A DNA stretch of 64,000 nt. Origin: Flavobacterium bizetiae (GTDB taxonomy: Bacteria; Bacteroidota; Bacteroidia; Flavobacteriales; Flavobacteriaceae). Positions within the stretch are counted from its first letter, which is position 1, and each line of letters starts with the position of its first letter. The stretch spans positions 1 through 64,000 of the forward strand of contig NZ_CADCSU010000103.1 in NCBI RefSeq assembly GCF_902804475.1, given 5' to 3'. Positions 1 to 64,000 of the stretch are shown piece after piece. The position numbers and the translations under genes were made by a program. The notes under the pieces are model-generated. The model did no database searches. It was not told the origin of the DNA and saw only the letters and a program-made list of their open reading frames with translations.

Positions 1-510
1 TTCTTTGTATTGATTGTTTTAACCAATAAAAACATTTCAGAACGTTTTTTTGTAAAGAGTAATCTCGAAGAATCGTTAAAAGTAGCATCAGATTATGAGC
101 CTAGAATTGTAATCTGGAATTGTGCTTACTCAATGACAAAAAAGTCGGATTATAATTCTTTAATTGGATTTAAAGGTTATAAAGAAATATCTAATAACTT
201 TTTAGAATGTTATGCCAATACGATCGAAAATATTTCTAAAAAAGAATATTTTTTAACAGAAAAATTCAATTCTCATAATCAATTTATAGATTTATATTTG
301 ATAGGAGGTTTAATAGGTTTAGGATTATTTGTGGCATTTTTTATTAAATTATTTATAGAAGTGAGGAAGAATTTTTTCCAAACGGCAATTATAGTCTCTT
401 TTTTATTGTTTTTTTGCGTTGAGAATATCTTTTATCGACAATTTGGATGTTATCTTGTTGGTATATTTATTTTAATTTTATCGCATATAAAGACCAAAAT
501 AAATGAGTAA
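1..510 (+). CDS. O-antigen polymerase/ligase-like membrane protein, C-terminal part
   Basis: The reading frame is open to base 1, so the gene starts before the window and only its last ~169 codons are seen. The visible part has a soluble loop and then three hydrophobic segments. The loop ends in a motif (HNQFIDLYLIGGLIGLGLF) of the kind found near the C-terminus of Wzy polymerases and WaaL-type O-antigen ligases, where His-Asn precedes a transmembrane helix. It overlaps the next glycosyltransferase gene by 8 bp and so belongs to a surface-polysaccharide operon. The family call rests on this motif and the context; polymerase and ligase cannot be separated from the fragment. Confidence 0.6.
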   Translation, partial: FFVLIVLTNKNISERFFVKSNLEESLKVASDYEPRIVIWNCAYSMTKKSDYNSLIGFKGYKEISNNFLECYANTIENISKKEYFLTEKFNSHNQFIDLYLIGGLIGLGLFVAFFIKLFIEVRKNFFQTAIIVSFLLFFCVENIFYRQFGCYLVGIFILILSHIKTKINE

Positions 511-1627
511 AATTAAAATTGCCCATATTTTGCATTCCGTTGGAGGTGTAGATGTTTCATTGCGACAAATACTTCAAAACATTGACACATTAAACTTTGA
601 AAATATTGTACTTCATGGCGATTCTGATACTCAGGTTTTATTTGAGGATAAAAATTCAAAATCAATAAAAGAATATCAATTACCAATTCATCGCAAAATT
701 TCTATTAAAAATGATTATCAGGCAATTGTAAAAGCTTTAAAAATCATTCGTAAAGAACAACCAGATTTAATACATTCGCATAGTACAAAAGGTGGTGTTA
801 TTGCCAGAATTATAGGTTTTATTACAGATGTTAAAGTACTTCATACACCACAAGCTTTTTCATATTTAAGTACTGATAAAAAAATAAAAAGAATAACATA
901 TTTATTCATCGAAAAAATACTCTCAAAAGGGAAATCTGTTTTGTTAGCTTCATCTGAATCAGAATTAAAAAGAGCGATTGACGAGGTAGGCTATTCTAGA
1001 TCTAAAACAGCACTTTTTAATAACGCGATAACTCCAATCGAAAAAATTTATGAACTTTCTATACCAAAAACATGGCCCGACAAGTATCTTTGTACAGTAG
1101 GAAGACCATGTTATCAAAAAAATACTGAAGAATTAGTACGCGTTATGCATGAACTTAATAAAACCGAAGATATACATTTGGTATTAATAGGTGTTGGACA
1201 TCATGCAGATCAATTGGAGATTGTTCAAAATTTAGTTTTAAAATTAAATTTAAAAGAAAAGGTTACAATTCTTAACTGGACTTCGAGAGAAGACGTATTG
1301 CATATCATTAGCAAAGCAAAATTATATATTTCAGCATCAAGATATGAAGGTTTGCCATATGCTGTCATAGAAAGTTTGGCATTATCGATTCCAAATGTAG
1401 TTTCAGATTGTGATGGTAATCGCGATTTAATTAAAAATGATTACAATGGATTTTGTGTAAAAAATGACGATACACAAGAATTTAGTCAAAGAATTATTCA
1501 GTTATTAAAGGAAGAGAATTTGCATTATGAGTTTTCAAAAAATGCAAAAGAAACATTTTTAAAACATCATAACATTAAAGAAAAAATCAACAATCTTGAA
1601 TCTATTTATAGAGAAGAATTAAAATAA
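503..1627 (+). CDS. Glycosyltransferase, GT4-type (GT-B fold)
   Basis: This 374-residue protein probably adds a sugar from a nucleotide donor to a lipid-linked glycan on the cytoplasmic face of the inner membrane. The N-terminal half carries [13 protein letters not shown] and HSHSTKGG, typical of the acceptor domain. The C-terminal half has [10 protein letters not shown] and the EX7E donor-binding motif (EGLPYAVIE, residues 282-290). No membrane segment is seen. It starts inside the previous gene (8 bp overlap) and ends 1 bp before the UDP-sugar decarboxylase gene, so the three are translationally coupled. The acceptor and the sugar cannot be read from sequence. Confidence 0.85.
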
Positions 1628-1628
1628 T

Positions 1629-2612
1629 ATGAAAAGAATACTTATTACCGGAGCAGCAGGATTTTTAGGATCGCATTTGTGCGACCGATTCATTAAAGAA
1701 GGATATTATGTTATCGGGATGGATAATCTGATTACGGGAGATCTTAAAAACATAGAACATTTATTCAAATTAGAACATTTTGAATTTTACCATCATGATA
1801 TTACCAAGTTTGTTCATATTCCTGGTGATTTAGATTATATTTTGCATTTTGCTTCGCCGGCAAGTCCTATTGATTATTTAAAAATTCCAATTCAGACTTT
1901 AAAAGTAGGATCATTAGGAACACATAATTTATTAGGATTAGCAAGAGTTAAAAAGGCAAGAATCCTGATTGCTTCAACATCTGAAGTTTATGGAGATCCG
2001 TTAGTTCACCCACAAACCGAGGAATATTACGGAAACGTAAATACAATTGGACCGCGTGGCGTTTATGATGAAGCAAAACGCTTTCAGGAATCAATAACAA
2101 TGGCGTATCATACTTTTCATGGTGTAGAAACCAGAATCGTACGTATTTTTAATACTTACGGACCAAGAATGCGCTTAAATGACGGACGTGTAATTCCTGC
2201 TTTTATTGGTCAGGCTTTGCGCGGAGAAGATCTAACTATTTTTGGAGACGGGATGCAAACACGTTCTTTTTGTTATGTTGATGATCAGGTTGAAGGTATA
2301 TTCAGATTATTGCATTCAGATTATGTATATCCGGTAAATATTGGAAATCCAGACGAAATCACAATTAAAGATTTTGCAGAAGAGATCATTAAATTAACCG
2401 GAACCAATCAAAAGGTAGTCTATCATCCCTTACCAATAAATGATCCTTTACAACGCCAGCCAGATACTACAAAAGCAAAAGAGTTACTGGGTTGGGAAGC
2501 AAAAGTAAGCCGTTCTGAAGGAATGAAAATTACCTACGATTATTTCAGATCACTTTCTAAAGAAGAATTATCGAAAGAAGAACACAAAGATTTTTCGAGT
2601 TATATAAAGTAA
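1629..2612 (+). CDS. UDP-glucuronate decarboxylase (UDP-xylose synthase), extended SDR
   Basis: This 327-residue SDR enzyme has the NAD-binding GxxGxxG motif at residues 8-14 ([11 protein letters not shown]) and the catalytic Tyr-x3-Lys at Y146 and K150. These lie in [13 protein letters not shown], which matches the signature of UDP-xylose synthases rather than UDP-glucose epimerases. [13 protein letters not shown] supplies the catalytic Thr/Ser region. The expected reaction is oxidative decarboxylation of UDP-glucuronate to UDP-xylose in the cytosol, as a donor for the neighbouring glycosyltransferases. The length is normal for bacterial UXS. Related UDP-sugar epimerases are the main alternative but are less likely given the motif. 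Confidence 0.85.
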
Positions 2613-2645
2613 TAAAAGCATAAGTCCAGAAGACATTACAATCTA

Positions 2646-3413
2646 ATGAGCGAATTAGTATCTATTATAATCCCAACATATAATACTGAAAAGTTCATTG
2701 GATTGACTTTGCAATCAGTTCAAAATCAAAGTTATCAAAACTGGGAAGCAATCTTAGTTGATGACGCATCTATAGATAAAACAGTAGAAATTATAAAAGA
2801 TTTTGCTGAAAAAGATAATCGGATAAAACTCTTTCAACTAGCTAAAAACTCTGGAAATGGAGTTGCACGAAATATTGCTTTAGAAAAAGCAATCGGAAAA
2901 TATATTGCTTATTTAGATGCTGATGATTTGTGGTTTCCGTCTAAATTAGAAAAACAGATTCAGTTTTTAAAAGAGAATAATTTACCATTTACATTTAGTT
3001 TTTATGATTGTATTGATGAAGAAGGAAACAATTTAAACAGACGAGTTGAAGCACCGTTAAACCTAAGTTACAATCAATTGTTTTTTTGCAATTATGTTGG
3101 CAATTTAACCGCGATCTATGATTCTGATTACTTAGGGAAAATTATAATTGAAGCCACGCAAAAGCGACAAGATTGGAGATTGTGGCTTAGTATTGTAAAA
3201 CAAATCGAAGAAACAAAACCAGTTCCGGAATCTTTGGCGTTTTACAGAATAAGAAAAGATTCCATTTCGTCTTCAAAATTTAAATTGATAAAACACAATT
3301 TTGGTGTTTACAAAAATTTTCACGGATTTAATTTTGTGTTTTCTGTTTTATTAATGATCCGATTTTTATTCACTCAATTGATTATTAAGCCAAAATATAT
3401 AAAGAAAGGATAG
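2646..3413 (+). CDS. Glycosyltransferase family 2
   Basis: This 255-residue GT-A fold enzyme opens with VSIIIPTYNTEKFI. It has the nucleotide-binding acidic pair in VDDASIDKT and the metal-binding DAD motif at residues 91-93 (YLDADDLW). QDWRLWL later in the chain matches the acceptor-side ED/W region of teichuronic acid- or EpsE-like GT2 enzymes. A C-terminal hydrophobic stretch (about residues 225-245) could anchor it to the membrane. It is the last gene of the polysaccharide run, 33 bp after the UDP-xylose synthase gene, and is followed by a field of palindromes that may end transcription. Confidence 0.85.
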   Translation: MSELVSIIIPTYNTEKFIGLTLQSVQNQSYQNWEAILVDDASIDKTVEIIKDFAEKDNRIKLFQLAKNSGNGVARNIALEKAIGKYIAYLDADDLWFPSKLEKQIQFLKENNLPFTFSFYDCIDEEGNNLNRRVEAPLNLSYNQLFFCNYVGNLTAIYDSDYLGKIIIEATQKRQDWRLWLSIVKQIEETKPVPESLAFYRIRKDSISSSKFKLIKHNFGVYKNFHGFNFVFSVLLMIRFLFTQLIIKPKYIKKG

Positions 3414-3415
3414 TA

Positions 3416-3738
3416 TTCTTCAAGGTCGCAATTTGTGACCTTGAAGAAATCGGTTTCCATTTTAAATCTTGAAGTCGCAATTTGCGACTTCAAGATTAGA
3501 ATATTCATCAAAATTGGAGGTCACAATTTGTGACTTCCAATTATTAAATTCTGTTCAGAGAAGTTTAAACAACCATTCTTTAAGATCACAAAATGTTATC
3601 TTAAAGAATGGTTGCCAAAATTGGAGGTCGCAATTTGCGTCCTCCAATCTTCAAATCCTATTTTGGTAAGGTCAAACCTAAAAACTTGAGGTCACAAAAT
3701 TGTGAGATCAAGTTTTCAAGGTCACAACTTGTGACCTT
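3416..3738. repeat. Seven clustered palindromes, core TCRCAA-n-TTGYGA
   Basis: The 335-bp gap between the GT2 gene and the ORF6N gene is almost filled by seven inverted repeats: 3416-3448, 3465-3497, 3512-3542, 3571-3613, 3620-3648, 3681-3716 and 3718-3738. The first three, the fifth and the last are centred on a single base between TCRCAA and TTGYGA; 3571-3613 and 3681-3716 have a looser centre. Arms are 10-17 bp: 3465-3497 is perfect, 3571-3613 has perfect 16-bp outer arms, and the others have one or two mismatches. Outer arm sequences differ between copies while the core is kept. Spacing is irregular. An eighth copy lies inside the adjacent ORF6N gene at 4048-4078. They could be operators, transcription-ending hairpins or a mobile palindromic element. 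Confidence 0.85.
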
Positions 3739-3748
3739 AGAGAATGTA

Positions 3749-4276
3749 TTATTTTTTATAACCAATTTTTACTCTTTCATTTTCATCTTCTTTCTTTTCA
3801 GTCAATTCATCTAAATAAGAAAAAACCAATTCAATATTCTTATCGTGATTCTCTAACTTCTTTTGAATCTGAAGAATATTAACCTTAATTTCTGTCGTAT
3901 CCAAAAGCATTTGTCTCACCTTTGTGAAAATACGCATGATTTGAATATTAGTTTGAATTGCTTTATCGCTTTTTAGAATGCTTGATAACATAAGAACACC
4001 GTGTTCAGTGAATGCCGCTGGTATATGGCGTAAACCCATTTTTTCAGAATTGGAGATCACAATTTGTGATTTCCAATTTTCAAATTCTGATTTATTAAGT
4101 TCAAACATAAAGTCTTCAGGAAATCTAGAAATGTTTCTTTTGACAGCTTGTTTTAAAATTCGTGTTTCAACACCATAAAGTAAAGCCAAATCACGATCAA
4201 GCATTACTTTTTGACCGCGAATAAAATATATTTTGTTAGAAATTGTTTCTTCAGAAAGTAAAGATTGATCCTCCAT
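3749..4276 (-). CDS. ORF6N-domain DNA-binding protein
   Basis: This 175-residue protein has an N-terminal ORF6N domain, the KilA-N-associated DNA-binding module common in phage antirepressors and Bacteroidota. It is recognised from residues ~15-60 (IRGQKVMLDRDLALLYGV, then RNISRFPEDFMFEL). The domain continues through AFTEHGVLMLSSIL near residues 87-100. The C-terminal third is predicted coiled coil (VNILQIQKKLENHDKNIE), suggesting a dimer or oligomer. Residues ~67-76 (WKSQIVISNS) are encoded by a palindrome of the same family as the seven downstream of the gene. A TAnnTTTG element 20 bp before the ATG supports the start. Its target is unknown; binding to the palindromes is a guess. Confidence 0.85.
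   Translation of the reverse strand: MEDQSLLSEETISNKIYFIRGQKVMLDRDLALLYGVETRILKQAVKRNISRFPEDFMFELNKSEFENWKSQIVISNSEKMGLRHIPAAFTEHGVLMLSSILKSDKAIQTNIQIMRIFTKVRQMLLDTTEIKVNILQIQKKLENHDKNIELVFSYLDELTEKKEDENERVKIGYKK
4048..4078. repeat. Palindrome inside the ORF6N gene, same family as 3416-3738
   Basis: This is a 31-bp inverted repeat with 15-bp arms around one central base and one G-T mismatch (4055/4071). It differs from the intergenic copy at 3512-3542 at two positions that pair with each other, so the change keeps the palindrome. It lies in frame in the ORF6N gene and encodes the segment around WKSQIVIS. Confidence 0.85.
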
Positions 4277-4295
4277 AGGTTTTAATTAAAAAAAC

Positions 4296-4303
4296 AAATG
4301 TAA
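4296..4303 (-). promoter_or_regulatory. Bacteroidota -7 element for the ORF6N gene
   Basis: On the minus strand this reads TACATTTG, a match to TAnnTTTG, ending 19 bp before the ATG at 4276. No clear -33 TTG is seen, so it is a moderate call. Confidence 0.45.
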
Positions 4304-4317
4304 GATTTTATTTATAT

Positions 4318-5646
4318 TTATAAATACGATTTGAATTGTTTTAGTTTTCCGCTTTTGCTTCTTCCCAGAACTGTTTTTCTGTTAAAACTAAAGTTTAAAT
4401 TAGGCTCTAAATACAAGGAGATTGCCTTTTCTATCTTTTGAATTTGAGTTTTATTCAATTCAAAATCACTAACATATTCAATTTCAAAAGAATCTAATTT
4501 GGTTTGTTTGATGATAAATTCTTTGACATTTCCATCATCTTCAATGATGCTTTTGGTTACATAATAAAAGGTCAATCCAGGAGATTTTTTTCCGCTTGGC
4601 AAGATAGCAATGTCATTAGTTCTGCCAATTAGTTTTTTTAGAATTGGTTTTTGTGGCGTGCTTTTTTCGTCTAAAATCCCAATATCGCCAATTTCATATC
4701 GTATAAAAGGATGAGCTTTATTAAATAAAGAAGTGATCACGATTCGTCCTTCTTCCCCGTAAGGGAGAATTTTATTGTTTTCGTCAAGAATTTCGACAAA
4801 AAGGGTTTCTGCATTTATTTGCCATTCTCCATTTGGATTTTCAAAAGCAATTAAATCAAGTTCTGAAGCTCCGTATTCATTGATAATCGGAATTCCGAAT
4901 TGTTTTTCTAAAAGTTTTTTATCTGACTCAAAAAGCATTTCTGAAGTAACAAAACAAGCTTTTAACGTTGGGCAAACCTCATTTAAAACAATATTTTTTC
5001 GTTCCAAATATTTAGCAAACAAAACGATAGAACTCGTATAACCATTGATATAATCGAATTTTTTCGTTTTGAATTTTTTTAGAAATTTTTCCAAAACTTC
5101 ATCTGATAAATCAAAAACCGGAAAACGAAAACGATGCGTCAAAAAATCCTTAAGACGTTCTTTTTGATAGCCAATAAAATCCATAGGAATACCATAAAAA
5201 CGAGCTTGGTACGAATGATTAAAATCAATACCAAACCATCCAAAACGCATAATGTTCGAAGCCCACGTTAAAGCATGAGAATATTTATCTTTAGCAAAAA
5301 CAAAAGGAGTTCCGCTAGACCCGGAAGTTTTATTAACGTAAACATCTTTTCTGGAATATCCTTTTGAAAGCCGTTCTTCAAGAGGTTTTTGTAGATTCTG
5401 TTTGTTTAAAATTGGTAAATATTCCCATTTTTCAACTGTTTTATTTCTAACTAAATTTTTGTAGAAAGGATTATTTTTCAAATGAAAATCGACAATTTCT
5501 TTTTTTTTGTTTTGAAGAAAAAGAACATATTCCTCTTCAGATAAATTCACAATTTCATCCAATTCTGCTTTGGCTTTCTTTACAGGAAAACCATTTAATC
5601 GAAGCGAAATATCAAAAAGAGAAATCATTTGAGGATAAATTTTCAT
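4318..5646 (-). CDS. CapK/PaaK-like AMP-forming ligase family protein
   Basis: This ~442-residue member of the phenylacetate-CoA ligase/CapK branch of the adenylate-forming superfamily carries the phosphate-binding loop KTSGSSGTPFVFAK near residue 110. The adenine-binding region is INEYGASELDLIAFE and the hinge region is HPFIRYEIGDIGILDEK. CapK-type proteins occur in polysaccharide loci, where they are thought to activate or transfer acyl groups; the substrate is unknown here. It faces the polysaccharide operon from the other side of the palindrome field. The ATG at 5646 directly abuts a possible -7 element (5647-5654), so the ATG at 5628 (MISLFDISLRLNG) may be the true start. Confidence 0.8.
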   Translation of the reverse strand: MKIYPQMISLFDISLRLNGFPVKKAKAELDEIVNLSEEEYVLFLQNKKKEIVDFHLKNNPFYKNLVRNKTVEKWEYLPILNKQNLQKPLEERLSKGYSRKDVYVNKTSGSSGTPFVFAKDKYSHALTWASNIMRFGWFGIDFNHSYQARFYGIPMDFIGYQKERLKDFLTHRFRFPVFDLSDEVLEKFLKKFKTKKFDYINGYTSSIVLFAKYLERKNIVLNEVCPTLKACFVTSEMLFESDKKLLEKQFGIPIINEYGASELDLIAFENPNGEWQINAETLFVEILDENNKILPYGEEGRIVITSLFNKAHPFIRYEIGDIGILDEKSTPQKPILKKLIGRTNDIAILPSGKKSPGLTFYYVTKSIIEDDGNVKEFIIKQTKLDSFEIEYVSDFELNKTQIQKIEKAISLYLEPNLNFSFNRKTVLGRSKSGKLKQFKSYL

Positions 5647-5654
5647 CAAAAATA
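5647..5654 (-). promoter_or_regulatory. Possible -7 element for the CapK-like gene
   Basis: It reads TATTTTTG on the minus strand. If used, transcription would begin just inside the annotated start and favour the downstream ATG at 5628. Confidence 0.35.
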
Positions 5655-5728
5655 ATATTATCCAATTACTAACACAGAAGAATGAACAAGTTTTTAAGAT
5701 TTAATTATTTTTTACGTACAAAAGCAAT

Positions 5729-5736
5729 TATTTTTG
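5729..5736 (+). promoter_or_regulatory. -7 element of purD
   Basis: TATTTTTG followed by CACC lies 24 bp before the purD ATG, a good match to the Bacteroidota consensus TAnnTTTG. Confidence 0.55.
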
Positions 5737-5760
5737 CACCACAACTAAATACAACTACAC

Positions 5761-7035
5761 ATGACAATTTTACTATTGGGATCAGGCGGAAGAGAACATG
5801 CTTTTGCGTGGAAAATGATTCAGAGTCCGCTTTGCGAAAAACTTTTTGTTGCACCAGGAAATGCGGGAACGGCTGCAATTGCTACAAACGTTGCAATGTC
5901 TCCAACAGATTTTGATGCGATTAAAGCATTTGTAATTCAGGAAAATGTAAAAATGGTGGTCGTAGGGCCAGAAGATCCTTTGGTAAAAGGAATTTACGAT
6001 TATTTTAAAAACGACGAAAGTTTACAACATATTCCGGTTATTGGGCCATCAAAATTAGGGGCTCAATTAGAAGGAAGTAAAGAGTTTGCCAAAGAATTCC
6101 TGATGAAACATAACATCCCAACTGCTGCTTACGACAGTTTTACTGCCGAAACAGTTGAAAAAGGATGTGATTTCTTAGAAACTTTACAACCTCCATACGT
6201 TTTAAAAGCAGACGGATTAGCAGCAGGAAAAGGAGTTTTGATTATTCAGGATCTTGAAGAAGCTAAAACCGAATTAAGAAACATGTTGGTTCACGAAAAA
6301 TTTGGAGCAGCAAGTTCTAAAGTAGTAATCGAAGAGTTTCTTGACGGAATCGAATTAAGCTGTTTTGTTTTAACTGATGGAAAAAGCTATAAAATTCTTC
6401 CAACAGCAAAAGATTACAAACGAATTGGAGAAGGTGATACAGGGTTAAATACAGGCGGAATGGGAGCAGTTTCTCCAGTTCCTTACGTTGATGCTGTTTT
6501 GATGGAAAAAATCGAAACTCGTATCGTAAAACCAACAATCGAAGGTTTCCAGAAAGACGGAATAGAATATAAAGGATTTGTATTCATTGGTTTAATCAAT
6601 GTAAAAAACGAACCAATCGTTATCGAATACAACGTGAGAATGGGAGATCCTGAAACTGAGGTTGTAGTGCCAAGATTAAAATCTGATTTGGTTGCATTGT
6701 TCCAGTCAGTTGCAGATCAAAAGTTAGATACTTTCGAATTAGAAGTTGATCCAAGAAGTGCGACTACAATTATGGTAGTTTCTGGTGGATATCCTGAAGA
6801 TTTTGAAAAAGGAAAAGTTATTACAGGATTAGAAAATATTACAGATTCTATAGTTTTTCACGCGGGTACAAAATTAGATGGCAATAATGTCGTTAGTAAT
6901 GGAGGACGTGTATTGACTGTAACATCTTACGGAGACGATTTTCAACAGGCCATAAAAAAATCTTACCAAAATATAGATAAACTAAATTTTGATAAGATGT
7001 ATTTTAGAAAAGATATTGGCTTCGACTTACTTTAA
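5761..7035 (+). CDS. purD: Phosphoribosylamine--glycine ligase (GAR synthetase)
   Basis: This cytosolic ATP-grasp enzyme makes glycinamide ribonucleotide from 5-phosphoribosylamine, glycine and ATP, the second step of de novo purine synthesis. Family signatures are present in order: ILLLGSGGREHAFAWK at the N-terminus, GPEDPLVKG, the ATP-grasp segment PPYVLKADGLAAGKGV, and EYNVRMGDPETE, which carries the metal ligands. At 424 residues it is full length. It has its own promoter element and stands alone rather than in a purine operon. Its 3' end overlaps the convergent small membrane protein gene by 9 bp. Confidence 0.97.
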   Translation: MTILLLGSGGREHAFAWKMIQSPLCEKLFVAPGNAGTAAIATNVAMSPTDFDAIKAFVIQENVKMVVVGPEDPLVKGIYDYFKNDESLQHIPVIGPSKLGAQLEGSKEFAKEFLMKHNIPTAAYDSFTAETVEKGCDFLETLQPPYVLKADGLAAGKGVLIIQDLEEAKTELRNMLVHEKFGAASSKVVIEEFLDGIELSCFVLTDGKSYKILPTAKDYKRIGEGDTGLNTGGMGAVSPVPYVDAVLMEKIETRIVKPTIEGFQKDGIEYKGFVFIGLINVKNEPIVIEYNVRMGDPETEVVVPRLKSDLVALFQSVADQKLDTFELEVDPRSATTIMVVSGGYPEDFEKGKVITGLENITDSIVFHAGTKLDGNNVVSNGGRVLTVTSYGDDFQQAIKKSYQNIDKLNFDKMYFRKDIGFDLL

Positions 7036-7257
7036 AAAAGAGTGAGCTGTAGTATCTTGATTTTCTGTTCCGGCGTCATCAAAAATGCGTAATTGTTTAA
7101 TCCAATAAACGATTGCGCATGCGCAGATGATCATAAAAATCCAGTTAATAGTATTAGCACCAAACCAAGTAATAAGTTCTAAATGACGTAAAAAGTCAAG
7201 TGGAGCAAATAAAATGTTAACGAATAAGTATTGAATTCCTTCGAAAAAAGCTGTCAT
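7027..7257 (-). CDS. Small conserved flavobacterial membrane protein (DUF6341-like)
   Basis: This 76-residue protein has one or two hydrophobic segments: a clear helix at residues ~36-54 (INWIFMIICACAIVYWI) and a weaker amphipathic stretch before it (FVNILFAPLDFLRHLEL). The charged C-terminus lies outside the membrane. I recall this family beside purD and upp in flavobacteria, where database entries are sometimes mislabelled uracil phosphoribosyltransferase; nothing in the sequence supports that enzyme. The function is unknown. It converges on purD with a 9-bp overlap, and no terminator is visible between them. Confidence 0.75.
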   Translation of the reverse strand: MTAFFEGIQYLFVNILFAPLDFLRHLELITWFGANTINWIFMIICACAIVYWIKQLRIFDDAGTENQDTTAHSFLK

Positions 7258-7398
7258 AATTTATAAAATTATATGTTATTTATTGTTGTGTAACGCATTG
7301 AAGTTAAAATTCAGATAACAGAATCTTTTTTCAACTTGTTGGGTTTTCCTTTTTAAACAAGTATTATATTTACAATCACAAAAGTATAAAATATCCTT

Positions 7399-8328
7399 AT
7401 GATAACAAGTGTTTTTAAAAAATCTACGCCATTAAATTATTCATTGGTCGTAATTTTAATACTGGTTTTCTTTTTTATTTTTCAAATTAAAGATCCATCA
7501 TGGGTGAGTTCTTATTTTTTGGCGTTCCAAAAAGTAAGTGTGCTGCTCTTTATTTTAGCTTCTTTTTTCCTGGTTAATTTTATCGTAAAAAAGAACGGAC
7601 TCAGTAAAGACAACGGTTACGCGATCTTTTTCTACTTATTGTTTATATTATTCTTTCCTACGATTTTTAATAATTCGAATGTCGTTTATGCCAACTTTTT
7701 TATTTTGCTGGCGCTTCGAAGATTAATTTCGCTGCAATCCCTAAAAGCTTCAAAAGAAAAAATATTCGATGCCTCTTTTTGGATTTTAATAGCCGCTTTA
7801 TTTCAATTTTGGTGTATTCTTTTCCTGATATTGGTATTTATATCCATCATTTTTCACGTTTCAAGAGATTATAGAAACTGGATTTTACCTTTTATAGCGC
7901 TTTTAGCCGTATCAATAATCTTTTTATTGATAGCGCTGATATTCCATATCGATATCATTGAATTTTTTCAGAAACGTGCCGTAATCGATTTTAACATTAC
8001 TTATTTCAAGAATAATTACGAAAACGGAGCACTTTCAATATACGTTGCAGTCGCTTTGTTTTTTGTAACATCAATGTTAACTACATTGTCAAACAGGCCT
8101 CAAATCGTACATTCATCATACAAAAAGATCATAGCCTGTTTTTTTATAGCAGCCCTTGTTTACATTGTGTCGCCAGACAAAAGCAATGATTTATTGTTGT
8201 TTAGTATTGCCCCGTTAACCATTATGGCAGCAAGCCACGTCGAGTATATGCAGCAAAAACTCAACAACGAGATTGTTTTTTATGTATTGATTTTGTGTAG
8301 TTTATTTACCTATTTCTCTCAATTATAA
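7399..8328 (+). CDS. Polytopic membrane protein (DUF6427-like)
   Basis: This 309-residue protein has about eight to ten transmembrane helices covering nearly all of its length, with short positively charged loops. No transporter or enzyme motif was recognised. The N-terminus (MITSVFKKSTPLNYSL) resembles a conserved flavobacterial family that I know as DUF6427, found between purD and upp, so the gene order is probably old. The 3' end overlaps the convergent upp gene by 6 bp. The function is unknown. Confidence 0.75.
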   Translation: MITSVFKKSTPLNYSLVVILILVFFFIFQIKDPSWVSSYFLAFQKVSVLLFILASFFLVNFIVKKNGLSKDNGYAIFFYLLFILFFPTIFNNSNVVYANFFILLALRRLISLQSLKASKEKIFDASFWILIAALFQFWCILFLILVFISIIFHVSRDYRNWILPFIALLAVSIIFLLIALIFHIDIIEFFQKRAVIDFNITYFKNNYENGALSIYVAVALFFVTSMLTTLSNRPQIVHSSYKKIIACFFIAALVYIVSPDKSNDLLLFSIAPLTIMAASHVEYMQQKLNNEIVFYVLILCSLFTYFSQL

Positions 8329-8976
8329 TTTACTTCCGTAAGCAAGATCACCAGCATCTCCCAGACCAGGAATAATGTAGTTTTTCTTATTTAATTTCTC
8401 GTCGAGAGAAGCCACCCATAAATGGCAATTGTCCGGAAGGCTTTCTTCAAGAAAAGCAATTCCTTCTGGTGCAGCAATAACCACTACAATATGAATCTCC
8501 TTTGGAGTAGCATTTTGAATCAGTTTTTCATGAACCGCTACAATAGATTGCCCCGTTGCCAACATCGGATCAAGCAATAAAACCGTTTTATCATTGATGT
8601 TTGAAACAGCCTGATATTCAACCCGAATTTCAAATTCGTGATCATTATTAGGATGATATCTGCAAGCCGATACAAAGCTGTTTTCGGCATGATCAAAATA
8701 ATTCAAAAAACCGTTATGAAGCGGCAATCCGGCTCTTAAAATTGAACATAAAACCAAATCACTTTCAATTTCGGTTGTCTTTTTAATACCAAGCGGAGTC
8801 TCAATTTCAACTTCTTTATACGACAAATCCTTACTAAGTTCATAAGCCATAATTTCGCCAATTCGCTCAATATTTCGTCTAAAACGCATACTATCGTTTT
8901 GAACGCTTACGTTTCTGATTTGACCTAAAAAGTGATTTAATACGCTATTATTTTCAGAAATATAATGGATTTTCAT
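8323..8976 (-). CDS. upp: Uracil phosphoribosyltransferase
   Basis: This 217-residue cytosolic enzyme salvages uracil to UMP with PRPP. The PRPP-binding motif is VLLLDPMLATGQSIVAV, and the uracil-binding end is IIPGLGDAGDLAYGS, both diagnostic of bacterial UPRTs. VLCSILRAGLPLHNGFL is the other conserved core strand. The length is normal. It is divergent from the DUF4254 gene, and the two 5' regions overlap if the longer reading frame of that gene is used. Confidence 0.95.
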   Translation of the reverse strand: MKIHYISENNSVLNHFLGQIRNVSVQNDSMRFRRNIERIGEIMAYELSKDLSYKEVEIETPLGIKKTTEIESDLVLCSILRAGLPLHNGFLNYFDHAENSFVSACRYHPNNDHEFEIRVEYQAVSNINDKTVLLLDPMLATGQSIVAVHEKLIQNATPKEIHIVVVIAAPEGIAFLEESLPDNCHLWVASLDEKLNKKNYIIPGLGDAGDLAYGSKL

Positions 8977-9059
8977 AATAAAAATTTAGAATTATCAATG
9001 GGTTACAGTACGATAACGAAAATTTCATCGTTTTATTCGCACGATAAAAGTATAAAAAG

Positions 9060-9067
9060 TATCTTTG
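9060..9067 (+). promoter_or_regulatory. -7 element of the DUF4254 gene
   Basis: TATCTTTG (TAnnTTTG) lies 21 bp before the ATG at 9088. This placement argues for that start rather than any ATG further upstream. Confidence 0.55.
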
Positions 9068-9087
9068 TAACTCTAACAAATAAAGAC

Positions 9088-9693
9088 ATGTTTTCAAAAT
9101 TAGCATATTCTGTTTTCGAACAAAGCATCAAGGATTATCATCAATTTGATAATGTAGATCAACCTATAAACAATCCTTACCCTAAGGATAAATTCGAGCA
9201 TTTGTTATATCTAAAAAACTGGATTGACACTGTTCAATGGCATTTTGAGGACATCATTCGTGATCCGCAAATAGATCCTGTAGCAGCTCTTACCTTAAAA
9301 AGAAGAATCGATGCTTCAAATCAGGAACGTACTGATATGGTAGAATATATCGACAGCTATTTTTTACAAAAATACAGCGATGTAAAAGTAAAAGATGGTG
9401 CAAAAATCAACTCAGAAAGTCCGGCTTGGGCTTTTGACAGATTGTCGATCCTGGCATTAAAAATTTATCATATGCATGAAGAAGCTACTCGTGCAGAGGC
9501 TTCACAAGAGCACAGAGATAAATGTCAGGAAAAACTAAACATCCTTTTAGAACAAAGAAGCGATTTATCAACAGCGATTGATGATTTGCTTACAGATATC
9601 GAAAACGGAGATAAATTCATGAAAGTGTACAAACAAATGAAAATGTACAACGACGATGAATTAAATCCTGTTTTATACCAAAATAAGAAATAA
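9088..9693 (+). CDS. DUF4254 family protein
   Basis: This ~201-residue soluble, mostly helical protein is recognised as DUF4254 from ASNQERTDMVEYID, with the following PAWAFDRLSILALKIYHM. The family is common in Bacteroidota next to lipopolysaccharide glycosyltransferases, and here a GT9 gene follows; the biochemical role is not known to me. The frame is open further upstream, to 8965, but a promoter element at 9060-9067 and overlap with the divergent upp gene favour the start MFSKLAYSVFEQS at 9088. Confidence 0.85.
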   Translation: MFSKLAYSVFEQSIKDYHQFDNVDQPINNPYPKDKFEHLLYLKNWIDTVQWHFEDIIRDPQIDPVAALTLKRRIDASNQERTDMVEYIDSYFLQKYSDVKVKDGAKINSESPAWAFDRLSILALKIYHMHEEATRAEASQEHRDKCQEKLNILLEQRSDLSTAIDDLLTDIENGDKFMKVYKQMKMYNDDELNPVLYQNKK

Positions 9694-9724
9694 TTTCTGG
9701 AGCTATTTCCAGCTTTCCATTTCA

Positions 9725-9742
9725 TCCCGATAGCTATCGGGA
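9725..9742. repeat. Dispersed palindrome TCCCGATAGCTATCGGGA, copy 1
   Basis: This is a perfect 18-bp palindrome between the DUF4254 and GT9 genes. An identical copy is at 27922-27939. Such short intergenic palindromes are typical dispersed repeats of Flavobacterium genomes. Confidence 0.8.
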
Positions 9743-9745
9743 CAC

Positions 9746-9821
9746 AAAAAAATAGAGTTTCTATTGTTAAAAAAAGAGCTTCCGTTGGTCGCTTTTTTTA
9801 AACAAGAAACTTTATTTTTTT
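9746..9821 (+). terminator. Long imperfect hairpin after the DUF4254 gene
   Basis: Outer arms of about 17 bp (9746-9762 with 9805-9821) enclose a second pair of arms around 9766-9804. The right outer arm ends in a T run, so it can act as a terminator for the plus-strand gene before it. Confidence 0.6.
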
Positions 9822-9898
9822 TGCTCCGGGATTTTCATTTCAATCTGGGCTAAAAATACAGAACCGGAAAAAGACGTGAATTTAAAAACATCAAGAAA

Positions 9899-10936
9899 TT
9901 GTCTAGTAAAATTAAGCATATAGCCGTCATGAGACTTTCCGCAATGGGAGACGTCGCCATGACGGTTCCTGTTTTACGCGCTTTTGTAAAACAGTATCCA
10001 GAGGTAAAAATCACCGTAATTTCACGTCCGTTTTTCAAGCCATTTTTTGACGGAATCCCGAATCTTGACTTTTTTGCTTTTGATGAAAAAGAATGTCACA
10101 AAGGTTTTGCGGGACTTTTGAAACTGTTTCAAGACGTGAAAAAGCTTAAAATTGATGCTTTTGCAGATCTTCATAATGTTTTAAGATCAAAAATTGTGAG
10201 TTTACTTTTCGCTTTAAGCGGAAAAAAAAGAGCCACTGTTGACAAAGGTCGTGAAGGTAAAAAAGAGCTAACACGCGCCGAAAATAAAGTATTCAGGCAA
10301 TTGCCAACTATGTTCGAAAGACATGCAAAAGTGTTTCAGGAACTTGGTTTTCCTTTAAATTTATCCAACCCAACTTTCCCTGAGAAGGCAAGTTTAAGTT
10401 CAGAAATTCTCGAAATTATTGGCGACAAAAACCAAAAATTAATAGGCATTGCACCTTTTGCACAATACGATTCTAAGGTTTATCCGCAAGATTTAATGCA
10501 GGAAGTGATTGCAAAATTGGCAGCTAATAAAGAGTATAAAATAGTACTTTTTGGAGGAGGAAAGAAAGAAATCGAAATACTGGAATCATTTGCAAAACCA
10601 TTTGAAAATGTAATCAATATGGCCGGAAAAATTAAATTTCAGCAAGAATTACAGCTTATTAGTAAGCTCGAGGTAATGCTTTCTATGGATTCCGGAAACG
10701 CACATATTGCAGCAATGCTGGGCGTAAAAGTTATCACACTTTGGGGCGCAACACATCCGTATGCAGGATTTTTGCCTTTCAATCAAACGATGGAAAATGC
10801 TTTAATTTCAGACCGAAATCAATATCCGCAATTGCCAACATCAGTTTACGGAAACAAAATTGTCGAAGGTTATCAGGATGCAATGAGAACCATACTTCCG
10901 GATGAAATTGTAAATAAAATTCAGAGTCTTTTGTAA
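9899..10936 (+). CDS. Glycosyltransferase family 9 (heptosyltransferase-like)
   Basis: This 345-residue GT-B protein resembles ADP-heptose:LPS heptosyltransferases. Its N-terminus IAVMRLSAMGDVAMTVPVL matches the GDxxxxTPV-type opening of GT9. IGIAPFAQYDSKVYP and MLSMDSGNAHIAAMLGVKVITLWGATHP form the donor-binding half; the latter is the hallmark D-S-G-x-x-H-I-A segment. It should act at the cytoplasmic face in LPS core assembly. The start is TTG (9899), since no in-frame ATG precedes the conserved N-terminus. Donor specificity (heptose or another sugar) cannot be told. Confidence 0.88.
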   Translation: MSSKIKHIAVMRLSAMGDVAMTVPVLRAFVKQYPEVKITVISRPFFKPFFDGIPNLDFFAFDEKECHKGFAGLLKLFQDVKKLKIDAFADLHNVLRSKIVSLLFALSGKKRATVDKGREGKKELTRAENKVFRQLPTMFERHAKVFQELGFPLNLSNPTFPEKASLSSEILEIIGDKNQKLIGIAPFAQYDSKVYPQDLMQEVIAKLAANKEYKIVLFGGGKKEIEILESFAKPFENVINMAGKIKFQQELQLISKLEVMLSMDSGNAHIAAMLGVKVITLWGATHPYAGFLPFNQTMENALISDRNQYPQLPTSVYGNKIVEGYQDAMRTILPDEIVNKIQSLL

Positions 10937-10960
10937 ATTATAGGAGGCTAAAATCTCAAT

Positions 10961-11010
10961 AAAAAAAATCCAAATCCCAATTGTAAAAGTTGGAATTTGG
11001 ATTTTTTTTA
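10961..11010. terminator. Bidirectional terminator between convergent genes
   Basis: The inverted repeat AAAAAATCCAAATCCCAA pairs with TTGGAATTTGGATTTTTT. There is an A run before it and a T run after it, so it can stop both the GT9 gene and the convergent gene at 11026. Confidence 0.8.
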
Positions 11011-11025
11011 TTGGAATTTAATTGT

Positions 11026-11421
11026 TTATAAATCAAGAAAAAGATATCCCATTGCTTTCTTTTTGTTTCTATCGACTACAACTTCTACAAAATGATTTTC
11101 TTTTTCTGTAGCGAGCAAAATGTGCTCAAAATCTTCAGTTGAATTTCGGTAAACCTTATGTACCAGTTCAGATTCTTTAATTTTTTTCGATAAAATTTTA
11201 GCAGCTTTTAATTCGCTCACATAGGGCCAAATATTAAAAAAACTATCTTTTGATGATATTTCTTTCATTCCTTCGCTCATTGATGAATTATATTTTTCTG
11301 CCGAAAGTAATTTAGGCGCTTTTCTGTTTCTTCTTTTTTTAATTATAAAATAAATACAAAAACAAGAGGTTATTACAAAAAGTACGATAAAAGATAGACG
11401 GAGGTAATGATGCATTGCCAT
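11026..11421 (-). CDS. Hypothetical single-pass membrane protein
   Basis: This 131-residue protein has one N-terminal transmembrane helix (residues ~8-27, LSFIVLFVITSCFCIYFII) followed by the basic stop-transfer sequence KKRRNRK. The ~100-residue soluble domain would therefore lie in the cytoplasm. The C-terminal part (FEHILLATEKENHFVEVVV then MGYLFLDL) looks like a small alpha/beta domain; no family is recognised. It shares the terminator at 10961-11010 with the GT9 gene and is followed upstream by another small unknown gene on the same strand. Confidence 0.65.
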   Translation of the reverse strand: MAMHHYLRLSFIVLFVITSCFCIYFIIKKRRNRKAPKLLSAEKYNSSMSEGMKEISSKDSFFNIWPYVSELKAAKILSKKIKESELVHKVYRNSTEDFEHILLATEKENHFVEVVVDRNKKKAMGYLFLDL

Positions 11422-11567
11422 GATATTTAATATTTAAACGTGTTGACAAATCTTATTTAGCTCTACAATTTCACAAAAGGGGAGATTGCGATTACTGTAA
11501 TTTCACCTCTAATATAATAAAAAATCGGCAATATTTTAGCAATATTTTGGTTTTATTTCAATGCCAA

Positions 11568-11876
11568 TTAAAGCCAAATTTTCTCGTCTCTACATCTGCT
11601 GTAAATATAATTTTTAAGATTCGAAATTGTAGCTTCATAATTTGGCGCTTCATAACCAAATCGTTCGTGTTCCATTTGCTCTTTTTCGATAGCATTACAG
11701 CCTTTTATTACTTCTTTGAGCATATCCAGCATGGCAAGTTCTTTATTATTGGTTTTCTGAAATTTAAGATCAACAATTTCATCTTGCAATTCTTCGCAGT
11801 ATTCTACAAGTTTCTCTACTTCAGGTTCGTCTAAAAGATATTCTTTACTTTTAAAAATTTCTCGTACGGATCTCAT
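11568..11876 (-). CDS. Hypothetical helical protein
   Basis: This 102-residue, acidic, almost fully helical protein has a probable short coiled coil (VEKLVEYCEELQDEIVDLK). There is no signal peptide or membrane segment, and no domain is recognised. Codon usage and composition are like the neighbours. It lies on the same strand as the gene at 11026, 146 bp upstream of it, with no obvious promoter element between them. It is likely real because the frame is complete and well filled, but its role is unknown. Confidence 0.6.
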   Translation of the reverse strand: MRSVREIFKSKEYLLDEPEVEKLVEYCEELQDEIVDLKFQKTNNKELAMLDMLKEVIKGCNAIEKEQMEHERFGYEAPNYEATISNLKNYIYSRCRDEKIWL

Positions 11877-11922
11877 GTTAATTAAATTTTCATTTTGTTA
11901 AATGCCAAATTCCAATTTCTCC

Positions 11923-12116
11923 TCTTTGTCAAAGTGTTAAACTTTGACAAAGATTGTCTACTATTTTTTGTCATTCCGTGGAACGACGGATCTCAGTAAA
12001 AAACTTCGCAATCAAAATCGCCAATCTTTGTAGAGCTACTTGTGGAGTTCCCTCGTTCCTCGGGATGACAATAATAGTGGTTATTTTGTGTGAAATATTT
12101 TTAAGCTTTGACAAAG
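11923..12116. repeat. Intergenic repeat block with two palindrome families
   Basis: The 374-bp gap 11877-12250 contains three recognisable parts. A palindrome (11923-11952) has arms TCTTTGTCAAAGT and ACTTTGACAAAGA, and is also found at 36526-36556. Then comes a 104-bp inverted repeat with 27-bp imperfect arms (11968-11994 with 12045-12071) of the TGTCATTCCG/CGGGATGACA type that is dispersed in many Bacteroidota genomes. A half copy of the first palindrome lies near 12104-12116. No coding sequence is seen. Confidence 0.7.
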
Positions 12117-12185
12117 ATTAAAAAAATAATAAAACAAAAAAACAAGATTTAGTAGCATTGGCAGTGTTCAGTAATTAGTAGACAT

Positions 12186-12216
12186 AAAAAAGAGTTTGCA
12201 TTGCAAACCCTTTTTT
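12186..12216. terminator. Terminator downstream of the PaaE-like gene
   Basis: Arms built on GTTTGCA and TGCAAAC are flanked by an A run and a T run. On the minus strand it follows the stop of the gene at 12251. Confidence 0.7.
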
Positions 12217-12250
12217 ATAACTGTGACGGTAAACTGAGACTGAAAACTTT

Positions 12251-13303
12251 CTACACGTCATCATAATCTACATAAATAGACTCTGATGTTGGATGCGCCT
12301 GACAAGTTAAAATTAAACCTGAAGCGATTTCTTTATCTGTTAAAATGGAATTTTTAGTCATTTCGGCACTTCCAGAAGTTACACGAGCAAGACAGCTGCT
12401 GCAAATTCCGCCCTGGCAAGAATATGGAGCATCGATTCCTTGTTTTAAAGCCGCATCTAATATGGTTTGTTTTTGAGACATTTCGAACGAAACTTCGTCA
12501 TCATCTACTAAAACAGTAATTTTTGTATGTCCTTCTAGTGAAGCTTTTATTTCATTTTCCTGAGATGATGAAGTAAAAAGTTCAAACTTAATAGCTGATT
12601 CTTTTACGTTTTTCTCCTTTAAAATAGCAGAAACCGTATTGATCATTTCTTCTGGTCCGCACAAGAAAAACTTATCAAATTGTAATTCTTTGTGTTTGTT
12701 ATTCAAAACAAAATTTACCGAAGATTTCTCGATTCTTCCAAACAATGCATTTTCGGCTTTAGCCTGGCTAAAGACATAATGCACGAAAAAGCGACCTACA
12801 TATTGCAATTGCAAATCATGTAACTCCTGATAAAAAATAGTGTCTTCTGGAGTTTTATTTCCGTAAACCAATATAAATGAACTTTTTGGTTCACTCTTTA
12901 AAACTGATTTTATGATCGAAAGTACAGGAGTAATTCCGCTTCCGGCAACAAAAGCTGCGTAGTTTTTTTGTCTTTCTGCGTCTGGCTCAAAAGTAAATAT
13001 CCCTTCAGGATGACCTACTTCAAGAACATCGCCCGCTTTAAGTCTGGTATTCGCAAATTGAGAAAACAAACCGTTTTTTACTGCTTTTACTGCAATTCTT
13101 AATTCACCGCTTTCTGGTGCTGAACAAATAGAATAAGCACGACGAATTTCTTGGTTATCAAGAGTTAATTTTAAATTTATGTATTGTCCGGCTATAAATT
13201 TATAGTCTGGTTTTAGTTCTTCAGGAACATTAAAAAGTACAGAAACCGCGTCTTTTGTTTCGCGTTTTACCTCTTTAATTATAAGTTTTAAGAATGAAGG
13301 CAT
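12251..13303 (-). CDS. PaaE-like FAD/NAD(P)H oxidoreductase with C-terminal 2Fe-2S ferredoxin domain
   Basis: This 350-residue soluble electron-transfer protein has three modules in order. The FAD-binding barrel has RRAYSICSAP (R-x-Y-S motif). The NAD(P)-binding domain has AAFVAGSGITPVLSII and FFLCGPEEMI. The plant-type ferredoxin domain has cluster ligands CQGGICSSC and a distal LTCQAH. This is the layout of PaaE, reductase of phenylacetyl-CoA epoxidase, but no paa genes are nearby, so it may serve another oxygenase or desaturase. A -7 element lies 17 bp upstream. The start at 13303 fits the conserved N-terminus. Confidence 0.88.
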   Translation of the reverse strand: MPSFLKLIIKEVKRETKDAVSVLFNVPEELKPDYKFIAGQYINLKLTLDNQEIRRAYSICSAPESGELRIAVKAVKNGLFSQFANTRLKAGDVLEVGHPEGIFTFEPDAERQKNYAAFVAGSGITPVLSIIKSVLKSEPKSSFILVYGNKTPEDTIFYQELHDLQLQYVGRFFVHYVFSQAKAENALFGRIEKSSVNFVLNNKHKELQFDKFFLCGPEEMINTVSAILKEKNVKESAIKFELFTSSSQENEIKASLEGHTKITVLVDDDEVSFEMSQKQTILDAALKQGIDAPYSCQGGICSSCLARVTSGSAEMTKNSILTDKEIASGLILTCQAHPTSESIYVDYDDV

Positions 13304-13319
13304 GATTGTATATTTTATG

Positions 13320-13327
13320 CAAAAGTA
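13320..13327 (-). promoter_or_regulatory. -7 element of the PaaE-like gene
   Basis: It reads TACTTTTG on the minus strand, ending 16 bp before the start codon, which would give a leader of about 10 bases. Confidence 0.5.
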
Positions 13328-13390
13328 GCAAACGGAGATTAAATGTCAGGCACGAAATAATTATTTTTAACTTTTTTTGTAACGTTTGGT

Positions 13391-13398
13391 TACATTTG
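13391..13398 (+). promoter_or_regulatory. -7 element of the ABC permease gene
   Basis: TACATTTG lies 34 bp before the ATG at 13432, with a TTTTTTG stretch about 19-20 bp upstream as a possible -33 element. Confidence 0.5.
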
Positions 13399-13431
13399 AT
13401 CTCTTACTACAAAACTGAAAACCAAATAACC

Positions 13432-14892
13432 ATGATTAAAAAGTTTATTTATCTAGAATGGAAAGCCTTTACGAGATCAGCATCCTTTGGTGCAAACGTG
13501 GCAATGAAAATTTTAATTGGTTTTTTGATGGTTTATTTTTCGGTACTTTTTATCGGAATGGGCGTTGGAGCATTTTATGTATTAAGAAAAATGAATCTCG
13601 AACCCTTATCAACCATCAACCAATTTCTAATTTATTATTTTCTGTTTGATCTCGCTGTTCGCTTGTTAATGCAGGCAATCCCGGTATTGAATATCAAACC
13701 ATTATTGGTTTTACCTTTCAAGAAACCAACCATTGTTCATTTCTCATTAGGCAAAACAGCTTTGTCTTTTTTTAACTGGGTTCATGCCCTTTTCTTCATT
13801 CCCTTTTCGATTGTGCTAGCCATGGAAGGTTACGACATTACGGGGATTATTTTTTGGCTGTTAGCCGCATTTTCGTTAGTATATATCAACAATTTCCTGA
13901 ATATTATTTTAAGTAATATTGATAAATTATTTGTTGTTTTTATTGGAATAATTATGGCTTTGGGCGCCTCTCAATATTATAAAATATTTGATATTACGAC
14001 CTTTACAACGCCTGTTTTTCAGGGATTTTATGAAACAAAAGGATTGTTTATAATTCCAGTTTTGGTATTAGCCGGATTGTATTTATTTACATTTAAATAT
14101 TTTAAGAACAACCTGTTTTTAGATGCAGGACTTTCTAAAAAAGAAGACATTGCGACTACAGAAAATCTTTCCTGGCTGAATCAGTTTGGGACTTTGGGAA
14201 CCTTTCTAAAAAATGATATTAAATTGATTAAGAGAAACAAAAGGTCAAAAACAACCATATTTATGAGTGTTTTCTTTTTGTTCTACGGTTTCATCTTTTT
14301 CGGAAACACACATCAGCCGGAAGTGATGCATATTTTTGCAGGAATCTTTGTTTCAGGAGGATTTTTATTTGTCTTTGGTCAGTTTGTACCAAGCTGGGAT
14401 AGTTCGTATTATCAATTAATGATGACACAGAATATTCCGTATCGCGGTTATATTACTTCAAAATGGTGGCTGATAGTTATTGGTACTATTATTTCGACAA
14501 TCATCGCTTCTTTTTATCTTTTCTTCGGATGGGAAATTTACTTAACTATTGTAGTTGGAGCCATTTATAACATTGGTGTAAACTCGCATTTAGTACTTTT
14601 GGGCGGAGCATTTACAAAAACACCAATCGATTTAAGCTCAGCCGGCGGTGCTTTTGGAGATAAAAAAGCTTTTAATGCCAGTGCAATGTTATTGACTTTG
14701 CCAAAATTATTATTGCCTTTAGGACTTTATGCTATTGGCCTTCATTTAGGAAACAAAACCATCGGTTTAGCATTAGTGGCAGGTGCCGGAGTTTTAGGTT
14801 TTATCTTAAAAGACAAAGTTTTTTCTTTAATCGAAAAAAGGTATAAAATCGAGAAATACAGCACGATAAGTGCTTACAAACAAAAAAACTAA
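13432..14892 (+). CDS. ABC transporter membrane subunit (DUF5687-like)
   Basis: This ~486-residue polytopic protein has roughly ten to twelve hydrophobic helices, which I match to DUF5687, a Bacteroidota ABC-2-type permease family. The gene is followed 114 bp later by a stand-alone ATPase gene, which supports a two-part transporter. The substrate is unknown. The frame is open back to 13306, but the ATG at 13432 (MIKKFIYLEWKAFTRS) matches the usual family start and lies downstream of a TAnnTTTG element. Confidence 0.8.
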   Translation: MIKKFIYLEWKAFTRSASFGANVAMKILIGFLMVYFSVLFIGMGVGAFYVLRKMNLEPLSTINQFLIYYFLFDLAVRLLMQAIPVLNIKPLLVLPFKKPTIVHFSLGKTALSFFNWVHALFFIPFSIVLAMEGYDITGIIFWLLAAFSLVYINNFLNIILSNIDKLFVVFIGIIMALGASQYYKIFDITTFTTPVFQGFYETKGLFIIPVLVLAGLYLFTFKYFKNNLFLDAGLSKKEDIATTENLSWLNQFGTLGTFLKNDIKLIKRNKRSKTTIFMSVFFLFYGFIFFGNTHQPEVMHIFAGIFVSGGFLFVFGQFVPSWDSSYYQLMMTQNIPYRGYITSKWWLIVIGTIISTIIASFYLFFGWEIYLTIVVGAIYNIGVNSHLVLLGGAFTKTPIDLSSAGGAFGDKKAFNASAMLLTLPKLLLPLGLYAIGLHLGNKTIGLALVAGAGVLGFILKDKVFSLIEKRYKIEKYSTISAYKQKN

Positions 14893-15006
14893 TTAGAGAA
14901 TGTGCCAATTTGATAATGTGAAAATTTTATCCAATTGCAACCAAACTTAAACAACAAGCAAGAGATTTTTTAATCTAAAATCAATCATCTAAAATCTAAA
15001 ATCACC

Positions 15007-15702
15007 ATGATACAAGTAAATCAACTTTCAAAACAATATAACGGAACAACAGTTTTAAACATTAACAATCTTGAAATTCCAAAAGGACAAAGCTTTGGTT
15101 TAGTAGGTAATAACGGAGCAGGAAAAACTACTTTCTTTAGTTTGTTATTAGATCTTATTCAGCCTTCTACAGGAAATATTACAAACAATAGTATTCAGGT
15201 AAATACCAGCGAAAACTGGAAATCTTTTACAGGATCTTTTCTTGACGAAAGTTTTTTGATAGGATATTTAACTCCAGAGGAATACTTTTATTTTATTGGA
15301 GATTTACGTCATCAAAATAAAGCCGATATTGATGCTTTATTGAAACAACATGAAGAATTTTTTAATGGAGAAATCCTGAATAACAAAAAATATTTAAGAG
15401 ATTTATCAAAAGGAAACCAGAAAAAAGTGGGGATTATTGCCACACTTATAGGTAATCCTGAAGTAGTTATCTTAGACGAACCTTTCGCAAATTTAGATCC
15501 TACAACCGTAAGCCGATTAAAAAAAATAATAAAAGATCTGGCCGATAATCCTAATGTTACCGTATTGGTTTCTAGTCATGATTTGCAGCATACAGTAGAG
15601 GTTTGCGATAGAATTGTAGCTCTTAATAAAGGCGAAGTGGTAAAAGATATTCAAACTTCAAAAGAAACCTTACAAGAACTGGAATTGTTTTTTGCGGTTT
15701 AA
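15007..15702 (+). CDS. ABC transporter ATP-binding protein
   Basis: This 231-residue nucleotide-binding subunit has Walker A GLVGNNGAGKTTFF, the signature LSKGNQKKVG (the variant LSxGxxxK of ABC-2 exporters), Walker B VVILDEPFANLDP and the H-loop VLVSSHDL. It works at the inner face of the cytoplasmic membrane with the permease encoded just upstream. The short AT-rich gap before it carries small direct repeats (variants of ATCTAAAATC) but no clear promoter. Confidence 0.92.
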   Translation: MIQVNQLSKQYNGTTVLNINNLEIPKGQSFGLVGNNGAGKTTFFSLLLDLIQPSTGNITNNSIQVNTSENWKSFTGSFLDESFLIGYLTPEEYFYFIGDLRHQNKADIDALLKQHEEFFNGEILNNKKYLRDLSKGNQKKVGIIATLIGNPEVVILDEPFANLDPTTVSRLKKIIKDLADNPNVTVLVSSHDLQHTVEVCDRIVALNKGEVVKDIQTSKETLQELELFFAV

Positions 15703-15790
15703 ATTTCTATATTTCAAAAAGAAGCGTATTTTTACAAGTCAATATACTAAAAATCCTTTTTAGCAGTTAATTGATTTAAAATCTTTTCTA

Positions 15791-18400
15791 TTGAAAAAGA
15801 ATACTCTTAAATATAGTTTTTTTCTTGTCTTTTTGTTTCTTTTGATAGCCTGTTCTACCAAGAAAAACACTTTTTTAGCTAGAAATTCACACGCCTTAAG
15901 TACAAAATACAACATTTTGTACAACGGGGGAATTGGTCTTGAAAAAGGTTTACATGCAATTCAGGCCAACAATCAGGATAACTTCTGGAAGACTCTGCCT
16001 ATAGAAAAAATGCAGGTTGATGAAAATTTTTCTGAAGAAGAAAAAGCTAAAAATCCGGATTTCGAAAAGGCAGAAACCAAGGCAACAAAAGCCATCCAGA
16101 AACACTCCATGAATATTGGAGGAAGAGAGCGAAATTCACAAATCGACGAAGCTTATTTAATGCTTGGAAAAGCCAGATACTATGATCAGCGCTTTATTCC
16201 GGCACTTGAAGCATTCAATTATATTTTATATAAATACCCAAACAGCAGTAATATCTACACGGCAAAAATTTGGCGTGAGAAAACAAATATGCGGCTAGGG
16301 AATGATGCTATTGTTTTAAAAAATATTAAACTATTATTAAAAAATACAGATTTAAACAAACAGACTTTTTCTGATGCAAATGCTTTACTGGCAGAAGCTT
16401 TTTTAAATTTAGAACAAAAAGACAGCGCGGTTTCCAGACTTAGAGTTGCCGAAGAATTTACAAAAGTAAACGAAGACAGAGCACGTTACCGCTTTATTTT
16501 AGGGCAGATGTATCAGGAAGCCGGCAAAAAAGACAGTGCAAGTTATTTTTATGATGGTGTAATCGATATGAATCGAAAAGCCGATCGTAAATATATGATG
16601 CACGCCTATGCTAAAAAGGCCGAAATGTTTGATTATAAAAATGATAACAAGCAAATGTTTCTGAAGTCTTTTAACAAGCTAGTTACAGACCGTGAAAACC
16701 GACCTTACTATGATATTCTTTTTTATCAAATGGGTGTTTTTTATGATAATTATAAATTACAGGATAGTGCGCTGATTTTCTATAACAAATCGCTGTTCAG
16801 AAAATCTAAAGATCCGTATCTGGTAGCTTCGACTTATAGAAATATTGGGAACATGTATTTTAAGAATACCAATTATACAATGGCTGCCAAATATTATGAC
16901 AGTACATTAGTAAAATTAGATCCTAAAACAAGGGAATATGCATTTATTCAAAAAAACAGAAAAAATTTAGATAACGTAATTAAGTACGAAGGAATTGCAA
17001 AACGCAACGATAGTATTATTAAGGTATACGGTTTACCTGCACCCGACAGAAAATTATATTTTGAAAATTACATTGCCGAACTTAAAAAGAAAGATGAAGC
17101 AAAACGTATTTTAGAAGAAAAAGAAAAGGAAAGATTAGCCAATATAGATCGTAATACAAATTTAGGAAGCGAGCCAACAGCTATAAATCCTAATTCTATT
17201 GGCAAACCACCTTCAGATCCTGAAGGTATTATGCCGCCAGGAAATAATTCAGGAAGTACCTTTTATTTTTACAACCCAACAACAGTTGCTTACGGAAAAT
17301 TGCAATTCAAAAAATTGTGGGGTAACAGGACTTTGGGCGGAAATTGGAGATTGGCTGCAGTAAAATCTGCCAATAATGCGGCAATGAACGATACAATCAA
17401 TAACGATTTGGATGCGGCGAATAAATTAAAAGATTCTATTGTAATCGAAAAGTATACAACTGCTTTTTACGAAAAACAACTTCCAAAAACACAAGCTGCG
17501 ATGGATAGTATTGGGGTAGAGCGTAATTTTGCCTACTACCAGTTAGGACTTATTTATAAAGAGAAATTCAAGGAGTATAATTTGGCAAGTGATAAATTAG
17601 AACAGTTATTGAAAAATAATCCTGAAGAAAAATTGATTTTGCCATCGATGTATAATTTGTACAAAATATACCAAATTACAAATCCGGCAAAAGCTGAAGC
17701 TATCAAAATGGATATTAGTTCTAAATATCCAAATTCGAGATACGCACAAATTTTAAATAACACCAATTCAGAAGATTTAGCATCTGCAGATAAAGAGTAT
17801 CAAAAATGGTATAAGCTATTTCAGGAGGAACAATTTGATACCGTTTTAGATAATATAGATAATTTAATCAATCAGTATTCTGGAGACGAAATTGTTTCTA
17901 AATATGAATTGCTAAAAGCAAATACTTTAGGAAAAGTAAACGGTCTTGCGGCTTATAAAAATGGTTTAGAGACAGTTGCTGATAATTATCCAAATAGCGA
18001 CGAAGGTAAAAACGCCAGAGAAATTTTAGAAAAACAAATTCCAGGTTTAGAAAAACTTGATTTTACATCTGTTGACACTAAAAACTGGAAAATTTTATAC
18101 CTGGTTCCTAATAATGATTCTAAAACCCGTAAAAAAATTGAAGAAGCAATTAAAGTCTTTTTGTTGGTTGAAAATTATGAAAGACTAACCACTTCTTTTG
18201 ACAGATACAATAAAACAGAAAGTTTTATCGTTGTTCATGGTTTAAAATCAGAGGCTTATGCCAAAGATGTTTCTGGAGTTTTTAGAGATGATAAAAAATA
18301 TCAAATATCAAATCAGCCTATTATCATATCAAGTGATAATTATAAGTTGATTCAAATAAAGAAAAATCTCGAAGCCTACTTAGCCCCAAAAACCCCATAA
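15791..18400 (+). CDS. sprE: SprE/PorW-type TPR lipoprotein of gliding motility and type IX secretion
   Basis: This 869-residue lipoprotein has the lipobox LLIACS with Cys at residue 21, followed by STKKNTFLARNSHALSTKYN. TPR-like helical repeats fill the rest, with conserved segments such as AYLMLGKARYYDQRFIPALEAF and a low-complexity linker near residues 440-480. The size, N-terminus and repeat layout match F. johnsoniae SprE, needed for secretion of adhesins and for gliding; the homologue in Porphyromonas is PorW. It is expected in the periplasm, anchored to a membrane. The start is TTG at 15791, as no nearer ATG keeps the signal peptide. It heads the bactofilin-ATP synthase run, 10 bp from the bactofilin gene. 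Confidence 0.9.
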   Translation: MKKNTLKYSFFLVFLFLLIACSTKKNTFLARNSHALSTKYNILYNGGIGLEKGLHAIQANNQDNFWKTLPIEKMQVDENFSEEEKAKNPDFEKAETKATKAIQKHSMNIGGRERNSQIDEAYLMLGKARYYDQRFIPALEAFNYILYKYPNSSNIYTAKIWREKTNMRLGNDAIVLKNIKLLLKNTDLNKQTFSDANALLAEAFLNLEQKDSAVSRLRVAEEFTKVNEDRARYRFILGQMYQEAGKKDSASYFYDGVIDMNRKADRKYMMHAYAKKAEMFDYKNDNKQMFLKSFNKLVTDRENRPYYDILFYQMGVFYDNYKLQDSALIFYNKSLFRKSKDPYLVASTYRNIGNMYFKNTNYTMAAKYYDSTLVKLDPKTREYAFIQKNRKNLDNVIKYEGIAKRNDSIIKVYGLPAPDRKLYFENYIAELKKKDEAKRILEEKEKERLANIDRNTNLGSEPTAINPNSIGKPPSDPEGIMPPGNNSGSTFYFYNPTTVAYGKLQFKKLWGNRTLGGNWRLAAVKSANNAAMNDTINNDLDAANKLKDSIVIEKYTTAFYEKQLPKTQAAMDSIGVERNFAYYQLGLIYKEKFKEYNLASDKLEQLLKNNPEEKLILPSMYNLYKIYQITNPAKAEAIKMDISSKYPNSRYAQILNNTNSEDLASADKEYQKWYKLFQEEQFDTVLDNIDNLINQYSGDEIVSKYELLKANTLGKVNGLAAYKNGLETVADNYPNSDEGKNAREILEKQIPGLEKLDFTSVDTKNWKILYLVPNNDSKTRKKIEEAIKVFLLVENYERLTTSFDRYNKTESFIVVHGLKSEAYAKDVSGVFRDDKKYQISNQPIIISSDNYKLIQIKKNLEAYLAPKTP

Positions 18401-18410
18401 TCCCCATACC

Positions 18411-18815
18411 ATGTTTGATAAAGTTAAAAAAAACGGAACAGAACTTTTAGGAAAAACAAATAGAATTGTTGAAGGAACCTCTATAATAGGTGATATTGTT
18501 TCTAAAGCTGATTTTAGATTAGACGGCGAATTGATAGGAAATTTTACTTCGCAAGGAAAATTAGTTATAGGAGCCTCAGGCGTTGTAAGAGGAGAAATAG
18601 TTTGCAATAATGCTGATATCGAAGGAGAATTTCAAGGAAAAATAAAAGTTTTAGAGATACTTAATATAAAGGCATCTGCGCAAATTCATGGTGAAGTTGC
18701 GGTAGGAAAGCTGTCTATTGAACCTGGAGCAGAGTTTACGGCGACTTGTACGATGTTAACAAATAATCCAAAAGAAGTAACGCTAAAAGATGGAAAAGGA
18801 GCCGAACAAAAATAG
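18411..18815 (+). CDS. Bactofilin (polymer-forming cytoskeletal protein)
   Basis: This 134-residue protein has a right-handed beta-helix core (residues ~22-115), seen as periodic short hydrophobic/glycine repeats such as SIIGDIVSKADFRLDGELIG and GEVAVGKLSIEPGAEFTATCT. Short disordered tails flank the core, as in bactofilins. These proteins polymerise without nucleotide into filaments near the membrane and place envelope proteins. The gene starts 10 bp after sprE, and its 3' end overlaps the AtpZ/AtpI-like gene by 26 bp, tying the cytoskeletal gene to both. No membrane segment is seen, so its membrane contact would need the N-terminal tail or a partner. Confidence 0.9.
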   Translation: MFDKVKKNGTELLGKTNRIVEGTSIIGDIVSKADFRLDGELIGNFTSQGKLVIGASGVVRGEIVCNNADIEGEFQGKIKVLEILNIKASAQIHGEVAVGKLSIEPGAEFTATCTMLTNNPKEVTLKDGKGAEQK

Positions 18816-19017
18816 AAGGAATAAATGGATGCCGCTTATTAATATTCCCGTGCAAATGGGAATTATTATTTTTTTATTCTCTTATTTCGGTACATGGTTA
18901 GATGAAAATCATCCAAGTCCAAAAGTATACTACAATACAATCTTTGTAATGCTGGGCGTTGGCCTGGCATTATATAATGTTATACGCCAGGTAAATGACA
19001 TTAATAAGACAAAGTGA
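18790..19017 (+). CDS. AtpZ/AtpI family protein
   Basis: This 75-residue protein has two transmembrane helices (residues ~18-35, PVQMGIIIFLFSYFGTW, and ~46-66). The spacing and the sequence GTWLDENHPSPK match the AtpZ/AtpI family encoded at the head of bacterial ATP synthase operons. The family is linked to assembly of the c-ring and, in some species, to magnesium uptake. It overlaps the bactofilin gene by 26 bp in another frame. The ATG at 18790 gives a basic N-terminus before the first helix. Confidence 0.82.
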   Translation: MEKEPNKNRRNKWMPLINIPVQMGIIIFLFSYFGTWLDENHPSPKVYYNTIFVMLGVGLALYNVIRQVNDINKTK

Positions 19018-19075
19018 TTTTTGTCATTGAAAGCATTTGATAAAAAGTGCATCTTTGCATAAAATTATTTTTCAA

Positions 19076-19468
19076 ATGCATTTAAAAAATTACAAATCCT
19101 TTTTACAATTATTCTTTTTTGCTTTGGCAGCATATGTTTTGCATAAAGCGGCTTTTTTAGTTTTAGATTTAAATACGCAAACCTTCTATTATAGTATAGA
19201 ATTTTTGTATTTGATTTTTTTCGGATTATCCGCATTAATGTACCTTATACTATTAATAGTAAAAAAGAAAAATTTTGAGATTGTCGGAATGGCTTTCCTG
19301 TTCGGAACTTTTACTCAAATGTTAATAGGATATGTAATTTTAAGACCGATTTTAGAAAACCATAGTGCAGAGGTAATGGTTGAAAAAATCAATTTTTTTA
19401 TAACATTTATTTTGTTTTTGTTATTTGAGACGCTTTTAACTGTCCGATTATTAAATGAAAAGCGTTAA
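19076..19468 (+). CDS. Conserved membrane protein of the ATP synthase locus (DUF6168-like)
   Basis: This ~130-residue protein has four predicted transmembrane helices and no recognised catalytic motif. Its place between the AtpZ-like gene and atpB is where an AtpI-like helper would be expected, and I recall a flavobacterial family (DUF6168) in this position. The ATG at 19076 (MHLKNYKSFLQLF) is preferred over a TTG at 19037, because the intervening bases GCATCTTTGCA resemble a -7 element. The function is unknown; assembly of the Fo sector is an inference from context. Confidence 0.65.
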   Translation: MHLKNYKSFLQLFFFALAAYVLHKAAFLVLDLNTQTFYYSIEFLYLIFFGLSALMYLILLIVKKKNFEIVGMAFLFGTFTQMLIGYVILRPILENHSAEVMVEKINFFITFILFLLFETLLTVRLLNEKR

Positions 19469-19536
19469 AATAGGGATTCTGTAAAAAAGGGTTCAAAAAT
19501 AATTTTTCATATCCTTTTGAATATTAATAAAAAATG

Positions 19537-19544
19537 TACCTTTG
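19537..19544 (+). promoter_or_regulatory. -7 element of atpB
   Basis: TACCTTTG followed by CACC is a strong match to the Bacteroidota consensus. A TTTTG lies 17 bp upstream as a -33 candidate. It suggests that the Fo-F1 genes can be transcribed without the sprE-bactofilin genes. Confidence 0.65.
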
Positions 19545-19586
19545 CACCAAATTTTAGAAACGTAAAAAATAAGATTTTTAACAGAT

Positions 19587-20762
19587 ATGGTGATTTCCAA
19601 CAAACCGCTCAAATTTATTCTTGCAGCTTTAGTAGCTTGTTCTCCTGTAATGAGTTTTGCAAATTCAGAGAATGACTCAACGCATGTACAGACTGAAACT
19701 GCTCATGAAGAGAAAGTAATTTCGCATAACGTTCCCGTAGAAGGTGAGCATGAAGCTCTGGATCCAAAAGCTAAAGTAGACGCTTTTATTGATCATCACT
19801 TACAAGATTCTCATGATTTTGTTTTCTTCTCAGATGAAAAAGAAAATAAACATTATGGTTTCCCATTACCCGTTATTCTTATCGACGGAGGATTGAAAAT
19901 TTTCTCTTCTTCAAAATTACACCACGGTGAAGAAGTTGCAGAAGTTGATGGAAACTTCTACAAACTAGTTCACGGTAAAATTTACAAAACAGATGCTGCC
20001 GGTACCATTACTTTTAATGAGCACGGACATCCTGAAAACGAAAAGCCATTAGATTTTTCTATTACAAAAAATGTAGTGTCAATGCTTTTTGTTGCAGTAT
20101 TATTATTCATAATGTTTACTGGTTTAGCAAAATCATATAAAAAAGGACCAATCCCAACTGGATTTGGAAGAGTATTAGAACCGCTTATCATTTTCATCAG
20201 AGATGAAATTGCTATTCCTAATATTGGTGAGAAAAAATACAGAAAATATATGGGTTACTTATTAACTGTATTTTTCTTTGTGTGGGTGTTAAACTTATTA
20301 GGTATGACTCCGCTAGGAATCAACGTAACAGGAAATATTGCAATTACAGTTTGTTTAGCTGCATTTACTTTCATTATTACACAATTTAGTGCAAACAAAG
20401 ATTATTGGGGACACATTTTCTGGATGCCGGGAGTTCCTGTACCAATGAAAATTATTTTAGCTCCAATTGAAATCTTAGGAACATTAACAAAACCATTCGC
20501 ATTATTAATTCGTTTGTATGCAAATATTACTGCAGGTCACGTAGTAATCATGAGTTTGATCGCAATGATCTTTGTAGGTAAAAATTTAGCTGCAGATTTG
20601 CCAATCTCTTTAGGATTAACATTATTTATTTCGGTTATCGAAGTTTTAGTTGCATTTTTACAAGCCTTCATTTTCACAATGTTATCATCATTGTTTATTG
20701 GTATGGCTGTTCAGGATCATGATCACGCACATCATCACGAAGATGAAACTGCAATCATTTAA
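19587..20762 (+). CDS. atpB: F0F1 ATP synthase subunit a
   Basis: This integral membrane subunit forms the proton half-channels against the c-ring. The C-terminal ~250 residues hold the helices, with the essential Arg in FALLIRLYANITAGH and the conserved EVLVAFLQAFIFTMLSSLFIG. As in other Bacteroidota the protein is long (391 residues): a signal-like hydrophobic N-terminus (FILAALVACSPVMSFA) and a ~130-residue charged, His-rich extension precede the conserved part. The C-terminus is His-rich (DHDHAHHHED). It is followed 32 bp later by atpE. Confidence 0.95.
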   Translation: MVISNKPLKFILAALVACSPVMSFANSENDSTHVQTETAHEEKVISHNVPVEGEHEALDPKAKVDAFIDHHLQDSHDFVFFSDEKENKHYGFPLPVILIDGGLKIFSSSKLHHGEEVAEVDGNFYKLVHGKIYKTDAAGTITFNEHGHPENEKPLDFSITKNVVSMLFVAVLLFIMFTGLAKSYKKGPIPTGFGRVLEPLIIFIRDEIAIPNIGEKKYRKYMGYLLTVFFFVWVLNLLGMTPLGINVTGNIAITVCLAAFTFIITQFSANKDYWGHIFWMPGVPVPMKIILAPIEILGTLTKPFALLIRLYANITAGHVVIMSLIAMIFVGKNLAADLPISLGLTLFISVIEVLVAFLQAFIFTMLSSLFIGMAVQDHDHAHHHEDETAII

Positions 20763-20794
20763 TTAGAAGTTTAATTTTATATATATAAATAGTT

Positions 20795-20992
20795 ATGGGA
20801 ACAATTCCAACTTTAGTAGGTGCTGGATTAGTAGTAATCGGAGCAGGTTTAGGTTTAGGTAAAATCGGTGGATCTGCTATGGACGCTATTGCTCGTCAGC
20901 CAGAAGCTGCTGGTAAAATTCAAACTGCGATGATTATTATCGCGGCTTTATTAGAAGGTTTAGCATTTGCTGCTTTAATCTTAGGAAAATAA
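20795..20992 (+). CDS. atpE: F0F1 ATP synthase subunit c
   Basis: This 65-residue hairpin of two helices is joined by the polar loop R34-Q35-P36. The ion-carrying carboxylate is E54 in the second helix (IIIAALLEGLAFAALI). Helix 1 is very glycine-rich (GAGLVVIGAGLGLGKIGG). The residue after E54 is Gly, not the Ser/Thr usual in sodium-binding rings, so proton coupling is likely. A stable hairpin (21006-21040) follows the gene and may help set the excess of subunit c over the others. Confidence 0.96.
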   Translation: MGTIPTLVGAGLVVIGAGLGLGKIGGSAMDAIARQPEAAGKIQTAMIIIAALLEGLAFAALILGK

Positions 20993-21005
20993 TAAAGAAA
21001 GAACT

Positions 21006-21040
21006 AACAACATCTTTAACGGTTGGTTAAAGGTGTTGTT
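21006..21040 (+). promoter_or_regulatory. Stem-loop between atpE and atpF
   Basis: This 15-bp stem with one wobble pair and a 5-base loop (AACAACATCTTTAAC with GTTAAAGGTGTTGTT) is followed by only a short T run. It fits an mRNA-stabilising or attenuating hairpin more than a strong terminator. Confidence 0.6.
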
Positions 21041-21081
21041 ACTTTTAAAAAAAGAAATTAAATATTTAATATAGTTATAAA

Positions 21082-21582
21082 ATGGATAAGTTAATTAACG
21101 ATTTTTCATTCGGTTTATTCTTTTGGCAAGCTTTAATCTTGTTGGTTTTAATTTTACTTTTAGTAAAATTTGCCTGGAAACCAATTATGGAATCTATTAT
21201 CGCAAGAGAAGAAGGTATTAAAAATGCATTACTTTCTGCTGAAAATGCAAAGAGAGAAATGGAAAACTTACAAGCTGACAATCAAAGAATTTTGAATGAA
21301 GCTCGTGCAGAACGTGACGCGATGCTAAAAGAAGCTCGTGAAATGAAAGAGAAAATGATTGCTGATTCTAAACACGAAGCTCAAGAGCAAGGTCAAAAAA
21401 TGATCGAGCAGGCAAAAGCGGCTATCGAAAGTGAAAAAAATGCTGCTATGGCTGAATTGAAATTACAAGTTTCTACTTTATCATTAAGCATTGCTGAAAA
21501 ATTGTTGAAAGAAGAATTATCTAACAAAGAATCTCAAACTAAATTAGTAGAGAAAATGTTAGGTGACGTAAAGCTAAACTAA
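21082..21582 (+). CDS. atpF: F0F1 ATP synthase subunit b
   Basis: This 166-residue stator subunit has one N-terminal transmembrane helix (residues ~9-28, FGLFFWQALILLVLILLLVK) and the family motif FAWKPIMESI just after it. A long charged helix rich in Ala, Glu and Lys forms the peripheral stalk and would dimerise. The C-terminus (ISIAEKLLKEEL-like) contacts subunit delta. It ends 4 bp before atpH. Confidence 0.95.
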   Translation: MDKLINDFSFGLFFWQALILLVLILLLVKFAWKPIMESIIAREEGIKNALLSAENAKREMENLQADNQRILNEARAERDAMLKEAREMKEKMIADSKHEAQEQGQKMIEQAKAAIESEKNAAMAELKLQVSTLSLSIAEKLLKEELSNKESQTKLVEKMLGDVKLN

Positions 21583-21586
21583 TATT

Positions 21587-22120
21587 ATGGCAAGTACAAG
21601 AGCAGCAATTCGTTATGCAAAAGCAATTCTAGACTTAGCAAACTCTAAAGGTGTTGCCGGAGCTGTTAATAACGATATGAAGTCGATTGCTACAGCAATT
21701 GATACAAATGTAGAATTGAGTACATTTATTCAAAACCCAACTACAAAAGTTGAAGTTAAAGAAAGTGCTCTTTTAGAAGTTTTTGCAGATGCAAATGAAG
21801 TAACCAAAGGTTTATTTCATTTATTATTTGAAAACAAAAGATTTGAAATTCTTGAAGCAATTGCTTTAGAATATAAAAAATTATTTGATGAAGGAAATGG
21901 CGTTGAAGTAGCAAAAGTTACAACAGCAATTCCTATGGATGCAGCTTTAGAAGCTAAAGTTTTAGCAAAAGTAGCAACATTATCAGATAAAAAAGTAACA
22001 ATAGAAAATATCGTAGATCCATCAATCATTGGAGGATTTATTTTAAGAATAGGTGATCAACAATACAATGCATCTGTTGCAAACAGATTGCAGGTATTAA
22101 AAAGAGAGTTAAGTAATTAG
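21587..22120 (+). CDS. atpH: F0F1 ATP synthase subunit delta
   Basis: This 177-residue protein connects the peripheral stalk to the top of F1. The N-terminal helical domain starts AIRYAKAILDLANSKG, and the C-terminal segment has the OSCP/delta signature DPSIIGGFILRIGDQQYNAS. The length is normal. It lies between atpF (4 bp) and atpA (38 bp) in the expected order. Confidence 0.95.
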   Translation: MASTRAAIRYAKAILDLANSKGVAGAVNNDMKSIATAIDTNVELSTFIQNPTTKVEVKESALLEVFADANEVTKGLFHLLFENKRFEILEAIALEYKKLFDEGNGVEVAKVTTAIPMDAALEAKVLAKVATLSDKKVTIENIVDPSIIGGFILRIGDQQYNASVANRLQVLKRELSN

Positions 22121-22158
22121 TTTTATTACACATAAAAGTGTCTAAATTATAAATTAAG

Positions 22159-23736
22159 ATGGCGGAAATCAAACCTGCTGAAATTTCAGCAATATTAAGA
22201 AAGCAAGTAGAAGGTTTTGAATCTGGTGCTACGCTAGAAGAAGTAGGAACAGTACTTCAAGTTGGAGACGGTATTGCTCGTATTTACGGGCTATCGAATG
22301 TACAATATGGTGAGTTAGTTGAATTTGATAACGGACTTGAAGCTATTGTATTGAACCTTGAAGAAGACAATGTTGGTGTGGTACTTTTAGGACCATCAAC
22401 TGGAATCAAAGAAGGATCAACAGCAAAAAGAACACAACGTATTGCTTCTCTTAAAGTAGGTGAGCAAATGGTAGGACGTGTAGTAAACACTCTTGGTTTT
22501 CCAATTGATGGAAAAGGACCAATTGGTGGAGACTTATACGAAATGCCTTTAGAAAGAAAAGCACCTGGTGTTATCTTCCGTCAGCCAGTAACTGAGCCAT
22601 TACAAACAGGAGTAAAAGCAGTAGATGCTATGATCCCGGTTGGTCGTGGACAACGTGAGCTTGTAATTGGTGACCGTCAAACAGGTAAATCAACTGTTTG
22701 TATCGATACAATCTTAAACCAAAAAGAATTTTATGATGCAGGAAAACCTGTATTCTGTATATATGTTGCAATTGGACAAAAAGCTTCAACTGTAGCAGGA
22801 ATCGCTAAAATGTTAGAAGAAAAAGGTGCAATGGCTTATACAGTTATCGTTGCTGCTAATGCTTCTGATCCAGCTCCAATGCAAGTTTATGCTCCTTTCG
22901 CAGGTGCTGCAATTGGAGAGTACTTTAGAGATTCAGGTCGTCCTGCACTTATTGTGTATGATGATTTATCTAAACAAGCTGTTGCTTACCGTGAGGTTTC
23001 TCTTTTATTAAGAAGACCACCGGGACGTGAGGCATATCCTGGAGACGTTTTCTACTTACACTCTCGTTTATTAGAGCGTGCTTGTAAAGTAATTGCTGAT
23101 GACGGAATTGCTAAAAACATGAACGATTTACCAGATTCTATCAAGTCTATCGTAAAAGGTGGTGGTTCATTAACTGCTTTACCAATTATCGAAACTCAGG
23201 CTGGTGACGTTTCTGCATATATCCCAACAAACGTAATCTCGATTACAGATGGTCAGATTTTCCTTGATGGAGATTTGTTTAACTCTGGAGTTCGTCCTGC
23301 TATTAACGTAGGTATCTCTGTATCTCGTGTTGGAGGTAATGCTCAGATTAAATCAATGAAAAAAGTTTCAGGAACTTTAAAATTAGACCAGGCTCAATTC
23401 CGTGAATTAGAAGCTTTTGCTAAATTTGGTTCTGACTTAGATTCAGTTACTTTAAACGTAATTGAAAAAGGTAAAAGAAACGTTGAGATCTTGAAACAAG
23501 GTTTAAATGATCCTTATACTGTAGAAAATCAAGTAGCTATTATTTACGCTGGGTCTAAAAACTTATTAAGAAACGTTCCTGTAAATAAAGTAAAAGAGTT
23601 TGAAGCAGATTTCTTAGCTTACCTAAACAGTAAACATAAAGATACGCTTAACGCTTTGAAAGCTGGTAAATTAGATGACAACATTACTGACGTTATCGAA
23701 AAAGCAGCAAAAGAAATTTCAGCAAAATATAACTAA
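22159..23736 (+). CDS. atpA: F0F1 ATP synthase subunit alpha
   Basis: This 525-residue F1 subunit binds nucleotide at the non-catalytic sites. It has the beta-barrel start ([14 protein letters not shown]), the P-loop GDRQTGKST near residue 172, the alpha signature [14 protein letters not shown] and a helical C-terminal domain. It is full length. A 16-bp stem-loop separates it from atpG. The partner beta subunit gene (atpD) is not in the window. Confidence 0.98.
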
Positions 23737-23750
23737 TAAGATAATTCGTT

Positions 23751-23797
23751 AATTAGATAATTAGAAAATGTCTTAACATCATTCTAATTATCTAATT
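23751..23797. repeat. Perfect 16-bp inverted repeat between atpA and atpG
   Basis: Arms 23751-23766 and 23782-23797 (AATTAGATAATTAGAA and its complement) enclose a 15-base loop. The arms are made of AT-rich ATTAGATAATTAG-type units common between flavobacterial genes. It may influence message processing within the operon. Confidence 0.65.
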
Positions 23798-23826
23798 TTC
23801 AAATTGTCACATTTTCTAATTAATAG

Positions 23827-24687
23827 ATGGCAAATTTAAAGGAAATCCGTAATAGAATTACTTCCGTTTCATCGACGATGCAAATTACATCGGCAATGAA
23901 AATGGTTTCTGCTGCAAAGCTTAAGAAAGCACAAGATGCAATCACTGCGATGCGCCCTTATGCCGAGAAATTAACGGAGTTGTTGCAAAACCTTTCAGCT
24001 ACACTTGATGGTGAAGTTGGAGGAGATTACACAACACAACGTGAAGTAAAAAAAGTATTGCTTGTTGCTATAACTTCAAACAGAGGTTTATGTGGTGCAT
24101 TCAATTCAAATATTATTAAAGAGGTTAAAAATCGTTCTGCTTTTTATGCCGGAAAACAAGTTGATGTTTTTCCTATTGGTAAAAAAGGAAATGATGTATT
24201 AAGTAAATCTCATAAAGTTCACGGTCACCATAATGCAATTTTCGATCATTTAACTTTTGAAAATGTTGCCGGAATTGCTGATAACCTGACTCAGAAATTT
24301 TTATCTGGAGAATACGACAGAATCGAATTGATCTACAATCAGTTTAAAAATGCTGCGACACAAATCGTTCAGACAGAACAATTTTTACCGTTAGCGCCAA
24401 TTAAATCTGATGTACCGGTTTCTACTGGAGATTATATTTTCGAGCCTTCAAAAGAAGAGATTGTGTTAACTTTGATTCCTAAATCATTAAAAACACAATT
24501 ATACAAAGGTATTCGTGATTCATTTGCTTCAGAACACGGAGCACGTATGACAGCAATGCACAAAGCAACTGACAACGCAACTGAATTAAGAAACCAATTG
24601 AAATTGACTTATAATAAAGCACGTCAGGCCTCTATTACTAACGAGATCCTTGAGATCGTTGGTGGAGCAGAAGCTTTGAACGGATAA
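23827..24687 (+). CDS. atpG: F0F1 ATP synthase subunit gamma
   Basis: This 286-residue central rotor shaft has the N-terminal helix MANLKEIRNRITSVSSTMQI followed by TSAMKMVSAAKLKKA. The C-terminal helix contains the family signature region ASEHGARMTAMHKATDNA. VAITSNRGLCGAFNSNI marks the globular Rossmann-like part. A strong terminator follows 17 bp after the stop, so atpG is the last gene of this unit. Confidence 0.97.
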   Translation: MANLKEIRNRITSVSSTMQITSAMKMVSAAKLKKAQDAITAMRPYAEKLTELLQNLSATLDGEVGGDYTTQREVKKVLLVAITSNRGLCGAFNSNIIKEVKNRSAFYAGKQVDVFPIGKKGNDVLSKSHKVHGHHNAIFDHLTFENVAGIADNLTQKFLSGEYDRIELIYNQFKNAATQIVQTEQFLPLAPIKSDVPVSTGDYIFEPSKEEIVLTLIPKSLKTQLYKGIRDSFASEHGARMTAMHKATDNATELRNQLKLTYNKARQASITNEILEIVGGAEALNG

Positions 24688-24704
24688 TTTATTCAAGACA
24701 TACA

Positions 24705-24738
24705 AAAAAGACCCGATAAGTAATTATCGGGTCTTTTT
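24705..24738 (+). terminator. Rho-independent terminator after atpG
   Basis: A 14-bp stem (AAAAAGACCCGATA with TATCGGGTCTTTTT) and a 6-base loop end in a T run. Confidence 0.9.
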
Positions 24739-24861
24739 CTTTATATAGTAGTTTTAGTTTTTTCTAATTTTAAACTTATAAAATGGTGATTCTCAATTCA
24801 ATCAAAAACCGAGAATCAGTTACCATTTTATAAAATTATTGACAGATTTATCACCTCTGTA

Positions 24862-25221
24862 GTGCTTTGTCTTTTATGGGAACAAACTAGCTTTATCAGT
24901 CCCAATGCTCTGTTTTTTTTGAGGGTTACATATCAGCAGAATCACTCCCTTGTGCTTTGTCTTTTATGGGAACAAACTAGCTTTATAAGTCCCAATGCTC
25001 TGTTTTTTTGAGGGTTACATTTCAGCAGAATCAATCCCTTTGTGCTTTGTCTTTTATGGGAACAAACTAGCTTTATTAGTCCCAATGCTCTGTTTTTTTG
25101 AGGGTTACATTTCAGCAGAATCAATCCCTTTGCTTTGTCTTTTATGGGAACAAACAAGCTTTATTAGTCCCGGTGCTTTGCTTTTTTTTAAGGGTTGTAT
25201 TTTAGCTTTGCTCATTCCCTT
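24862..25221. repeat. Tandem repeat, four units of ~90 bp
   Basis: Units start at 24862, 24952, 25042 and 25131. Units 1-3 are nearly identical; unit 4 is diverged, and a 2-bp loss (88-bp period between matching positions) separates it from unit 3. Each unit can form two small hairpins: GGG...CCC enclosing ACTA...TAGT, and AGGGTT with AATCCCT. On the minus strand the 90-bp period gives an open frame with a 30-residue periodic peptide, which I do not take as a gene. The flanks from the atpG terminator to 24861 and from 25222 to the GNAT gene show no coding sequence. Confidence 0.9.
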
Positions 25222-25333
25222 TGATACAAAGTTAGGATAGAAGTACTTCGAATTATTTATACAATTTTTTAACTTTATTATAAATTTCACACATACGGTT
25301 ATAAAGTCTTATAACAGGCAATAGAAAAATGAG

Positions 25334-25341
25334 TATTTTTG
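25334..25341 (+). promoter_or_regulatory. -7 element of the GNAT gene
   Basis: TATTTTTG lies 20 bp before the ATG at 25362 and within the upstream extension of the frame, favouring the later start. Confidence 0.5.
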
Positions 25342-25361
25342 ATGTCTATTTTTTTATTACA

Positions 25362-25808
25362 ATGAAACTACAAATAAAAGAGCTCACTACTATAGAAGCA
25401 ATGGTTGATCAGATAGATACCATACGATTTTTATATCCTGATTTATCGATTGAAAAATACCAGGCTTATCTTTCTGAGATGGTGCCTCACAATTATATTC
25501 AGATTGCAGTTTTTGAGGAGGATAGTTGTGTCGGAATTACGGGTTGTTGGTCGGCGACAAAATTATGGACAGGTAAATATCTCGAAATAGATAATTTTGT
25601 GGTAAACCCTGATCATCGTTCTAAAGGAATAGGGAAATTATTGACAGATTATATCGAAAAAAAAGCCTTAGATCTGGATTGCAGTTCTATAGTTTTAGAT
25701 GCTTTTACGGGAAATTTTGCAGCCCATCGCTTTTATTATAACCAAGGCTATGGCCCGAAAGGTTTTCATTTTGTTAAAATTCTCGACGAAAAAAAACTAA
25801 CACAATAA
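25362..25808 (+). CDS. GNAT family N-acetyltransferase
   Basis: This ~148-residue protein has the acetyl-CoA-binding motif A in VVNPDHRSKGIGKLLTDYI (R/Q-x-x-G-x-G/A). Upstream is a beta-strand with IDNFVV, and the C-terminal NFAAHRFYYNQGYGPKGFHF matches the GNAT motif B end. It should transfer an acetyl group to a small molecule or protein amine in the cytosol; the substrate is unknown. A start at 25329 is possible but would lie over the promoter element. Confidence 0.88.
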   Translation: MKLQIKELTTIEAMVDQIDTIRFLYPDLSIEKYQAYLSEMVPHNYIQIAVFEEDSCVGITGCWSATKLWTGKYLEIDNFVVNPDHRSKGIGKLLTDYIEKKALDLDCSSIVLDAFTGNFAAHRFYYNQGYGPKGFHFVKILDEKKLTQ

Positions 25809-25867
25809 AATTACACACCAATTTTTTTATTGAACCTACAAAATCAATAATAAACCAAAGAATTGGT

Positions 25868-25875
25868 TATTTTTG
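25868..25875 (+). promoter_or_regulatory. -7 element of the flippase gene
   Basis: TATTTTTG lies 26 bp before the TTG start at 25902. Confidence 0.45.
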
Positions 25876-25901
25876 TTTTACAAACTTTATTATAAATTAT
25901 T

Positions 25902-27362
25902 TTGGGATTATATAAAAATCTGTTCAAACAAACTGCTATTTACGGACTAGCGACTGTATTACCAAGAATGCTAAGTTTTTTATTGGTAAGATTGTACACT
26001 GGTATTTTACCAACTGCAGAATATGGCGAGGTTTCGATCGTTTTGTCATGGATGGTTTTCTTTAATGTGGTTCTTTCGTACGGAATGGAAACAGCATTTT
26101 TTAGATTCTATAGTGCCGAGGACGATAAGAAAAATGTAATTGCAACGTCGACAATATCAATATTTTGGTCATCGATTATTTTCTTATTTGCGGCTTTAAT
26201 TTTTAGAAATACATTGGCAAGTCTTGCCGAAGTCGATGTACAATATATTACCTATACCGTTTGGATTTTAGTTTTAGATGCCTTGGTTTTAATACCTTTT
26301 TCTAAACTTAGAGCCAATCAAAGACCAATGGTTTATGCAGCAATCAAAATAGGAAATGTAGTAATCAATTTATTGCTGAATATTTTCTTTTTAATGTATT
26401 TGCCTAAGCTTGCTGCTTCAAATCCTAACTCTGTTTGGGATAATTTATATGTAGAGAATTTCCAGATTGCTTATATTTTCATTGCAAATCTACTGGCGAG
26501 TTTAGCTACATTTATTGTGCTTTCGCCAAATTATCTTTCGTTGGGAAGAAAATTCGATCCGATACTTTGGAAAAAAATGATGAAATACGGTTTACCAATT
26601 TTGGTTGCCGGACTTGCCTTTGCTGTTAATGAGCATTTCGATAAAATTCTATTAGGATATTTATTGCCTGAAAATTTAGCAAAATCTGAAGTTGGAGCTT
26701 ATTCAGCTTGTTACAAATTAGGATTGTTTATGGTTTTGTTTGCTACAGCTTTTAGATTAGGAATCGAACCTTTCTTTTTTAGTCATGCTAAAAACGCAAA
26801 TGCGCCTCAAACGTATGCAGTAATTACAAAATATTTTGTTATTCTGGGATCCTTAATTCTATTAGGAGTCATTGTTTTTGCCGATGTTTTAAAATATCTT
26901 TTACTAGACAATAAATCGTATTGGGAAGCAATGAAAGTAGTGCCACTAATTATCCTGGCGAACTTCTTTTTAGGAATTTACAACAACTTATCTGTTTGGT
27001 ACAAACTAACAGATAAAACAAAAATTGGAGCATATATTTCGATTGTTGGAGCAATAGTAACATTGGTTTTAAATTATTTTTTAATTCCAAAATACAGCTA
27101 CTACGGTTCAGCAATTGCGACTATTTCTGCTTACGGAAGTATGATGTTGATTTCTTATGTACTAGGAAACAAATATTATCCAATACCATATGATATGAAC
27201 AAAATTGGAGCTTACTTAGGAATTTCAATTGTTTTTTCGGCCATTTCTTTTTATGGATTTAGAGAAAATTATTTTGTTGGAATTCCGTTATTATTAGGAT
27301 TCATGTATTTTGTGTATCACAACGAGAAAGACACGATCAAGGGAATTATGAATAGAAAATAA
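25902..27362 (+). CDS. Oligosaccharide flippase family protein (Wzx/MOP-like)
   Basis: This 486-residue membrane protein with about 14 hydrophobic helices belongs to the MOP flippase superfamily. The N-terminus (LFKQTAIYGLATVLPRMLSF) and the central sequence AYSACYKLGLFMVLFATAFRLG match lipid-linked saccharide exporters. It would move undecaprenyl-linked glycans or a lipid across the inner membrane. It begins a conserved flavobacterial block (flippase, dut, nucleotidyltransferase, TPR, DUF4292, EnvC-like) rather than a specific polysaccharide cluster. The start is TTG at 25902. Confidence 0.85.
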   Translation: MGLYKNLFKQTAIYGLATVLPRMLSFLLVRLYTGILPTAEYGEVSIVLSWMVFFNVVLSYGMETAFFRFYSAEDDKKNVIATSTISIFWSSIIFLFAALIFRNTLASLAEVDVQYITYTVWILVLDALVLIPFSKLRANQRPMVYAAIKIGNVVINLLLNIFFLMYLPKLAASNPNSVWDNLYVENFQIAYIFIANLLASLATFIVLSPNYLSLGRKFDPILWKKMMKYGLPILVAGLAFAVNEHFDKILLGYLLPENLAKSEVGAYSACYKLGLFMVLFATAFRLGIEPFFFSHAKNANAPQTYAVITKYFVILGSLILLGVIVFADVLKYLLLDNKSYWEAMKVVPLIILANFFLGIYNNLSVWYKLTDKTKIGAYISIVGAIVTLVLNYFLIPKYSYYGSAIATISAYGSMMLISYVLGNKYYPIPYDMNKIGAYLGISIVFSAISFYGFRENYFVGIPLLLGFMYFVYHNEKDTIKGIMNRK

Positions 27363-27405
27363 AATTGAGTTGTAATAAATTCAATCTTAATCTTTTAAAA
27401 TAAAA

Positions 27406-27840
27406 ATGAAAATACAAATTATCAATAAATCACAGCACGCTTTACCAAACTACGAAACAATTGCTTCGGCAGGAATGGATTTACGTGCAAATTTAACCGA
27501 GTCTATCACATTAAAACCATTAGAAAGAACCATCGTAAAAACGGGACTTTTTATTGAATTGCCAATTGGTTACGAAGCACAAGTTCGACCAAGAAGTGGT
27601 TTAGCAGCTAAAAAAGGAGTTACAGTTTTAAACTCTCCAGGAACGGTTGATGCCGATTATAGAGGCGAAATAGGGGTAATTTTAGTAAATTTATCAAATG
27701 AAGAATTCGTAATCGAAAACGGAGAACGAATTGCACAATTAATTATTGCCAAACACGAAAGAGCAGAATGGATTGAAGTTACAGAGCTTTCTGAAACATC
27801 AAGAGGCGAAGGCGGATTTGGAAGTACTGGAGTTAAATAG
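27406..27840 (+). CDS. dut: Deoxyuridine 5'-triphosphate nucleotidohydrolase
   Basis: This 144-residue trimeric dUTPase converts dUTP to dUMP and pyrophosphate, supplying dUMP and keeping uracil out of DNA. All five family motifs are present in order: [18 protein letters not shown], the catalytic-Asp motif [24 protein letters not shown] and the C-terminal [10 protein letters not shown] arm. It is full length and lies 43 bp after the flippase gene. Confidence 0.97.
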
Positions 27841-27921
27841 TTTTCAGTTGCAGTTACAGTAATCATTTTCTGTAATTTGCGACCTTAAAAATAAAATGAA
27901 AGACCTTGCGATCTTTGCGAA

Positions 27922-27939
27922 TCCCGATAGCTATCGGGA
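27922..27939. repeat. Dispersed palindrome TCCCGATAGCTATCGGGA, copy 2
   Basis: It is identical to 9725-9742. It sits inside a 215-bp gap that also has the imperfect direct/inverted words GACCTTGCGATCTTTGCG and CGCGAACTTTGCGG, another common flavobacterial intergenic pattern. Confidence 0.75.
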
Positions 27940-28055
27940 TCGCGAACTTTGCGGTTAAAAACTTTAAGTTGCAGAACAAAGTAACCTTTAAGGTTAAAAA
28001 TTAAGAACCAAACTAAGAGGATTTTTTTAAATCTTCGAATAAAATAAAGAGATAA

Positions 28056-29072
28056 ATGAAAATAATCGTTCCAATGGCGGGTCGCGGATCAAGACTTAGG
28101 CCACATACTTTAACCGTTCCTAAACCATTAATTCCTGTTGCAGGAAAATCTATTGTACATCGTTTAGTCGAAGACATTGCTAAAATATTAAAAGAACCTA
28201 TCGAAGAAGTTGCTTTTATTTTAGGAGATCCTGCTTTTTTTGGAGATGATTTGGTAGAAAGTTTAGAAGAATTGGCCGGAAGTTTAGGAGCAAAAGCTTC
28301 GATCTATCGTCAGGATTTACCATTAGGAACAGGTCATGCGATTATGTGTGCCAAAGAATCTTTATCGGGTCCTGCAGTTATCGCTTACGCGGATACATTA
28401 ATCAGAGCAGATTTTGAATTAGATCCTGCTGCTGATGCCGTGATTTGGGTAAAACAAGTAGAACAGCCGGAAGCATTTGGCGTAGTAAAACTTAACGGAA
28501 ATAATGAAATTATAGAATTGGTAGAAAAACCAAAAGAATTCGTAAGTGATTTAGCCGTTATCGGAATCTACTATTTTAAAGAAGTGGGAGATTTGAAAAA
28601 AGAACTTCAGGGAGTTTTGGATAATAATATCCAGAATGGTGGAGAATATCAAATCAACGACGGAATTAAAGCAATGATGGCCAACGGTAAAGTTTTTAAA
28701 ACCGGAAGCGTTGACGAATGGATGGATTGCGGAAACAAAGATGTTACTGTCGAAACCAATTCAAGAATGTTAGGATTCTTGCATAACGACGGAGAGCATT
28801 TAGTAGATTATGATGTAAAATTAGAAAACTCAACTATTATTCCTCCTTGCTATATTGGCGAAAATGTAGTGTTGAAAAACGCAACAGTTGGGCCAAACGT
28901 TTCAATAGGAAAAGGATGTCACGTAATCGACAGTTCGATAAAGAATAGTTTAGTACAAACCTATTCTCAAATAAAAAACGCTAACTTAGACAATGCTATG
29001 ATAGGAAATCACGTTGTTTATGACGGCAAGTTTACCAGCATTAGCATTGGTGATTATTCGGTTTTAGAATAA
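28056..29072 (+). CDS. Sugar-phosphate nucleotidyltransferase with left-handed beta-helix
   Basis: This 338-residue enzyme has an N-terminal nucleotidyltransferase domain opening with IVPMAGRGSRLRPHTLTVPK (the G-x-G-x-R-L signature and the phosphate-contacting K-P). YADTLIRADF carries the metal-binding Asp. The C-terminal ~90 residues contain hexapeptide repeats (VLKNATVGPNVSIGKGCHVI). It should make an NDP-sugar from a sugar-1-phosphate and NTP. The specificity (glucose, mannose or other) is not clear from sequence. Confidence 0.88.
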   Translation: MKIIVPMAGRGSRLRPHTLTVPKPLIPVAGKSIVHRLVEDIAKILKEPIEEVAFILGDPAFFGDDLVESLEELAGSLGAKASIYRQDLPLGTGHAIMCAKESLSGPAVIAYADTLIRADFELDPAADAVIWVKQVEQPEAFGVVKLNGNNEIIELVEKPKEFVSDLAVIGIYYFKEVGDLKKELQGVLDNNIQNGGEYQINDGIKAMMANGKVFKTGSVDEWMDCGNKDVTVETNSRMLGFLHNDGEHLVDYDVKLENSTIIPPCYIGENVVLKNATVGPNVSIGKGCHVIDSSIKNSLVQTYSQIKNANLDNAMIGNHVVYDGKFTSISIGDYSVLE

Positions 29073-29121
29073 ATAATAAGCTTAAATAGATTCGTTTTTG
29101 TTTAAAGATTAAATTTTAAAG

Positions 29122-30474
29122 ATGATACAAAAAGGAGTTATAGTCATTTTATTTTTCGTTTTGCTTGGCAATCCAATTTCGGTTATGGCACAAACAGAAC
29201 CGGAAGATATTGCTATGGCAACAGATGAATATCAGGATGCTTTTTATGAATCATTAAAACAAAAAGGAATTGAAAATTATGATAAAGCAATAGCATCGCT
29301 GGATAAATGCGTTAAGCTAAAACCTAATGATGCTGTAGCTTATTTCGAATTGGGAAAAAATTATCTGTCATTAAAAGATTATCGAAATGCACAGGATTCT
29401 TTTGAAAAAGCGACACAATTAGATCCAAAAAATAAATGGTACTGGTTAGGAATTTACGATGTAAGTTACGAAACCAAGAACTATCCTTTGGCAATTGAAA
29501 CCATTCAAAAAATAATTGCTTTTGATGAAGAATACAAAGACGATCTGATTTCATTATATATGATTACAAATCAGTTTGACAAAGCCCTTGTAACGATCAA
29601 TGAAATGAACGATAAATTCGGAAAATCAGAAGATCGTGACCGTTATAAAATGCAGATTTTATCTCAGGGAAAATATCAGAATGCTGAAATCACGAATCTT
29701 ATCGATCAGATAAAAAAGAGTCCAAAAGAAGAATCGAATTATATAAATCTGATTTTTTTATATTCAAAAGCAGAAGAAACAGACAAAGCTCTTGAAGTTG
29801 CGAAACAATTGGCAAAAGAAGTTCCTACATCAGAGTGGGCGCAAGTAAGTTTGTTTAAAGTTTATATAGACGCAAACCAGGCAGACAAAGCTATTAAAGC
29901 GATGAATGTAATTTTATCAAGTTCAAAAATTGATTCAAAAATTAAGCATCGTACTCTAAATGAGTTTTTAATTTTTGTGAATAAAAATCCACAATATGCT
30001 CCTGATTTAGAGAAAGCCATTGCTTATTTCGATAATGATAAAGAAATTGATGTTGCAAAAGAAGTTGGAAAATTTTATCATAGCAAAGGTCAGTTTGAGA
30101 ATGCTATTAAGTATTATGAGAAAGATTTAAAATCAAATTCAGATACAGATCGTGAAACCAATTTGTTGTTGCTTGAGGCATATACACAAGCAAAACAATT
30201 TGAACCGATGACAAAAAGAGCGATGAATATGATTGAAATTTATCCTAGTCAGCCACAATTTTATTATTATGCCGGCTTAGGAAACAATCAGTTACAACAA
30301 TTTAAAAATGCAAAAACCGTTTTAGAAATGGGACTCGATTATGTAGTCGATGATAAAGCGTTGGAAGCAAATTTTAATATTCAGTTAGGAGAGGCATACA
30401 ATGGTTTAGGAGATGCTAAGAAAAAAGAGGAATACTTTTTGAAGGCAAATGAATTATTAAAGAAAAAAAAGTAA
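29122..30474 (+). CDS. Tetratricopeptide repeat protein, exported
   Basis: This 450-residue protein has a signal peptide (residues ~1-24, GVIVILFFVLLGNPISVMAQ) and then TPR units through to the C-terminus, for example AVAYFELGKNYLSLKDYRNA and QFENAIKYYEKDLK. It is expected in the periplasm as a scaffold. It is followed by a DUF4292 lipoprotein gene (14 bp) and an EnvC-like gene, and this trio is a conserved neighbourhood in flavobacteria. No enzymatic domain is present. Confidence 0.85.
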   Translation: MIQKGVIVILFFVLLGNPISVMAQTEPEDIAMATDEYQDAFYESLKQKGIENYDKAIASLDKCVKLKPNDAVAYFELGKNYLSLKDYRNAQDSFEKATQLDPKNKWYWLGIYDVSYETKNYPLAIETIQKIIAFDEEYKDDLISLYMITNQFDKALVTINEMNDKFGKSEDRDRYKMQILSQGKYQNAEITNLIDQIKKSPKEESNYINLIFLYSKAEETDKALEVAKQLAKEVPTSEWAQVSLFKVYIDANQADKAIKAMNVILSSSKIDSKIKHRTLNEFLIFVNKNPQYAPDLEKAIAYFDNDKEIDVAKEVGKFYHSKGQFENAIKYYEKDLKSNSDTDRETNLLLLEAYTQAKQFEPMTKRAMNMIEIYPSQPQFYYYAGLGNNQLQQFKNAKTVLEMGLDYVVDDKALEANFNIQLGEAYNGLGDAKKKEEYFLKANELLKKKK

Positions 30475-30488
30475 AAGAGTAAATTCAG

Positions 30489-31271
30489 ATGAAAAAATAT
30501 ATAGCACTAGTATTAGCAACAGCTTTTATGGTTTCTTGTAAATCAAAGGCAGTTGCAGTACAAAATAATAACGGCACTACAGAAGTTATTACAAAAGAAG
30601 ATAAAAAAGCAGTCGAGAAACATTATGAAAATAAATTAGATTTTTCGACTTTATACATAAAAGCCAGCGCTAAATATGCTGACGAAAAACAAAGTCAGAA
30701 TGTTACTGCCGACATTAGAATCGAAAAAGACAAACAGATCTTAATAAGTGTACGTTTTTTAGGAATTACTATGGCAAAAGCTTTGATAACGCCAACAACA
30801 GTAAGTTACTACGAAAAAATAAACAGTACCTATTACGAAGGCGATTTTACTAGTTTAAGCAAATGGCTAGGAACTGAATTAGATTATAGCAAAGTTCAGA
30901 ATTTATTAGTAGGAGAAGCACTTGACGATTTAAGAAAAGGAAAATATACCCAAACAATTGTAGACAATCTTTTTAAATTAGAAGACGAAAAAGAAACGAA
31001 TATAAAGAAAGCATTCTTTTTAGATGCAGATAAATATTTAGTGCAAAAAGAAGAGATTTCTCAGCCTTCAGAAAACAGAATGCTGCAAATTTCCTATGGT
31101 GATAGTAAAGTTTTTAATCAGGGAACAATCCCAACCAGTATTGAGATTAATGCTATTCAGCCAAAAGGAAAAACCAATATTAATTTGAATTACAACAATA
31201 TTTCATTTAATGAAGAACTTTCTTTTCCATATAGCGTACCAAGTGGTTATAAAAAAGTTATAATTAAGTAA
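30489..31271 (+). CDS. DUF4292 family lipoprotein
   Basis: This 260-residue protein has the lipobox MVSCKS with Cys near residue 17. The body begins KLDFSTLYIKASAKYADEK and continues with strands typical of the LolA/LolB-like DUF4292 fold (ISVRFLGITMAKALITPTTVSYYEK). It probably sits in the outer membrane or periplasm, perhaps in lipid or lipoprotein handling by analogy to the fold; no function is established to my knowledge. It sits between the TPR and EnvC-like genes with short gaps. Confidence 0.85.
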   Translation: MKKYIALVLATAFMVSCKSKAVAVQNNNGTTEVITKEDKKAVEKHYENKLDFSTLYIKASAKYADEKQSQNVTADIRIEKDKQILISVRFLGITMAKALITPTTVSYYEKINSTYYEGDFTSLSKWLGTELDYSKVQNLLVGEALDDLRKGKYTQTIVDNLFKLEDEKETNIKKAFFLDADKYLVQKEEISQPSENRMLQISYGDSKVFNQGTIPTSIEINAIQPKGKTNINLNYNNISFNEELSFPYSVPSGYKKVIIK

Positions 31272-31294
31272 ATTTGCAAAAAGAAAACATAAAC

Positions 31295-32575
31295 ATGCCA
31301 AAATTTCTCCTAAGCCTAATTTTTATATGTGCCACTACATTTGTATGGGCACAAGATTCGCAACAAGAAAAACTTGAGCAGCGTAAAGCTCAGATTCAGC
31401 AGGAAATTAGAGACAACGAAAAAATGCTGCAATCTGTAAAGAAAAAAGAAAAATCAGCAGTAAATGTTTTTTTAATTCAGGCGAATAAAATTAAACTGAA
31501 AGAGAAACTGATAAATACTACGGCAAAACAAGAAAAGCTTTTAAGTAATGATATGTATATTAATCAGGTTAAGGTTAATAAACTAAAAAAAGAACTTGAA
31601 ATATTAAAAGCCGATTATGCAAAAATGATTCTAAAATCATATAAAAGCAGATCTGAGCAAAGTAGAGCCATGTTTATTTTATCTTCAGAAAGCTTTTTGC
31701 AAGCATACAAAAGAGCGCAATATTTAAAACAATATACCAATTTTAGAAAAAATCAAGGTTTAGAAATTCAATCAAAAACCGCACAATTAGTTGATTACAA
31801 TGCTAAATTGGACGGACAAAGACAGGTTAAGAAAAAAATTATTGCCGAAAATCAAAAAGAAAAACAAAGCTTAGAAGTTGAGAAACAAGAACAGCAAAAG
31901 TTAGTTAACTCGATTAAAAAAGATAAAAATAAAATTATTGCCGATACAAAAGCGAAGCAGCAGGAATCGAGAAAAATCGATGCTAAAATTAAAGAGCTGA
32001 TCCGCGAACAAATTAGATTAGCCAATCAAAGAGCCGAAGAAGAGAGACGCAGAAGAATTGCAGAAGGTAAAGCCAGCGAAGCAGAAAAAGCAGAAGCGTC
32101 AGCACCTAAAAGTTATTCATCAGACAGAATTACATTAACTCCGGAAGGTAAAATCTTAGCTGCCGATTTTAAAGCCAACAGAGGAAAACTGCCTTGGCCG
32201 GTAGAAAAAGGATTTATATCTCTTGGTTACGGAGATCAGCCGCATCCACTTTATCCAACACTTACAGTTCATAATTCAGGAGTAGAGATTACTACAGAAC
32301 AAGGAGCAAGCGCACGCGCTGTATTCGAAGGAGTAGTATCAAAAGTTATCGCTTTATCTCCTGTAAACAGAGCTGTTTTTATTCAGCACGGAGATTACTT
32401 TACAGTATATCAAAACTTAAGTTCAGTATCTGTCGAGCAAGGTGACAAAGTAAAAGTGAAACAAGTTATCGGGAAAGTAAGAACAAGTGGAGATACAGGA
32501 AAAACAATCATTAAGTTTTTGATTCTTCAAAACGTATCGAATAACAATCCGGAAGGATGGTTACAAAACAGATAA
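31295..32575 (+). CDS. EnvC-like murein hydrolase activator (degenerate LytM/M23)
   Basis: This ~426-residue protein has a signal peptide ending at ...TFVWAQ, a long coiled coil (residues ~20-260, rich in Lys, Glu and Gln), a linker and a C-terminal M23/LytM domain from ~residue 290. The domain lacks key zinc ligands: the first motif is HNSGVE rather than HxGxD, and the last H-x-H is replaced by KFLIL. It should therefore activate amidases at the division site, as EnvC does, rather than cut peptidoglycan. The ATG at 31295 is preferred to a TTG at 31274 because the signal peptide begins there. A terminator follows the stop. Confidence 0.87.
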   Translation: MPKFLLSLIFICATTFVWAQDSQQEKLEQRKAQIQQEIRDNEKMLQSVKKKEKSAVNVFLIQANKIKLKEKLINTTAKQEKLLSNDMYINQVKVNKLKKELEILKADYAKMILKSYKSRSEQSRAMFILSSESFLQAYKRAQYLKQYTNFRKNQGLEIQSKTAQLVDYNAKLDGQRQVKKKIIAENQKEKQSLEVEKQEQQKLVNSIKKDKNKIIADTKAKQQESRKIDAKIKELIREQIRLANQRAEEERRRRIAEGKASEAEKAEASAPKSYSSDRITLTPEGKILAADFKANRGKLPWPVEKGFISLGYGDQPHPLYPTLTVHNSGVEITTEQGASARAVFEGVVSKVIALSPVNRAVFIQHGDYFTVYQNLSSVSVEQGDKVKVKQVIGKVRTSGDTGKTIIKFLILQNVSNNNPEGWLQNR

Positions 32576-32577
32576 TA

Positions 32578-32606
32578 AAAAAGGGAGCTAAATTAGCTCC
32601 CTTTTT
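32578..32606. terminator. Bidirectional terminator between convergent genes
   Basis: The inverted repeat AAAAAGGGAGCT with AGCTCCCTTTTT has a short loop and T runs on both strands. It serves the EnvC-like gene and the CBS-domain gene. Confidence 0.85.
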
Positions 32607-32624
32607 CGTGGGTTGGTTTTTTGG

Positions 32625-33044
32625 TTAATCATATTGTTCTAGAAAATATCTTAAAATATCAGTTGTAGTAACGATACCTTTAAGCTCTCCATTATCTACC
32701 ACCGGAAGCGCATGAAACTCTTCTTTTACAAAAATTTCTGCCGAATCTCTAATGATCGTAGTAGACGATATTGTTTTTGGTTTTGCTGTCATAACCTGAG
32801 CAATCGTCAGCATGTCCAGAATTGCTTCGTCAGCACCTTCCTGACCTTCAAATAAAGCCCCAAAAGTCAATCGGTTAATATCTGTTCGGCTTATAATACC
32901 AATTACCTCTTTGTTTCGGATAACCGGGATATGACGAATATTATGTTTCTTTAATTTTTCAACTACTTTTCTTAAGTCGTCATTTTCGTTTACGGTCACG
33001 ACGCTTTTAGTCATGATATGACTGATTGGTTCTCTTTTTTTCAT
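32625..33044 (-). CDS. CBS domain pair protein
   Basis: This 139-residue protein consists of two CBS motifs: ISHIMTKSVVTVNENDDLRKV to IGIISRTDINRL, and IAQVMTAKPKTISSTTIIRD to LKGIVTTTDILRYFLE. Such stand-alone pairs bind adenine nucleotides and act as energy or ligand sensors. No output domain is attached. It is monocistronic, flanked by a terminator and by a 239-bp upstream gap in which no other feature was found. Confidence 0.9.
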   Translation of the reverse strand: MKKREPISHIMTKSVVTVNENDDLRKVVEKLKKHNIRHIPVIRNKEVIGIISRTDINRLTFGALFEGQEGADEAILDMLTIAQVMTAKPKTISSTTIIRDSAEIFVKEEFHALPVVDNGELKGIVTTTDILRYFLEQYD

Positions 33045-33271
33045 AATTGATACGTTTTAAAGTTCTATCAAATGTGTCCAAAAATTCTCATAAATAATAT
33101 GATTTTTGTCAGTTCGGAGAGATAGTTTGGTTTAATTTTAAAGACCTGATTTTTTATCTTTTTATTGAAAATGACAATCGAAATTGTAACTTTATAAAGG
33201 ATAAAACAGATTTGAAGATAAAAATCATTCTATTGTTCATTTGAAATTGTATCGATTGAAATTTAAAATAG

Positions 33272-33279
33272 TATTTTTG
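33272..33279 (+). promoter_or_regulatory. -7 element of rbfA, very close to the start
   Basis: TATTTTTG ends 4 bp before the ATG at 33284, with a TTG at 33247-33249 at plausible -33 spacing. If used, the rbfA message would be leaderless or nearly so. Confidence 0.5.
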
Positions 33280-33283
33280 CACT

Positions 33284-33676
33284 ATGGAAACAAATAGACA
33301 GAAAAAAATAGGCGGTGTCATCCAGAAAGATTTGGTTGATATTTTGCAAGGTGAAGTGAGAAAAAACGGAATTACTAATTTGGTAATTTCGGTATCCAAA
33401 GTTAGTGTTACTACAGACTTATCTGTGGCAACAGTTTATTTAAGCATTTTTCCTCAGGACAAAGCCAAAGAAACTTTAGAAGGTATAAAGTCAAACAGTA
33501 CTTTAATCAAGCATGATTTATCACAACGTGTTCGTTTGCAATTGCGTCGTGTACCCAACCTGGTATTCTTTATCGATGACTCTTTAGATTATATCGAAAA
33601 AATTGATAACGCATTATCAAACAGAGAAAATCCAATCGAAAATCGTGATCTTTTAGAAAAAAGAAGAAAATCATAA
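33284..33676 (+). CDS. rbfA: 30S ribosome-binding factor A
   Basis: This 130-residue KH-like protein binds the 30S subunit during late 16S rRNA maturation and cold adaptation. Family features are RQKKIGGVIQKDLVDIL at the N-terminus, ISVSKVSVTTDLSVATVYLS, and the C-terminal RRVPNLVFFIDDSLDY. The length is normal. It ends 1 bp before the permease gene, forming a two-gene unit common in flavobacteria. Confidence 0.95.
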   Translation: METNRQKKIGGVIQKDLVDILQGEVRKNGITNLVISVSKVSVTTDLSVATVYLSIFPQDKAKETLEGIKSNSTLIKHDLSQRVRLQLRRVPNLVFFIDDSLDYIEKIDNALSNRENPIENRDLLEKRRKS

Positions 33677-33677
33677 A

Positions 33678-34877
33678 TTGAATTTCCCCCTTTACATAGC
33701 CAAACGTTATATTTTTAGCAGAAGTAAAAACAATGCTATCAATATCATTAATCGCATTGCCAGCATGGGAATTATTGTTGGCACAATGGCTTTGTTTGTG
33801 GTTTTATCTGTTTTTAGCGGATTAAAAGTCTTTAGTCTTTCGTTTACAAACGAGATAGATCCCGATCTAAAAATTACAAGTACTTACGGAAAATCGTTTT
33901 TGATTACGCCCGATCAGGAAAATCAAATTAAGAAAATTGACGGTGTAGTTTTATATACCAAAATTATCGAAGAACGTGTTTTGTTTTTGTTTAAAGACAA
34001 ACAACAAGTTACTTATCTAAAAGGTGTCGACAGAAATTATCCTGTAGTAAACGACATCAAAAAAAAACTCTTTAACGGAGACTGGCTAAAACCGGATACA
34101 TATCAGGTGGTTATTGGTTACGGAATTGCACAGGATTTTTCGATGGGAATCCTTGATTTCGAAAACCCTCTGCAGATATTCGCACCAAAACCCGGAAAAG
34201 GAGCAATCGAAAATCCGGAAGAAGCCTTTAATAAAACAGATGTTTTACCTGTCGGAATTTATTCAATCAGCGAAGATTTAGATTCAAAATATGTGTTTGC
34301 TGATATAGGTTTAGCTCAGGAGTTGCTGATGTATAAACCGAATCAAATTTCAGGAATCGAATTTCATCTGAAAGAAGGAGCAAATGAAAGGGCTATTAGT
34401 GACAAGCTAAATACCATTTTCAATAATAAAATCACCATAAAAAACAGAGCTCAACTTAATGAGTCTTTGTATAAAATGCTAAATACAGAGAATATCGTGG
34501 TTTACCTGATTTTTACTTTGGTAATTATTGTGGCCCTTTTTAATTTGGTTGGAGCATTAATTATGATGATTTTAGAAAAGAAAGGAAATCTTAAAACCCT
34601 TTTTAACCTTGGAACAGAAATCAGTAGTTTGCGAAAAATATTCCTGCTGCAAGGAACTTTGCTAAGCGTTTTTGGAGGGATAATTGGTCTCATTCTCGGT
34701 ATTATTTTAGTGCTGTTACAACAGCGATTTGAACTTATTATGATCACCCCAACTTTGGCATATCCGGTAGTTTTCAGTCTTGAAAATGTGCTTATAGTTA
34801 TGGGAACAATTGTATCACTTGGTTTTGTGGCTTCCTTAATCGCCAGCAGTCGTGTAAGTAAAAAGTTATTAGATTAA
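33678..34877 (+). CDS. LolC/LolE-like ABC transporter permease (FtsX family)
   Basis: This 399-residue inner-membrane protein has one N-terminal helix (residues ~24-48, SMGIIVGTMALFVVLSVFSGLK). It is followed by a ~200-residue periplasmic MacB/Lol-type domain and three C-terminal helices with the FtsX core (IALFNLVGALIMMILEKKGN). The opening FPLYIAKRYIFSRSKNNAINII is typical of LolC/E. It probably takes part in releasing lipoproteins to the carrier LolA; the ATPase LolD is not adjacent. The start is TTG at 33678, 1 bp after rbfA. Confidence 0.88.
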   Translation: MNFPLYIAKRYIFSRSKNNAINIINRIASMGIIVGTMALFVVLSVFSGLKVFSLSFTNEIDPDLKITSTYGKSFLITPDQENQIKKIDGVVLYTKIIEERVLFLFKDKQQVTYLKGVDRNYPVVNDIKKKLFNGDWLKPDTYQVVIGYGIAQDFSMGILDFENPLQIFAPKPGKGAIENPEEAFNKTDVLPVGIYSISEDLDSKYVFADIGLAQELLMYKPNQISGIEFHLKEGANERAISDKLNTIFNNKITIKNRAQLNESLYKMLNTENIVVYLIFTLVIIVALFNLVGALIMMILEKKGNLKTLFNLGTEISSLRKIFLLQGTLLSVFGGIIGLILGIILVLLQQRFELIMITPTLAYPVVFSLENVLIVMGTIVSLGFVASLIASSRVSKKLLD

Positions 34878-35047
34878 TATTTTCCTAAAAAATATTACTT
34901 ATATTTATCCTCTTAAAAAACTACAGTTTATGATTGTTTCTGCCTAATCCTATTTTATTTTTTCGAATAATTAGGATACTTACGTTTATTTTTCTTCTGT
35001 TCAGATCTTTGAATCTGGACCAATTTTATCATTTATCCTAATACATC

Positions 35048-36475
35048 ATGACAGAAACAACTATACAGAAAAGTTTATTTTCTAAAATTTTCACCACTTT
35101 AAAACAAGCCATCAAAGGAGACGAATCTTTTGATTATACCGTAGGAAGTATCAAAAAAGCAGTTATTCTATTGGCCATTCCGATGGTCTTAGAAATGATG
35201 ATGGAATCTGTTTTTGCTTTGGTCGATCTTTATTTCGTAGGACATTTAGAGCACAGCAGTTTTGCGATTCAAACCGTAGGATTAACAGAATCTGTACTTG
35301 CTATTATATATTCAGTCGCTATTGGTATGAGTATGGCCGCAACAGCAGTTGTTGCCCGACGCATTGGCGAAAAAGATCCTGTTGCAGCAGCAAAAGCCGG
35401 AATGCAGGCCATTATTATTGCTTTTGTGATCAATTGTATCATAAGTATTTTTGGCGTTATTTATGCCAAAGAAATCCTGATGTTAATGGGCGCTTCTGAG
35501 GAAGCGGCAGAACACGGTTATATTTTTACCCAAATTATGATTGGCGGAAGTTTATGCATTATGCTTTTGTTCCTGATTAACGGAATATTTCGCGGAGCAG
35601 GAAACGCAGCAATTGCCATGAAAAGTCTTTGGTTAGCCAACATTTTAAATATTGTTTTATGTCCGATATTAATTAACGGTTTCGGCCCAATTCCTGCTTT
35701 TGGATTAACCGGTGCAGCAATCGCTACCACTTTAGGAAGAAGTATTGGAGTATTGTATCAGGTATTTCATTTGTTTTTTGGCAATGGAGCTTTAAAAATC
35801 AAACTTTCTTATTTCATTCCGGATTTTCATCAAATAAAGGCATTGGTAAAAATTGCTGCTCCGGGAGTTCTACAATTCGTTATTGCATCTTGCAGCTGGA
35901 TTTTTCTGGCGCAATTGGTAGCAACAACAGGCGGAGATCATGGATCTGCAGGATATCAGACTGCGCTTAGAATTATGATGTTTTTTATTCTTCCGGCTTG
36001 GGGATTAAGTAATGCCGCAGCAACTCTGGTAGGGCAAAACTTAGGAGCAAAACAAATCGATCGTGCCGAAAAATCAGTTTATACTACGGCCAAATACAAT
36101 GTCATTTTTATGGCGACCATTATGGTAATTGTATTGTGTTTTGGAAAGTATATTATTTCGTTTTTTACCAACGATGAATTGGTAAAAACAATAGCTGTCG
36201 AAGCCTTACAGATTATGAGTATCGGATTTATCTTTTACGGAATCGGAATGGTTTTAATCAATACATTCAATGGGGCAGGAGATACCTGGACACCAACCGG
36301 AATTAATTTCTTTGGTTTTTGGTTGTTCCAGATTCCACTTGCTTATGTGTTGGCAAAACATTTTAATATGGGGCCAACAGGAGTTTTTATCGCAATTCCG
36401 GTTGCGGAAACTGCAATAACATTGGCGAGTATTTTCTTTTATAAAAGAGGAAAATGGAAACGTATTCAAGTATAA
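35048..36475 (+). CDS. MATE family efflux transporter
   Basis: This 475-residue protein has twelve predicted helices in two halves. Signature stretches are MVLEMMMESVFALVDLYFVG in the first half and PAWGLSNAAATLVGQNLGAK in the second. MATE proteins export cationic compounds in exchange for protons or sodium across the inner membrane. The substrate is unknown. It has a 170-bp upstream gap without a clear promoter match and a strong terminator after it, so it is transcribed alone. Confidence 0.92.
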   Translation: MTETTIQKSLFSKIFTTLKQAIKGDESFDYTVGSIKKAVILLAIPMVLEMMMESVFALVDLYFVGHLEHSSFAIQTVGLTESVLAIIYSVAIGMSMAATAVVARRIGEKDPVAAAKAGMQAIIIAFVINCIISIFGVIYAKEILMLMGASEEAAEHGYIFTQIMIGGSLCIMLLFLINGIFRGAGNAAIAMKSLWLANILNIVLCPILINGFGPIPAFGLTGAAIATTLGRSIGVLYQVFHLFFGNGALKIKLSYFIPDFHQIKALVKIAAPGVLQFVIASCSWIFLAQLVATTGGDHGSAGYQTALRIMMFFILPAWGLSNAAATLVGQNLGAKQIDRAEKSVYTTAKYNVIFMATIMVIVLCFGKYIISFFTNDELVKTIAVEALQIMSIGFIFYGIGMVLINTFNGAGDTWTPTGINFFGFWLFQIPLAYVLAKHFNMGPTGVFIAIPVAETAITLASIFFYKRGKWKRIQV

Positions 36476-36483
36476 TTTATAAC

Positions 36484-36518
36484 AAAAAAGACCTTCAAAT
36501 TTTGAAGGTCTTTTTTTA
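36484..36518 (+). terminator. Rho-independent terminator after the MATE gene
   Basis: The stem AAAAAAGACCTTCAAA with TTTGAAGGTCTTTTTT is followed by further T residues. Confidence 0.9.
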
Positions 36519-36525
36519 TATCAGG

Positions 36526-36556
36526 TCTTTGTCAAAGTTTAAAACTTTGACAAAGA
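36526..36556. repeat. Palindrome TTTGTCAAAGTTT/AAACTTTGACAAA, second copy
   Basis: Perfect 15-bp arms surround one central base. The same palindrome with a slightly different centre is at 11923-11952, and a half copy is near 12104-12116. Both full copies lie between genes downstream of stop codons. Confidence 0.8.
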
Positions 36557-36568
36557 TTATATTATAGT

Positions 36569-37561
36569 TTAAACAAACTCATATCCAGCATAAACCTGCT
36601 CGATTTCTTTCATAATAGCAAACAAAGCTTCAGGTTCATCAGTAGTTACCAGTTTTTGTTTGTATTCTTTAAAGGAATGAATTCCTTTAAAATAATTGGT
36701 ATAATGACGGCGCATTTCAACAATTCCTAAACGTTCGCCTTTCCATTCCATCGACCACATAAGATGATTTCTGGCAGCTTCTACACGATCAGCAACTGTT
36801 GGAGCAGCTAAGTGTTCACCCGTCTTAAAATAATGCTTGATTTCGTTAAAAATCCACGGATAACCAATAGCAGCACGACCAATCATGATTCCGTCAATAC
36901 CATATTCGTTTTTATATTTTAATGCTTTTTCAGGATTGTCGATATCGCCATTTCCAAAAATAGGCATTGTAATTCTCGGGTTGTTTTTTACACGTGCAAT
37001 ATGCGACCAATCAGAATGCCCTTTATACATTTGAGCACGGGTTCTTGCATGAATCGTTAAAGCTTGAACACCAATATCCTGAAGTCTTTCAGCAACTTCA
37101 TCAATGTTGATTGAATTTTCATCCCAGCCTAAACGCGTTTTTACCGTTACAGGCAAATCTGTACTTCTGATAACCGCTTTTGTCAAACGAACCATCAAAT
37201 CTACATCTTTTAAAACTCCGGCTCCGGCACCTTTACAAACTACTTTTTTTACAGGACATCCAAAATTAATATCCACTAAATCAGGTTTTACTGTAGAAAC
37301 AATTTTAGACGAAAGTGCCATTGCTTCTTCATCACCACCAAAAATCTGAATTCCAACCGGACGTTCGTAATCAAAAATATCCAACTTCATTCTACTTTTG
37401 ATCGCATCACGAATCAATCCTTCAGACGAAATAAATTCAGAATACATCATATCAGCGCCATGCGTTTTGCATAATCTGCGAAACGGCGGATCACTAACAT
37501 CTTCCATCGGTGCGAGTAATAAAGGAAATTCGGGTAATTCTATGTTGCCAATCTTGACCAT
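36569..37561 (-). CDS. dusB: tRNA-dihydrouridine synthase
   Basis: This ~330-residue FMN enzyme reduces uridines in the D-loop of tRNA. The TIM-barrel start is LLLAPMEDVSDPPFRRL. The catalytic Cys is in VDINFGCPVKKVV, FMN/phosphate contacts are in IHARTRAQMYKGHSDW and FGNGDIDNPEKA, and IGRAAIGYPWIF closes the barrel. This order fits the DusB branch. A start at 37579 is possible, but a -7 element at 37577-37584 overlaps it, so MVKIGNIELPEFP at 37561 is preferred. Confidence 0.93.
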   Translation of the reverse strand: MVKIGNIELPEFPLLLAPMEDVSDPPFRRLCKTHGADMMYSEFISSEGLIRDAIKSRMKLDIFDYERPVGIQIFGGDEEAMALSSKIVSTVKPDLVDINFGCPVKKVVCKGAGAGVLKDVDLMVRLTKAVIRSTDLPVTVKTRLGWDENSINIDEVAERLQDIGVQALTIHARTRAQMYKGHSDWSHIARVKNNPRITMPIFGNGDIDNPEKALKYKNEYGIDGIMIGRAAIGYPWIFNEIKHYFKTGEHLAAPTVADRVEAARNHLMWSMEWKGERLGIVEMRRHYTNYFKGIHSFKEYKQKLVTTDEPEALFAIMKEIEQVYAGYEFV

Positions 37562-37576
37562 CTTCAATATTTTGTG

Positions 37577-37584
37577 CAAAATTA
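37577..37584 (-). promoter_or_regulatory. -7 element of dusB
   Basis: It reads TAATTTTG on the minus strand, 15 bp before the ATG at 37561. Confidence 0.5.
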
Positions 37585-37612
37585 CAACTTTTTAGTCGAA
37601 TTGGCACAATTC

Positions 37613-37707
37613 GAGGTACAAAGGCTCAAAGTAACAAAGGGACAAAGGTTTTTTTATAACGTTGATTAAGAGCCTTTGTCCCTCTGAACCTTTGCAACTT
37701 TGCACCT
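37613..37707. repeat. Imperfect inverted repeat between dusB and the pigment cluster
   Basis: Two arms of about 37 bp (37613-37650 and 37671-37707), rich in the words ACAAAGG and CCTTTGT, face each other. This is a dispersed flavobacterial intergenic type. It follows the stop of the last gene of the pigment cluster and may end its transcript. Confidence 0.6.
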
Positions 37708-37713
37708 ATAAAG

Positions 37714-39000
37714 TTACCTATAATCAAAAAATCGAATTGGTTTTCGGCTCATTGGGTTAAAAACTAAAGGATTTAAAGTTTCTTTCGAGGCGAACTCGAT
37801 CTTTGGTGTAACTCTTAATTTGGCTCTAAAGTGATCTTTTATTTCTTGTAAAAATTCAGAAGATTGATTTTTTACCGCAATTTTTATCAGGATTTCATCC
37901 GTTCCTAAATCGTTGGTCGAGATCTCGATAATATGATTTTCGATATTATCAAAACCACTCAAAACATCATTCATCGCTGGCGGATAAAGTGTTGTACCTT
38001 TGTATTTTATCATTTGTTTTTTACGTCCCACAACTGGTCCAACGCGCAACGTATTTCGACCGCAAGCGCAAGGACTGTGGTGTAACTGAACAATATCTCC
38101 GGTTTTAAAACGTAACAAAGGCATCGCTTCAATACCTAAAGTCGTAAAAGTTAGTTCGCCAATTTCGCCCTCTTTTACAGGAATATTATTTTCGTCCAGC
38201 ACTTCAACAATAATCAATTCCGGATGATGATGGCCACCATTTCCGTGTTCGCATTCTGTAAAAGCGGTGCTCATTTCTGTAGAAGCATAAGTCGAAAACA
38301 ACTTAATATTCCATTTTTCAGTGATTTTATTCGATAAGATATTCATCGAAAAATCCTGATTACGCAAAGATTCACCAATGCAAATTGCACCTTTTATACT
38401 CGAATTATTATAATCAATTCCGTGTGCTTCGGCGTATTCAATTAACTTTAATAAAAACGAAGGAACGGTAATTAAATAAGAAGGTTTGTATTTTAAAATC
38501 GAATCCCATTGCAATTCTGGAATTCCGGCACCAACACGAATTACGCCCACTTTTAGTTTTCGCAAACCAAGAAAATAGGCAAGACCAGCCATAAATTTTC
38601 TGTCGATTGTTGTCATTAATTGCACTACATCACCTTCGGCAATTCCGGCGCAGGCAAACGAAATCGCTTCATTATACGCCAATCGGTCTAAGTCAGAATC
38701 TGTTAAACCAAAAGTTACAGGATCTCCTAAAGTCCCTGAAGTCGAAGCATAATCGATAATTTTATGTTGCGGAACACACAAAAAATCATCGTTGTATTCT
38801 TGTAAATCTTCTTTTGTTGTTACAGGCAAATATTGCAAATCTTCGAGCGTTTTAATTTTCGAAATATCAATATTTTGTCCTGCAAAAAGGCGTTTGTAAA
38901 AAGGGGAATTTTGACTGATATATTCTAAAAGTTCGACTAATTTTTGCTCTTGAAAATTTTTAATTTCTTCTAAAGAATCTTTTTCTATTAATGGAATCAT
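37714..39000 (-). CDS. PaaK-like acyl/aryl adenylate-forming ligase, pigment cluster
   Basis: This 428-residue member of the phenylacetate-CoA ligase branch has the P-loop YASTSGTLGDPVTFGL (near residue 85), the adenine motif FSTYASTEMSTAF, the hinge LRFKTGDIVQLHHSPCACG and the C-terminal GRKKQMIKYKGTTLYPPAM. It would activate a carboxylate as AMP ester and load it onto CoA or a carrier protein. In aryl-polyene clusters a ligase of this kind is thought to prime synthesis with a hydroxycinnamate-type acid. Its stop is the last of the cluster, and its start overlaps the C45-like gene by 4 bp. Confidence 0.85.
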   Translation of the reverse strand: MIPLIEKDSLEEIKNFQEQKLVELLEYISQNSPFYKRLFAGQNIDISKIKTLEDLQYLPVTTKEDLQEYNDDFLCVPQHKIIDYASTSGTLGDPVTFGLTDSDLDRLAYNEAISFACAGIAEGDVVQLMTTIDRKFMAGLAYFLGLRKLKVGVIRVGAGIPELQWDSILKYKPSYLITVPSFLLKLIEYAEAHGIDYNNSSIKGAICIGESLRNQDFSMNILSNKITEKWNIKLFSTYASTEMSTAFTECEHGNGGHHHPELIIVEVLDENNIPVKEGEIGELTFTTLGIEAMPLLRFKTGDIVQLHHSPCACGRNTLRVGPVVGRKKQMIKYKGTTLYPPAMNDVLSGFDNIENHIIEISTNDLGTDEILIKIAVKNQSSEFLQEIKDHFRAKLRVTPKIEFASKETLNPLVFNPMSRKPIRFFDYR

Positions 39001-40667
39001 CGTAATTTTCTTTTGATTTTTTTTAAATAATCTTCAATTGCTGTTTTATCAGGAACTGTCGTAATTTCTTTGGTTAAAGCTTTTTCAAAATTGGCCTGAG
39101 AAAGCTGGTATTCTTTTTTTTGATAAAAGTACAACCCTGCTTTGTAATACACAACCCAATAATCAGGGTTTAAGGATTGATAATTCTGGATAAATTCAGG
39201 ATTGATCGTTTCTTTATTTTTAAGATACAGATCTATTTTATGATCTTCAATTCTAAATTTTTGATAGTTTTTGTATTGAATGGTTTCCAGAAAAGGATCT
39301 TTTGGAATGTCTAAATTTTTCTGTTGAAAAGAAGAAACAACTGTTTTCATTTTTCTTTCTTTAAAAATAGAATCCAGATTATAGCAGACAAATTCGCCTA
39401 ACTGATATGGATTTGCCGAAACCCAAACCAATTTTTCTTTTGGTTTAAAAATTACTCCATGATGTGCCATTAATTGATTCAGGGCTTTTTCGTTGCCATA
39501 ACCCAGCGCAATATTTTGTAAACCGTCTTTATTTCTTAGAATTTCAGAGGCAATTTTTGGGTTGATTTTCGGGTTTTCTGCAAAAAGTTCCTGCATTCTT
39601 TCAAAGCGATATTCAGAATGGCTGTTGGCAATTTGCAATTGATTTCGTTTTTCGTTTTTTAAATCCTCTCCCTGAAAATGGTTGGAACAAAACAATTGAT
39701 CGCTATTTGGTACTTCATAAACGTCCATTTTTTTGGGTGAAACTTCAATTAAAATCGCTTTGTTATCGTGTGCACTTCCAACCATAATAGATTCTGAAAC
39801 AAAAACTTCCCTTTTTTTAGCAATCGCAATCGCTTCTTCAATATTCTTGGTATGTTGCAAAATTTCACGTGTCAAAATCGAAATAGGAGTTTTGGCAATC
39901 AACGGTATTTTAGATTTCGAAGCATTAATCGTAACCGTTAAACCTTCTTCATTCATTCCGGAAACCGCGCCCACCATTCCGGGCCAGGTGATCATCATAA
40001 ATTGATGTCCTTCTTTCGGATTTATAAACGCCACGATTTTATTTTCCGCGAAAGCGTCATTAACATAAAAATCAAAATTACGCCCGAGGATTAAATTTCC
40101 GTCCTCAGATTTTTCTCCCCAGGCAGCAAAAGAGGAGCAACCCACCAAAGCCAAATCCTGCAAAGCGTGACCAATATCGTGCGCGGCGTGCAAATACAAA
40201 CTACGCTGAAATTGTGGCGCGATATTATCAAAATCATGCGATGTGTATTGCGAAACGCCAAAAATTTCGGTTTGATATTCTTCAGGAACATTAAGATATA
40301 ATTTTCTGTTGTACCATTTTAGAAAATTTCGAAGGAGTCTTTGCTGAAATTTCGACGGAACAATATCCTTTATTTTCGAGAAGAATATATGTTCCTGATT
40401 TTTTAAAAGAGAATCAGACAAAGCGCCGGTATTAAGACCAATTTCAAGCGGATCGCCTTCGACGTATAATTCCCAAAGTCCTTGTTTATTTTTTAAAAGT
40501 GAATTTTTTCCCGAAACAAAAGCGCTGTCAGATTGTTTTACGACAACGGGCTTTGTTGCATTATAATTGGCAACTTCAGGAAGATGATGCATAGATTTTG
40601 ATGTTCCGCAAGAGGCTAACACCAATAAAAAACCAACGAAAAAAAATAAATTAATTCGGCTTTTCAT
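38997..40667 (-). CDS. C45/acyl-CoA:6-APA acyltransferase-like lipoprotein
   Basis: This 556-residue lipoprotein has the lipobox LVLASC (Cys near residue 20). The central domain matches the Ntn-hydrolase C45 family: the expected nucleophile and self-cleavage point are in LVGCSSFAAWGEKSEDGNLI, and LILGRNFDF and MVGAVSGMNEEGLTVTINAS follow. The C-terminal ~100 residues are TPR-like. Such enzymes cut or form amide bonds, or move acyl groups. Its place in the cluster makes it a candidate for a late step on the pigment in the periplasm; the substrate is unknown. It is coupled to both neighbours (4-bp overlap and 9-bp gap). Confidence 0.8.
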   Translation of the reverse strand: MKSRINLFFFVGFLLVLASCGTSKSMHHLPEVANYNATKPVVVKQSDSAFVSGKNSLLKNKQGLWELYVEGDPLEIGLNTGALSDSLLKNQEHIFFSKIKDIVPSKFQQRLLRNFLKWYNRKLYLNVPEEYQTEIFGVSQYTSHDFDNIAPQFQRSLYLHAAHDIGHALQDLALVGCSSFAAWGEKSEDGNLILGRNFDFYVNDAFAENKIVAFINPKEGHQFMMITWPGMVGAVSGMNEEGLTVTINASKSKIPLIAKTPISILTREILQHTKNIEEAIAIAKKREVFVSESIMVGSAHDNKAILIEVSPKKMDVYEVPNSDQLFCSNHFQGEDLKNEKRNQLQIANSHSEYRFERMQELFAENPKINPKIASEILRNKDGLQNIALGYGNEKALNQLMAHHGVIFKPKEKLVWVSANPYQLGEFVCYNLDSIFKERKMKTVVSSFQQKNLDIPKDPFLETIQYKNYQKFRIEDHKIDLYLKNKETINPEFIQNYQSLNPDYWVVYYKAGLYFYQKKEYQLSQANFEKALTKEITTVPDKTAIEDYLKKIKRKLR

Positions 40668-40676
40668 ATCTACACT

Positions 40677-42194
40677 TTATTCAGACGCTTGATTTATTTT
40701 GGTGACTAAATATTCTTTTCCCAGAATTTCTGAGCAAGTTACAACCGCGCCAATCGTCACGCCTAAGACTCCGTGCATGTTGATACTTTGGCCTGTAAGA
40801 TATAAATTATCCAGCTTAGTTTTTGACGGAATCAGGGTTTTCATCGGATTATTCGAATCTTTAACATAACCGTACATATTACCATTGTCTCCGCCAATAT
40901 AATCGCGATACGAAAGCGGAGTAGAAGTATGCACAGATTGAATGCAATCTCTAATACCGGGGAATTTCACCTCAATTTCAGTTAAAAACTTAGCCGCTTT
41001 TCGGGATTTAAACTCTTCGTAGCTTTCTCCGCGATCATTTTCATCGACGGTTGTATTAAAAGTATCGATCCAGGGCGCGACATCTTCGTATTTCATATAA
41101 GTTATGAAAGTCATTCCTTCGGCCCACTCTTCTTGCTTTTTTGAGGCATTCATAGAAGCCATAAAAGCTTTTGGCCACGAGTTTTCGTCATAATCATGTG
41201 CCGTCCAGACTTCGCTGCTTTTCTTGAAATGATAATGGTTGTGGTTGATGTATTTGAAAGTTTCGGGTTTAAAAACAATGTATAAACTAAAGGCCGAAAT
41301 AACGCCTTCGAGACTTTGGACCCTGCTGTAAAATGATTTTCTAAAGTTCTCTTCGCCAGCCAGTTTTAGCGTAGTTTTGGGTTCTATGTTTGAGATAAAA
41401 TAAGAACCGGAAACCTGAGTTCCGTCTTTCATATCAACCGAAGTTACTTTTTTATCTTCGACATTAAATCTAGTAACTTCTTTGTATTTGTAAAATTCGC
41501 CGCCGTATTTTTTAAGCTGTTTCAAAAGCTGCTTCGTGATTTGACTTCCGCCATTGATACAACGCCAGGAACTTTGAATATAAGAGTTTACAGAAAGGGC
41601 ATGAACGTAAAATGGCGATTTATCTGCAATACCCGCATACAAGAAATTAGAACCGGCAAGAACCGCTTTTAGTTTTTCATTTTCTGTACATTCTTCGATC
41701 GTTTGTTTGGCATTTAGAGACAGAATTTCGTTATCGTATTTTCCTTCCCATTCTAAATTATAGAGCGGAAAACATTCGCAAATCGCTTTTATTTTTTTAC
41801 AATATTCCTCGATGTTTGCTTTTTCATTTGGGAAAAAAGTGACCAACTGATTGGCAAAATTATCGTAACCCTGAGCATGAGGATATTCGTTTTCATCGTC
41901 TTCAAAAGAGATAATATCAAAACCATTTTCATCTAATTTTTTAAGATTAAGATGATCCATAATGCCCAAATATTTAAAATATTTGTACAGATTTTGCCCT
42001 TCGTCAAGACCTCCTATGTAGTGAATTCCGGTATCAAAAATGGTTTTATCGCGCACAAAAGTTTGCAGATTTCCGCCGTATTGATTGTTTTTTTCGAGCA
42101 CACAAACGCTATAACCTTCTTTTGCCAGAATTATTGCCGAGACCAATCCGCCGAGACCGCTGCCTGTTATTACTACATCGTATTGCTCTTTCAT
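40677..42194 (-). CDS. CrtI/phytoene-desaturase-like FAD oxidoreductase
   Basis: This 505-residue protein has the dinucleotide-binding N-terminus VVITGSGLGGLVSAIILAKE, followed by VCVLEKNNQYGGNLQTF. The C-terminal family motif is LYLTGQSINMHGVLGVTIGA. This layout is that of phytoene desaturases and retinol saturases, which act on conjugated hydrocarbon chains. In the pigment cluster it probably oxidises or reduces a polyene or resorcinol intermediate. It ends next to the MMPL gene (1-bp gap). Confidence 0.88.
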   Translation of the reverse strand: MKEQYDVVITGSGLGGLVSAIILAKEGYSVCVLEKNNQYGGNLQTFVRDKTIFDTGIHYIGGLDEGQNLYKYFKYLGIMDHLNLKKLDENGFDIISFEDDENEYPHAQGYDNFANQLVTFFPNEKANIEEYCKKIKAICECFPLYNLEWEGKYDNEILSLNAKQTIEECTENEKLKAVLAGSNFLYAGIADKSPFYVHALSVNSYIQSSWRCINGGSQITKQLLKQLKKYGGEFYKYKEVTRFNVEDKKVTSVDMKDGTQVSGSYFISNIEPKTTLKLAGEENFRKSFYSRVQSLEGVISAFSLYIVFKPETFKYINHNHYHFKKSSEVWTAHDYDENSWPKAFMASMNASKKQEEWAEGMTFITYMKYEDVAPWIDTFNTTVDENDRGESYEEFKSRKAAKFLTEIEVKFPGIRDCIQSVHTSTPLSYRDYIGGDNGNMYGYVKDSNNPMKTLIPSKTKLDNLYLTGQSINMHGVLGVTIGAVVTCSEILGKEYLVTKINQASE

Positions 42195-42195
42195 G

Positions 42196-45100
42196 CTAGT
42201 TTTTCTTTAATACGATTATAGAATTTTCGTCTAAAACAGATTGAAAACCAAAGTTAATTAATGTGTTTTTTAAACCTGAACTATTAATTAAAATAACGCA
42301 AGATGTAGTAGCAATGATTTTCTCCAGATCGCTTGCATAACTTTCATCAGAAATTAAAACAACATCGTATTGATTTTCTAAAGCCAATTTGAGATGATCG
42401 GGATAAGAAATTTTTCTCTTTACGAGGAAATAATTCGTTTTGGCAACCGCGACTTTTTCTTCATCAGAAATAAAAGAAATTACTTTTCGTTGTGGTTCCT
42501 GCAAAGTCAATAAAACGTCTAATTGTCCGTAATCATTGGCTAAGTGCAATATTTTGGCTTTCGCCGAAAGATGCTTGTTAAGCTGATAATATGTTTCGAG
42601 ATTCTCTTTTAAATCGTTTTTGACAGCATTTATAATTTCAATTTCTTTGTAATCGTAACTATGAATTAGCATTTTTTTGAAATAATCAGGGCCTTCTAGT
42701 TGTTGACGCACTTTATGAAATTCTTCTTTAAAATAAGCGCTTAACAGTTTTGTTCTTTCGGCATAATTTTTCCCGTAAGAAAGATTATCAGGCGTAATTC
42801 TTTCTAAAATAGATAAGGTAAGATGACTATGATGAATGACAAAATCGCCTTTTGGAATTGCTTCTGATGCGCCATGAATTAAAACCGGAACAATATCCAG
42901 ATTAAATTCTTCGGCAAGATAAAAAGCACCTTTATGAAAACGCTTGATCTGATTACTTTCTGAACGGGTTCCTTCCGGAAAAATCATCAATGAATATCCT
43001 TCATTTACTTTCTGACGCAGATGTTCAACACCGCCTTCGATTCCTTCAGAAACCGGATAAAACCCTGCTTTTCTAACCGTTCCGCCAAAAATAGGAGAGT
43101 TGTAAACCCAGTCGTTTACAAGAAATATAATTTTAGGACTCAACATTCCCATTGCCAGAATATCGATAAACGAAGAATGATTGGCAATTATGATGGCTGG
43201 TTTTTCGAAGTTTTCATTAAACTTATTGAGGACTTTTTTATGCAAAAACGGATTCGAATATAAAACCGAATTCATGAATCTTGAAATGAAATATCGAAAT
43301 CCTTTCATTTTCTTTTTTTCGTTTATTGGGAGAATCGGCATTATGGTGATGCTAAAAAGTGACATCAAAATACCGCCAAGTCCGTAGTAGGTAAACGAAA
43401 TAATACCGTGTATAAAGCTTCGTAACTCGAAAGGAGCATTTCCTTTTTTCGCACGATTGGATATGAATAATTTAAAAAGAATCGGGTAGAAAATAAACGT
43501 AATAATCAACGCGGCAAAAACCCCAATCAAGGAAACAGATGAGATCGAACGCAACGCCGGATGATGGGCAAAAATCATGGCACCAATTCCTAAAATGGTT
43601 GTGATAACTGCCAGAATTATTGACGTTCTGTAAATCGCAATTTCGTTTTTTCCGTTAGTATATTCTTTTTGAAGTGCACTCGTCATGAAAATACTAAAAT
43701 CGACACCGTGACCAAAAATCAGCGTACAAACAATCAAACTAAAAATGTTCATTTGAATACCAAAAATGCCCATAATTCCTGCCGTTACAATTCCGGTTAA
43801 GGCAATCGGGATACAACTTACGATGACCAATTCGACTCTGCGGAAAAAGAAAAACAAAATCAGAATTACAGCCACAAACGAATAATTAACCAGCGAATTA
43901 AAATCGGTTTTTAAAGTGCTGAAGAATGTTTCATTCATTTGCTGACGATCAATCGCAATCAGATTATTTTTGGCGGAAGCCGATTTCACAAAAGCATCTC
44001 GTTGCTCAGGCGTAACTTTTACTAAAGTCGAAATCGTGAAGAAACCATTCTTCTCGGTTACAAATTCCTTTAGTTGCAGATCCTGAACTTTTAGATATTC
44101 TTGTGCCGAAATAGGTTTGAAATTATAGTCTAAATGATCGTAAAAAGTCGAATATGTTGAGGGTTTAAAACCTAGTTTTGAACCTTCGGCAATCAATTCA
44201 GATTGTAGAACTTGCTTTTTATTGGCATCCCAAAACGAATTCCATTTGTCTATTTTTTGTTGTTGTTCTTTTTGCGAAAGCATAATTCCGCCAACAGAAC
44301 TGAAATTCAATATTTTATTCGTTTGTTTTTCTTTTGATAAATCGGTAAAAAGTAGGCTATTGTTTTGCAAAACTTCTTCCATACTTTTTCCGTACGAAGC
44401 CAGATAAATCGTTTTTGATGTTAAACTCGTGCTTTCTTCCAGATCTTTTTCGGCGGCTTTAATTTCTTTTGGAACAAAATTCAATTGCGATAAATCATTA
44501 TTGAAGCCCACATTATTATATGTAAAAGAACAAACGATTGTAATTAAAACGCAAAAACCAATCAGGTATTTATTATTATGAAAGGAGAAATGTGCCAGTT
44601 TATCAATGACATTTTTCTTATGTTCAAAATTATTTTCTTTCGGTTTATACAAATGCGGAACAATCAAAAGCGAGAAGATTCCGGTTGCCATAACAATTAC
44701 GGCAGCGAAAATTCCGAGATCATTTAAAGCATCAGATTTTACAAAAAGCAAACATAAAAAAGCAACAGCCGTTGTAGAACTGCTCATAATTACAGGCATT
44801 GTAATGTCTTTGTACAAAGTTTTTACATCGCTGTTATGTTTGTAATGCGTGAGAATATGTATCGAATAATCGATTGTGATTCCTAACAGGATCGATCCAA
44901 TTCCGAGAGAAATTGCTGAAATTTGTTCTTTTACAAAATATAAAAAAGCTACGGCGAACAAAGCGCCAAAAACCGTTGGAAGAAAAATAATTAACGGAAT
45001 CAATATTTTGCGATAAAACAAAATCAAGATCAGCATTAGCGTGATCATCGCGATTGTGGTCGTTAAAATAATATCGCTTTTAATTTGATCTGCATTGGCA

Positions 45101-45876
45101 ACTGCAATCAAAGCCGAACCAAAATAACTAATCGAAGTTTTGCCTTTGAATTTCTGATTTAGATTTTCCTGAATCGATTTTAGTTTATTTACAAAAATCG
45201 TGTTCTTTTCGGTTTCGCTCGAAGGCAAATTTGAAGTTATAAAAAGCAATAATTTTGTTTTGTCCTTGGTCATTACAAAACCATTGTTGAGCGTAAAATC
45301 GTCGCCAATATTTAATTGCTGTAATTTTTTTAAAGCGATAAATGAAATTCCAAGCGGATCTTGCAGAATAAAATCTTTGGTTACAAATCCGGATGGAGAA
45401 ATAATCGATTTATAATTTCCCTGAACGGTTGCGGCAATACTGTCTTTTTGAAGTTTATTCTGAATCGCAGCATAATCTTTATTCTCTAAAAAAAGAGGCA
45501 AATTATTGTAAACAAAATCTATTGTTTCCTGAATGTTTTCTTCGTCGATTTTACCCTGAATTCCGGTTATGTAAGGTTTGCAGGATTTAGAAACGCTATC
45601 AGAAAAAACAGTTGCCATTTCTTTTAAATCTTCTTCAGAACCGTTTTTATCAAGTTTGAAAATAACAGTGATTTTATCCGCGAAATTAAGTTGTTTCAGG
45701 ACTTTTGCCGTAACATCAGCTTTATCGTTTGTTGGAATAAGTTTGGTAATGTCTTCTTCAAACTTAATTTGAGACGCAAAGAATCCAAAACCAAAAAGCA
45801 TCAAAATAGCCAAAGCAACCGATAAAGTTTTTTGTCGGTTTACAAATAAATGAATGGCGTAGAAATAGTGATGCAT
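42196..45876 (-). CDS. MMPL-type exporter fused to a lysophospholipid acyltransferase and a methyltransferase-like tail
   Basis: This 1226-residue protein has an N-terminal RND/MMPL exporter of about twelve helices (residues ~1-830) with two periplasmic loops. A PlsC-type acyltransferase follows, with the HX4D motif NHSSFID (H900, D905) and FPEGTR near residue 966. The last ~150 residues are a Rossmann-like region (KAKILHLANDYGQLDVLL) resembling a degenerate SAM methyltransferase. It is known as a trifunctional protein in flexirubin/aryl-polyene clusters. It probably moves the lipid pigment, or lipid-linked parts, to the outer membrane and acylates it. All domains are in one frame. Confidence 0.88.
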   Translation of the reverse strand: MHHYFYAIHLFVNRQKTLSVALAILMLFGFGFFASQIKFEEDITKLIPTNDKADVTAKVLKQLNFADKITVIFKLDKNGSEEDLKEMATVFSDSVSKSCKPYITGIQGKIDEENIQETIDFVYNNLPLFLENKDYAAIQNKLQKDSIAATVQGNYKSIISPSGFVTKDFILQDPLGISFIALKKLQQLNIGDDFTLNNGFVMTKDKTKLLLFITSNLPSSETEKNTIFVNKLKSIQENLNQKFKGKTSISYFGSALIAVANADQIKSDIILTTTIAMITLMLILILFYRKILIPLIIFLPTVFGALFAVAFLYFVKEQISAISLGIGSILLGITIDYSIHILTHYKHNSDVKTLYKDITMPVIMSSSTTAVAFLCLLFVKSDALNDLGIFAAVIVMATGIFSLLIVPHLYKPKENNFEHKKNVIDKLAHFSFHNNKYLIGFCVLITIVCSFTYNNVGFNNDLSQLNFVPKEIKAAEKDLEESTSLTSKTIYLASYGKSMEEVLQNNSLLFTDLSKEKQTNKILNFSSVGGIMLSQKEQQQKIDKWNSFWDANKKQVLQSELIAEGSKLGFKPSTYSTFYDHLDYNFKPISAQEYLKVQDLQLKEFVTEKNGFFTISTLVKVTPEQRDAFVKSASAKNNLIAIDRQQMNETFFSTLKTDFNSLVNYSFVAVILILFFFFRRVELVIVSCIPIALTGIVTAGIMGIFGIQMNIFSLIVCTLIFGHGVDFSIFMTSALQKEYTNGKNEIAIYRTSIILAVITTILGIGAMIFAHHPALRSISSVSLIGVFAALIITFIFYPILFKLFISNRAKKGNAPFELRSFIHGIISFTYYGLGGILMSLFSITIMPILPINEKKKMKGFRYFISRFMNSVLYSNPFLHKKVLNKFNENFEKPAIIIANHSSFIDILAMGMLSPKIIFLVNDWVYNSPIFGGTVRKAGFYPVSEGIEGGVEHLRQKVNEGYSLMIFPEGTRSESNQIKRFHKGAFYLAEEFNLDIVPVLIHGASEAIPKGDFVIHHSHLTLSILERITPDNLSYGKNYAERTKLLSAYFKEEFHKVRQQLEGPDYFKKMLIHSYDYKEIEIINAVKNDLKENLETYYQLNKHLSAKAKILHLANDYGQLDVLLTLQEPQRKVISFISDEEKVAVAKTNYFLVKRKISYPDHLKLALENQYDVVLISDESYASDLEKIIATTSCVILINSSGLKNTLINFGFQSVLDENSIIVLKKN

Positions 45877-45894
45877 AATTATTTATTATTTTCT

Positions 45895-46036
45895 TTTGCC
45901 ACAGATTAAAAAGATTAGTTTTAGTTTGTCACCCTGAGCGAAGTCGAAGGGCGCTCCAATTGGACGTGGGCTTCGACTTCGCTCAGCCTGACAAACTGGA
46001 TGTAAAAATCATTTTAATCCTTTAATCTGTGGCAAA
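45895..46036. repeat. Nested inverted repeat between MMPL and GT2-DUF2062 genes
   Basis: Outer arms (TTTGCCACAGATTAAA with TTTAATCTGTGGCAAA) enclose inner arms of 27 bp with two mismatches (45923-45949 with 45971-45997) built on CCCTGAGCGAAGTCGAAG. Both arm types are familiar dispersed repeats of Bacteroidota, here placed one inside the other. It could form a very long hairpin in the cluster transcript. Confidence 0.8.
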
Positions 46037-46039
46037 CTT

Positions 46040-47227
46040 TTACGTAATATTTGTTTTGTTCTTAGAACTAAAAGCGGTTAAAAGTAAATAACTTATAAGA
46101 CCAAAAGTCAGTGCCAAAACGGATGCTAAAATAAGACTTCCCACGATATATTGTGTCGCATTTTTTTGAATATCATCGAGCGTAACCGAACTATCTAAAA
46201 TTAGCGGCGCATCATTCGATACAAAGTAACTTCCCATTTTTAGAGAACCGTAAATAACAAAAGGGATGAAAGGCGGAAAACTCACATTCGAAGCCAGATA
46301 AGCAATGACTTTATTGAGCCTGAACAAAGCGGCAAAAGTAAAAAGCAAAACGGTTTGAAATCCCCAAAACGGAGAAATCCCGATAAAAATACCCAAAGCA
46401 ATTGCGGCTGATTTTTTGAAATTAGAGTCGGAACTTTCTAAAATATCTTCAAGAAAGAATTTTTTAAAACCTTTTTTTTTTGCTCTTTTAAAAAAATCTC
46501 GCGGTTTAATGTACAACAAAGCATTGAGAACCAAAACCGTATTTAGAATACTAATTCGGGTAAAATCTTTAAATGGTCGAAAATGCGAAACACGTTCTGC
46601 GGGATCGTACAAAATCTGGATCGGGATGTTTTTAACCACAATTCCTTTCCATGCCGATCGCACAATAACTTCAATTTCGAACTCAAATTTATTGGTATAA
46701 AATTGTTTCGGAATTAACTTTAACGGATATAATCTAAACCCGGATTGTGTGTCTTCGAGTACAATTCCGGTTTCGAACTTAAACCAGAAATTCGAAAATT
46801 TATTACCAAAACTACTTTTCTTCGGTACATTTTCCTGTGTCATATTCCGGCTTCCAATCAAAAGAGAATTGGGTTCTTTTTGAATTTCTTCAATAAAATT
46901 AGGAATATCAGATGCAAAATGTTGTCCGTCAGAATCGATTGTGATGGCGTATTCAAAATGCATTTCGATTGCTTTTCTAAAACCATTTCGGAGCGCTCTT
47001 CCTTTTCCTATATTTCGAGGATGATGAATTTGAGTAAGCTCCGAATATTGTTTTAAAATTTCGTTCGTAGTATCTGTTGAACCGTCATTGACGATAATAA
47101 TATTTGATGTGAAATCTAAAATAGAATCCAGCACTTTTTTCAACGTTTTGTGATTATTGTACGTCGGCACAATAACACAAAAATTGATTGAATCAAGTAA
47201 TTGCTGCTGAGATAAAGTTGGTTGCAT
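46040..47227 (-). CDS. GT2 glycosyltransferase fused to DUF2062
   Basis: This 395-residue protein has an N-terminal GT2 domain with CVIVPTYNNHKTLKKVL, IIVNDGSTDTTNEIL and the metal-binding ITIDSDGQH. It resembles dolichol-phosphate-mannose synthase-like enzymes (RNIGKGRALRNGFRKAIE). A hydrophobic DUF2062 domain fills the C-terminal ~140 residues, with four helices and ISPFWGFQTVLLF. The fusion is standard in aryl-polyene and flexirubin clusters, though its substrate is not settled. It probably glycosylates a lipid carrier or lipid at the inner membrane. Confidence 0.87.
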   Translation of the reverse strand: MQPTLSQQQLLDSINFCVIVPTYNNHKTLKKVLDSILDFTSNIIIVNDGSTDTTNEILKQYSELTQIHHPRNIGKGRALRNGFRKAIEMHFEYAITIDSDGQHFASDIPNFIEEIQKEPNSLLIGSRNMTQENVPKKSSFGNKFSNFWFKFETGIVLEDTQSGFRLYPLKLIPKQFYTNKFEFEIEVIVRSAWKGIVVKNIPIQILYDPAERVSHFRPFKDFTRISILNTVLVLNALLYIKPRDFFKRAKKKGFKKFFLEDILESSDSNFKKSAAIALGIFIGISPFWGFQTVLLFTFAALFRLNKVIAYLASNVSFPPFIPFVIYGSLKMGSYFVSNDAPLILDSSVTLDDIQKNATQYIVGSLILASVLALTFGLISYLLLTAFSSKNKTNIT

Positions 47228-47245
47228 GGGGATTTTTTTCTTTAC

Positions 47246-47731
47246 CTACTTCACAAATTGTTTCTCTTTTTCAGAGAAACTTTTAGATTGCAAAACAAAG
47301 TCTTTTAGGTATTCTTTTAAAACACCACTTTGCTCGGCATAATGATCGGTAATGAATTTTTTATCTTCTTTGATGTTCTTTTTATAACCCGTAATTCCAG
47401 GAACATCTTCCTGAATACTCAATCGAATCATTCTGATTTCGATATTGTTCGGGTCACTTTTTAAAGTCGCTTCAAGAAGTTTTGCACCTTCTTTAAAACG
47501 AGAAATTTTGCTTCCAACAATATTTTGAAATTTAGAATCTACTAAAATTGAAGCCGCTTTGTAAGCCACTAAAATTTTATCATCGTTGTTTGAAATCCCG
47601 GAAAGTTTTTCGGTAAAATCTTTAGCATTTGCTTCTGATTTTGCCACATCAGGATAAATTTTTCGGATAGAGGCTAAGTCGGGGTTTCCGGCAAAGTTTA
47701 TCCATAGAAGTATTGACAATAGTAATTTCAT
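47246..47731 (-). CDS. Exported protein of unknown function, pigment cluster
   Basis: This 161-residue protein has a short signal peptide (MKLLLSILLWINFAGNPD) and a helical body. The body includes SKISRFKEGAKLLEATLKSD and PNNIEIRMIRLSIQEDVP, which look like a pair of TPR-like helices. No enzyme motif is seen. It lies 2 bp after the hotdog dehydratase-like gene and 18 bp before the GT2-DUF2062 gene, so it is part of the cluster operon. Confidence 0.75.
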   Translation of the reverse strand: MKLLLSILLWINFAGNPDLASIRKIYPDVAKSEANAKDFTEKLSGISNNDDKILVAYKAASILVDSKFQNIVGSKISRFKEGAKLLEATLKSDPNNIEIRMIRLSIQEDVPGITGYKKNIKEDKKFITDHYAEQSGVLKEYLKDFVLQSKSFSEKEKQFVK

Positions 47732-47733
47732 AG

Positions 47734-48105
47734 TTATAATTTTTTATACATATTGCTTAATTTTAAAGCAACGGTATCGTTAAAATATGTGGTGTTTTTC
47801 ACCTTTACCAAATCATCTTCTGTGGTTGTTATATCAAGTTCTAAACGCAATTCAGGATTTGTTTCCGGATTAATTAAGGCCATGAATTTTACATTGGTCA
47901 GTGTTTGTATCATCAACGAACTTTTTGTGATTGATTCTGTAAGTTCTTTAATAATCTGAATCATGCAAACGCCCGGCATAATTGGGTTTCCGGGAAAATG
48001 TCCTTCAAAAACCTCATGATTGGCATTAACTAATATACGAATATTATATTTAGCATCTCCTGTTTTTTCTTCTGAAAGCACTTTATAAAAGTCTTTTAAA
48101 ACCAT
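47734..48105 (-). CDS. FabZ-like hotdog protein with altered active site
   Basis: This 123-residue hotdog-fold protein has the FabZ-type helix FEGHFPGNPIMPGVCMIQII, keeping the catalytic His. The position of the usual catalytic Glu (in V-x-I-x-E-A) appears to be Gln in CMIQII. In the cluster it would act on beta-hydroxyacyl-ACP intermediates during polyene chain growth; the change suggests a different reaction, a structural role, or a partner that supplies the acid. It lies between an outer-membrane-protein gene (12 bp) and the exported protein gene (2 bp). Confidence 0.8.
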   Translation of the reverse strand: MVLKDFYKVLSEEKTGDAKYNIRILVNANHEVFEGHFPGNPIMPGVCMIQIIKELTESITKSSLMIQTLTNVKFMALINPETNPELRLELDITTTEDDLVKVKNTTYFNDTVALKLSNMYKKL

Positions 48106-48117
48106 ATTTGTAATTTT

Positions 48118-48732
48118 TTATTTCGTTTCAAAAGAGTAAGAAATACCTATTTGAAAATTGATATTAGTATTATAATCGCCAAAAAAGTAATGATTATTAG
48201 AATTATTATGATAGTAATCGCTGTCTAAAACATCTAATAAACCTTTTTTAAATCTAAATTCAAAACCAAGACCAGAAGGCATTTTATAAGCAACACCTGT
48301 AACAAACGAAAGATCATTGTATGTTTTTCTAAAAGCTAAATTGTCGCTTAAAAGAACATCTAAAGCCGGCCCAAACTGAACCTGAAACTGAGCAAATTTT
48401 AATTTGTTAAGCAGTGCAACAGATAAATAACTCATTTGTAAATCCTGATGAACCGTTCTTTCTGTTTGCGTATCGGGATCAATAAAATTACGGGCAACAT
48501 TATTAGATCCTTGTCTGATGTAATTTATTTCGGGCTGTAAAGCATATCGTTTCGTTAAGTTTATTTCTCCAAAGCCACCAATATAAAAGTCAGGTCTGTA
48601 GTTGGCATGCATTTCAGAAACTGTCGAAAGACTTAAACCTGCTCTTAAACCAGGCTTAAAAGTTACTTGAGCTTGTATGTTTGTGATTGCAAAAAAAAGG
48701 AATACGGCAATCGCTAATTTCTTTTTATACAT
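48118..48732 (-). CDS. Outer-membrane beta-barrel protein (PorT-like), copy A
   Basis: This 204-residue protein has a signal peptide (LAIAVFLFFAITNIQAQ) and alternating beta-strands ending in an aromatic-rich C-terminus (NINFQIGISYSFETK), typical of small PorT/OmpA-like eight-stranded barrels. FKPGLRAGLSLSTVSE and RYALQPEINYIRQG are shared with the gene just upstream, so the two are tandem paralogues. Its role in the pigment cluster is unknown; it may be a passenger. Confidence 0.82.
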   Translation of the reverse strand: MYKKKLAIAVFLFFAITNIQAQVTFKPGLRAGLSLSTVSEMHANYRPDFYIGGFGEINLTKRYALQPEINYIRQGSNNVARNFIDPDTQTERTVHQDLQMSYLSVALLNKLKFAQFQVQFGPALDVLLSDNLAFRKTYNDLSFVTGVAYKMPSGLGFEFRFKKGLLDVLDSDYYHNNSNNHYFFGDYNTNINFQIGISYSFETK

Positions 48733-49337
48733 TATTTTACTTTAAAAGTGTAACTAATACCAATCTGAAAAACCTGATTCAGGATAAGATCATTATAGCG
48801 ATAACCATTATCGTCATACTCAACTCCGTCGTAGCCATAAATATCAACTAAACCTTGTTTTAATCTTGCTTCAAACGTTAATCCATTTCGAAGTGTATAT
48901 CCAACGCCTCCAACAATGGCAAGGTCAAAACTTTCAGGACTGCTGTTGATATAATTATCAGAAATTTTAAAATCGAAAGACGGACCTCCCAAAAGGTGAA
49001 ATCCCTGACCGCCAATATTAAATTTTGCAACCGCACCAAGTGTTAGGTAATTTAATTCATAATTTACATAGCGGTAATTGTATCCGTTTCCAAAATATTC
49101 TCTCCCTTTATCACCTTGTCTTGAATAAGTTATCTCAGGCTGTAACGAAAAATATTTATTAAATTTAATGTTCACTAATCCACCAATATAAAAATCGGTT
49201 TTAGTTCTATTATCATCAATATTAGTTAATGTAGATAAATTTAAACCTCCGCGAAATCCTGGACTAACGCTCACTTGTGCTATTGATGATGTAAGTCCGA
49301 TAAATAAAACAAAAGCAATTACGGTTAATTTTTTCAT
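48732..49337 (-). CDS. Outer-membrane beta-barrel protein (PorT-like), copy B
   Basis: This 201-residue paralogue of the gene at 48118 shares the motifs VSPGFRGGLNLSTLT, FSLQPEITYSRQGDKG and a C-terminus QVFQIGISYTFKVK. A signal peptide ends at ...TSSIAQ. The stop codon and the start of copy A overlap by one base, so the pair is translationally coupled, consistent with tandem duplication. Both would sit in the outer membrane. Confidence 0.82.
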   Translation of the reverse strand: MKKLTVIAFVLFIGLTSSIAQVSVSPGFRGGLNLSTLTNIDDNRTKTDFYIGGLVNIKFNKYFSLQPEITYSRQGDKGREYFGNGYNYRYVNYELNYLTLGAVAKFNIGGQGFHLLGGPSFDFKISDNYINSSPESFDLAIVGGVGYTLRNGLTFEARLKQGLVDIYGYDGVEYDDNGYRYNDLILNQVFQIGISYTFKVK

Positions 49338-49373
49338 TTAGGTTTGATTTAAAGTTTATGATTAGTTTAAATT

Positions 49374-50009
49374 TTATTCAGATTTGAAATAGTTCAATTC
49401 AATTTTCAATTTAATATTCTGATGAATAATCTGAATCTTTTCGGCAAAAATATTGTTTTCTGAACTAAATGTCAGCGTAAATTTTTCTTTTGTTTGAGAC
49501 GAATGAACGATCTTTTCTAATCGATGATCCTTTTTTGAGATGAAAAGATAATTGTCTCGTTTTCCATCCTTTGATTTATAAATGTCAGCTGAATCATTTT
49601 CAAATTGTTCCTGAATCTGATAGTCTTTTTTTAGCAACAATCGAAAATCTTCTTTTAGCGTATTAATCAGGATTTTTCGATCTAATTCTGATACAATCGA
49701 ATTGACTTTAAAATCGGTATCCGAAATTTCAAAATCCATTAATTTATTTCCGAATTCTGTTGTAAAAACAATTCGGTGTGTTGTATCGTTTATTTTCTTG
49801 GCGATGAAAATTCCGCTGATTTCATTTCCGTAAACCGTTATATTCGTTTTATAAACATAATCTGTTTTTGAATCTGAAAAATAGGGAACTTCATAAGACG
49901 TTTTGTCTAATTTTTTTGGAGTATAATTTTTTGTGACCGAGCCACAAGAAACAAATACTAGCGCTAGAAAGCAATTAATTATTAAAAACTGAATCGTCGA
50001 TTTTTGCAT
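49374..50009 (-). CDS. Hypothetical lipoprotein, pigment cluster
   Basis: This 211-residue protein has a signal peptide and lipobox (ALVFVSCGSVTKN, Cys near residue 22). The rest is mostly beta with charged loops, and a Lol-like beta sheet is possible. It overlaps the LolA-like gene upstream by 35 bp, which points to coupled translation and perhaps to a partner of that carrier, as LolB is for LolA. No family motif is recognised, so the LolB idea is inference from context. Confidence 0.7.
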   Translation of the reverse strand: MQKSTIQFLIINCFLALVFVSCGSVTKNYTPKKLDKTSYEVPYFSDSKTDYVYKTNITVYGNEISGIFIAKKINDTTHRIVFTTEFGNKLMDFEISDTDFKVNSIVSELDRKILINTLKEDFRLLLKKDYQIQEQFENDSADIYKSKDGKRDNYLFISKKDHRLEKIVHSSQTKEKFTLTFSSENNIFAEKIQIIHQNIKLKIELNYFKSE

Positions 50010-50601
50010 TGATCACTTTATTTTTAAGTACAATTCTGGTATAATCTTCAGATGATTCTAATAGTTTTACCTGAACCACAGTTGCTTCTTCTTTATCGAA
50101 AGTCAATTCGATTTGTTTGATGTATTTCTTCAACGTCGCATCTTTCGGAATAAATTTCGCCAGATTTTGACCTTTCAATTTAAAATAAGATATCGTAAAT
50201 TCTTTATCGTCAAACATATTTCCGCTTACGCTGCCAACGATTAATTTGTTGATTCGGCCAAAGATTTTGCTGTTGCCAATATCAACCGCACTTTTTTTGC
50301 CTTCGTCGTTAATCAGGATTTTTCCGTTTTTGAAAACAATGCTATAATTGTATGGTTTTTTATATTGCCATTGAAGTAGCGCAGGTTCCTTAAAAACCAT
50401 TTTTCCCGAAGTTTCAATGTCTTTCGATAAAAAATCTAAATGTTTATACTGAACAAAATCAGTACTTAAGGTTTTGATTTTTTTCGATACTACATTTACA
50501 TCTTGTTTGAAAGTAGCAACTTCAGCATCTGTCATTTTTTGTTCCTGAGCAAACAAACTGCCTGATATAAATAGAATTAGTAGAGCTATTTTAGTTTTCA
50601 T
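49975..50601 (-). CDS. LolA-like outer-membrane lipoprotein carrier protein
   Basis: This 208-residue periplasmic protein has a signal peptide ending at GSLFAQ. Its LolA fold is seen from STDFVQYKHLDFLSKDIET, GKMVFKEPALLQWQYKKPYN and FTISYFKLKGQNLAKF. LolA-like proteins occur in aryl-polyene and flexirubin clusters and may carry the hydrophobic product across the periplasm. It is followed by an overlapping lipoprotein gene and preceded by a 114-bp gap after the deacetylase gene. Confidence 0.87.
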   Translation of the reverse strand: MKTKIALLILFISGSLFAQEQKMTDAEVATFKQDVNVVSKKIKTLSTDFVQYKHLDFLSKDIETSGKMVFKEPALLQWQYKKPYNYSIVFKNGKILINDEGKKSAVDIGNSKIFGRINKLIVGSVSGNMFDDKEFTISYFKLKGQNLAKFIPKDATLKKYIKQIELTFDKEEATVVQVKLLESSEDYTRIVLKNKVINAKIDDSVFNN

Positions 50602-50715
50602 ATTTTTTTAAGAATTATGCTTATTATACTGCCACGAATTACACCAATTTCCACGAATTTTTAATTTCATAAAATCCGCTCTAATCAGCGTTTTCGCTTT
50701 AGCGAATCCGTTTAA
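50602..50715. repeat. Dispersed repeat fragment in a cluster gap
   Basis: The gap contains CCACGAATTACACCAATTTCC and a near-palindromic CGCTCTAATCAGCG region with CGTTTTCGCTTTAGCGAA. Similar words occur at 54770-54835 and 57155-57235. They look like decayed dispersed flavobacterial repeats. No promoter match was seen. Confidence 0.45.
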
Positions 50716-51498
50716 TCAGCGTTCTATTTCATAAGCTTTAAGATTCAAAAGTTCCTCAATCGAAATCACTTTATAATTGTTTTGCTGTAAAAATTGCAAA
50801 AACTGTTCCAATACCAAAACGGAGTGTGATGCCGTGTCGTGCAAAAGTACAATTCCGCCGGGAGAAACGCGTTTTATAATTCGGTTGAAAATTAATTCCT
50901 GATTTTTTGTTCCGCCGTCGAGCGATCGAATATTCCAGCCAATTACTTTATGTTTGGTTTTTTTTAAAGCTCTTCTGATCGAAGGAGTTGTAACTCCGTA
51001 AGGCGGACGAAAGAAGTTTATTTTTTTTGAAGTATATTTTTCCAGAAGTTCATCTGTTTTTTCAATTTCTTCCTGAATCTTTTCAGCATTATAAAAATCA
51101 AAAAACTTAGAATGACTGTACGAATGATTCCCAACCAAATGACCGGCGGCAATGATTTGTTTTAAGATTTCAGGATGTGCTTCGATGTTTTTTCCGATGC
51201 AAAAGAAAGTGGCTTTTACATCATATTTTTTCAGCAGTTCTAAAACATCCAAAGTAAAAGTGCTTGGTCCGTCATCAAACGTAAGAGCAATTTTTTTTTC
51301 TGTTTCTAACGGATTATTACAGAAAGCTTTTACATGATAATTAGATGAAATTCGGGAAGAACCAAAAGCATTAATTCCTAACCAAATTAAAATTACAACA
51401 ACAAACCACCATATGTTTATTGCTACATAAAAATTCAGAAGAAATAATAAAAGCAATAAAAAAACAAAAAATAGTGATATGTTTTTGTGCGTTATCAT
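50716..51498 (-). CDS. Polysaccharide deacetylase family protein (CE4)
   Basis: This 260-residue protein has two N-terminal hydrophobic segments (about residues 9-45) that anchor it to the membrane, followed by a NodB domain. The domain has TFDDGPSTFT (catalytic Asp pair), the zinc motif HSYSHSKF and RPPYGVTTP, and ends GGIVLLHDTASHS. It removes N-acetyl or other acyl groups from saccharides in typical members; its part in pigment synthesis is unclear, but such genes are often present in these clusters. It overlaps the next gene by 4 bp. Confidence 0.88.
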   Translation of the reverse strand: MITHKNISLFFVFLLLLLFLLNFYVAINIWWFVVVILIWLGINAFGSSRISSNYHVKAFCNNPLETEKKIALTFDDGPSTFTLDVLELLKKYDVKATFFCIGKNIEAHPEILKQIIAAGHLVGNHSYSHSKFFDFYNAEKIQEEIEKTDELLEKYTSKKINFFRPPYGVTTPSIRRALKKTKHKVIGWNIRSLDGGTKNQELIFNRIIKRVSPGGIVLLHDTASHSVLVLEQFLQFLQQNNYKVISIEELLNLKAYEIER

Positions 51499-52556
51499 TT
51501 TGTGATTAACGTAAAACTATGGTTTTTTCCGTTTAATTGATTGTATAATAAAATGGTTTTATAAACTGGCTTTTCAACCGAATTTACTTTTATGATTTCC
51601 GGAATTTCCTGTGTTTTTAAAATTTTAGCTGCCATCCATAAAGCAAAAGCCGAAGCAGTATCGTATTCGCCGCTTAAATGTTTGTAATATAAAACAGGAG
51701 TTTCTGAGAAAGCATTTTCAGCAAGATTTCTATAATAATTTTCGAAAGCTACATTTCCGTCAAAACCTAAAACCAAAGCATCAATGTCTGAAATTTCTAA
51801 ATTATTCGATTTCAAAAAAGATTTGATTTCAGCTTCAATCTCGTTTTCTGCAAGTGTATTTACAATTGCGATATCCAGAACTTCTGCGTACGTATGGTCT
51901 TTTCGTTCATTTTCTAATACAAAAAAACTGGCGCCTTCACCATAAACCGCACCGCTTGTTGTAGAAGTTAAAACATCATAAGGTGCTTTGTTGTCTTCTT
52001 TTATACGACCGGAAAGCTTAAAAAGGGCAGTAGTATAATCTCCATTTTCATCAACTCCGCCTATTAAAACCGATTGTGCTTCGTCTTCTTCGATTTGCAT
52101 TTTAGCATCTAATAAAGCCGACTCAAAAGAAACAGCGCCATTTACATACGTAAAATTATACCCTTTACATTGTTGTAAAAGAGCGATTTGCGCACCAACA
52201 GTATTATGTGTAGATTGAATAAAAGAAGTTGGCGTTAAAAATTCTTCGTTATTATCGAGAATACTTTTAAGGAATTTTTCAGAATCTTCGATGCATCCTA
52301 AACCTGTTCCGGTAATGATCGCATCTACTTTTTCGACATTGGCATCTTTCATTGCCAGAGCCGAAGCTACGATTCCGTTTTTTACGCCTTTTGCCATTCT
52401 GCGGCTTGCGGCTGGAGAAATATAATCTTTGTAAACCGGAGGAACAATCGCCAAAACATTTTGATCATGATTGACAACGGCTTCTTCTAAAAAAACAGTA
52501 TCAAATGTTTTTTGAGTCGAAATACAACCTACTCCATTTATATATGTTTTCTTCAT
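51495..52556 (-). CDS. Beta-ketoacyl synthase-like protein without active-site Cys (chain-length-factor type)
   Basis: This ~353-residue thiolase-fold protein is related to the ketosynthase encoded next to it. The nucleophile position holds Ala141 (YVNGAVSFESA instead of TACSS), and the HGT motif is replaced by GFDGNVAFENY; one His remains in YYKHLSGEYDTASA. It is therefore unlikely to condense alone and probably pairs with the upstream ketosynthase, like a chain length factor. Its ATG is 1 bp after the stop of that gene, so the subunits are coupled. The frame is open further upstream, but only inside the previous gene. Confidence 0.85.
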   Translation of the reverse strand: MKKTYINGVGCISTQKTFDTVFLEEAVVNHDQNVLAIVPPVYKDYISPAASRRMAKGVKNGIVASALAMKDANVEKVDAIITGTGLGCIEDSEKFLKSILDNNEEFLTPTSFIQSTHNTVGAQIALLQQCKGYNFTYVNGAVSFESALLDAKMQIEEDEAQSVLIGGVDENGDYTTALFKLSGRIKEDNKAPYDVLTSTTSGAVYGEGASFFVLENERKDHTYAEVLDIAIVNTLAENEIEAEIKSFLKSNNLEISDIDALVLGFDGNVAFENYYRNLAENAFSETPVLYYKHLSGEYDTASAFALWMAAKILKTQEIPEIIKVNSVEKPVYKTILLYNQLNGKNHSFTLITK

Positions 52557-52557
52557 T

Positions 52558-53754
52558 TTAGCTTTTTGAAAATATAAGGGTTGAACAATTTCCTCCAAAA
52601 CCAAAAGAGTTGGATAAAACGTGTTCGATATTTTTGTTCTTTACAGCAGTTTGAGGTTGTAAATCAAATTCTTCCATCGGGTTTTCGAAATTCAAATTTG
52701 GATAAACCACATTATTCTGAATCGCCAAAACACTGTAAACCGCTTCAATTGCAGCAGCTGCAGCCAAAGTATGTCCGGTAAAAGGTTTTGTCGAACTAAA
52801 ATCAGGCACTTTTTCGTCCTGATAAATTCTCAACAATGCTCTTCCTTCAGATAAATCGTTGTTTGGAGTTGCCGTTCCGTGTACGTTGATATAATCAATT
52901 TGGGAAGGTTTTAAACCCGAGACTTCAAAAGCTTTTTTCATCGCCAAATAAGCGCCATCACCATTTTCTGAAGAAGCGGTTTGATGAAAAGCGTCGTTTG
53001 CATTTCCGTAACCGGAAACTCTTGCCAACACTTTTTTATTTTGTTTCTCTACAATTTCATCCGATTCTAAAACCAAATATGCCGCTGCTTCGCCCAGGTT
53101 TAATCCTTTGCGTTCATTGTCAAAAGGTTTGTTGAAATCGTCTGATAAAATCATCAAAGTCTTAAATCCGTTAATCGTAAATTTTGCCAAACCATCGGCT
53201 CCGCCAACAATAACGCGATCTAGTTTTCCGGTTTTAATCAATCTTGCTCCCAACATTATCGAGTTTGCTGCAGACGAACAAGCCGTACTAATTGTGGTAA
53301 CCATTCCTTTTAAACCCAGTTCTTCGGCAATTTTTTCTGCAACATCGCCACCGTCATGACAGGCAATATATTTTACCAGTTCAGGATGTTTAAAATAATC
53401 GTAATAATGTCTTTCGGTCATGTCCATTCCGCCTACACTTGTAGCCGAAATAAGTCCGGTTCTAAATTCGTTTATCGATGTAATTCCTGCATTTTCAACA
53501 GCTTGTTTTGCTGCCAAAGTTGCGATCATTGCCGTTCTCGAAAAGTTATTATCTTCTGTAAGATTCAATTCATCAACCAATTCTTCGTTGGTTTTTTTGA
53601 TTTCGCCTACTTTAATAACATCCGCATGAACCGTCGAAATATTTGTGATACGAGAAATACCAATTTTATTTTCGATCAACGAAATATAATTTTCTTCGAC
53701 TGAATTTCCAATCGAAGAGATAATTCCCATTCCCGTTATTGCAACACCTTTCAT
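52558..53754 (-). CDS. Beta-ketoacyl-ACP synthase (FabF-like), active
   Basis: This 398-residue condensing enzyme has the full catalytic triad: C159 in TISTACSSAANS, H292 in NVHGTATPNND and H328 in PFTGHTLAAAAA. It elongates ACP-bound chains with malonyl-ACP. Together with the Cys-less partner downstream it probably forms the heterodimer that builds the polyene chain. It lies 129 bp from the ACP gene across an AT-rich inverted-repeat gap, with the carrier and other ketosynthases in the same operon. Confidence 0.92.
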   Translation of the reverse strand: MKGVAITGMGIISSIGNSVEENYISLIENKIGISRITNISTVHADVIKVGEIKKTNEELVDELNLTEDNNFSRTAMIATLAAKQAVENAGITSINEFRTGLISATSVGGMDMTERHYYDYFKHPELVKYIACHDGGDVAEKIAEELGLKGMVTTISTACSSAANSIMLGARLIKTGKLDRVIVGGADGLAKFTINGFKTLMILSDDFNKPFDNERKGLNLGEAAAYLVLESDEIVEKQNKKVLARVSGYGNANDAFHQTASSENGDGAYLAMKKAFEVSGLKPSQIDYINVHGTATPNNDLSEGRALLRIYQDEKVPDFSSTKPFTGHTLAAAAAIEAVYSVLAIQNNVVYPNLNFENPMEEFDLQPQTAVKNKNIEHVLSNSFGFGGNCSTLIFSKS

Positions 53755-53883
53755 TTTTAGACTTCTTAGATTTTTAGACTTGCTTAGATTTCTTAGATTT
53801 TAGACTTGCTTAGATTTTTGATTTCTGGATTTAGACAGTTTTTAGTCTAAAAAGTCTAAAAATCTAAGCCAGTCTAAGAAGTC
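53755..53883. repeat. AT-rich inverted repeats between KS and ACP genes
   Basis: Words of the form CTTAGATTTTTAGACTTG are repeated and face complementary words (GTCTAAAAATCTAAG, CAGTCTAAGAAGTCT), so the 129-bp gap can fold into a long hairpin. This is a common flavobacterial intergenic pattern. Confidence 0.6.
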
Positions 53884-54141
53884 TTACTTCGTTCTGTTAG
53901 CGCTAATATAAGCTGCCATAGTTTCGATCGACTGGAAAATTGTTTTTCCTTCTTTCGGATCTACTAATTTAATTCCGTAATCTTTATCTAAAATAACGAT
54001 CAATTCAAGTGCATCAATTGAGTCTAAACCTAAACCATCTCCAAACAAAGGATCATTATCAGCAATATCTTCGATTGCGATATCTTCAAGGTTAAGAGTG
54101 GTAATGATTTTATTTTTTAATTCTTCTTTTAATGCTTCCAT
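53884..54141 (-). CDS. Acyl carrier protein
   Basis: This 85-residue acidic four-helix carrier has the phosphopantetheine Ser in FGDGLGLDSIDALELIV (DSID motif). IEDIADNDPLF before it and IKLVDPKEGKTIFQSIETM after it match dedicated ACPs of aryl-polyene and dialkylresorcinol clusters. It carries the growing chain for the ketosynthases, reductase and dehydratases. It lies 2 bp after the short KS-like gene. Confidence 0.93.
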   Translation of the reverse strand: MEALKEELKNKIITTLNLEDIAIEDIADNDPLFGDGLGLDSIDALELIVILDKDYGIKLVDPKEGKTIFQSIETMAAYISANRTK

Positions 54142-54143
54142 GA

Positions 54144-54761
54144 TTATTTATTATATAATGTATTGATATTTTCGTTTTTATATGTTGCGTTTTCGTCTTT
54201 GCTAATCGTGCAAAGAAACGCTTTATAACTGTCATTAAAAAATTCTACCCAACCGCAAAGAACCATGTCTGCTTTATTCGTATTCAGAAGAATATCCGAG
54301 TAATTCGACATAAATTCAGTGTTAAAGTCCTCAAATATAAAGAAAGAATTTTCACTTTTCAGTTGATGACGAATACTTATTTCGCCCAAACAAATATTTG
54401 GCAACGTGTAAACAAAAACCGCCGGACTCGGAAAGTAGTTTTCTTTGTCGGAAATCGATTCCTGATATTTTACATCGGTATCTAAACTCGATGATTTATT
54501 GGCCAAAACCAAAGCAATATTATTCTCTTGTTCAGTTGAAGTTATCGGACTCAAAAGCAATTCAGATCCTAAAAAAGCCAGTTTGCTCAAAGCATCCATT
54601 TTGAAAAACTTCGGGTATTGAATGTCAAAATTACGATACGCTTGTTTCGAGAAATCCCCGAAATCGGTTGGTTCAGTTTTGAATATAGAAGTTCCGTTCA
54701 AAACAATTTCGTTGTTTTGAATGGTGATGTAGGATTGTATGTGAGTTTTACTTTGAGTCAT
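54144..54761 (-). CDS. Short ketosynthase-like protein (N-terminal half only)
   Basis: This 205-residue protein resembles the N-terminal part of a thiolase-fold ketosynthase: KFFKMDALSKLAFLGSELLL, NIALVLANKSSSLDTD and SPAVFVYTLPNICLGEISIRH are recognisable. The chain ends before the catalytic His motifs, and no Cys nucleophile of the TAC type is seen. It is probably a structural or regulatory partner conserved beside the ACP in these clusters, where it is often simply named 3-oxoacyl-ACP synthase. It has a complete start and stop and is not an obvious frameshift. Confidence 0.72.
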   Translation of the reverse strand: MTQSKTHIQSYITIQNNEIVLNGTSIFKTEPTDFGDFSKQAYRNFDIQYPKFFKMDALSKLAFLGSELLLSPITSTEQENNIALVLANKSSSLDTDVKYQESISDKENYFPSPAVFVYTLPNICLGEISIRHQLKSENSFFIFEDFNTEFMSNYSDILLNTNKADMVLCGWVEFFNDSYKAFLCTISKDENATYKNENINTLYNK

Positions 54762-54840
54762 TATTTTAATTTAACACTAATTCCACAAATTGGCACAGAT
54801 TATTTTGGGTTTAAATTACACTACTCAATCTGTGATTTTT

Positions 54841-55452
54841 TTAAGAAACCCAAGTATGAACAATATTTTTAATATGCCATTCTCCAGATTTATTTTCAAT
54901 TGTAATTTCAAATCCTCTTCCACATTTTCCTCCACCGCATGAAGCACTGGCAGATATAGTGCCGGAAGTTTTGGTTTTATTAAACTGAATATTAGAAATT
55001 TGAATTGTTCCAACAGGCATTTTGCTTTTTTTGTCGTTTATGTCCCAATATATTTCTTCAGGAAATTTAGACGTATATTGAAAATCAAACTTTTTATTAT
55101 TTTTAAAAGGAGTCAAATCAAATTTTTCATTTCTAATTTTATTGTTTACTACATAATCATAAACACCAATTAAAATTCTGTTTTTATCATTTTTAATACT
55201 GTCTTGTTCAACTTGATATCTTTTTAATTTATCATGATAACCGATCGTATCTTCTTTATTTGTTTTAAAATCTAATCTTGGCATTGGAGGCGGATGCATT
55301 GTTCTTCGATCCATATAAATTGAATCTACAATTTCCAGAAAGACACTATTCATTACCTCTTTTTCAAAATCAGATTCAGACACTTCTTTCTTTTTACATC
55401 CAAAAGAGGAAAGAAGAATTAGTGTTATAAATATGAATTTTGATAATTTCAT
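54841..55452 (-). CDS. Hypothetical lipoprotein
   Basis: This ~203-residue lipoprotein has the lipobox LLSSFGCKKKE. The C-terminal half has a beta-rich domain with a glycine/cysteine knot (SASCGGGKCGRGFEITI) and ends GEWHIKNIVHTWVS. No family is recognised. The ATG at 55452 gives a normal signal peptide; the frame also opens at 55467. It overlaps no core pigment gene, and together with the next gene it interrupts the usual cluster order, so it may be an inserted passenger. Confidence 0.65.
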   Translation of the reverse strand: MKLSKFIFITLILLSSFGCKKKEVSESDFEKEVMNSVFLEIVDSIYMDRRTMHPPPMPRLDFKTNKEDTIGYHDKLKRYQVEQDSIKNDKNRILIGVYDYVVNNKIRNEKFDLTPFKNNKKFDFQYTSKFPEEIYWDINDKKSKMPVGTIQISNIQFNKTKTSGTISASASCGGGKCGRGFEITIENKSGEWHIKNIVHTWVS

Positions 55453-55457
55453 AAATG

Positions 55458-55994
55458 TTATTGACATAACTTTTTAATGTCCGCTTTTAAAAGTAACTGT
55501 GAAAAAAGAACAGGAAAATTTGTTTTATAACCTTTTTTAATCATTGTTATATAAATGTTATTTTTGTCTAGAATAAATATCCTGCTTGACTTGTATAAAC
55601 TACTAATTCCGTAATTGTCTGATTTGTTATAAATTATTATTTCTTTTGAATTTGCAGCTCTCTCAAACCCTAATTTCTTACAATATTCAGTAATAATTGT
55701 TCTATTTTTTTCAGCATTATATTTGCTTACAATTTTTGTAAGATGTTTTTCAGTCGCCTTTCGATAAATTGCATAAGCAAAAAAGAGACTCCCCAAAAAC
55801 AGAAGATAATATTCGGTTCCCGTTTTTGAATGATCTCGGTATGGATCGTAATAAACTAAAAAAGGACAAATAAATCCAAAGCTAAAAAACACAAAAAGAA
55901 TTATGGTGTCAAATATATCAAACCAGCTTTCAGAATAGACCAGTTTGCTTTTGGCTATACTTTTCTCGATATCTAAGTTTTTTAAATTTCTCAT
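55458..55994 (-). CDS. Hypothetical membrane protein
   Basis: This 178-residue protein has two transmembrane helices (residues ~27-47, IILFVFFSFGFICPFLVYY, and ~62-79) and a C-terminal soluble domain rich in Lys, Asn, Ile and Tyr. Composition is more AT-skewed than the flanking ketosynthases. No domain is recognised. It ends 5 bp before the lipoprotein gene and overlaps the ketosynthase gene upstream by 4 bp, so it is transcribed with the cluster whatever its origin. Confidence 0.65.
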   Translation of the reverse strand: MRNLKNLDIEKSIAKSKLVYSESWFDIFDTIILFVFFSFGFICPFLVYYDPYRDHSKTGTEYYLLFLGSLFFAYAIYRKATEKHLTKIVSKYNAEKNRTIITEYCKKLGFERAANSKEIIIYNKSDNYGISSLYKSSRIFILDKNNIYITMIKKGYKTNFPVLFSQLLLKADIKKLCQ

Positions 55995-57130
55995 TTCATC
56001 TTTTCAAAAACCACAGCCGTATTACAACCGCCAAAACCAGAAGCTGTTTTTAAAAAATAATCAATATTCGCTTCTTTATTTTTCTCAATAATACTAATAG
56101 CTTCACTAACTCCAATTTCATCAAAACCTTTCGATTCAAAAAGTATATTTTGATTTACGGATTCAATCCCAATTACCGTTTCCAACAATCCCGAAGCGCC
56201 TAAAGTATGACCATAAAATCCTTTTAAACTATTGATGGGAACATTTTGTAAACTTAAGCGATTTAGTGCAATGGCTTCCATTTCGTCGTTGAACGGAGTT
56301 GCAGTTCCGTGTGCTGAAATATAATCGATTTTGTCCACTTCTATTTGGGCTTCTTTCAAAGCATTTTGTATACTTCTAAACAAACCTTCGCCTGTTCTTG
56401 AAGGACCCGAAATATGATTGGCATCATTTATAGAACTGTCACCAATTACTTTTATTTTGGCGTTTTTGGCTTCCGCCGAAATTAAAGCAGCAGCGGTTGC
56501 TTCGCCTAAACTTACACCGGTTCTGTTTTTAGAATACGGTTTACAAGGTGAATCGCTCATTGCTTGAAAAGAATTAAATCCAGATAAAACAAATTCTGAA
56601 ACTTCATCTCCTGCAATAACAAAAACGTTATCATACAATTCAGACTGAATCATTCTCTTCGCCACCGAAACAGCTAAAATTCCAGAAACACAAGCATTCG
56701 AAACTACAATTGGTTGTGTTTTGAATTGAAAGAAATCGGCAACATTTTGAGCTAAAACATCTAAATGCGCACTGTTGAAACTCTCTTCTGAATTCTCTTT
56801 TAAAGCCGTAACATTTCCTTTTGTGGTCGAAAGTATAAAAGCAGTTTTTGAGTTGAATCCAATCCCTGATTTTTTGATAATTGGCTCTAAAGCCAAAATC
56901 ATCATTTTCTCTAAACGAGTATATTTTGTTTGAGCGCTTATTTTTGCAAAAGCACTGTTTATTTTTTCATCATTAATAATAGAAGCATAAAATGGTATTG
57001 GCATTAAAGAAGCATCTTCATGCAATTGAATTCCAGAATCGCCATGCAAGATCGCTTCGACATTCGATTGAACATCAAATCCTAAAGGGGTGATACAATT
57101 GGTTTCGGTGATATATACTTCTCTTATCAT
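55991..57130 (-). CDS. Beta-ketoacyl-ACP synthase, second active copy
   Basis: This 379-residue condensing enzyme has a complete active site: Cys in VVSNACVSGILAV, His in SAHGTATPFND and His in FYGHTLGASGLLE. The N-terminus (VYITETNCITPLGFDVQSN) is like ketosynthases of aryl-polyene clusters. It may carry out initiation or a specific extension step, distinct from the KS/CLF pair at 51495-53754. It is preceded by a 116-bp gap after the thioesterase gene. Confidence 0.9.
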   Translation of the reverse strand: MIREVYITETNCITPLGFDVQSNVEAILHGDSGIQLHEDASLMPIPFYASIINDEKINSAFAKISAQTKYTRLEKMMILALEPIIKKSGIGFNSKTAFILSTTKGNVTALKENSEESFNSAHLDVLAQNVADFFQFKTQPIVVSNACVSGILAVSVAKRMIQSELYDNVFVIAGDEVSEFVLSGFNSFQAMSDSPCKPYSKNRTGVSLGEATAAALISAEAKNAKIKVIGDSSINDANHISGPSRTGEGLFRSIQNALKEAQIEVDKIDYISAHGTATPFNDEMEAIALNRLSLQNVPINSLKGFYGHTLGASGLLETVIGIESVNQNILFESKGFDEIGVSEAISIIEKNKEANIDYFLKTASGFGGCNTAVVFEKMK

Positions 57131-57246
57131 TTTATCTTTATTTCTTGGCTTCTAAATAGCCCACAGATTTCACGGATTAAACAAATTTACACGGATTTTT
57201 ATTAATTTGTAATTCGTGAAAATGGGTGTAATTCGTATTTCAATTT
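57131..57246. repeat. Dispersed CACAGATTTCACGGATT-type repeat fragment
   Basis: The gap holds CACAGATTTCACGGATTAAA and TTACACGGATTTTTATTAA, a widely dispersed flavobacterial intergenic repeat, with GTAATTCGTG nearby as in the gap at 50602-50715. No gene is present. Confidence 0.5.
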
Positions 57247-57696
57247 TTACTTTATCAATCCCACTTTTCGTTTCCATTCTTCGTAGAAAGGAGGATTTGT
57301 CAGCATTAGATTTCCTTCTTTATCTAAAAATACCTGGACAGTTTCGCCCGTGCAGGCAACTTCGCCTTTTGCATCTATAATTTTAAAACGGTAAATCATT
57401 TTGGCGGCCGGTGTATCTACAACCGTTGTTTCTATGGTTACCACATCGCCGTAACGCAAAGACAATTTGTGTTCGCATTTCGATTTTACAATTGGAGTTG
57501 TGTATTCAGTTTCTCCAATGTCTAAATACGTAAGTCCGTGTTGGCGGCCAAAGGCTTCACGTCCATCTTCAAAATAGGTAATGTAATTGCCATGCCAAAC
57601 GATTCCAAGCGGATCAGTTTCGTTAAAACGAATTCTGATTTCGTGAGAGACGGTTAGGGCAGTGGCTTCGTTATACTGTTCTTTTCTTTTTGTCAT
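57247..57696 (-). CDS. Acyl-CoA/ACP thioesterase, 4HBT hotdog family
   Basis: This ~149-residue hotdog protein has the 4-hydroxybenzoyl-CoA thioesterase signature RFNETDPLGIVWHGNYITYF with its catalytic Asp. RYGDVVTIETTVVDTPAAKM follows. It may release or proof-read chains on the pigment ACP. The gene overlaps the ABC permease gene; the start MTKRKEQYNEA (57696) is chosen, and another ATG lies at 57708. Confidence 0.87.
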   Translation of the reverse strand: MTKRKEQYNEATALTVSHEIRIRFNETDPLGIVWHGNYITYFEDGREAFGRQHGLTYLDIGETEYTTPIVKSKCEHKLSLRYGDVVTIETTVVDTPAAKMIYRFKIIDAKGEVACTGETVQVFLDKEGNLMLTNPPFYEEWKRKVGLIK

Positions 57697-58960
57697 AAAA
57701 TAAGGCAATGGATGTTGTGATAATGAAGAACAAAAATAACAAACTTATTTTTGGGATGATTTCAAGGAAAGATACGTTTCGCAATAATACATCGTAGAAA
57801 GCTTCTAATCCCCAATTCATTGGTGACGATTTTGCGATATATTGCATAATGGTTGGCATTGCAAAAACAGGCACCCAAACACCGCCAACAGCGGCCAGAA
57901 TCAGTACACTTGTTGCGCCAAACGGTGCTGATTGTTCTTGTGTGCTTGCTATGGTTCCTAATAAAATTCCGAAACCTATGGCAGCAAAACCAGAGAATAA
58001 AGCAACGACGCTCATTAAAAATAAATGCCCTTCGATATTTAAAGAAGGTAAACCAATATGCGGAAATAAAAACACAGCAACGGCAACCATCATATAAAAC
58101 TGAATCATACAAATGACCGAATAGGTAATGGTTTTACCTATAATTACCACCAGATTAGAAACCGGATTGGTCAATAATCGAACGAATGTTCCTTGCGATT
58201 TTTCTTTTACAATATTAATAGACAACGGAATAACGATAAAAAATATGGCAAAAAGTGTCCAGGCCGGAACGTTGTGCTGTACCGAGTTTGGTCGAACTTC
58301 TTTGTTATTGATTTTCGGAATTATTTCTTTGAAAGTAATAAAACTTTTTTGCTCAAATTCAGCGGTTCCTTCTCCTAATTGGTTTTGAAAAGTGGTGTAA
58401 ATTGATTTGGTTTCGATTTGAGAAATCATCTTATCAATCGAACTCATCACGGCATTTTTGAAACTCATTTGAACCGCTGGATCAAAATACAATTTCACTT
58501 CTTTTTCTTTGATTACTTTAGGTTTTTCTGCTTGCGCTGTGGTATCCGTTTCTACTAAGCCCATTTTGCTGATGATGTTCTCAACATTCTGATCGATTTT
58601 GGTTTGCAAATCAACGCTTAGGTTTTTCGGAATTATAATCGCCAACTGAAATTTTCCTTTGTAAACGGCTTCTTTCGCCACTTCTTCAGTAATAGGTTTA
58701 TTGTCAATTTGAGTATCAACGCTAAACAAATTGCTTTTTTCGAGATTATCAAAAACCGTTTTAGATACAGAACCTTGATCGTTATCGACCAATAAAATCG
58801 GAATTTTATTGTCGCTAATCGTTTTAAAAGTACTGTCTTGTATTAAAGTTACCGTGATTACTAAAACCAGCGGCATGATAAATAAAATAATTAATCCGCC
58901 TAAATCTCGTTTGAGGAGGAGAAATTCTTTTACAACCGACATCCAAATTTTATTGACCAT
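57671..58960 (-). CDS. ABC-2 type transporter permease, pigment cluster
   Basis: This 429-residue protein is arranged like DrrB/YhiH-type exporters. An N-terminal helix (GLIILFIMPLVLVITVTLI) is followed by a large periplasmic domain (about residues 45-220) and five to six C-terminal helices. PAWTLFAIFFIVIPLSINIVKEKSQGT is the typical coupling region. With the ATPase upstream (11-bp overlap) it forms an exporter likely to move the pigment or a lipid precursor out of the inner membrane. Confidence 0.9.
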   Translation of the reverse strand: MVNKIWMSVVKEFLLLKRDLGGLIILFIMPLVLVITVTLIQDSTFKTISDNKIPILLVDNDQGSVSKTVFDNLEKSNLFSVDTQIDNKPITEEVAKEAVYKGKFQLAIIIPKNLSVDLQTKIDQNVENIISKMGLVETDTTAQAEKPKVIKEKEVKLYFDPAVQMSFKNAVMSSIDKMISQIETKSIYTTFQNQLGEGTAEFEQKSFITFKEIIPKINNKEVRPNSVQHNVPAWTLFAIFFIVIPLSINIVKEKSQGTFVRLLTNPVSNLVVIIGKTITYSVICMIQFYMMVAVAVFLFPHIGLPSLNIEGHLFLMSVVALFSGFAAIGFGILLGTIASTQEQSAPFGATSVLILAAVGGVWVPVFAMPTIMQYIAKSSPMNWGLEAFYDVLLRNVSFLEIIPKISLLFLFFIITTSIALFYDKKKRTV

Positions 58961-59702
58961 CTCTAAAATCTTTACCGGTTAATGAAATAAAAACTTCTTC
59001 AAGATTTTGTGCTTTTTCTGTAGAAGCAATTAAACTTGATGGTGTTCCTTGTGCAAAAATCCTGCCTCGGTCGAGAATGGCAATATGGGTACAGAAATCT
59101 TCGGCTTCAGCCAAATGATGAGAGGTATAAATAATCGTAGTTCCGTTTTGGTTTAAAACTTTTAAATAATCGATAATCGCATTTTTAGATTGTACATCGA
59201 CACCAACAGTTGGTTCATCTAAAAATAACACTTTTGGATTGTGCAGAATTCCGGCAATTAAATTGACTCTTCGTTTCATTCCGCCCGAAAAAGTTTCGAT
59301 ACGTTTGTCTGCGAATTTTAATAATCCCAAAAGATCTAAAGTTTCGATTACTTTATCTTTTAAGTAAGAACCTTTTAAGCCGTACATACTCCCGAAATAA
59401 TGCAAATTTTCTCTGGCTGTCAAAGTTGGATATAAAGCATATTCCTGAGGAACAACTCCTATAATTTTTTTTATTTTAGATGAATGATGCGTGTAGTTCA
59501 GATCATCAATTGTAAAATGTCCTGAAGTTGGTTTTATCAATCCGCAAAGCATAGAGATCAAAGTGGTTTTTCCGGCGCCATTCGGGCCTAATAATCCAAA
59601 AATCTGACCTTCATTTATTTCCAGCGAAACATCGTTCAAAGAATACTGGTCGGCATCTTTGTACTTTTTCGAAAGGGATTCTATTTTTATAATGGGTTTC
59701 AA
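58950..59702 (-). CDS. ABC transporter ATP-binding protein, pigment cluster
   Basis: This 250-residue ATPase has Walker A FGLLGPNGAGKTTLI, signature ETFSGGMKRRVNL, Walker B VLFLDEPTVGVD and the H-loop IIYTSHHLAEAE. It is of the DrrA-like exporter type. The gene overlaps the permease gene by 11 bp, giving coupled synthesis of the transporter. It lies 4 bp after the BtrH-like gene. Confidence 0.93.
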   Translation of the reverse strand: MKPIIKIESLSKKYKDADQYSLNDVSLEINEGQIFGLLGPNGAGKTTLISMLCGLIKPTSGHFTIDDLNYTHHSSKIKKIIGVVPQEYALYPTLTARENLHYFGSMYGLKGSYLKDKVIETLDLLGLLKFADKRIETFSGGMKRRVNLIAGILHNPKVLFLDEPTVGVDVQSKNAIIDYLKVLNQNGTTIIYTSHHLAEAEDFCTHIAILDRGRIFAQGTPSSLIASTEKAQNLEEVFISLTGKDFRDGQ

Positions 59703-59706
59703 TATA

Positions 59707-60705
59707 TTAGCTAATGGCTTTTTTTAATTTTTTGAAAAAGATTTCTTCTCGATTGGCAATGCTCAAAAGTTCATCAGCAATGGCGTTGTAAGCATCTTCT
59801 TTGGCACTTCGGTTTTTGTAAATTCTTGAAGCTTCTACAGCAAAATCACGCCATGAATCTCCAATTTGTGTCATTTCTTTAGAAAGCACTTTCAATTCTT
59901 CATTACCTAAAATAACCGAAGCTTCTTGTAAAAAAGCAGCATATATAAAACGAAATCCTCCGCCACCGGTTCCTATTTCTTCCTGCATACGTACCATTTG
60001 CGCCAGATAATGATTGGCTTTTTTGGTTCCGTGTTTTACAGGCCATTTTCTGATTTGTTTCGATACGAATTTAATTCCGCGTACACCAATAATAGGCATT
60101 GGCGCCAGCATATCTCGACACGTATTTTTAATTCCTTTTATAATGGCACTTTTTAAATCAACAGCTGCCGGAATCTGAATTGGATAATACATTTGTCCTC
60201 TTGGAGCAAAAGCGCCTTTGGCAAAACGTACTTTGTCTAATTCGTCGTGCGTTAAAGTTGTAACAGTTTCCATAACTGGATCGCTCACCAAATAATCCGT
60301 TTCAGTTTTTCCGTAAACGACTAAATTGTGCGCGTTGAAATGAAAGCGATATTCATCCGGAAAATAACTCAAATGATAAACTCCAACTTGTAATCCGGTT
60401 GGAATATTATTTTTTAAATTTTCGTCTAACGCTTTATTTGCATTGGTTGTCGAAGAAAATTTTTGTCTTTTTATTTTAAGATTTAAACGCTTGGCTAGTT
60501 TATTAAAAATTTGTCCCGGCAAAGTTCTGTAACTAATTGCGGGTGCATAATTGACTTTTAAAAAAGGTAAGTATACAAAGAAAAGCCCGGAGCCAATACC
60601 AAAAACCATAGGTTCGCTGATGTTGAGTCCGCTATTTTTTAGCAAATTCGAGGCTACTCCGTTCTCGCAATGGGCAGCTTGATGATGTGTAAAATTAGTT
60701 TGCAT
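59707..60705 (-). CDS. BtrH N-terminal domain protein (acyltransferase candidate)
   Basis: This 332-residue protein has the BtrH-type papain-like domain at the N-terminus. HHQAAHCENGVASNLLKN carries the likely Cys nucleophile, FHFNAHNLVVYG the His, and YLVSDPVMETVTTL the following strand. The C-terminal helical domain matches the DUF4872 region of the family. BtrH moves a carrier-bound acyl group in butirosin synthesis, so this protein is a good candidate for joining the polyene acyl chain to a second substrate, such as the dialkylresorcinol hydroxyl. It overlaps the next small gene by one base. Confidence 0.85.
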   Translation of the reverse strand: MQTNFTHHQAAHCENGVASNLLKNSGLNISEPMVFGIGSGLFFVYLPFLKVNYAPAISYRTLPGQIFNKLAKRLNLKIKRQKFSSTTNANKALDENLKNNIPTGLQVGVYHLSYFPDEYRFHFNAHNLVVYGKTETDYLVSDPVMETVTTLTHDELDKVRFAKGAFAPRGQMYYPIQIPAAVDLKSAIIKGIKNTCRDMLAPMPIIGVRGIKFVSKQIRKWPVKHGTKKANHYLAQMVRMQEEIGTGGGGFRFIYAAFLQEASVILGNEELKVLSKEMTQIGDSWRDFAVEASRIYKNRSAKEDAYNAIADELLSIANREEIFFKKLKKAIS

Positions 60706-61109
60706 TACTCTGTTTTAATATTTTTTAATTCTGCTATTGAAATCTCAAAAGCATCGGCATATTTTTTTAGGATCGAATCGCTTAATTTGGCAAAAACGGT
60801 AGGTTTAAAATGTCTTTTTACGCGCCATTTCCACATTCCAACATAACTTGATAAGATAGTAAGATCCATTTTGTTGACTTCCATATAATAACAAATCGGA
60901 CTTACTTCGCCAATTTCGACTTGCATTTTTGCTTCGGCAATGCGTTCGTTTATTTCGTCTATTGAATTTGAAAGTGCGATGGTTTTAGGTTCCCAGCCGG
61001 TACTTAGAGTTGTTGTATAATTGCCATCCGCATCGGTAGCATACAAAAGTTCTTTAACGTTGTTTTTTGTTAAGTTGCTTTTATCTTGTGGTACTTTTTC
61101 TTTTTCCAT
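60705..61109 (-). CDS. Conserved hypothetical protein of the pigment cluster
   Basis: This 134-residue soluble protein has a disordered N-terminus, a strand pair (LYATDADGNYTTTLSTGWEP) and a helical C-terminal half. The latter includes ICYYMEVNKMDLTILSSYVG and FAKLSDSILKKYADAFEIS; the end resembles part of an Xre-type helix-turn-helix, but too little to call. It is coupled to the BtrH-like gene by a one-base overlap, so a partner role is likely. No known function. Confidence 0.72.
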   Translation of the reverse strand: MEKEKVPQDKSNLTKNNVKELLYATDADGNYTTTLSTGWEPKTIALSNSIDEINERIAEAKMQVEIGEVSPICYYMEVNKMDLTILSSYVGMWKWRVKRHFKPTVFAKLSDSILKKYADAFEISIAELKNIKTE

Positions 61110-61121
61110 ATTGTCTTTAAA

Positions 61122-61439
61122 CTATGATATTCCGAACATAAAAGCAGCTATTATAAAAGCTAAAACTGCTAAAATTCCCAAATTTGCAAAAGCTATTTTT
61201 TTTCTTTTTTTGATAAATAAATAAATCATTTCAGTAAATAAACCGATACAATACATTAGGATAATGAGGAAACTTACAATAAATAATCCTAAACCACCAT
61301 CAACGTGTCGGTGCATATCTTCTTCACAATGTTTATGAGGATCGTATGAAAAACTCCAAATAAGAAAAAGACTTCCTAGCAATAATACTAAAATTGCCAT
61401 TCGTATTAAAACATGAAAGGATATCTTTTTAAAATCCAT
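61122..61439 (-). CDS. Hypothetical small membrane protein
   Basis: This 105-residue protein has three transmembrane helices (about residues 12-30, 49-72 and 83-102). A His/Cys/Asp-rich loop between the first two (PHKHCEEDMHRHVDGG) could bind metal. No family is recognised. It sits between the 134-residue gene and the hotdog pair with short gaps; I do not recall it as a usual cluster member and suspect an insertion. Confidence 0.65.
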   Translation of the reverse strand: MDFKKISFHVLIRMAILVLLLGSLFLIWSFSYDPHKHCEEDMHRHVDGGLGLFIVSFLIILMYCIGLFTEMIYLFIKKRKKIAFANLGILAVLAFIIAAFMFGIS

Positions 61440-61449
61440 GTTTAAATTA

Positions 61450-61923
61450 TTACATGATTGAATTTATCTTTTGAATGAATAAATTAATTTCGCATTCTAG
61501 AAGTAATTTATGTCCCCATAAACTTTCGCAGTGCATCGTGCATAAAGTATAATCATCGCCTTCAAATTTTGAAACCAAAGTTGCTTTGGTAATAATTGTA
61601 TCACCCACTTTTGGCAGTAAATGTATTTTAAGGTTTTTTATCGCACTGATAAAACCAAGAACATTTACGTTTTCATTTTCTGTTCCGTCTTCTTCAAAAA
61701 AATACTTTTTACCTACTATAGACGAACAGGTTTGCGCGGTGTTTTCGATTAAACCTGCTTCGATAAAAATGTTATTATCTATAAAAATATTATCTTTTTT
61801 GATCAGGAAAGTTGTTTCTACAAAATTAGAATCTATATCCAAAATTAAATCCACCATAAGCATTGGCGCCCGGTGCGGTAAATAGTTTTGTATGTCGACT
61901 CCGGTTTTCATTCCTGCTATCAT
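61450..61923 (-). CDS. Hotdog-fold dehydratase-like protein A
   Basis: This 157-residue protein begins like FabZ (YLPHRAPMLMVDLILDID). The central helix AGLIENTAQTCSS keeps the Glu and the following Ala-Gln. The GHFPG motif of FabZ is missing; IFIDNNIFIEAG stands in its place, as in dehydratase-like proteins of aryl-polyene clusters. It is probably one half of a two-protein dehydratase with the adjacent paralogue, whose gene overlaps it by 4 bp. Confidence 0.82.
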   Translation of the reverse strand: MIAGMKTGVDIQNYLPHRAPMLMVDLILDIDSNFVETTFLIKKDNIFIDNNIFIEAGLIENTAQTCSSIVGKKYFFEEDGTENENVNVLGFISAIKNLKIHLLPKVGDTIITKATLVSKFEGDDYTLCTMHCESLWGHKLLLECEINLFIQKINSIM

Positions 61924-62351
61924 TTCGCTAAAACAGTTTTCATTTGTCCGTTAGCAATTTCTTCATTGTTTAAATAAGTCACAACATCTACCAAAGTTAT
62001 TCCTGCAAATTCCTGCAAAATGGTTACGGTAGATTGAATTGTATCATTAATTTTTGGCAGTTTTTTAATTTCAATTTCTTTAATAGAACCAATATATCCT
62101 GTTGGAGCTGTTTCGTTTTTTAAGAAGAATTGATAACCAGTATGCAAAGCCACTGATTGTGCCATATGTTCGATTAAACCTGCTTCCAGAAAAGTATCAT
62201 TGTTAAAAAAAATGTTGTCGTTTTTAATTTCTAATCCTGCTATTAATGAGGTTTCTGTAAACGAATACATTTTATCTACCATAACAAAAGGAAACTTTTG
62301 CGGCAGTAAATTTTCAACAGCTTCTTTTTCTAAAAGTAATGTCGTCTCCAT
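61920..62351 (-). CDS. Hotdog-fold dehydratase-like protein B
   Basis: This ~143-residue paralogue of the gene at 61450 shows LLPQKFPFVMVDKMYSF and the central helix AGLIEHMAQSVALH. It too lacks GHFPG. Its ATG at 62351 overlaps the stop of darB (TAATG), and its end overlaps the next hotdog gene, so all three are translationally coupled. It probably acts in dehydration of beta-hydroxyacyl chains. Confidence 0.82.
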   Translation of the reverse strand: METTLLLEKEAVENLLPQKFPFVMVDKMYSFTETSLIAGLEIKNDNIFFNNDTFLEAGLIEHMAQSVALHTGYQFFLKNETAPTGYIGSIKEIEIKKLPKINDTIQSTVTILQEFAGITLVDVVTYLNNEEIANGQMKTVLAK

Positions 62352-63484
62352 TAGCAAACTGTTAAATAAGCATATGCAAACGAGAATCTTCCACTTTCAG
62401 GAACTGATAAAAGAATACGATCTCCTTTTTTTAAATTTCCTGAATTCATCAATTCTTCCAGCGCCAGGTAAATAGAGGCAGAACCTACATTTCCTACTCT
62501 CGAAAGGTTCATAAACCATTTTTCATCTTCCATTCCGATTCCTCTTTCAGCTAATCCTTTTTTTAATCCTTCAACAAAAAAGTTAGAAGAAACGTGAGGA
62601 ATAAAATAATCGACCTGATCTGAACTAATATTATTTTTAGACATGGCATCGCTCATACTTTCAGCTCCTTTAGAAAGTATAAATTCATCCAATAATTTTA
62701 CGTCTTGTTTAATGGCAAAAACCGATTCGTTTAACCATTGTTCCGGCTTATAATCACTCCATGACTTAATTTCGCCATTTTCTAATTTATCACCACCGGC
62801 ATACATGCAAGTTTCTAATTCATAAGCATATGAAAAAGCTTCCATCCATTCGATTTTTAGAGAAATTGGGCCTCTTGGTTTATTTTCTAATAAAAAAGCT
62901 CCGGCTCCGTCAGATAACATCCAACGTAAAAAATCTTTTTTGAAAGCAATAATTGGCTGCTCTTCAAGGCTTTTTAGATTGGCTGCTTCGTGATTGTACA
63001 TTTGAGCATTTAGCCAGCTTGAAACTTTTTCTGATCCGGTACAAATCGCATTTTGAGAGTTTCCTGATTTTATAGAAAGAAAACCAAATTTTAAGGAATT
63101 CATTCCGGCGCAACAAACACCAGTTGATGAATTTAATTCTACCGATTTATTTTTTAATAATCCGTGAACCATCGCGGCGTGCGAAGGTAAGAAAACGTCA
63201 GGTGTTGAGGTTCCGCAGGATAATACTTCAAGATCTTGTGCCGTAAAGTTTTCATCAAACAATTGTACAACAGCATTTTTTGTTAACTCAGCATTATTAT
63301 GGGTACTTTTTCCTGTTTTATCTATGGCGTAATAACGACTTGTGATTTTATTATTGCGCAAAATAATGCGTCTTGCTTTAGAAGCGGCATCATTAATGAG
63401 TCCTAAATAATCTTCCATTTCATCATTCGAAATAGCTTCATTTGGCAAATACTTTGCGGCTTTGGTAATATATACTTCAAACAT
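62351..63484 (-). CDS. darB: DarB-like ketosynthase III of dialkylresorcinol synthesis
   Basis: This 377-residue KAS III-type enzyme has the Cys nucleophile in SSTGVCCAGMNSLKFG, and a His and Asn later (YFIPHVSSNFF, GNVGSASIYLALEE). The N-terminal VYITKAAKYLPNEAISNDE and SCGTSTPDVFLPSHAA fit DarB, which condenses two beta-ketoacyl chains and helps close the resorcinol ring of the non-polyene half of flexirubin. It lies 16 bp from darA on the same strand and is coupled to the hotdog genes downstream. Confidence 0.88.
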   Translation of the reverse strand: MFEVYITKAAKYLPNEAISNDEMEDYLGLINDAASKARRIILRNNKITSRYYAIDKTGKSTHNNAELTKNAVVQLFDENFTAQDLEVLSCGTSTPDVFLPSHAAMVHGLLKNKSVELNSSTGVCCAGMNSLKFGFLSIKSGNSQNAICTGSEKVSSWLNAQMYNHEAANLKSLEEQPIIAFKKDFLRWMLSDGAGAFLLENKPRGPISLKIEWMEAFSYAYELETCMYAGGDKLENGEIKSWSDYKPEQWLNESVFAIKQDVKLLDEFILSKGAESMSDAMSKNNISSDQVDYFIPHVSSNFFVEGLKKGLAERGIGMEDEKWFMNLSRVGNVGSASIYLALEELMNSGNLKKGDRILLSVPESGRFSFAYAYLTVC

Positions 63485-63500
63485 AATCTAATTTCGTCTT

Positions 63501-64000
63501 CTAAACTCCTTGATAATATCGAGTTTCTTTTTTTATAGTTTTTAACTTAAAAGGGTAGGTAATAAGGTGCAATATATATACTATTGGTGAGATTAACCAT
63601 ATTGCGAGGAATAAATAAACATTAAATACTTTAAGCAGCTGTTTTCTGTTTTTTTGATGTTTATAAATAAGATTCGACCATTTATCGAAAATTTTATTCG
63701 CGGTTTTGTCTACAGTAACGAGATACGGGCTGATTTTTACTGCACCAGCAGAAAGTAATTTTGGTTGTAAATCTTCAAAATTATTCTGATTTAGGGCAGA
63801 AAGAATTACTTCTCCAAATTTATCCGATTCCTGAATGTCTTTATCCGAAACTCCCGGTAGAGGCAAAATTCCCCAATGTTTTTTCTTAACTCCGGAGAAC
63901 ATCCATTCTACAATCGTGATTACACTGATTAAATTTCCAACGCGATCGACCAAAGCTACATTTCCTACCAATTGTGCATTGGCTCCTTTAAGTAAAGTTT
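63501..64000 (-). CDS. darA: DarA-like dialkylresorcinol enzyme, C-terminal part
   Basis: The frame is open to the window edge, so only the last ~157-166 codons are seen. GANAQLVGNVALVDRVGNLIS, SGVKKKHWGILPLPGVSD and the C-terminal PIVYILHLITYPFKLK match DarA proteins, which act with DarB in forming the dialkylresorcinol (proposed aromatisation step). DarA starts with a flavodoxin-like domain that would lie beyond base 64000. A hydrophobic stretch near the end suggests membrane contact. It is directly upstream of darB. Confidence 0.82.
   Translation of the reverse strand, partial: TLLKGANAQLVGNVALVDRVGNLISVITIVEWMFSGVKKKHWGILPLPGVSDKDIQESDKFGEVILSALNQNNFEDLQPKLLSAGAVKISPYLVTVDKTANKIFDKWSNLIYKHQKNRKQLLKVFNVYLFLAIWLISPIVYILHLITYPFKLKTIKKETRYYQGV

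Follow-up and report, generated by a model that had tools for sequence, protein, structure and literature searches.

A palindromic DNA element conserved within the coding sequence of ORF6N genes in Flavobacterium bizetiae, other bacteria and phages

Introduction

Rickettsia palindromic elements are dispersed over unrelated genes, and REP sequences, conserved palindromes that stand in arrays near genes and are associated with RAYT transposases, are likewise dispersed. A different relation between gene and site is provided by the intragenic operators: the Roi protein of phage HK022 reportedly binds a site within its own gene, as Clerget and Boccard are said to have found in 1996, and it thereby resembles the arrangement proposed below for ORF6N, in which a DNA-binding regulator has a site in its own coding sequence. 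We know of no family-wide, frame-independent coding site. In the accessible part of PMC6649704, Rickettsia elements are described as transposable palindromic elements in coding sequence, and the mitochondria of Nematomorpha are reported to hold many long coding palindromic repeats in which palindromy is kept together with protein coding. PARCELs, according to the accessible part of PMC2996958, are amphipathic tandem repeats of 25 residues in ORFs without an assigned function, many of them membrane-targeted, and their coding DNA shows dyad symmetry, a wide horizontal spread and some link to mobile elements.

The palindrome described here, found at an ORF6N gene of Flavobacterium bizetiae, shares features with each of these systems. 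Like the Rickettsia elements it is palindromic DNA that occurs in and out of reading frames, but it appears to belong to one gene family and one position and shows no dispersal. Going by the same accessible text on PARCELs, it has in common with them the coding dyad symmetry, the wide horizontal spread and some mobile-element link, but it is a lone palindrome within a DNA-binding domain and has further copies beyond the gene; tandem 25-residue amphipathic repeats of the PARCEL type were absent, the window gene, which encodes an ORF6N domain protein, and most others seen having one segment. The Nematomorpha palindromes, as far as the accessible text describes them, also combine palindromy with coding, while the ORF6N palindrome keeps to a constant position within a single gene family of bacteria and phages. 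Judged from these partial sources, it lacks a defining feature of PARCELs and one of the Rickettsia elements, and it departs from the Nematomorpha palindromes in host organism, in number and in length. The ORF6N arrays resemble REP sequences in being conserved palindromes arrayed near genes, and no linked REP-associated tyrosine transposase was found at the ORF6N locus: the three Y1_Tnp genes of the genome lie on contigs C68, C23 and C97 rather than on the ORF6N contig (C103), and the exact core of the palindrome is absent from those three contigs. HK022 Roi, whose description (Clerget and Boccard 1996, J Bacteriol 178:4077) is cited in the accessible part of PMC3430580, differs in being a Rha-like protein (the Rha match falling below its cut-off) with a KilAC domain. 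It was rejected as an ORF6N homologue since it is not ORF6N by Pfam, and the HK022 roi gene contains no palindrome above chance. Among the annotations of ORF6N phage genes, one reads roi and many read antirepressor. A search of the literature on ORF6N, covering titles and the starts of abstracts, with most subscription papers outside its coverage, returned no account of such a palindrome.

The ORF6N locus of Flavobacterium bizetiae

The window, by which we mean the whole 64 kb stretch of F. bizetiae DNA analysed, contains an ORF6N gene whose product matches the PF10543 (ORF6N) profile with an E-value of 2.8e-34 (117.7 bits; cut-off: 27.8), and a genome-wide search (5.83 Mb; 250 contigs; 99.95% complete) yielded this one match. 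The features of the locus, taken from the ORF list, Pfam and the genome search, are as follows.

2646..3413, plus strand: glycosyltransferase family 2 gene, convergent with the ORF6N gene and bounding the array
3414..3748, no strand: the array as a whole, occupying all the sequence from the ORF6N gene to the glycosyltransferase gene convergent with it; elsewhere in the genome no further copy was found
3416..3448, no strand: array copy with S-type arms (TTCTTCAAGG), 15/16 pairs
3465..3497, no strand: array copy with L-type arms (ATCTTGAAG), 16/16 pairs
3512..3542, no strand: array copy with W-type arms (AATTGGAGG), 14/15 pairs
3570..3614, no strand: array copy, a long S-type palindrome with degenerate core, 20/22 pairs
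3617..3651, no strand: W-type array copy with degenerate core, 15/17 pairs
3681..3716, no strand: L-type array copy with a two-base centre (3692), 15/18 pairs
3718..3738, no strand: S-type array copy adjoining the ORF6N stop, 10/10 pairs
3749..4276, minus strand: ORF6N gene, 175 aa, the sole PF10543 gene found in the genome
4042..4084, minus strand: in-gene palindrome of W type, 18/21 arm pairs, inside the codons of SEFENWKSQIVISNSEKM
4295..4302, minus strand: TACATTTG, a promoter-like element 26 bases before the ATG

The first-pass annotation had placed seven core-bearing palindromes beyond the ORF6N stop and an eighth in frame within the gene. The eighth is present at 4042-4084, and 3414-3748, the interval that separates the ORF6N stop from the glycosyltransferase gene, does contain seven, but these share the strict core only in part: the exact core TCRCAANTTGYGA, with its one-base centre, is found in four of the seven (3426, 3475, 3521 and 3722) and in the gene copy (4057), while the centre at 3692 has two bases and the cores of 3570-3614 and 3617-3651 are degenerate. 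The strongest array copies are those at 3570-3614 (20/22 arm pairs) and 3465-3497 (16/16). In the sense of the gene, the array copies encode SRSQIATLK, LKSQIATS, WKSQIVTSN, WRTQIATSN, LISQ and SLRSQVVTLK, with a stop within 3570-3614. The peptides previously quoted as gene-sense (KSQFATS, RSQNVIL and RSQFASS) are those of the plus strand, opposite the gene (ORF 3469-3669); the general point that the copies encode similar peptides nevertheless stands, because palindromes give similar peptides on both strands. The element TACATTTG at 4295..4302, which we take to resemble the -7 promoter element of the Bacteroidota, has no overlapping palindrome in the window species.

At the cut-off used, the real 64 kb window contains 11 palindromes, against 0 in three first-order Markov simulations. 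Three of the 11 belong to this locus and eight, several of them terminator-like, lie elsewhere; therefore palindrome strength alone is not unique to the ORF6N locus, and it is the shared core and the clustering that are unique. Two near-identical strong palindromes (TCTTTGTCAAAG...CTTTGACAAAGA) can also be observed away from the ORF6N locus, at 36526-36556 and 11923-11953.

Association of the palindrome with ORF6N genes

The exact 13-base core occurs at five places in the 5.8 Mb genome, all five at the ORF6N locus, while its reversed control gave 0. The 17-mer GGTCRCAANTTGYGACC was found at 18 places in the genome when up to three mismatches were allowed, compared with 26 for its control, and the places with 0-2 mismatches were all in the array. 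Furthermore, BLAST of the array against its own genome gave no match outside the locus below an E-value of 0.03. The earlier suggestion of a Rickettsia-like palindromic element is thus borne out as regards residence within a reading frame, indeed in two frames (see below), but not as regards dispersal.

In 199 genomes of the genus, the 17-mer is present in 76 of the 120 with an ORF6N gene and in 0 of the 79 without one (Fisher: 8e-24), as would be expected of an autoregulatory operator, whose sites should accompany the regulator gene and be lacking where it is lacking. The 13-mer is less specific and is present in 158/199 genomes. Of 111 genus loci, 110 contain an ORF6N reading frame, and the copies are placed in the gene, just before its start or just after its stop; two weak matches were located at about -2 kb from ORF6N. 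Of the 27 loci that have copies downstream, 25 have the start of the first core 10-21 bases past the stop codon. Palindrome density, measured across 158 loci, is highest close to the gene, at 1.56 per kb within 200 bp upstream of the start and 2.44 per kb within 200 bp downstream of the stop; at greater distances it falls to 0.03-0.28. Among the genus 17-mer matches listed, all are at an ORF6N gene or remnant except one (G056:C4:75615), which has no ORF6N within 2 kb. The search of the core across this and other Flavobacterium genomes, as called for in the first-pass annotation, therefore ties the copies to ORF6N genes rather than spreading them evenly, and the link it had drawn between ORF6N and palindromes is strongly supported by the five of five exact cores, by the 76/120 against 0/79 genomes and by flanking copies that occur almost only within a few hundred bases of the gene.

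The viral contigs give a less specific picture. Among the 192 17-mer stretches listed, nine are in an ORF6N gene, two within 400 bp of one and one farther away, some of the stretches being short, so that ORF6N links can be missed, and the C-core figures referring to the matches listed. The viral scan was rejected as an independent test of specificity, with 11 of the 192 stretches listed in or within 400 bp of an ORF6N gene and exclusivity to ORF6N not shown. The remaining stretches look like chance matches and hairpins between genes, and the occurrence of the 17-mer in unrelated viral ORFs is at least partly due to chance. Intergenic hairpins with the same 17-base core, several with T runs and with no ORF6N nearby, were seen in L313, L320, L324, L368 and other phage stretches, and the core sequence may also serve in terminator-like hairpins of phages. 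A viral ORF without a Pfam match that is not ORF6N (L380, 404-1051) carries a perfect EPVANCDRF palindrome. The copy before the Bro-N gene of L338, a palindrome followed by a T run, was set aside as probably a terminator.

The palindrome within the ORF6N coding sequence

A near-perfect palindrome of about 27-31 bp, about 31 bp in the genus and mostly centred on AA-n-TT, lies at the same place in the ORF6N genes of many phyla and phages, and the position homologous to 4042..4084 is palindromic in most other ORF6N genes examined. Counted by alignment column, the genus averages 13.96 arm pairs of 15 (109 genes; 102 with at least 12), the rest of the phylum 12.85 (40 genes) and viral genes 12.88 (8 genes), compared with means of 6.4-6.9 of 15 when codons are redrawn for the same protein and of 4.07 at other positions of the same ORF6N genes, where 16 of 85,452 reach at least 12. 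From a further analysis, of 90 loci, which took the best palindrome before the FTE anchor, six loci without that anchor were dropped.

A uniform second analysis took the best palindrome in the search interval before the FTE anchor and gave the redraws the same search. At least 12 of 15 pairs are scored by 236 of the 283 genes, against about 8.8 when synonymous codons are redrawn, and 237/283 genes lie above all 60 synonymous redraws, each allowed its own best position (genus: 101/108; phylum: 33/40; viral: 37/46; named or plasmid: 66/89), the counts not being fully independent, as L215/L541, L217/L534, L218/L545, L219/L546 and L220/L544, for example, are each one contig fetched twice, and L232/L233 are near copies. 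In this analysis 11 genes had no anchor and three loci (L087, L566 and L567) had no 80-aa ORF, the palindrome being present in some of these 14 and absent from others.

Palindrome-bearing genes occur in Bacteroidota, Pseudomonadota, Campylobacterota, Spirochaetota, Bacillota, Fibrobacterota, Planctomycetota, Omnitrophota and others, as well as in viral contigs, with the proviso that many named loci are metagenome-assembled and single phylum labels may be wrong. Weak members that are not above the null include those of Haliovirga (Fusobacteriota; 10/15) and Legionella oakridgensis (9). Phage-type ORF6N/ORF6C antirepressor genes (L501, L578, L579, L580, L584 and others) show a weaker palindrome (10-11/15) at the matching place, which is clearly the top palindrome of the gene in L578, L580 and L501/L461, is tied in L579 and L584 and is not the top one in L576, L581 and L583; this gives a hint only that the phage-type genes share the palindrome site. 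Tandem palindromes in frame within one ORF6N loop are found in L509, L512 and L514, and those of L509 (ELVTNCDRFKNLRSQIVTSS) represent two families in two frames.

Some of these loci have further features. L222, L224 and L230 encode ORF6N proteins of about 300 aa with a C-terminal region that contains an HDRF stretch and resembles a phospholipase D-type domain; Pfam did not find such a domain in L509. On a Treponema plasmid (L225) the ORF6N gene adjoins genes for a DNA methyltransferase and a restriction subunit S, and on a Bacteroides plasmid (L231) it lies beside Fic and DUF3990 genes.

Conservation of the palindrome as DNA

The coding element is conserved as DNA and not as peptide: both arms change together, and the amino acids and even the reading frame follow. 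Among the 264 genes scoring at least 11, the palindrome is read in frame 0 in 218, giving RSQ[IF][VA]T or RSK[IF][SL]T (e.g. RSQIVT), and in frame 1 in 46, giving EVV[AT]NCDHL, ELV[AT]NCDRF, EVITNCDNL or VENFD (e.g. VTNCD). The identical 27-mer GAGGTGGTCGCAAATTGCGACCACCTC encodes EVVANCDHL in L271 and RWSQIATTS in the viral L563. In 151 unique coding 27-mers, pairs 2-6 and 10-12 are matched in 92-97%, and at several of the pair positions three or four kinds of base pair occur (pair 10: GC 106, AT 24, CG 14; pair 11: TA 85, GC 39, AT 12, CG 4). Residues on one side of the palindrome covary with codons on the other, and amino acid changes compensate across the arms, SQ.VT being exchanged with SK.LT and VANCD with VENFD.

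On a tree built from the rest of the gene, pair 10 shows 21 changes on each side, with 98/98 rows consistent and agreement in six of six independent pairs (p 0.03), this being the one pair with enough independent pairs to reach 0.05 on a weakly resolved tree. Pair 4 (83/84 rows; 4/4 in nearly all pairings), pair 11 (87/87; 3/3) and pair 13 (90/95) are similarly consistent, while pair 7 (83/98 rows, mostly with no difference opposite) and pair 8 (82/87; about two for and one against) are mixed.

Within the genus, paired positions match in 95.0% of cases in coding copies (1139/1199), compared with 89.7% in downstream copies (730/814; p 9e-6) and 85.3% in upstream copies (272/319; p 3e-8), the flanking sites having been picked by core and palindromy, a bias that favours flanking copies if anything. 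This points to selection on the coding copy, because a neutral process alone would not favour the copy under coding constraint. Template switching can make paired arm changes in one step, and hairpins maintained in this way share with the ORF6N palindrome a mutational route to such changes; on the accessible part of PMC8794818, this explains the upkeep of the arms, but not the restriction to one site or the greater perfection of the coding copy.

Flanking copies and arm types

It is the copy in the coding sequence that is widespread, occurring across phyla and phages, and the flanking copies elaborate on it in a minority of genes. By the cut-off used, some flanking copies are present at 68 of the 283 genes and none at 215. 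Of 110 genus loci, 18 have upstream copies, located at about -30 to -160, while downstream arrays often follow the order S-L-W-S-L, contain up to seven copies and reach the next gene. Each of the arm types S, L and W is found in genes as well as in arrays, and the chimeric arms within arrays suggest recombination between neighbouring copies.

Flanking copies mostly agree with the copy in their own gene at the third pair. Where the third pair of the gene is C:G, 101 flanking copies have C:G, 0 have A:T and 10 are other or mismatched, and where it is A:T, six have A:T and 0 have C:G (one contig being counted twice). Arms identical or near-identical to those of the own gene occur in upstream copies of L221, L547, L536, L548 and Butyrivibrio, but overall only 21 of 118 flanking copies match the copy of their own gene in at least 24 of 27 bases. 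TCRCAA is kept in the flanks of L062, L091, L124, L212, L529 and L539 despite other coding cores.

Possible roles of the palindrome

The explanation that we favour, at a confidence a little short of even, is that the palindrome would serve the ORF6N protein as a DNA target in cis, placed within the very gene that encodes it, and that the flanking copies would be extra sites for self-regulation. Recognition by ORF6N and self-regulation are plausible steps that we infer from sequence comparisons. The protein would recognise the palindrome, probably as a dimer through its C-terminal helix, either as duplex or as an extruded hairpin or cruciform, and once bound it would regulate its own gene: copies upstream may block the promoter, the coding copy may block elongation or form a loop, and downstream copies may add sites. 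Being part of the gene, such a target would accompany it from one phage, plasmid or chromosome to another. The perfection of the arms may owe something to repair of the hairpin by template switching. ORF6N genes appear to exchange blocks of about 90 bp that include the palindrome, and recombination may also occur between the array and the copy in the gene. Several observations count against a target: the three arm types in one array are unexplained by a single binding specificity, arms of about 15 bp a side are long for an ordinary operator, few flanking copies closely match the copy of their own gene, several genes with other coding cores keep TCRCAA in their flanks, most genes have no flanking copy, no palindrome overlaps the promoter-like element in the window species, the 17-mers of viral contigs are not exclusive to ORF6N, pairs 7 and 8 are mixed and the fold matches are weak.

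The AlphaFold model of the window protein (mean pLDDT 84.9) comprises a compact domain and a long C-terminal helix. Foldseek found nothing at an E-value of 0.001 or below for this model, and its best match (E 0.31) is not a DNA-binding protein; the more plausible of the weak fold matches are the Dachshund/Ski and RacA DNA-binding domains, the model bearing a weak resemblance to winged-helix DNA-binding folds. A sequence search found no relative with a solved structure.

A rather doubtful alternative is a selfish palindromic element specialised in ORF6N genes, tolerated in an exposed loop and in short flanks and multiplied locally with no benefit to the gene. Such an element would account for a palindrome that lies inside reading frames, in two frames, for the in-frame tandem copies in one loop of L509, L512 and L514 and for the chimeric arms in arrays, and residues 71-80 of the window model, which include part of the palindrome-encoded stretch and lie between a helix and a strand, ahead of the long C-terminal helix, form a loop of low confidence (mean pLDDT 62). 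In the model of a frame-1 member, however, the same segment is confident (87) and partly helical. Dispersed copies were, moreover, not found in the F. bizetiae genome, most ORF6N genes over many phyla carry the element (236/283), and the coding copy in the genus is more perfect than the free copies, suggesting need rather than tolerance.

It is less probable still, and unlikely on the whole, that the palindrome is primarily a recombination site that aids exchange of the loop-encoding block of about 90 bp, with the arrays as a partial store of donors and the loop diversified as a result. Exchange itself appears to have left several traces. Outside the block, which extends from FEL to AFTE, the window gene and its close relatives are very similar, whereas inside it they diverge strongly. 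When the block or arm types W, L and S are mapped onto a tree of the remaining gene sequence, 31 changes are needed (minimum: 2; mean after shuffling: 42.8), with 3-8 per arm type forced even if only well-supported branches count; this tree, however, has 134 columns and many open forks. The genes of G053 and G042 appear to have been shortened by joining to an array copy, and by BLAST about eight array matches contain 47-69 bases of coding-like sequence 5′ of the centre (75-88% identity), in seven arrays (L145, L132, L092, L107, L121, L102 and the window, which has two). In the window, the stretch 3508-3585, around the copy at 3512..3542, matches its own ORF6N gene at 77% over -58..+19 of the palindrome centre, and for the stretch 3616-3682, around the copy at 3617..3651, the match is to the W-type gene (L127) of a different genome in the genus, at 88% over 67 bp. 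Against this, the mean identity of 101 flanking copies to coding blocks in an ungapped test is at background beyond +-16 bp; most would be poor donors, which makes the array less than a complete donor store, and a general origin of array copies as coding-derived cassettes was rejected and kept for the about eight matches. Gene conversion, furthermore, does not need palindromy.

We consider it improbable that the element acts as an RNA hairpin in the leader, coding part or 3′ end of the ORF6N transcript that controls translation, decay or termination. One transcript could hold all copies, the stems are long and the innermost AAnTT could form a loop, and the frame-1 set alone leans to G.T among its residual mismatches (22, against 10 A.C). 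Over all sets, however, there are 74 G.T and 98 A.C mismatches, with no preference for G-U, which weakens the RNA reading rather than excluding it, because template switching can make paired changes in one step and hide the intermediates. No terminator-like site, that is a hairpin followed by a T run, was found on the array, and an Rfam search gave no credible match. Constraint on the protein alone, by which a conserved motif happens to be encodable as a palindrome, is scarcely credible, for although synonymous redraws retain about 6-7 of 15 pairs, so that the peptide contributes something, the observed means are 12-14/15, two frames are used and amino acids change in compensation (SQ.VT with SK.LT, VANCD with VENFD).

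Implications for the ORF6N family

Returning to the palindrome as a target of ORF6N within its own gene, we see an evenly balanced case for a broader reading of the sequence comparisons: part of the ORF6N protein sequence may simply result from the need to preserve a DNA palindrome, and a self-addressed gene may carry the DNA structure on which its product acts through the phages, plasmids and chromosomes of many phyla. If binding alone explains the palindrome, its novelty would shrink to that of a variant of intragenic operators. To our knowledge, no DNA target has been described for ORF6N, a common phage and bacterial domain, and confirmation would give this domain a specific site of predicted binding across hundreds of genomes. 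It would also provide a natural case in which to study how hairpins survive in coding sequence, and a control module that is complete in itself and accompanies its gene as it moves. ORF6N would then be a widespread family whose protein sequence is partly dictated by a DNA element in the gene, a reversal of the direction in which constraint normally runs, and its conserved RSQ.VTS stretch would have to be reread as DNA.
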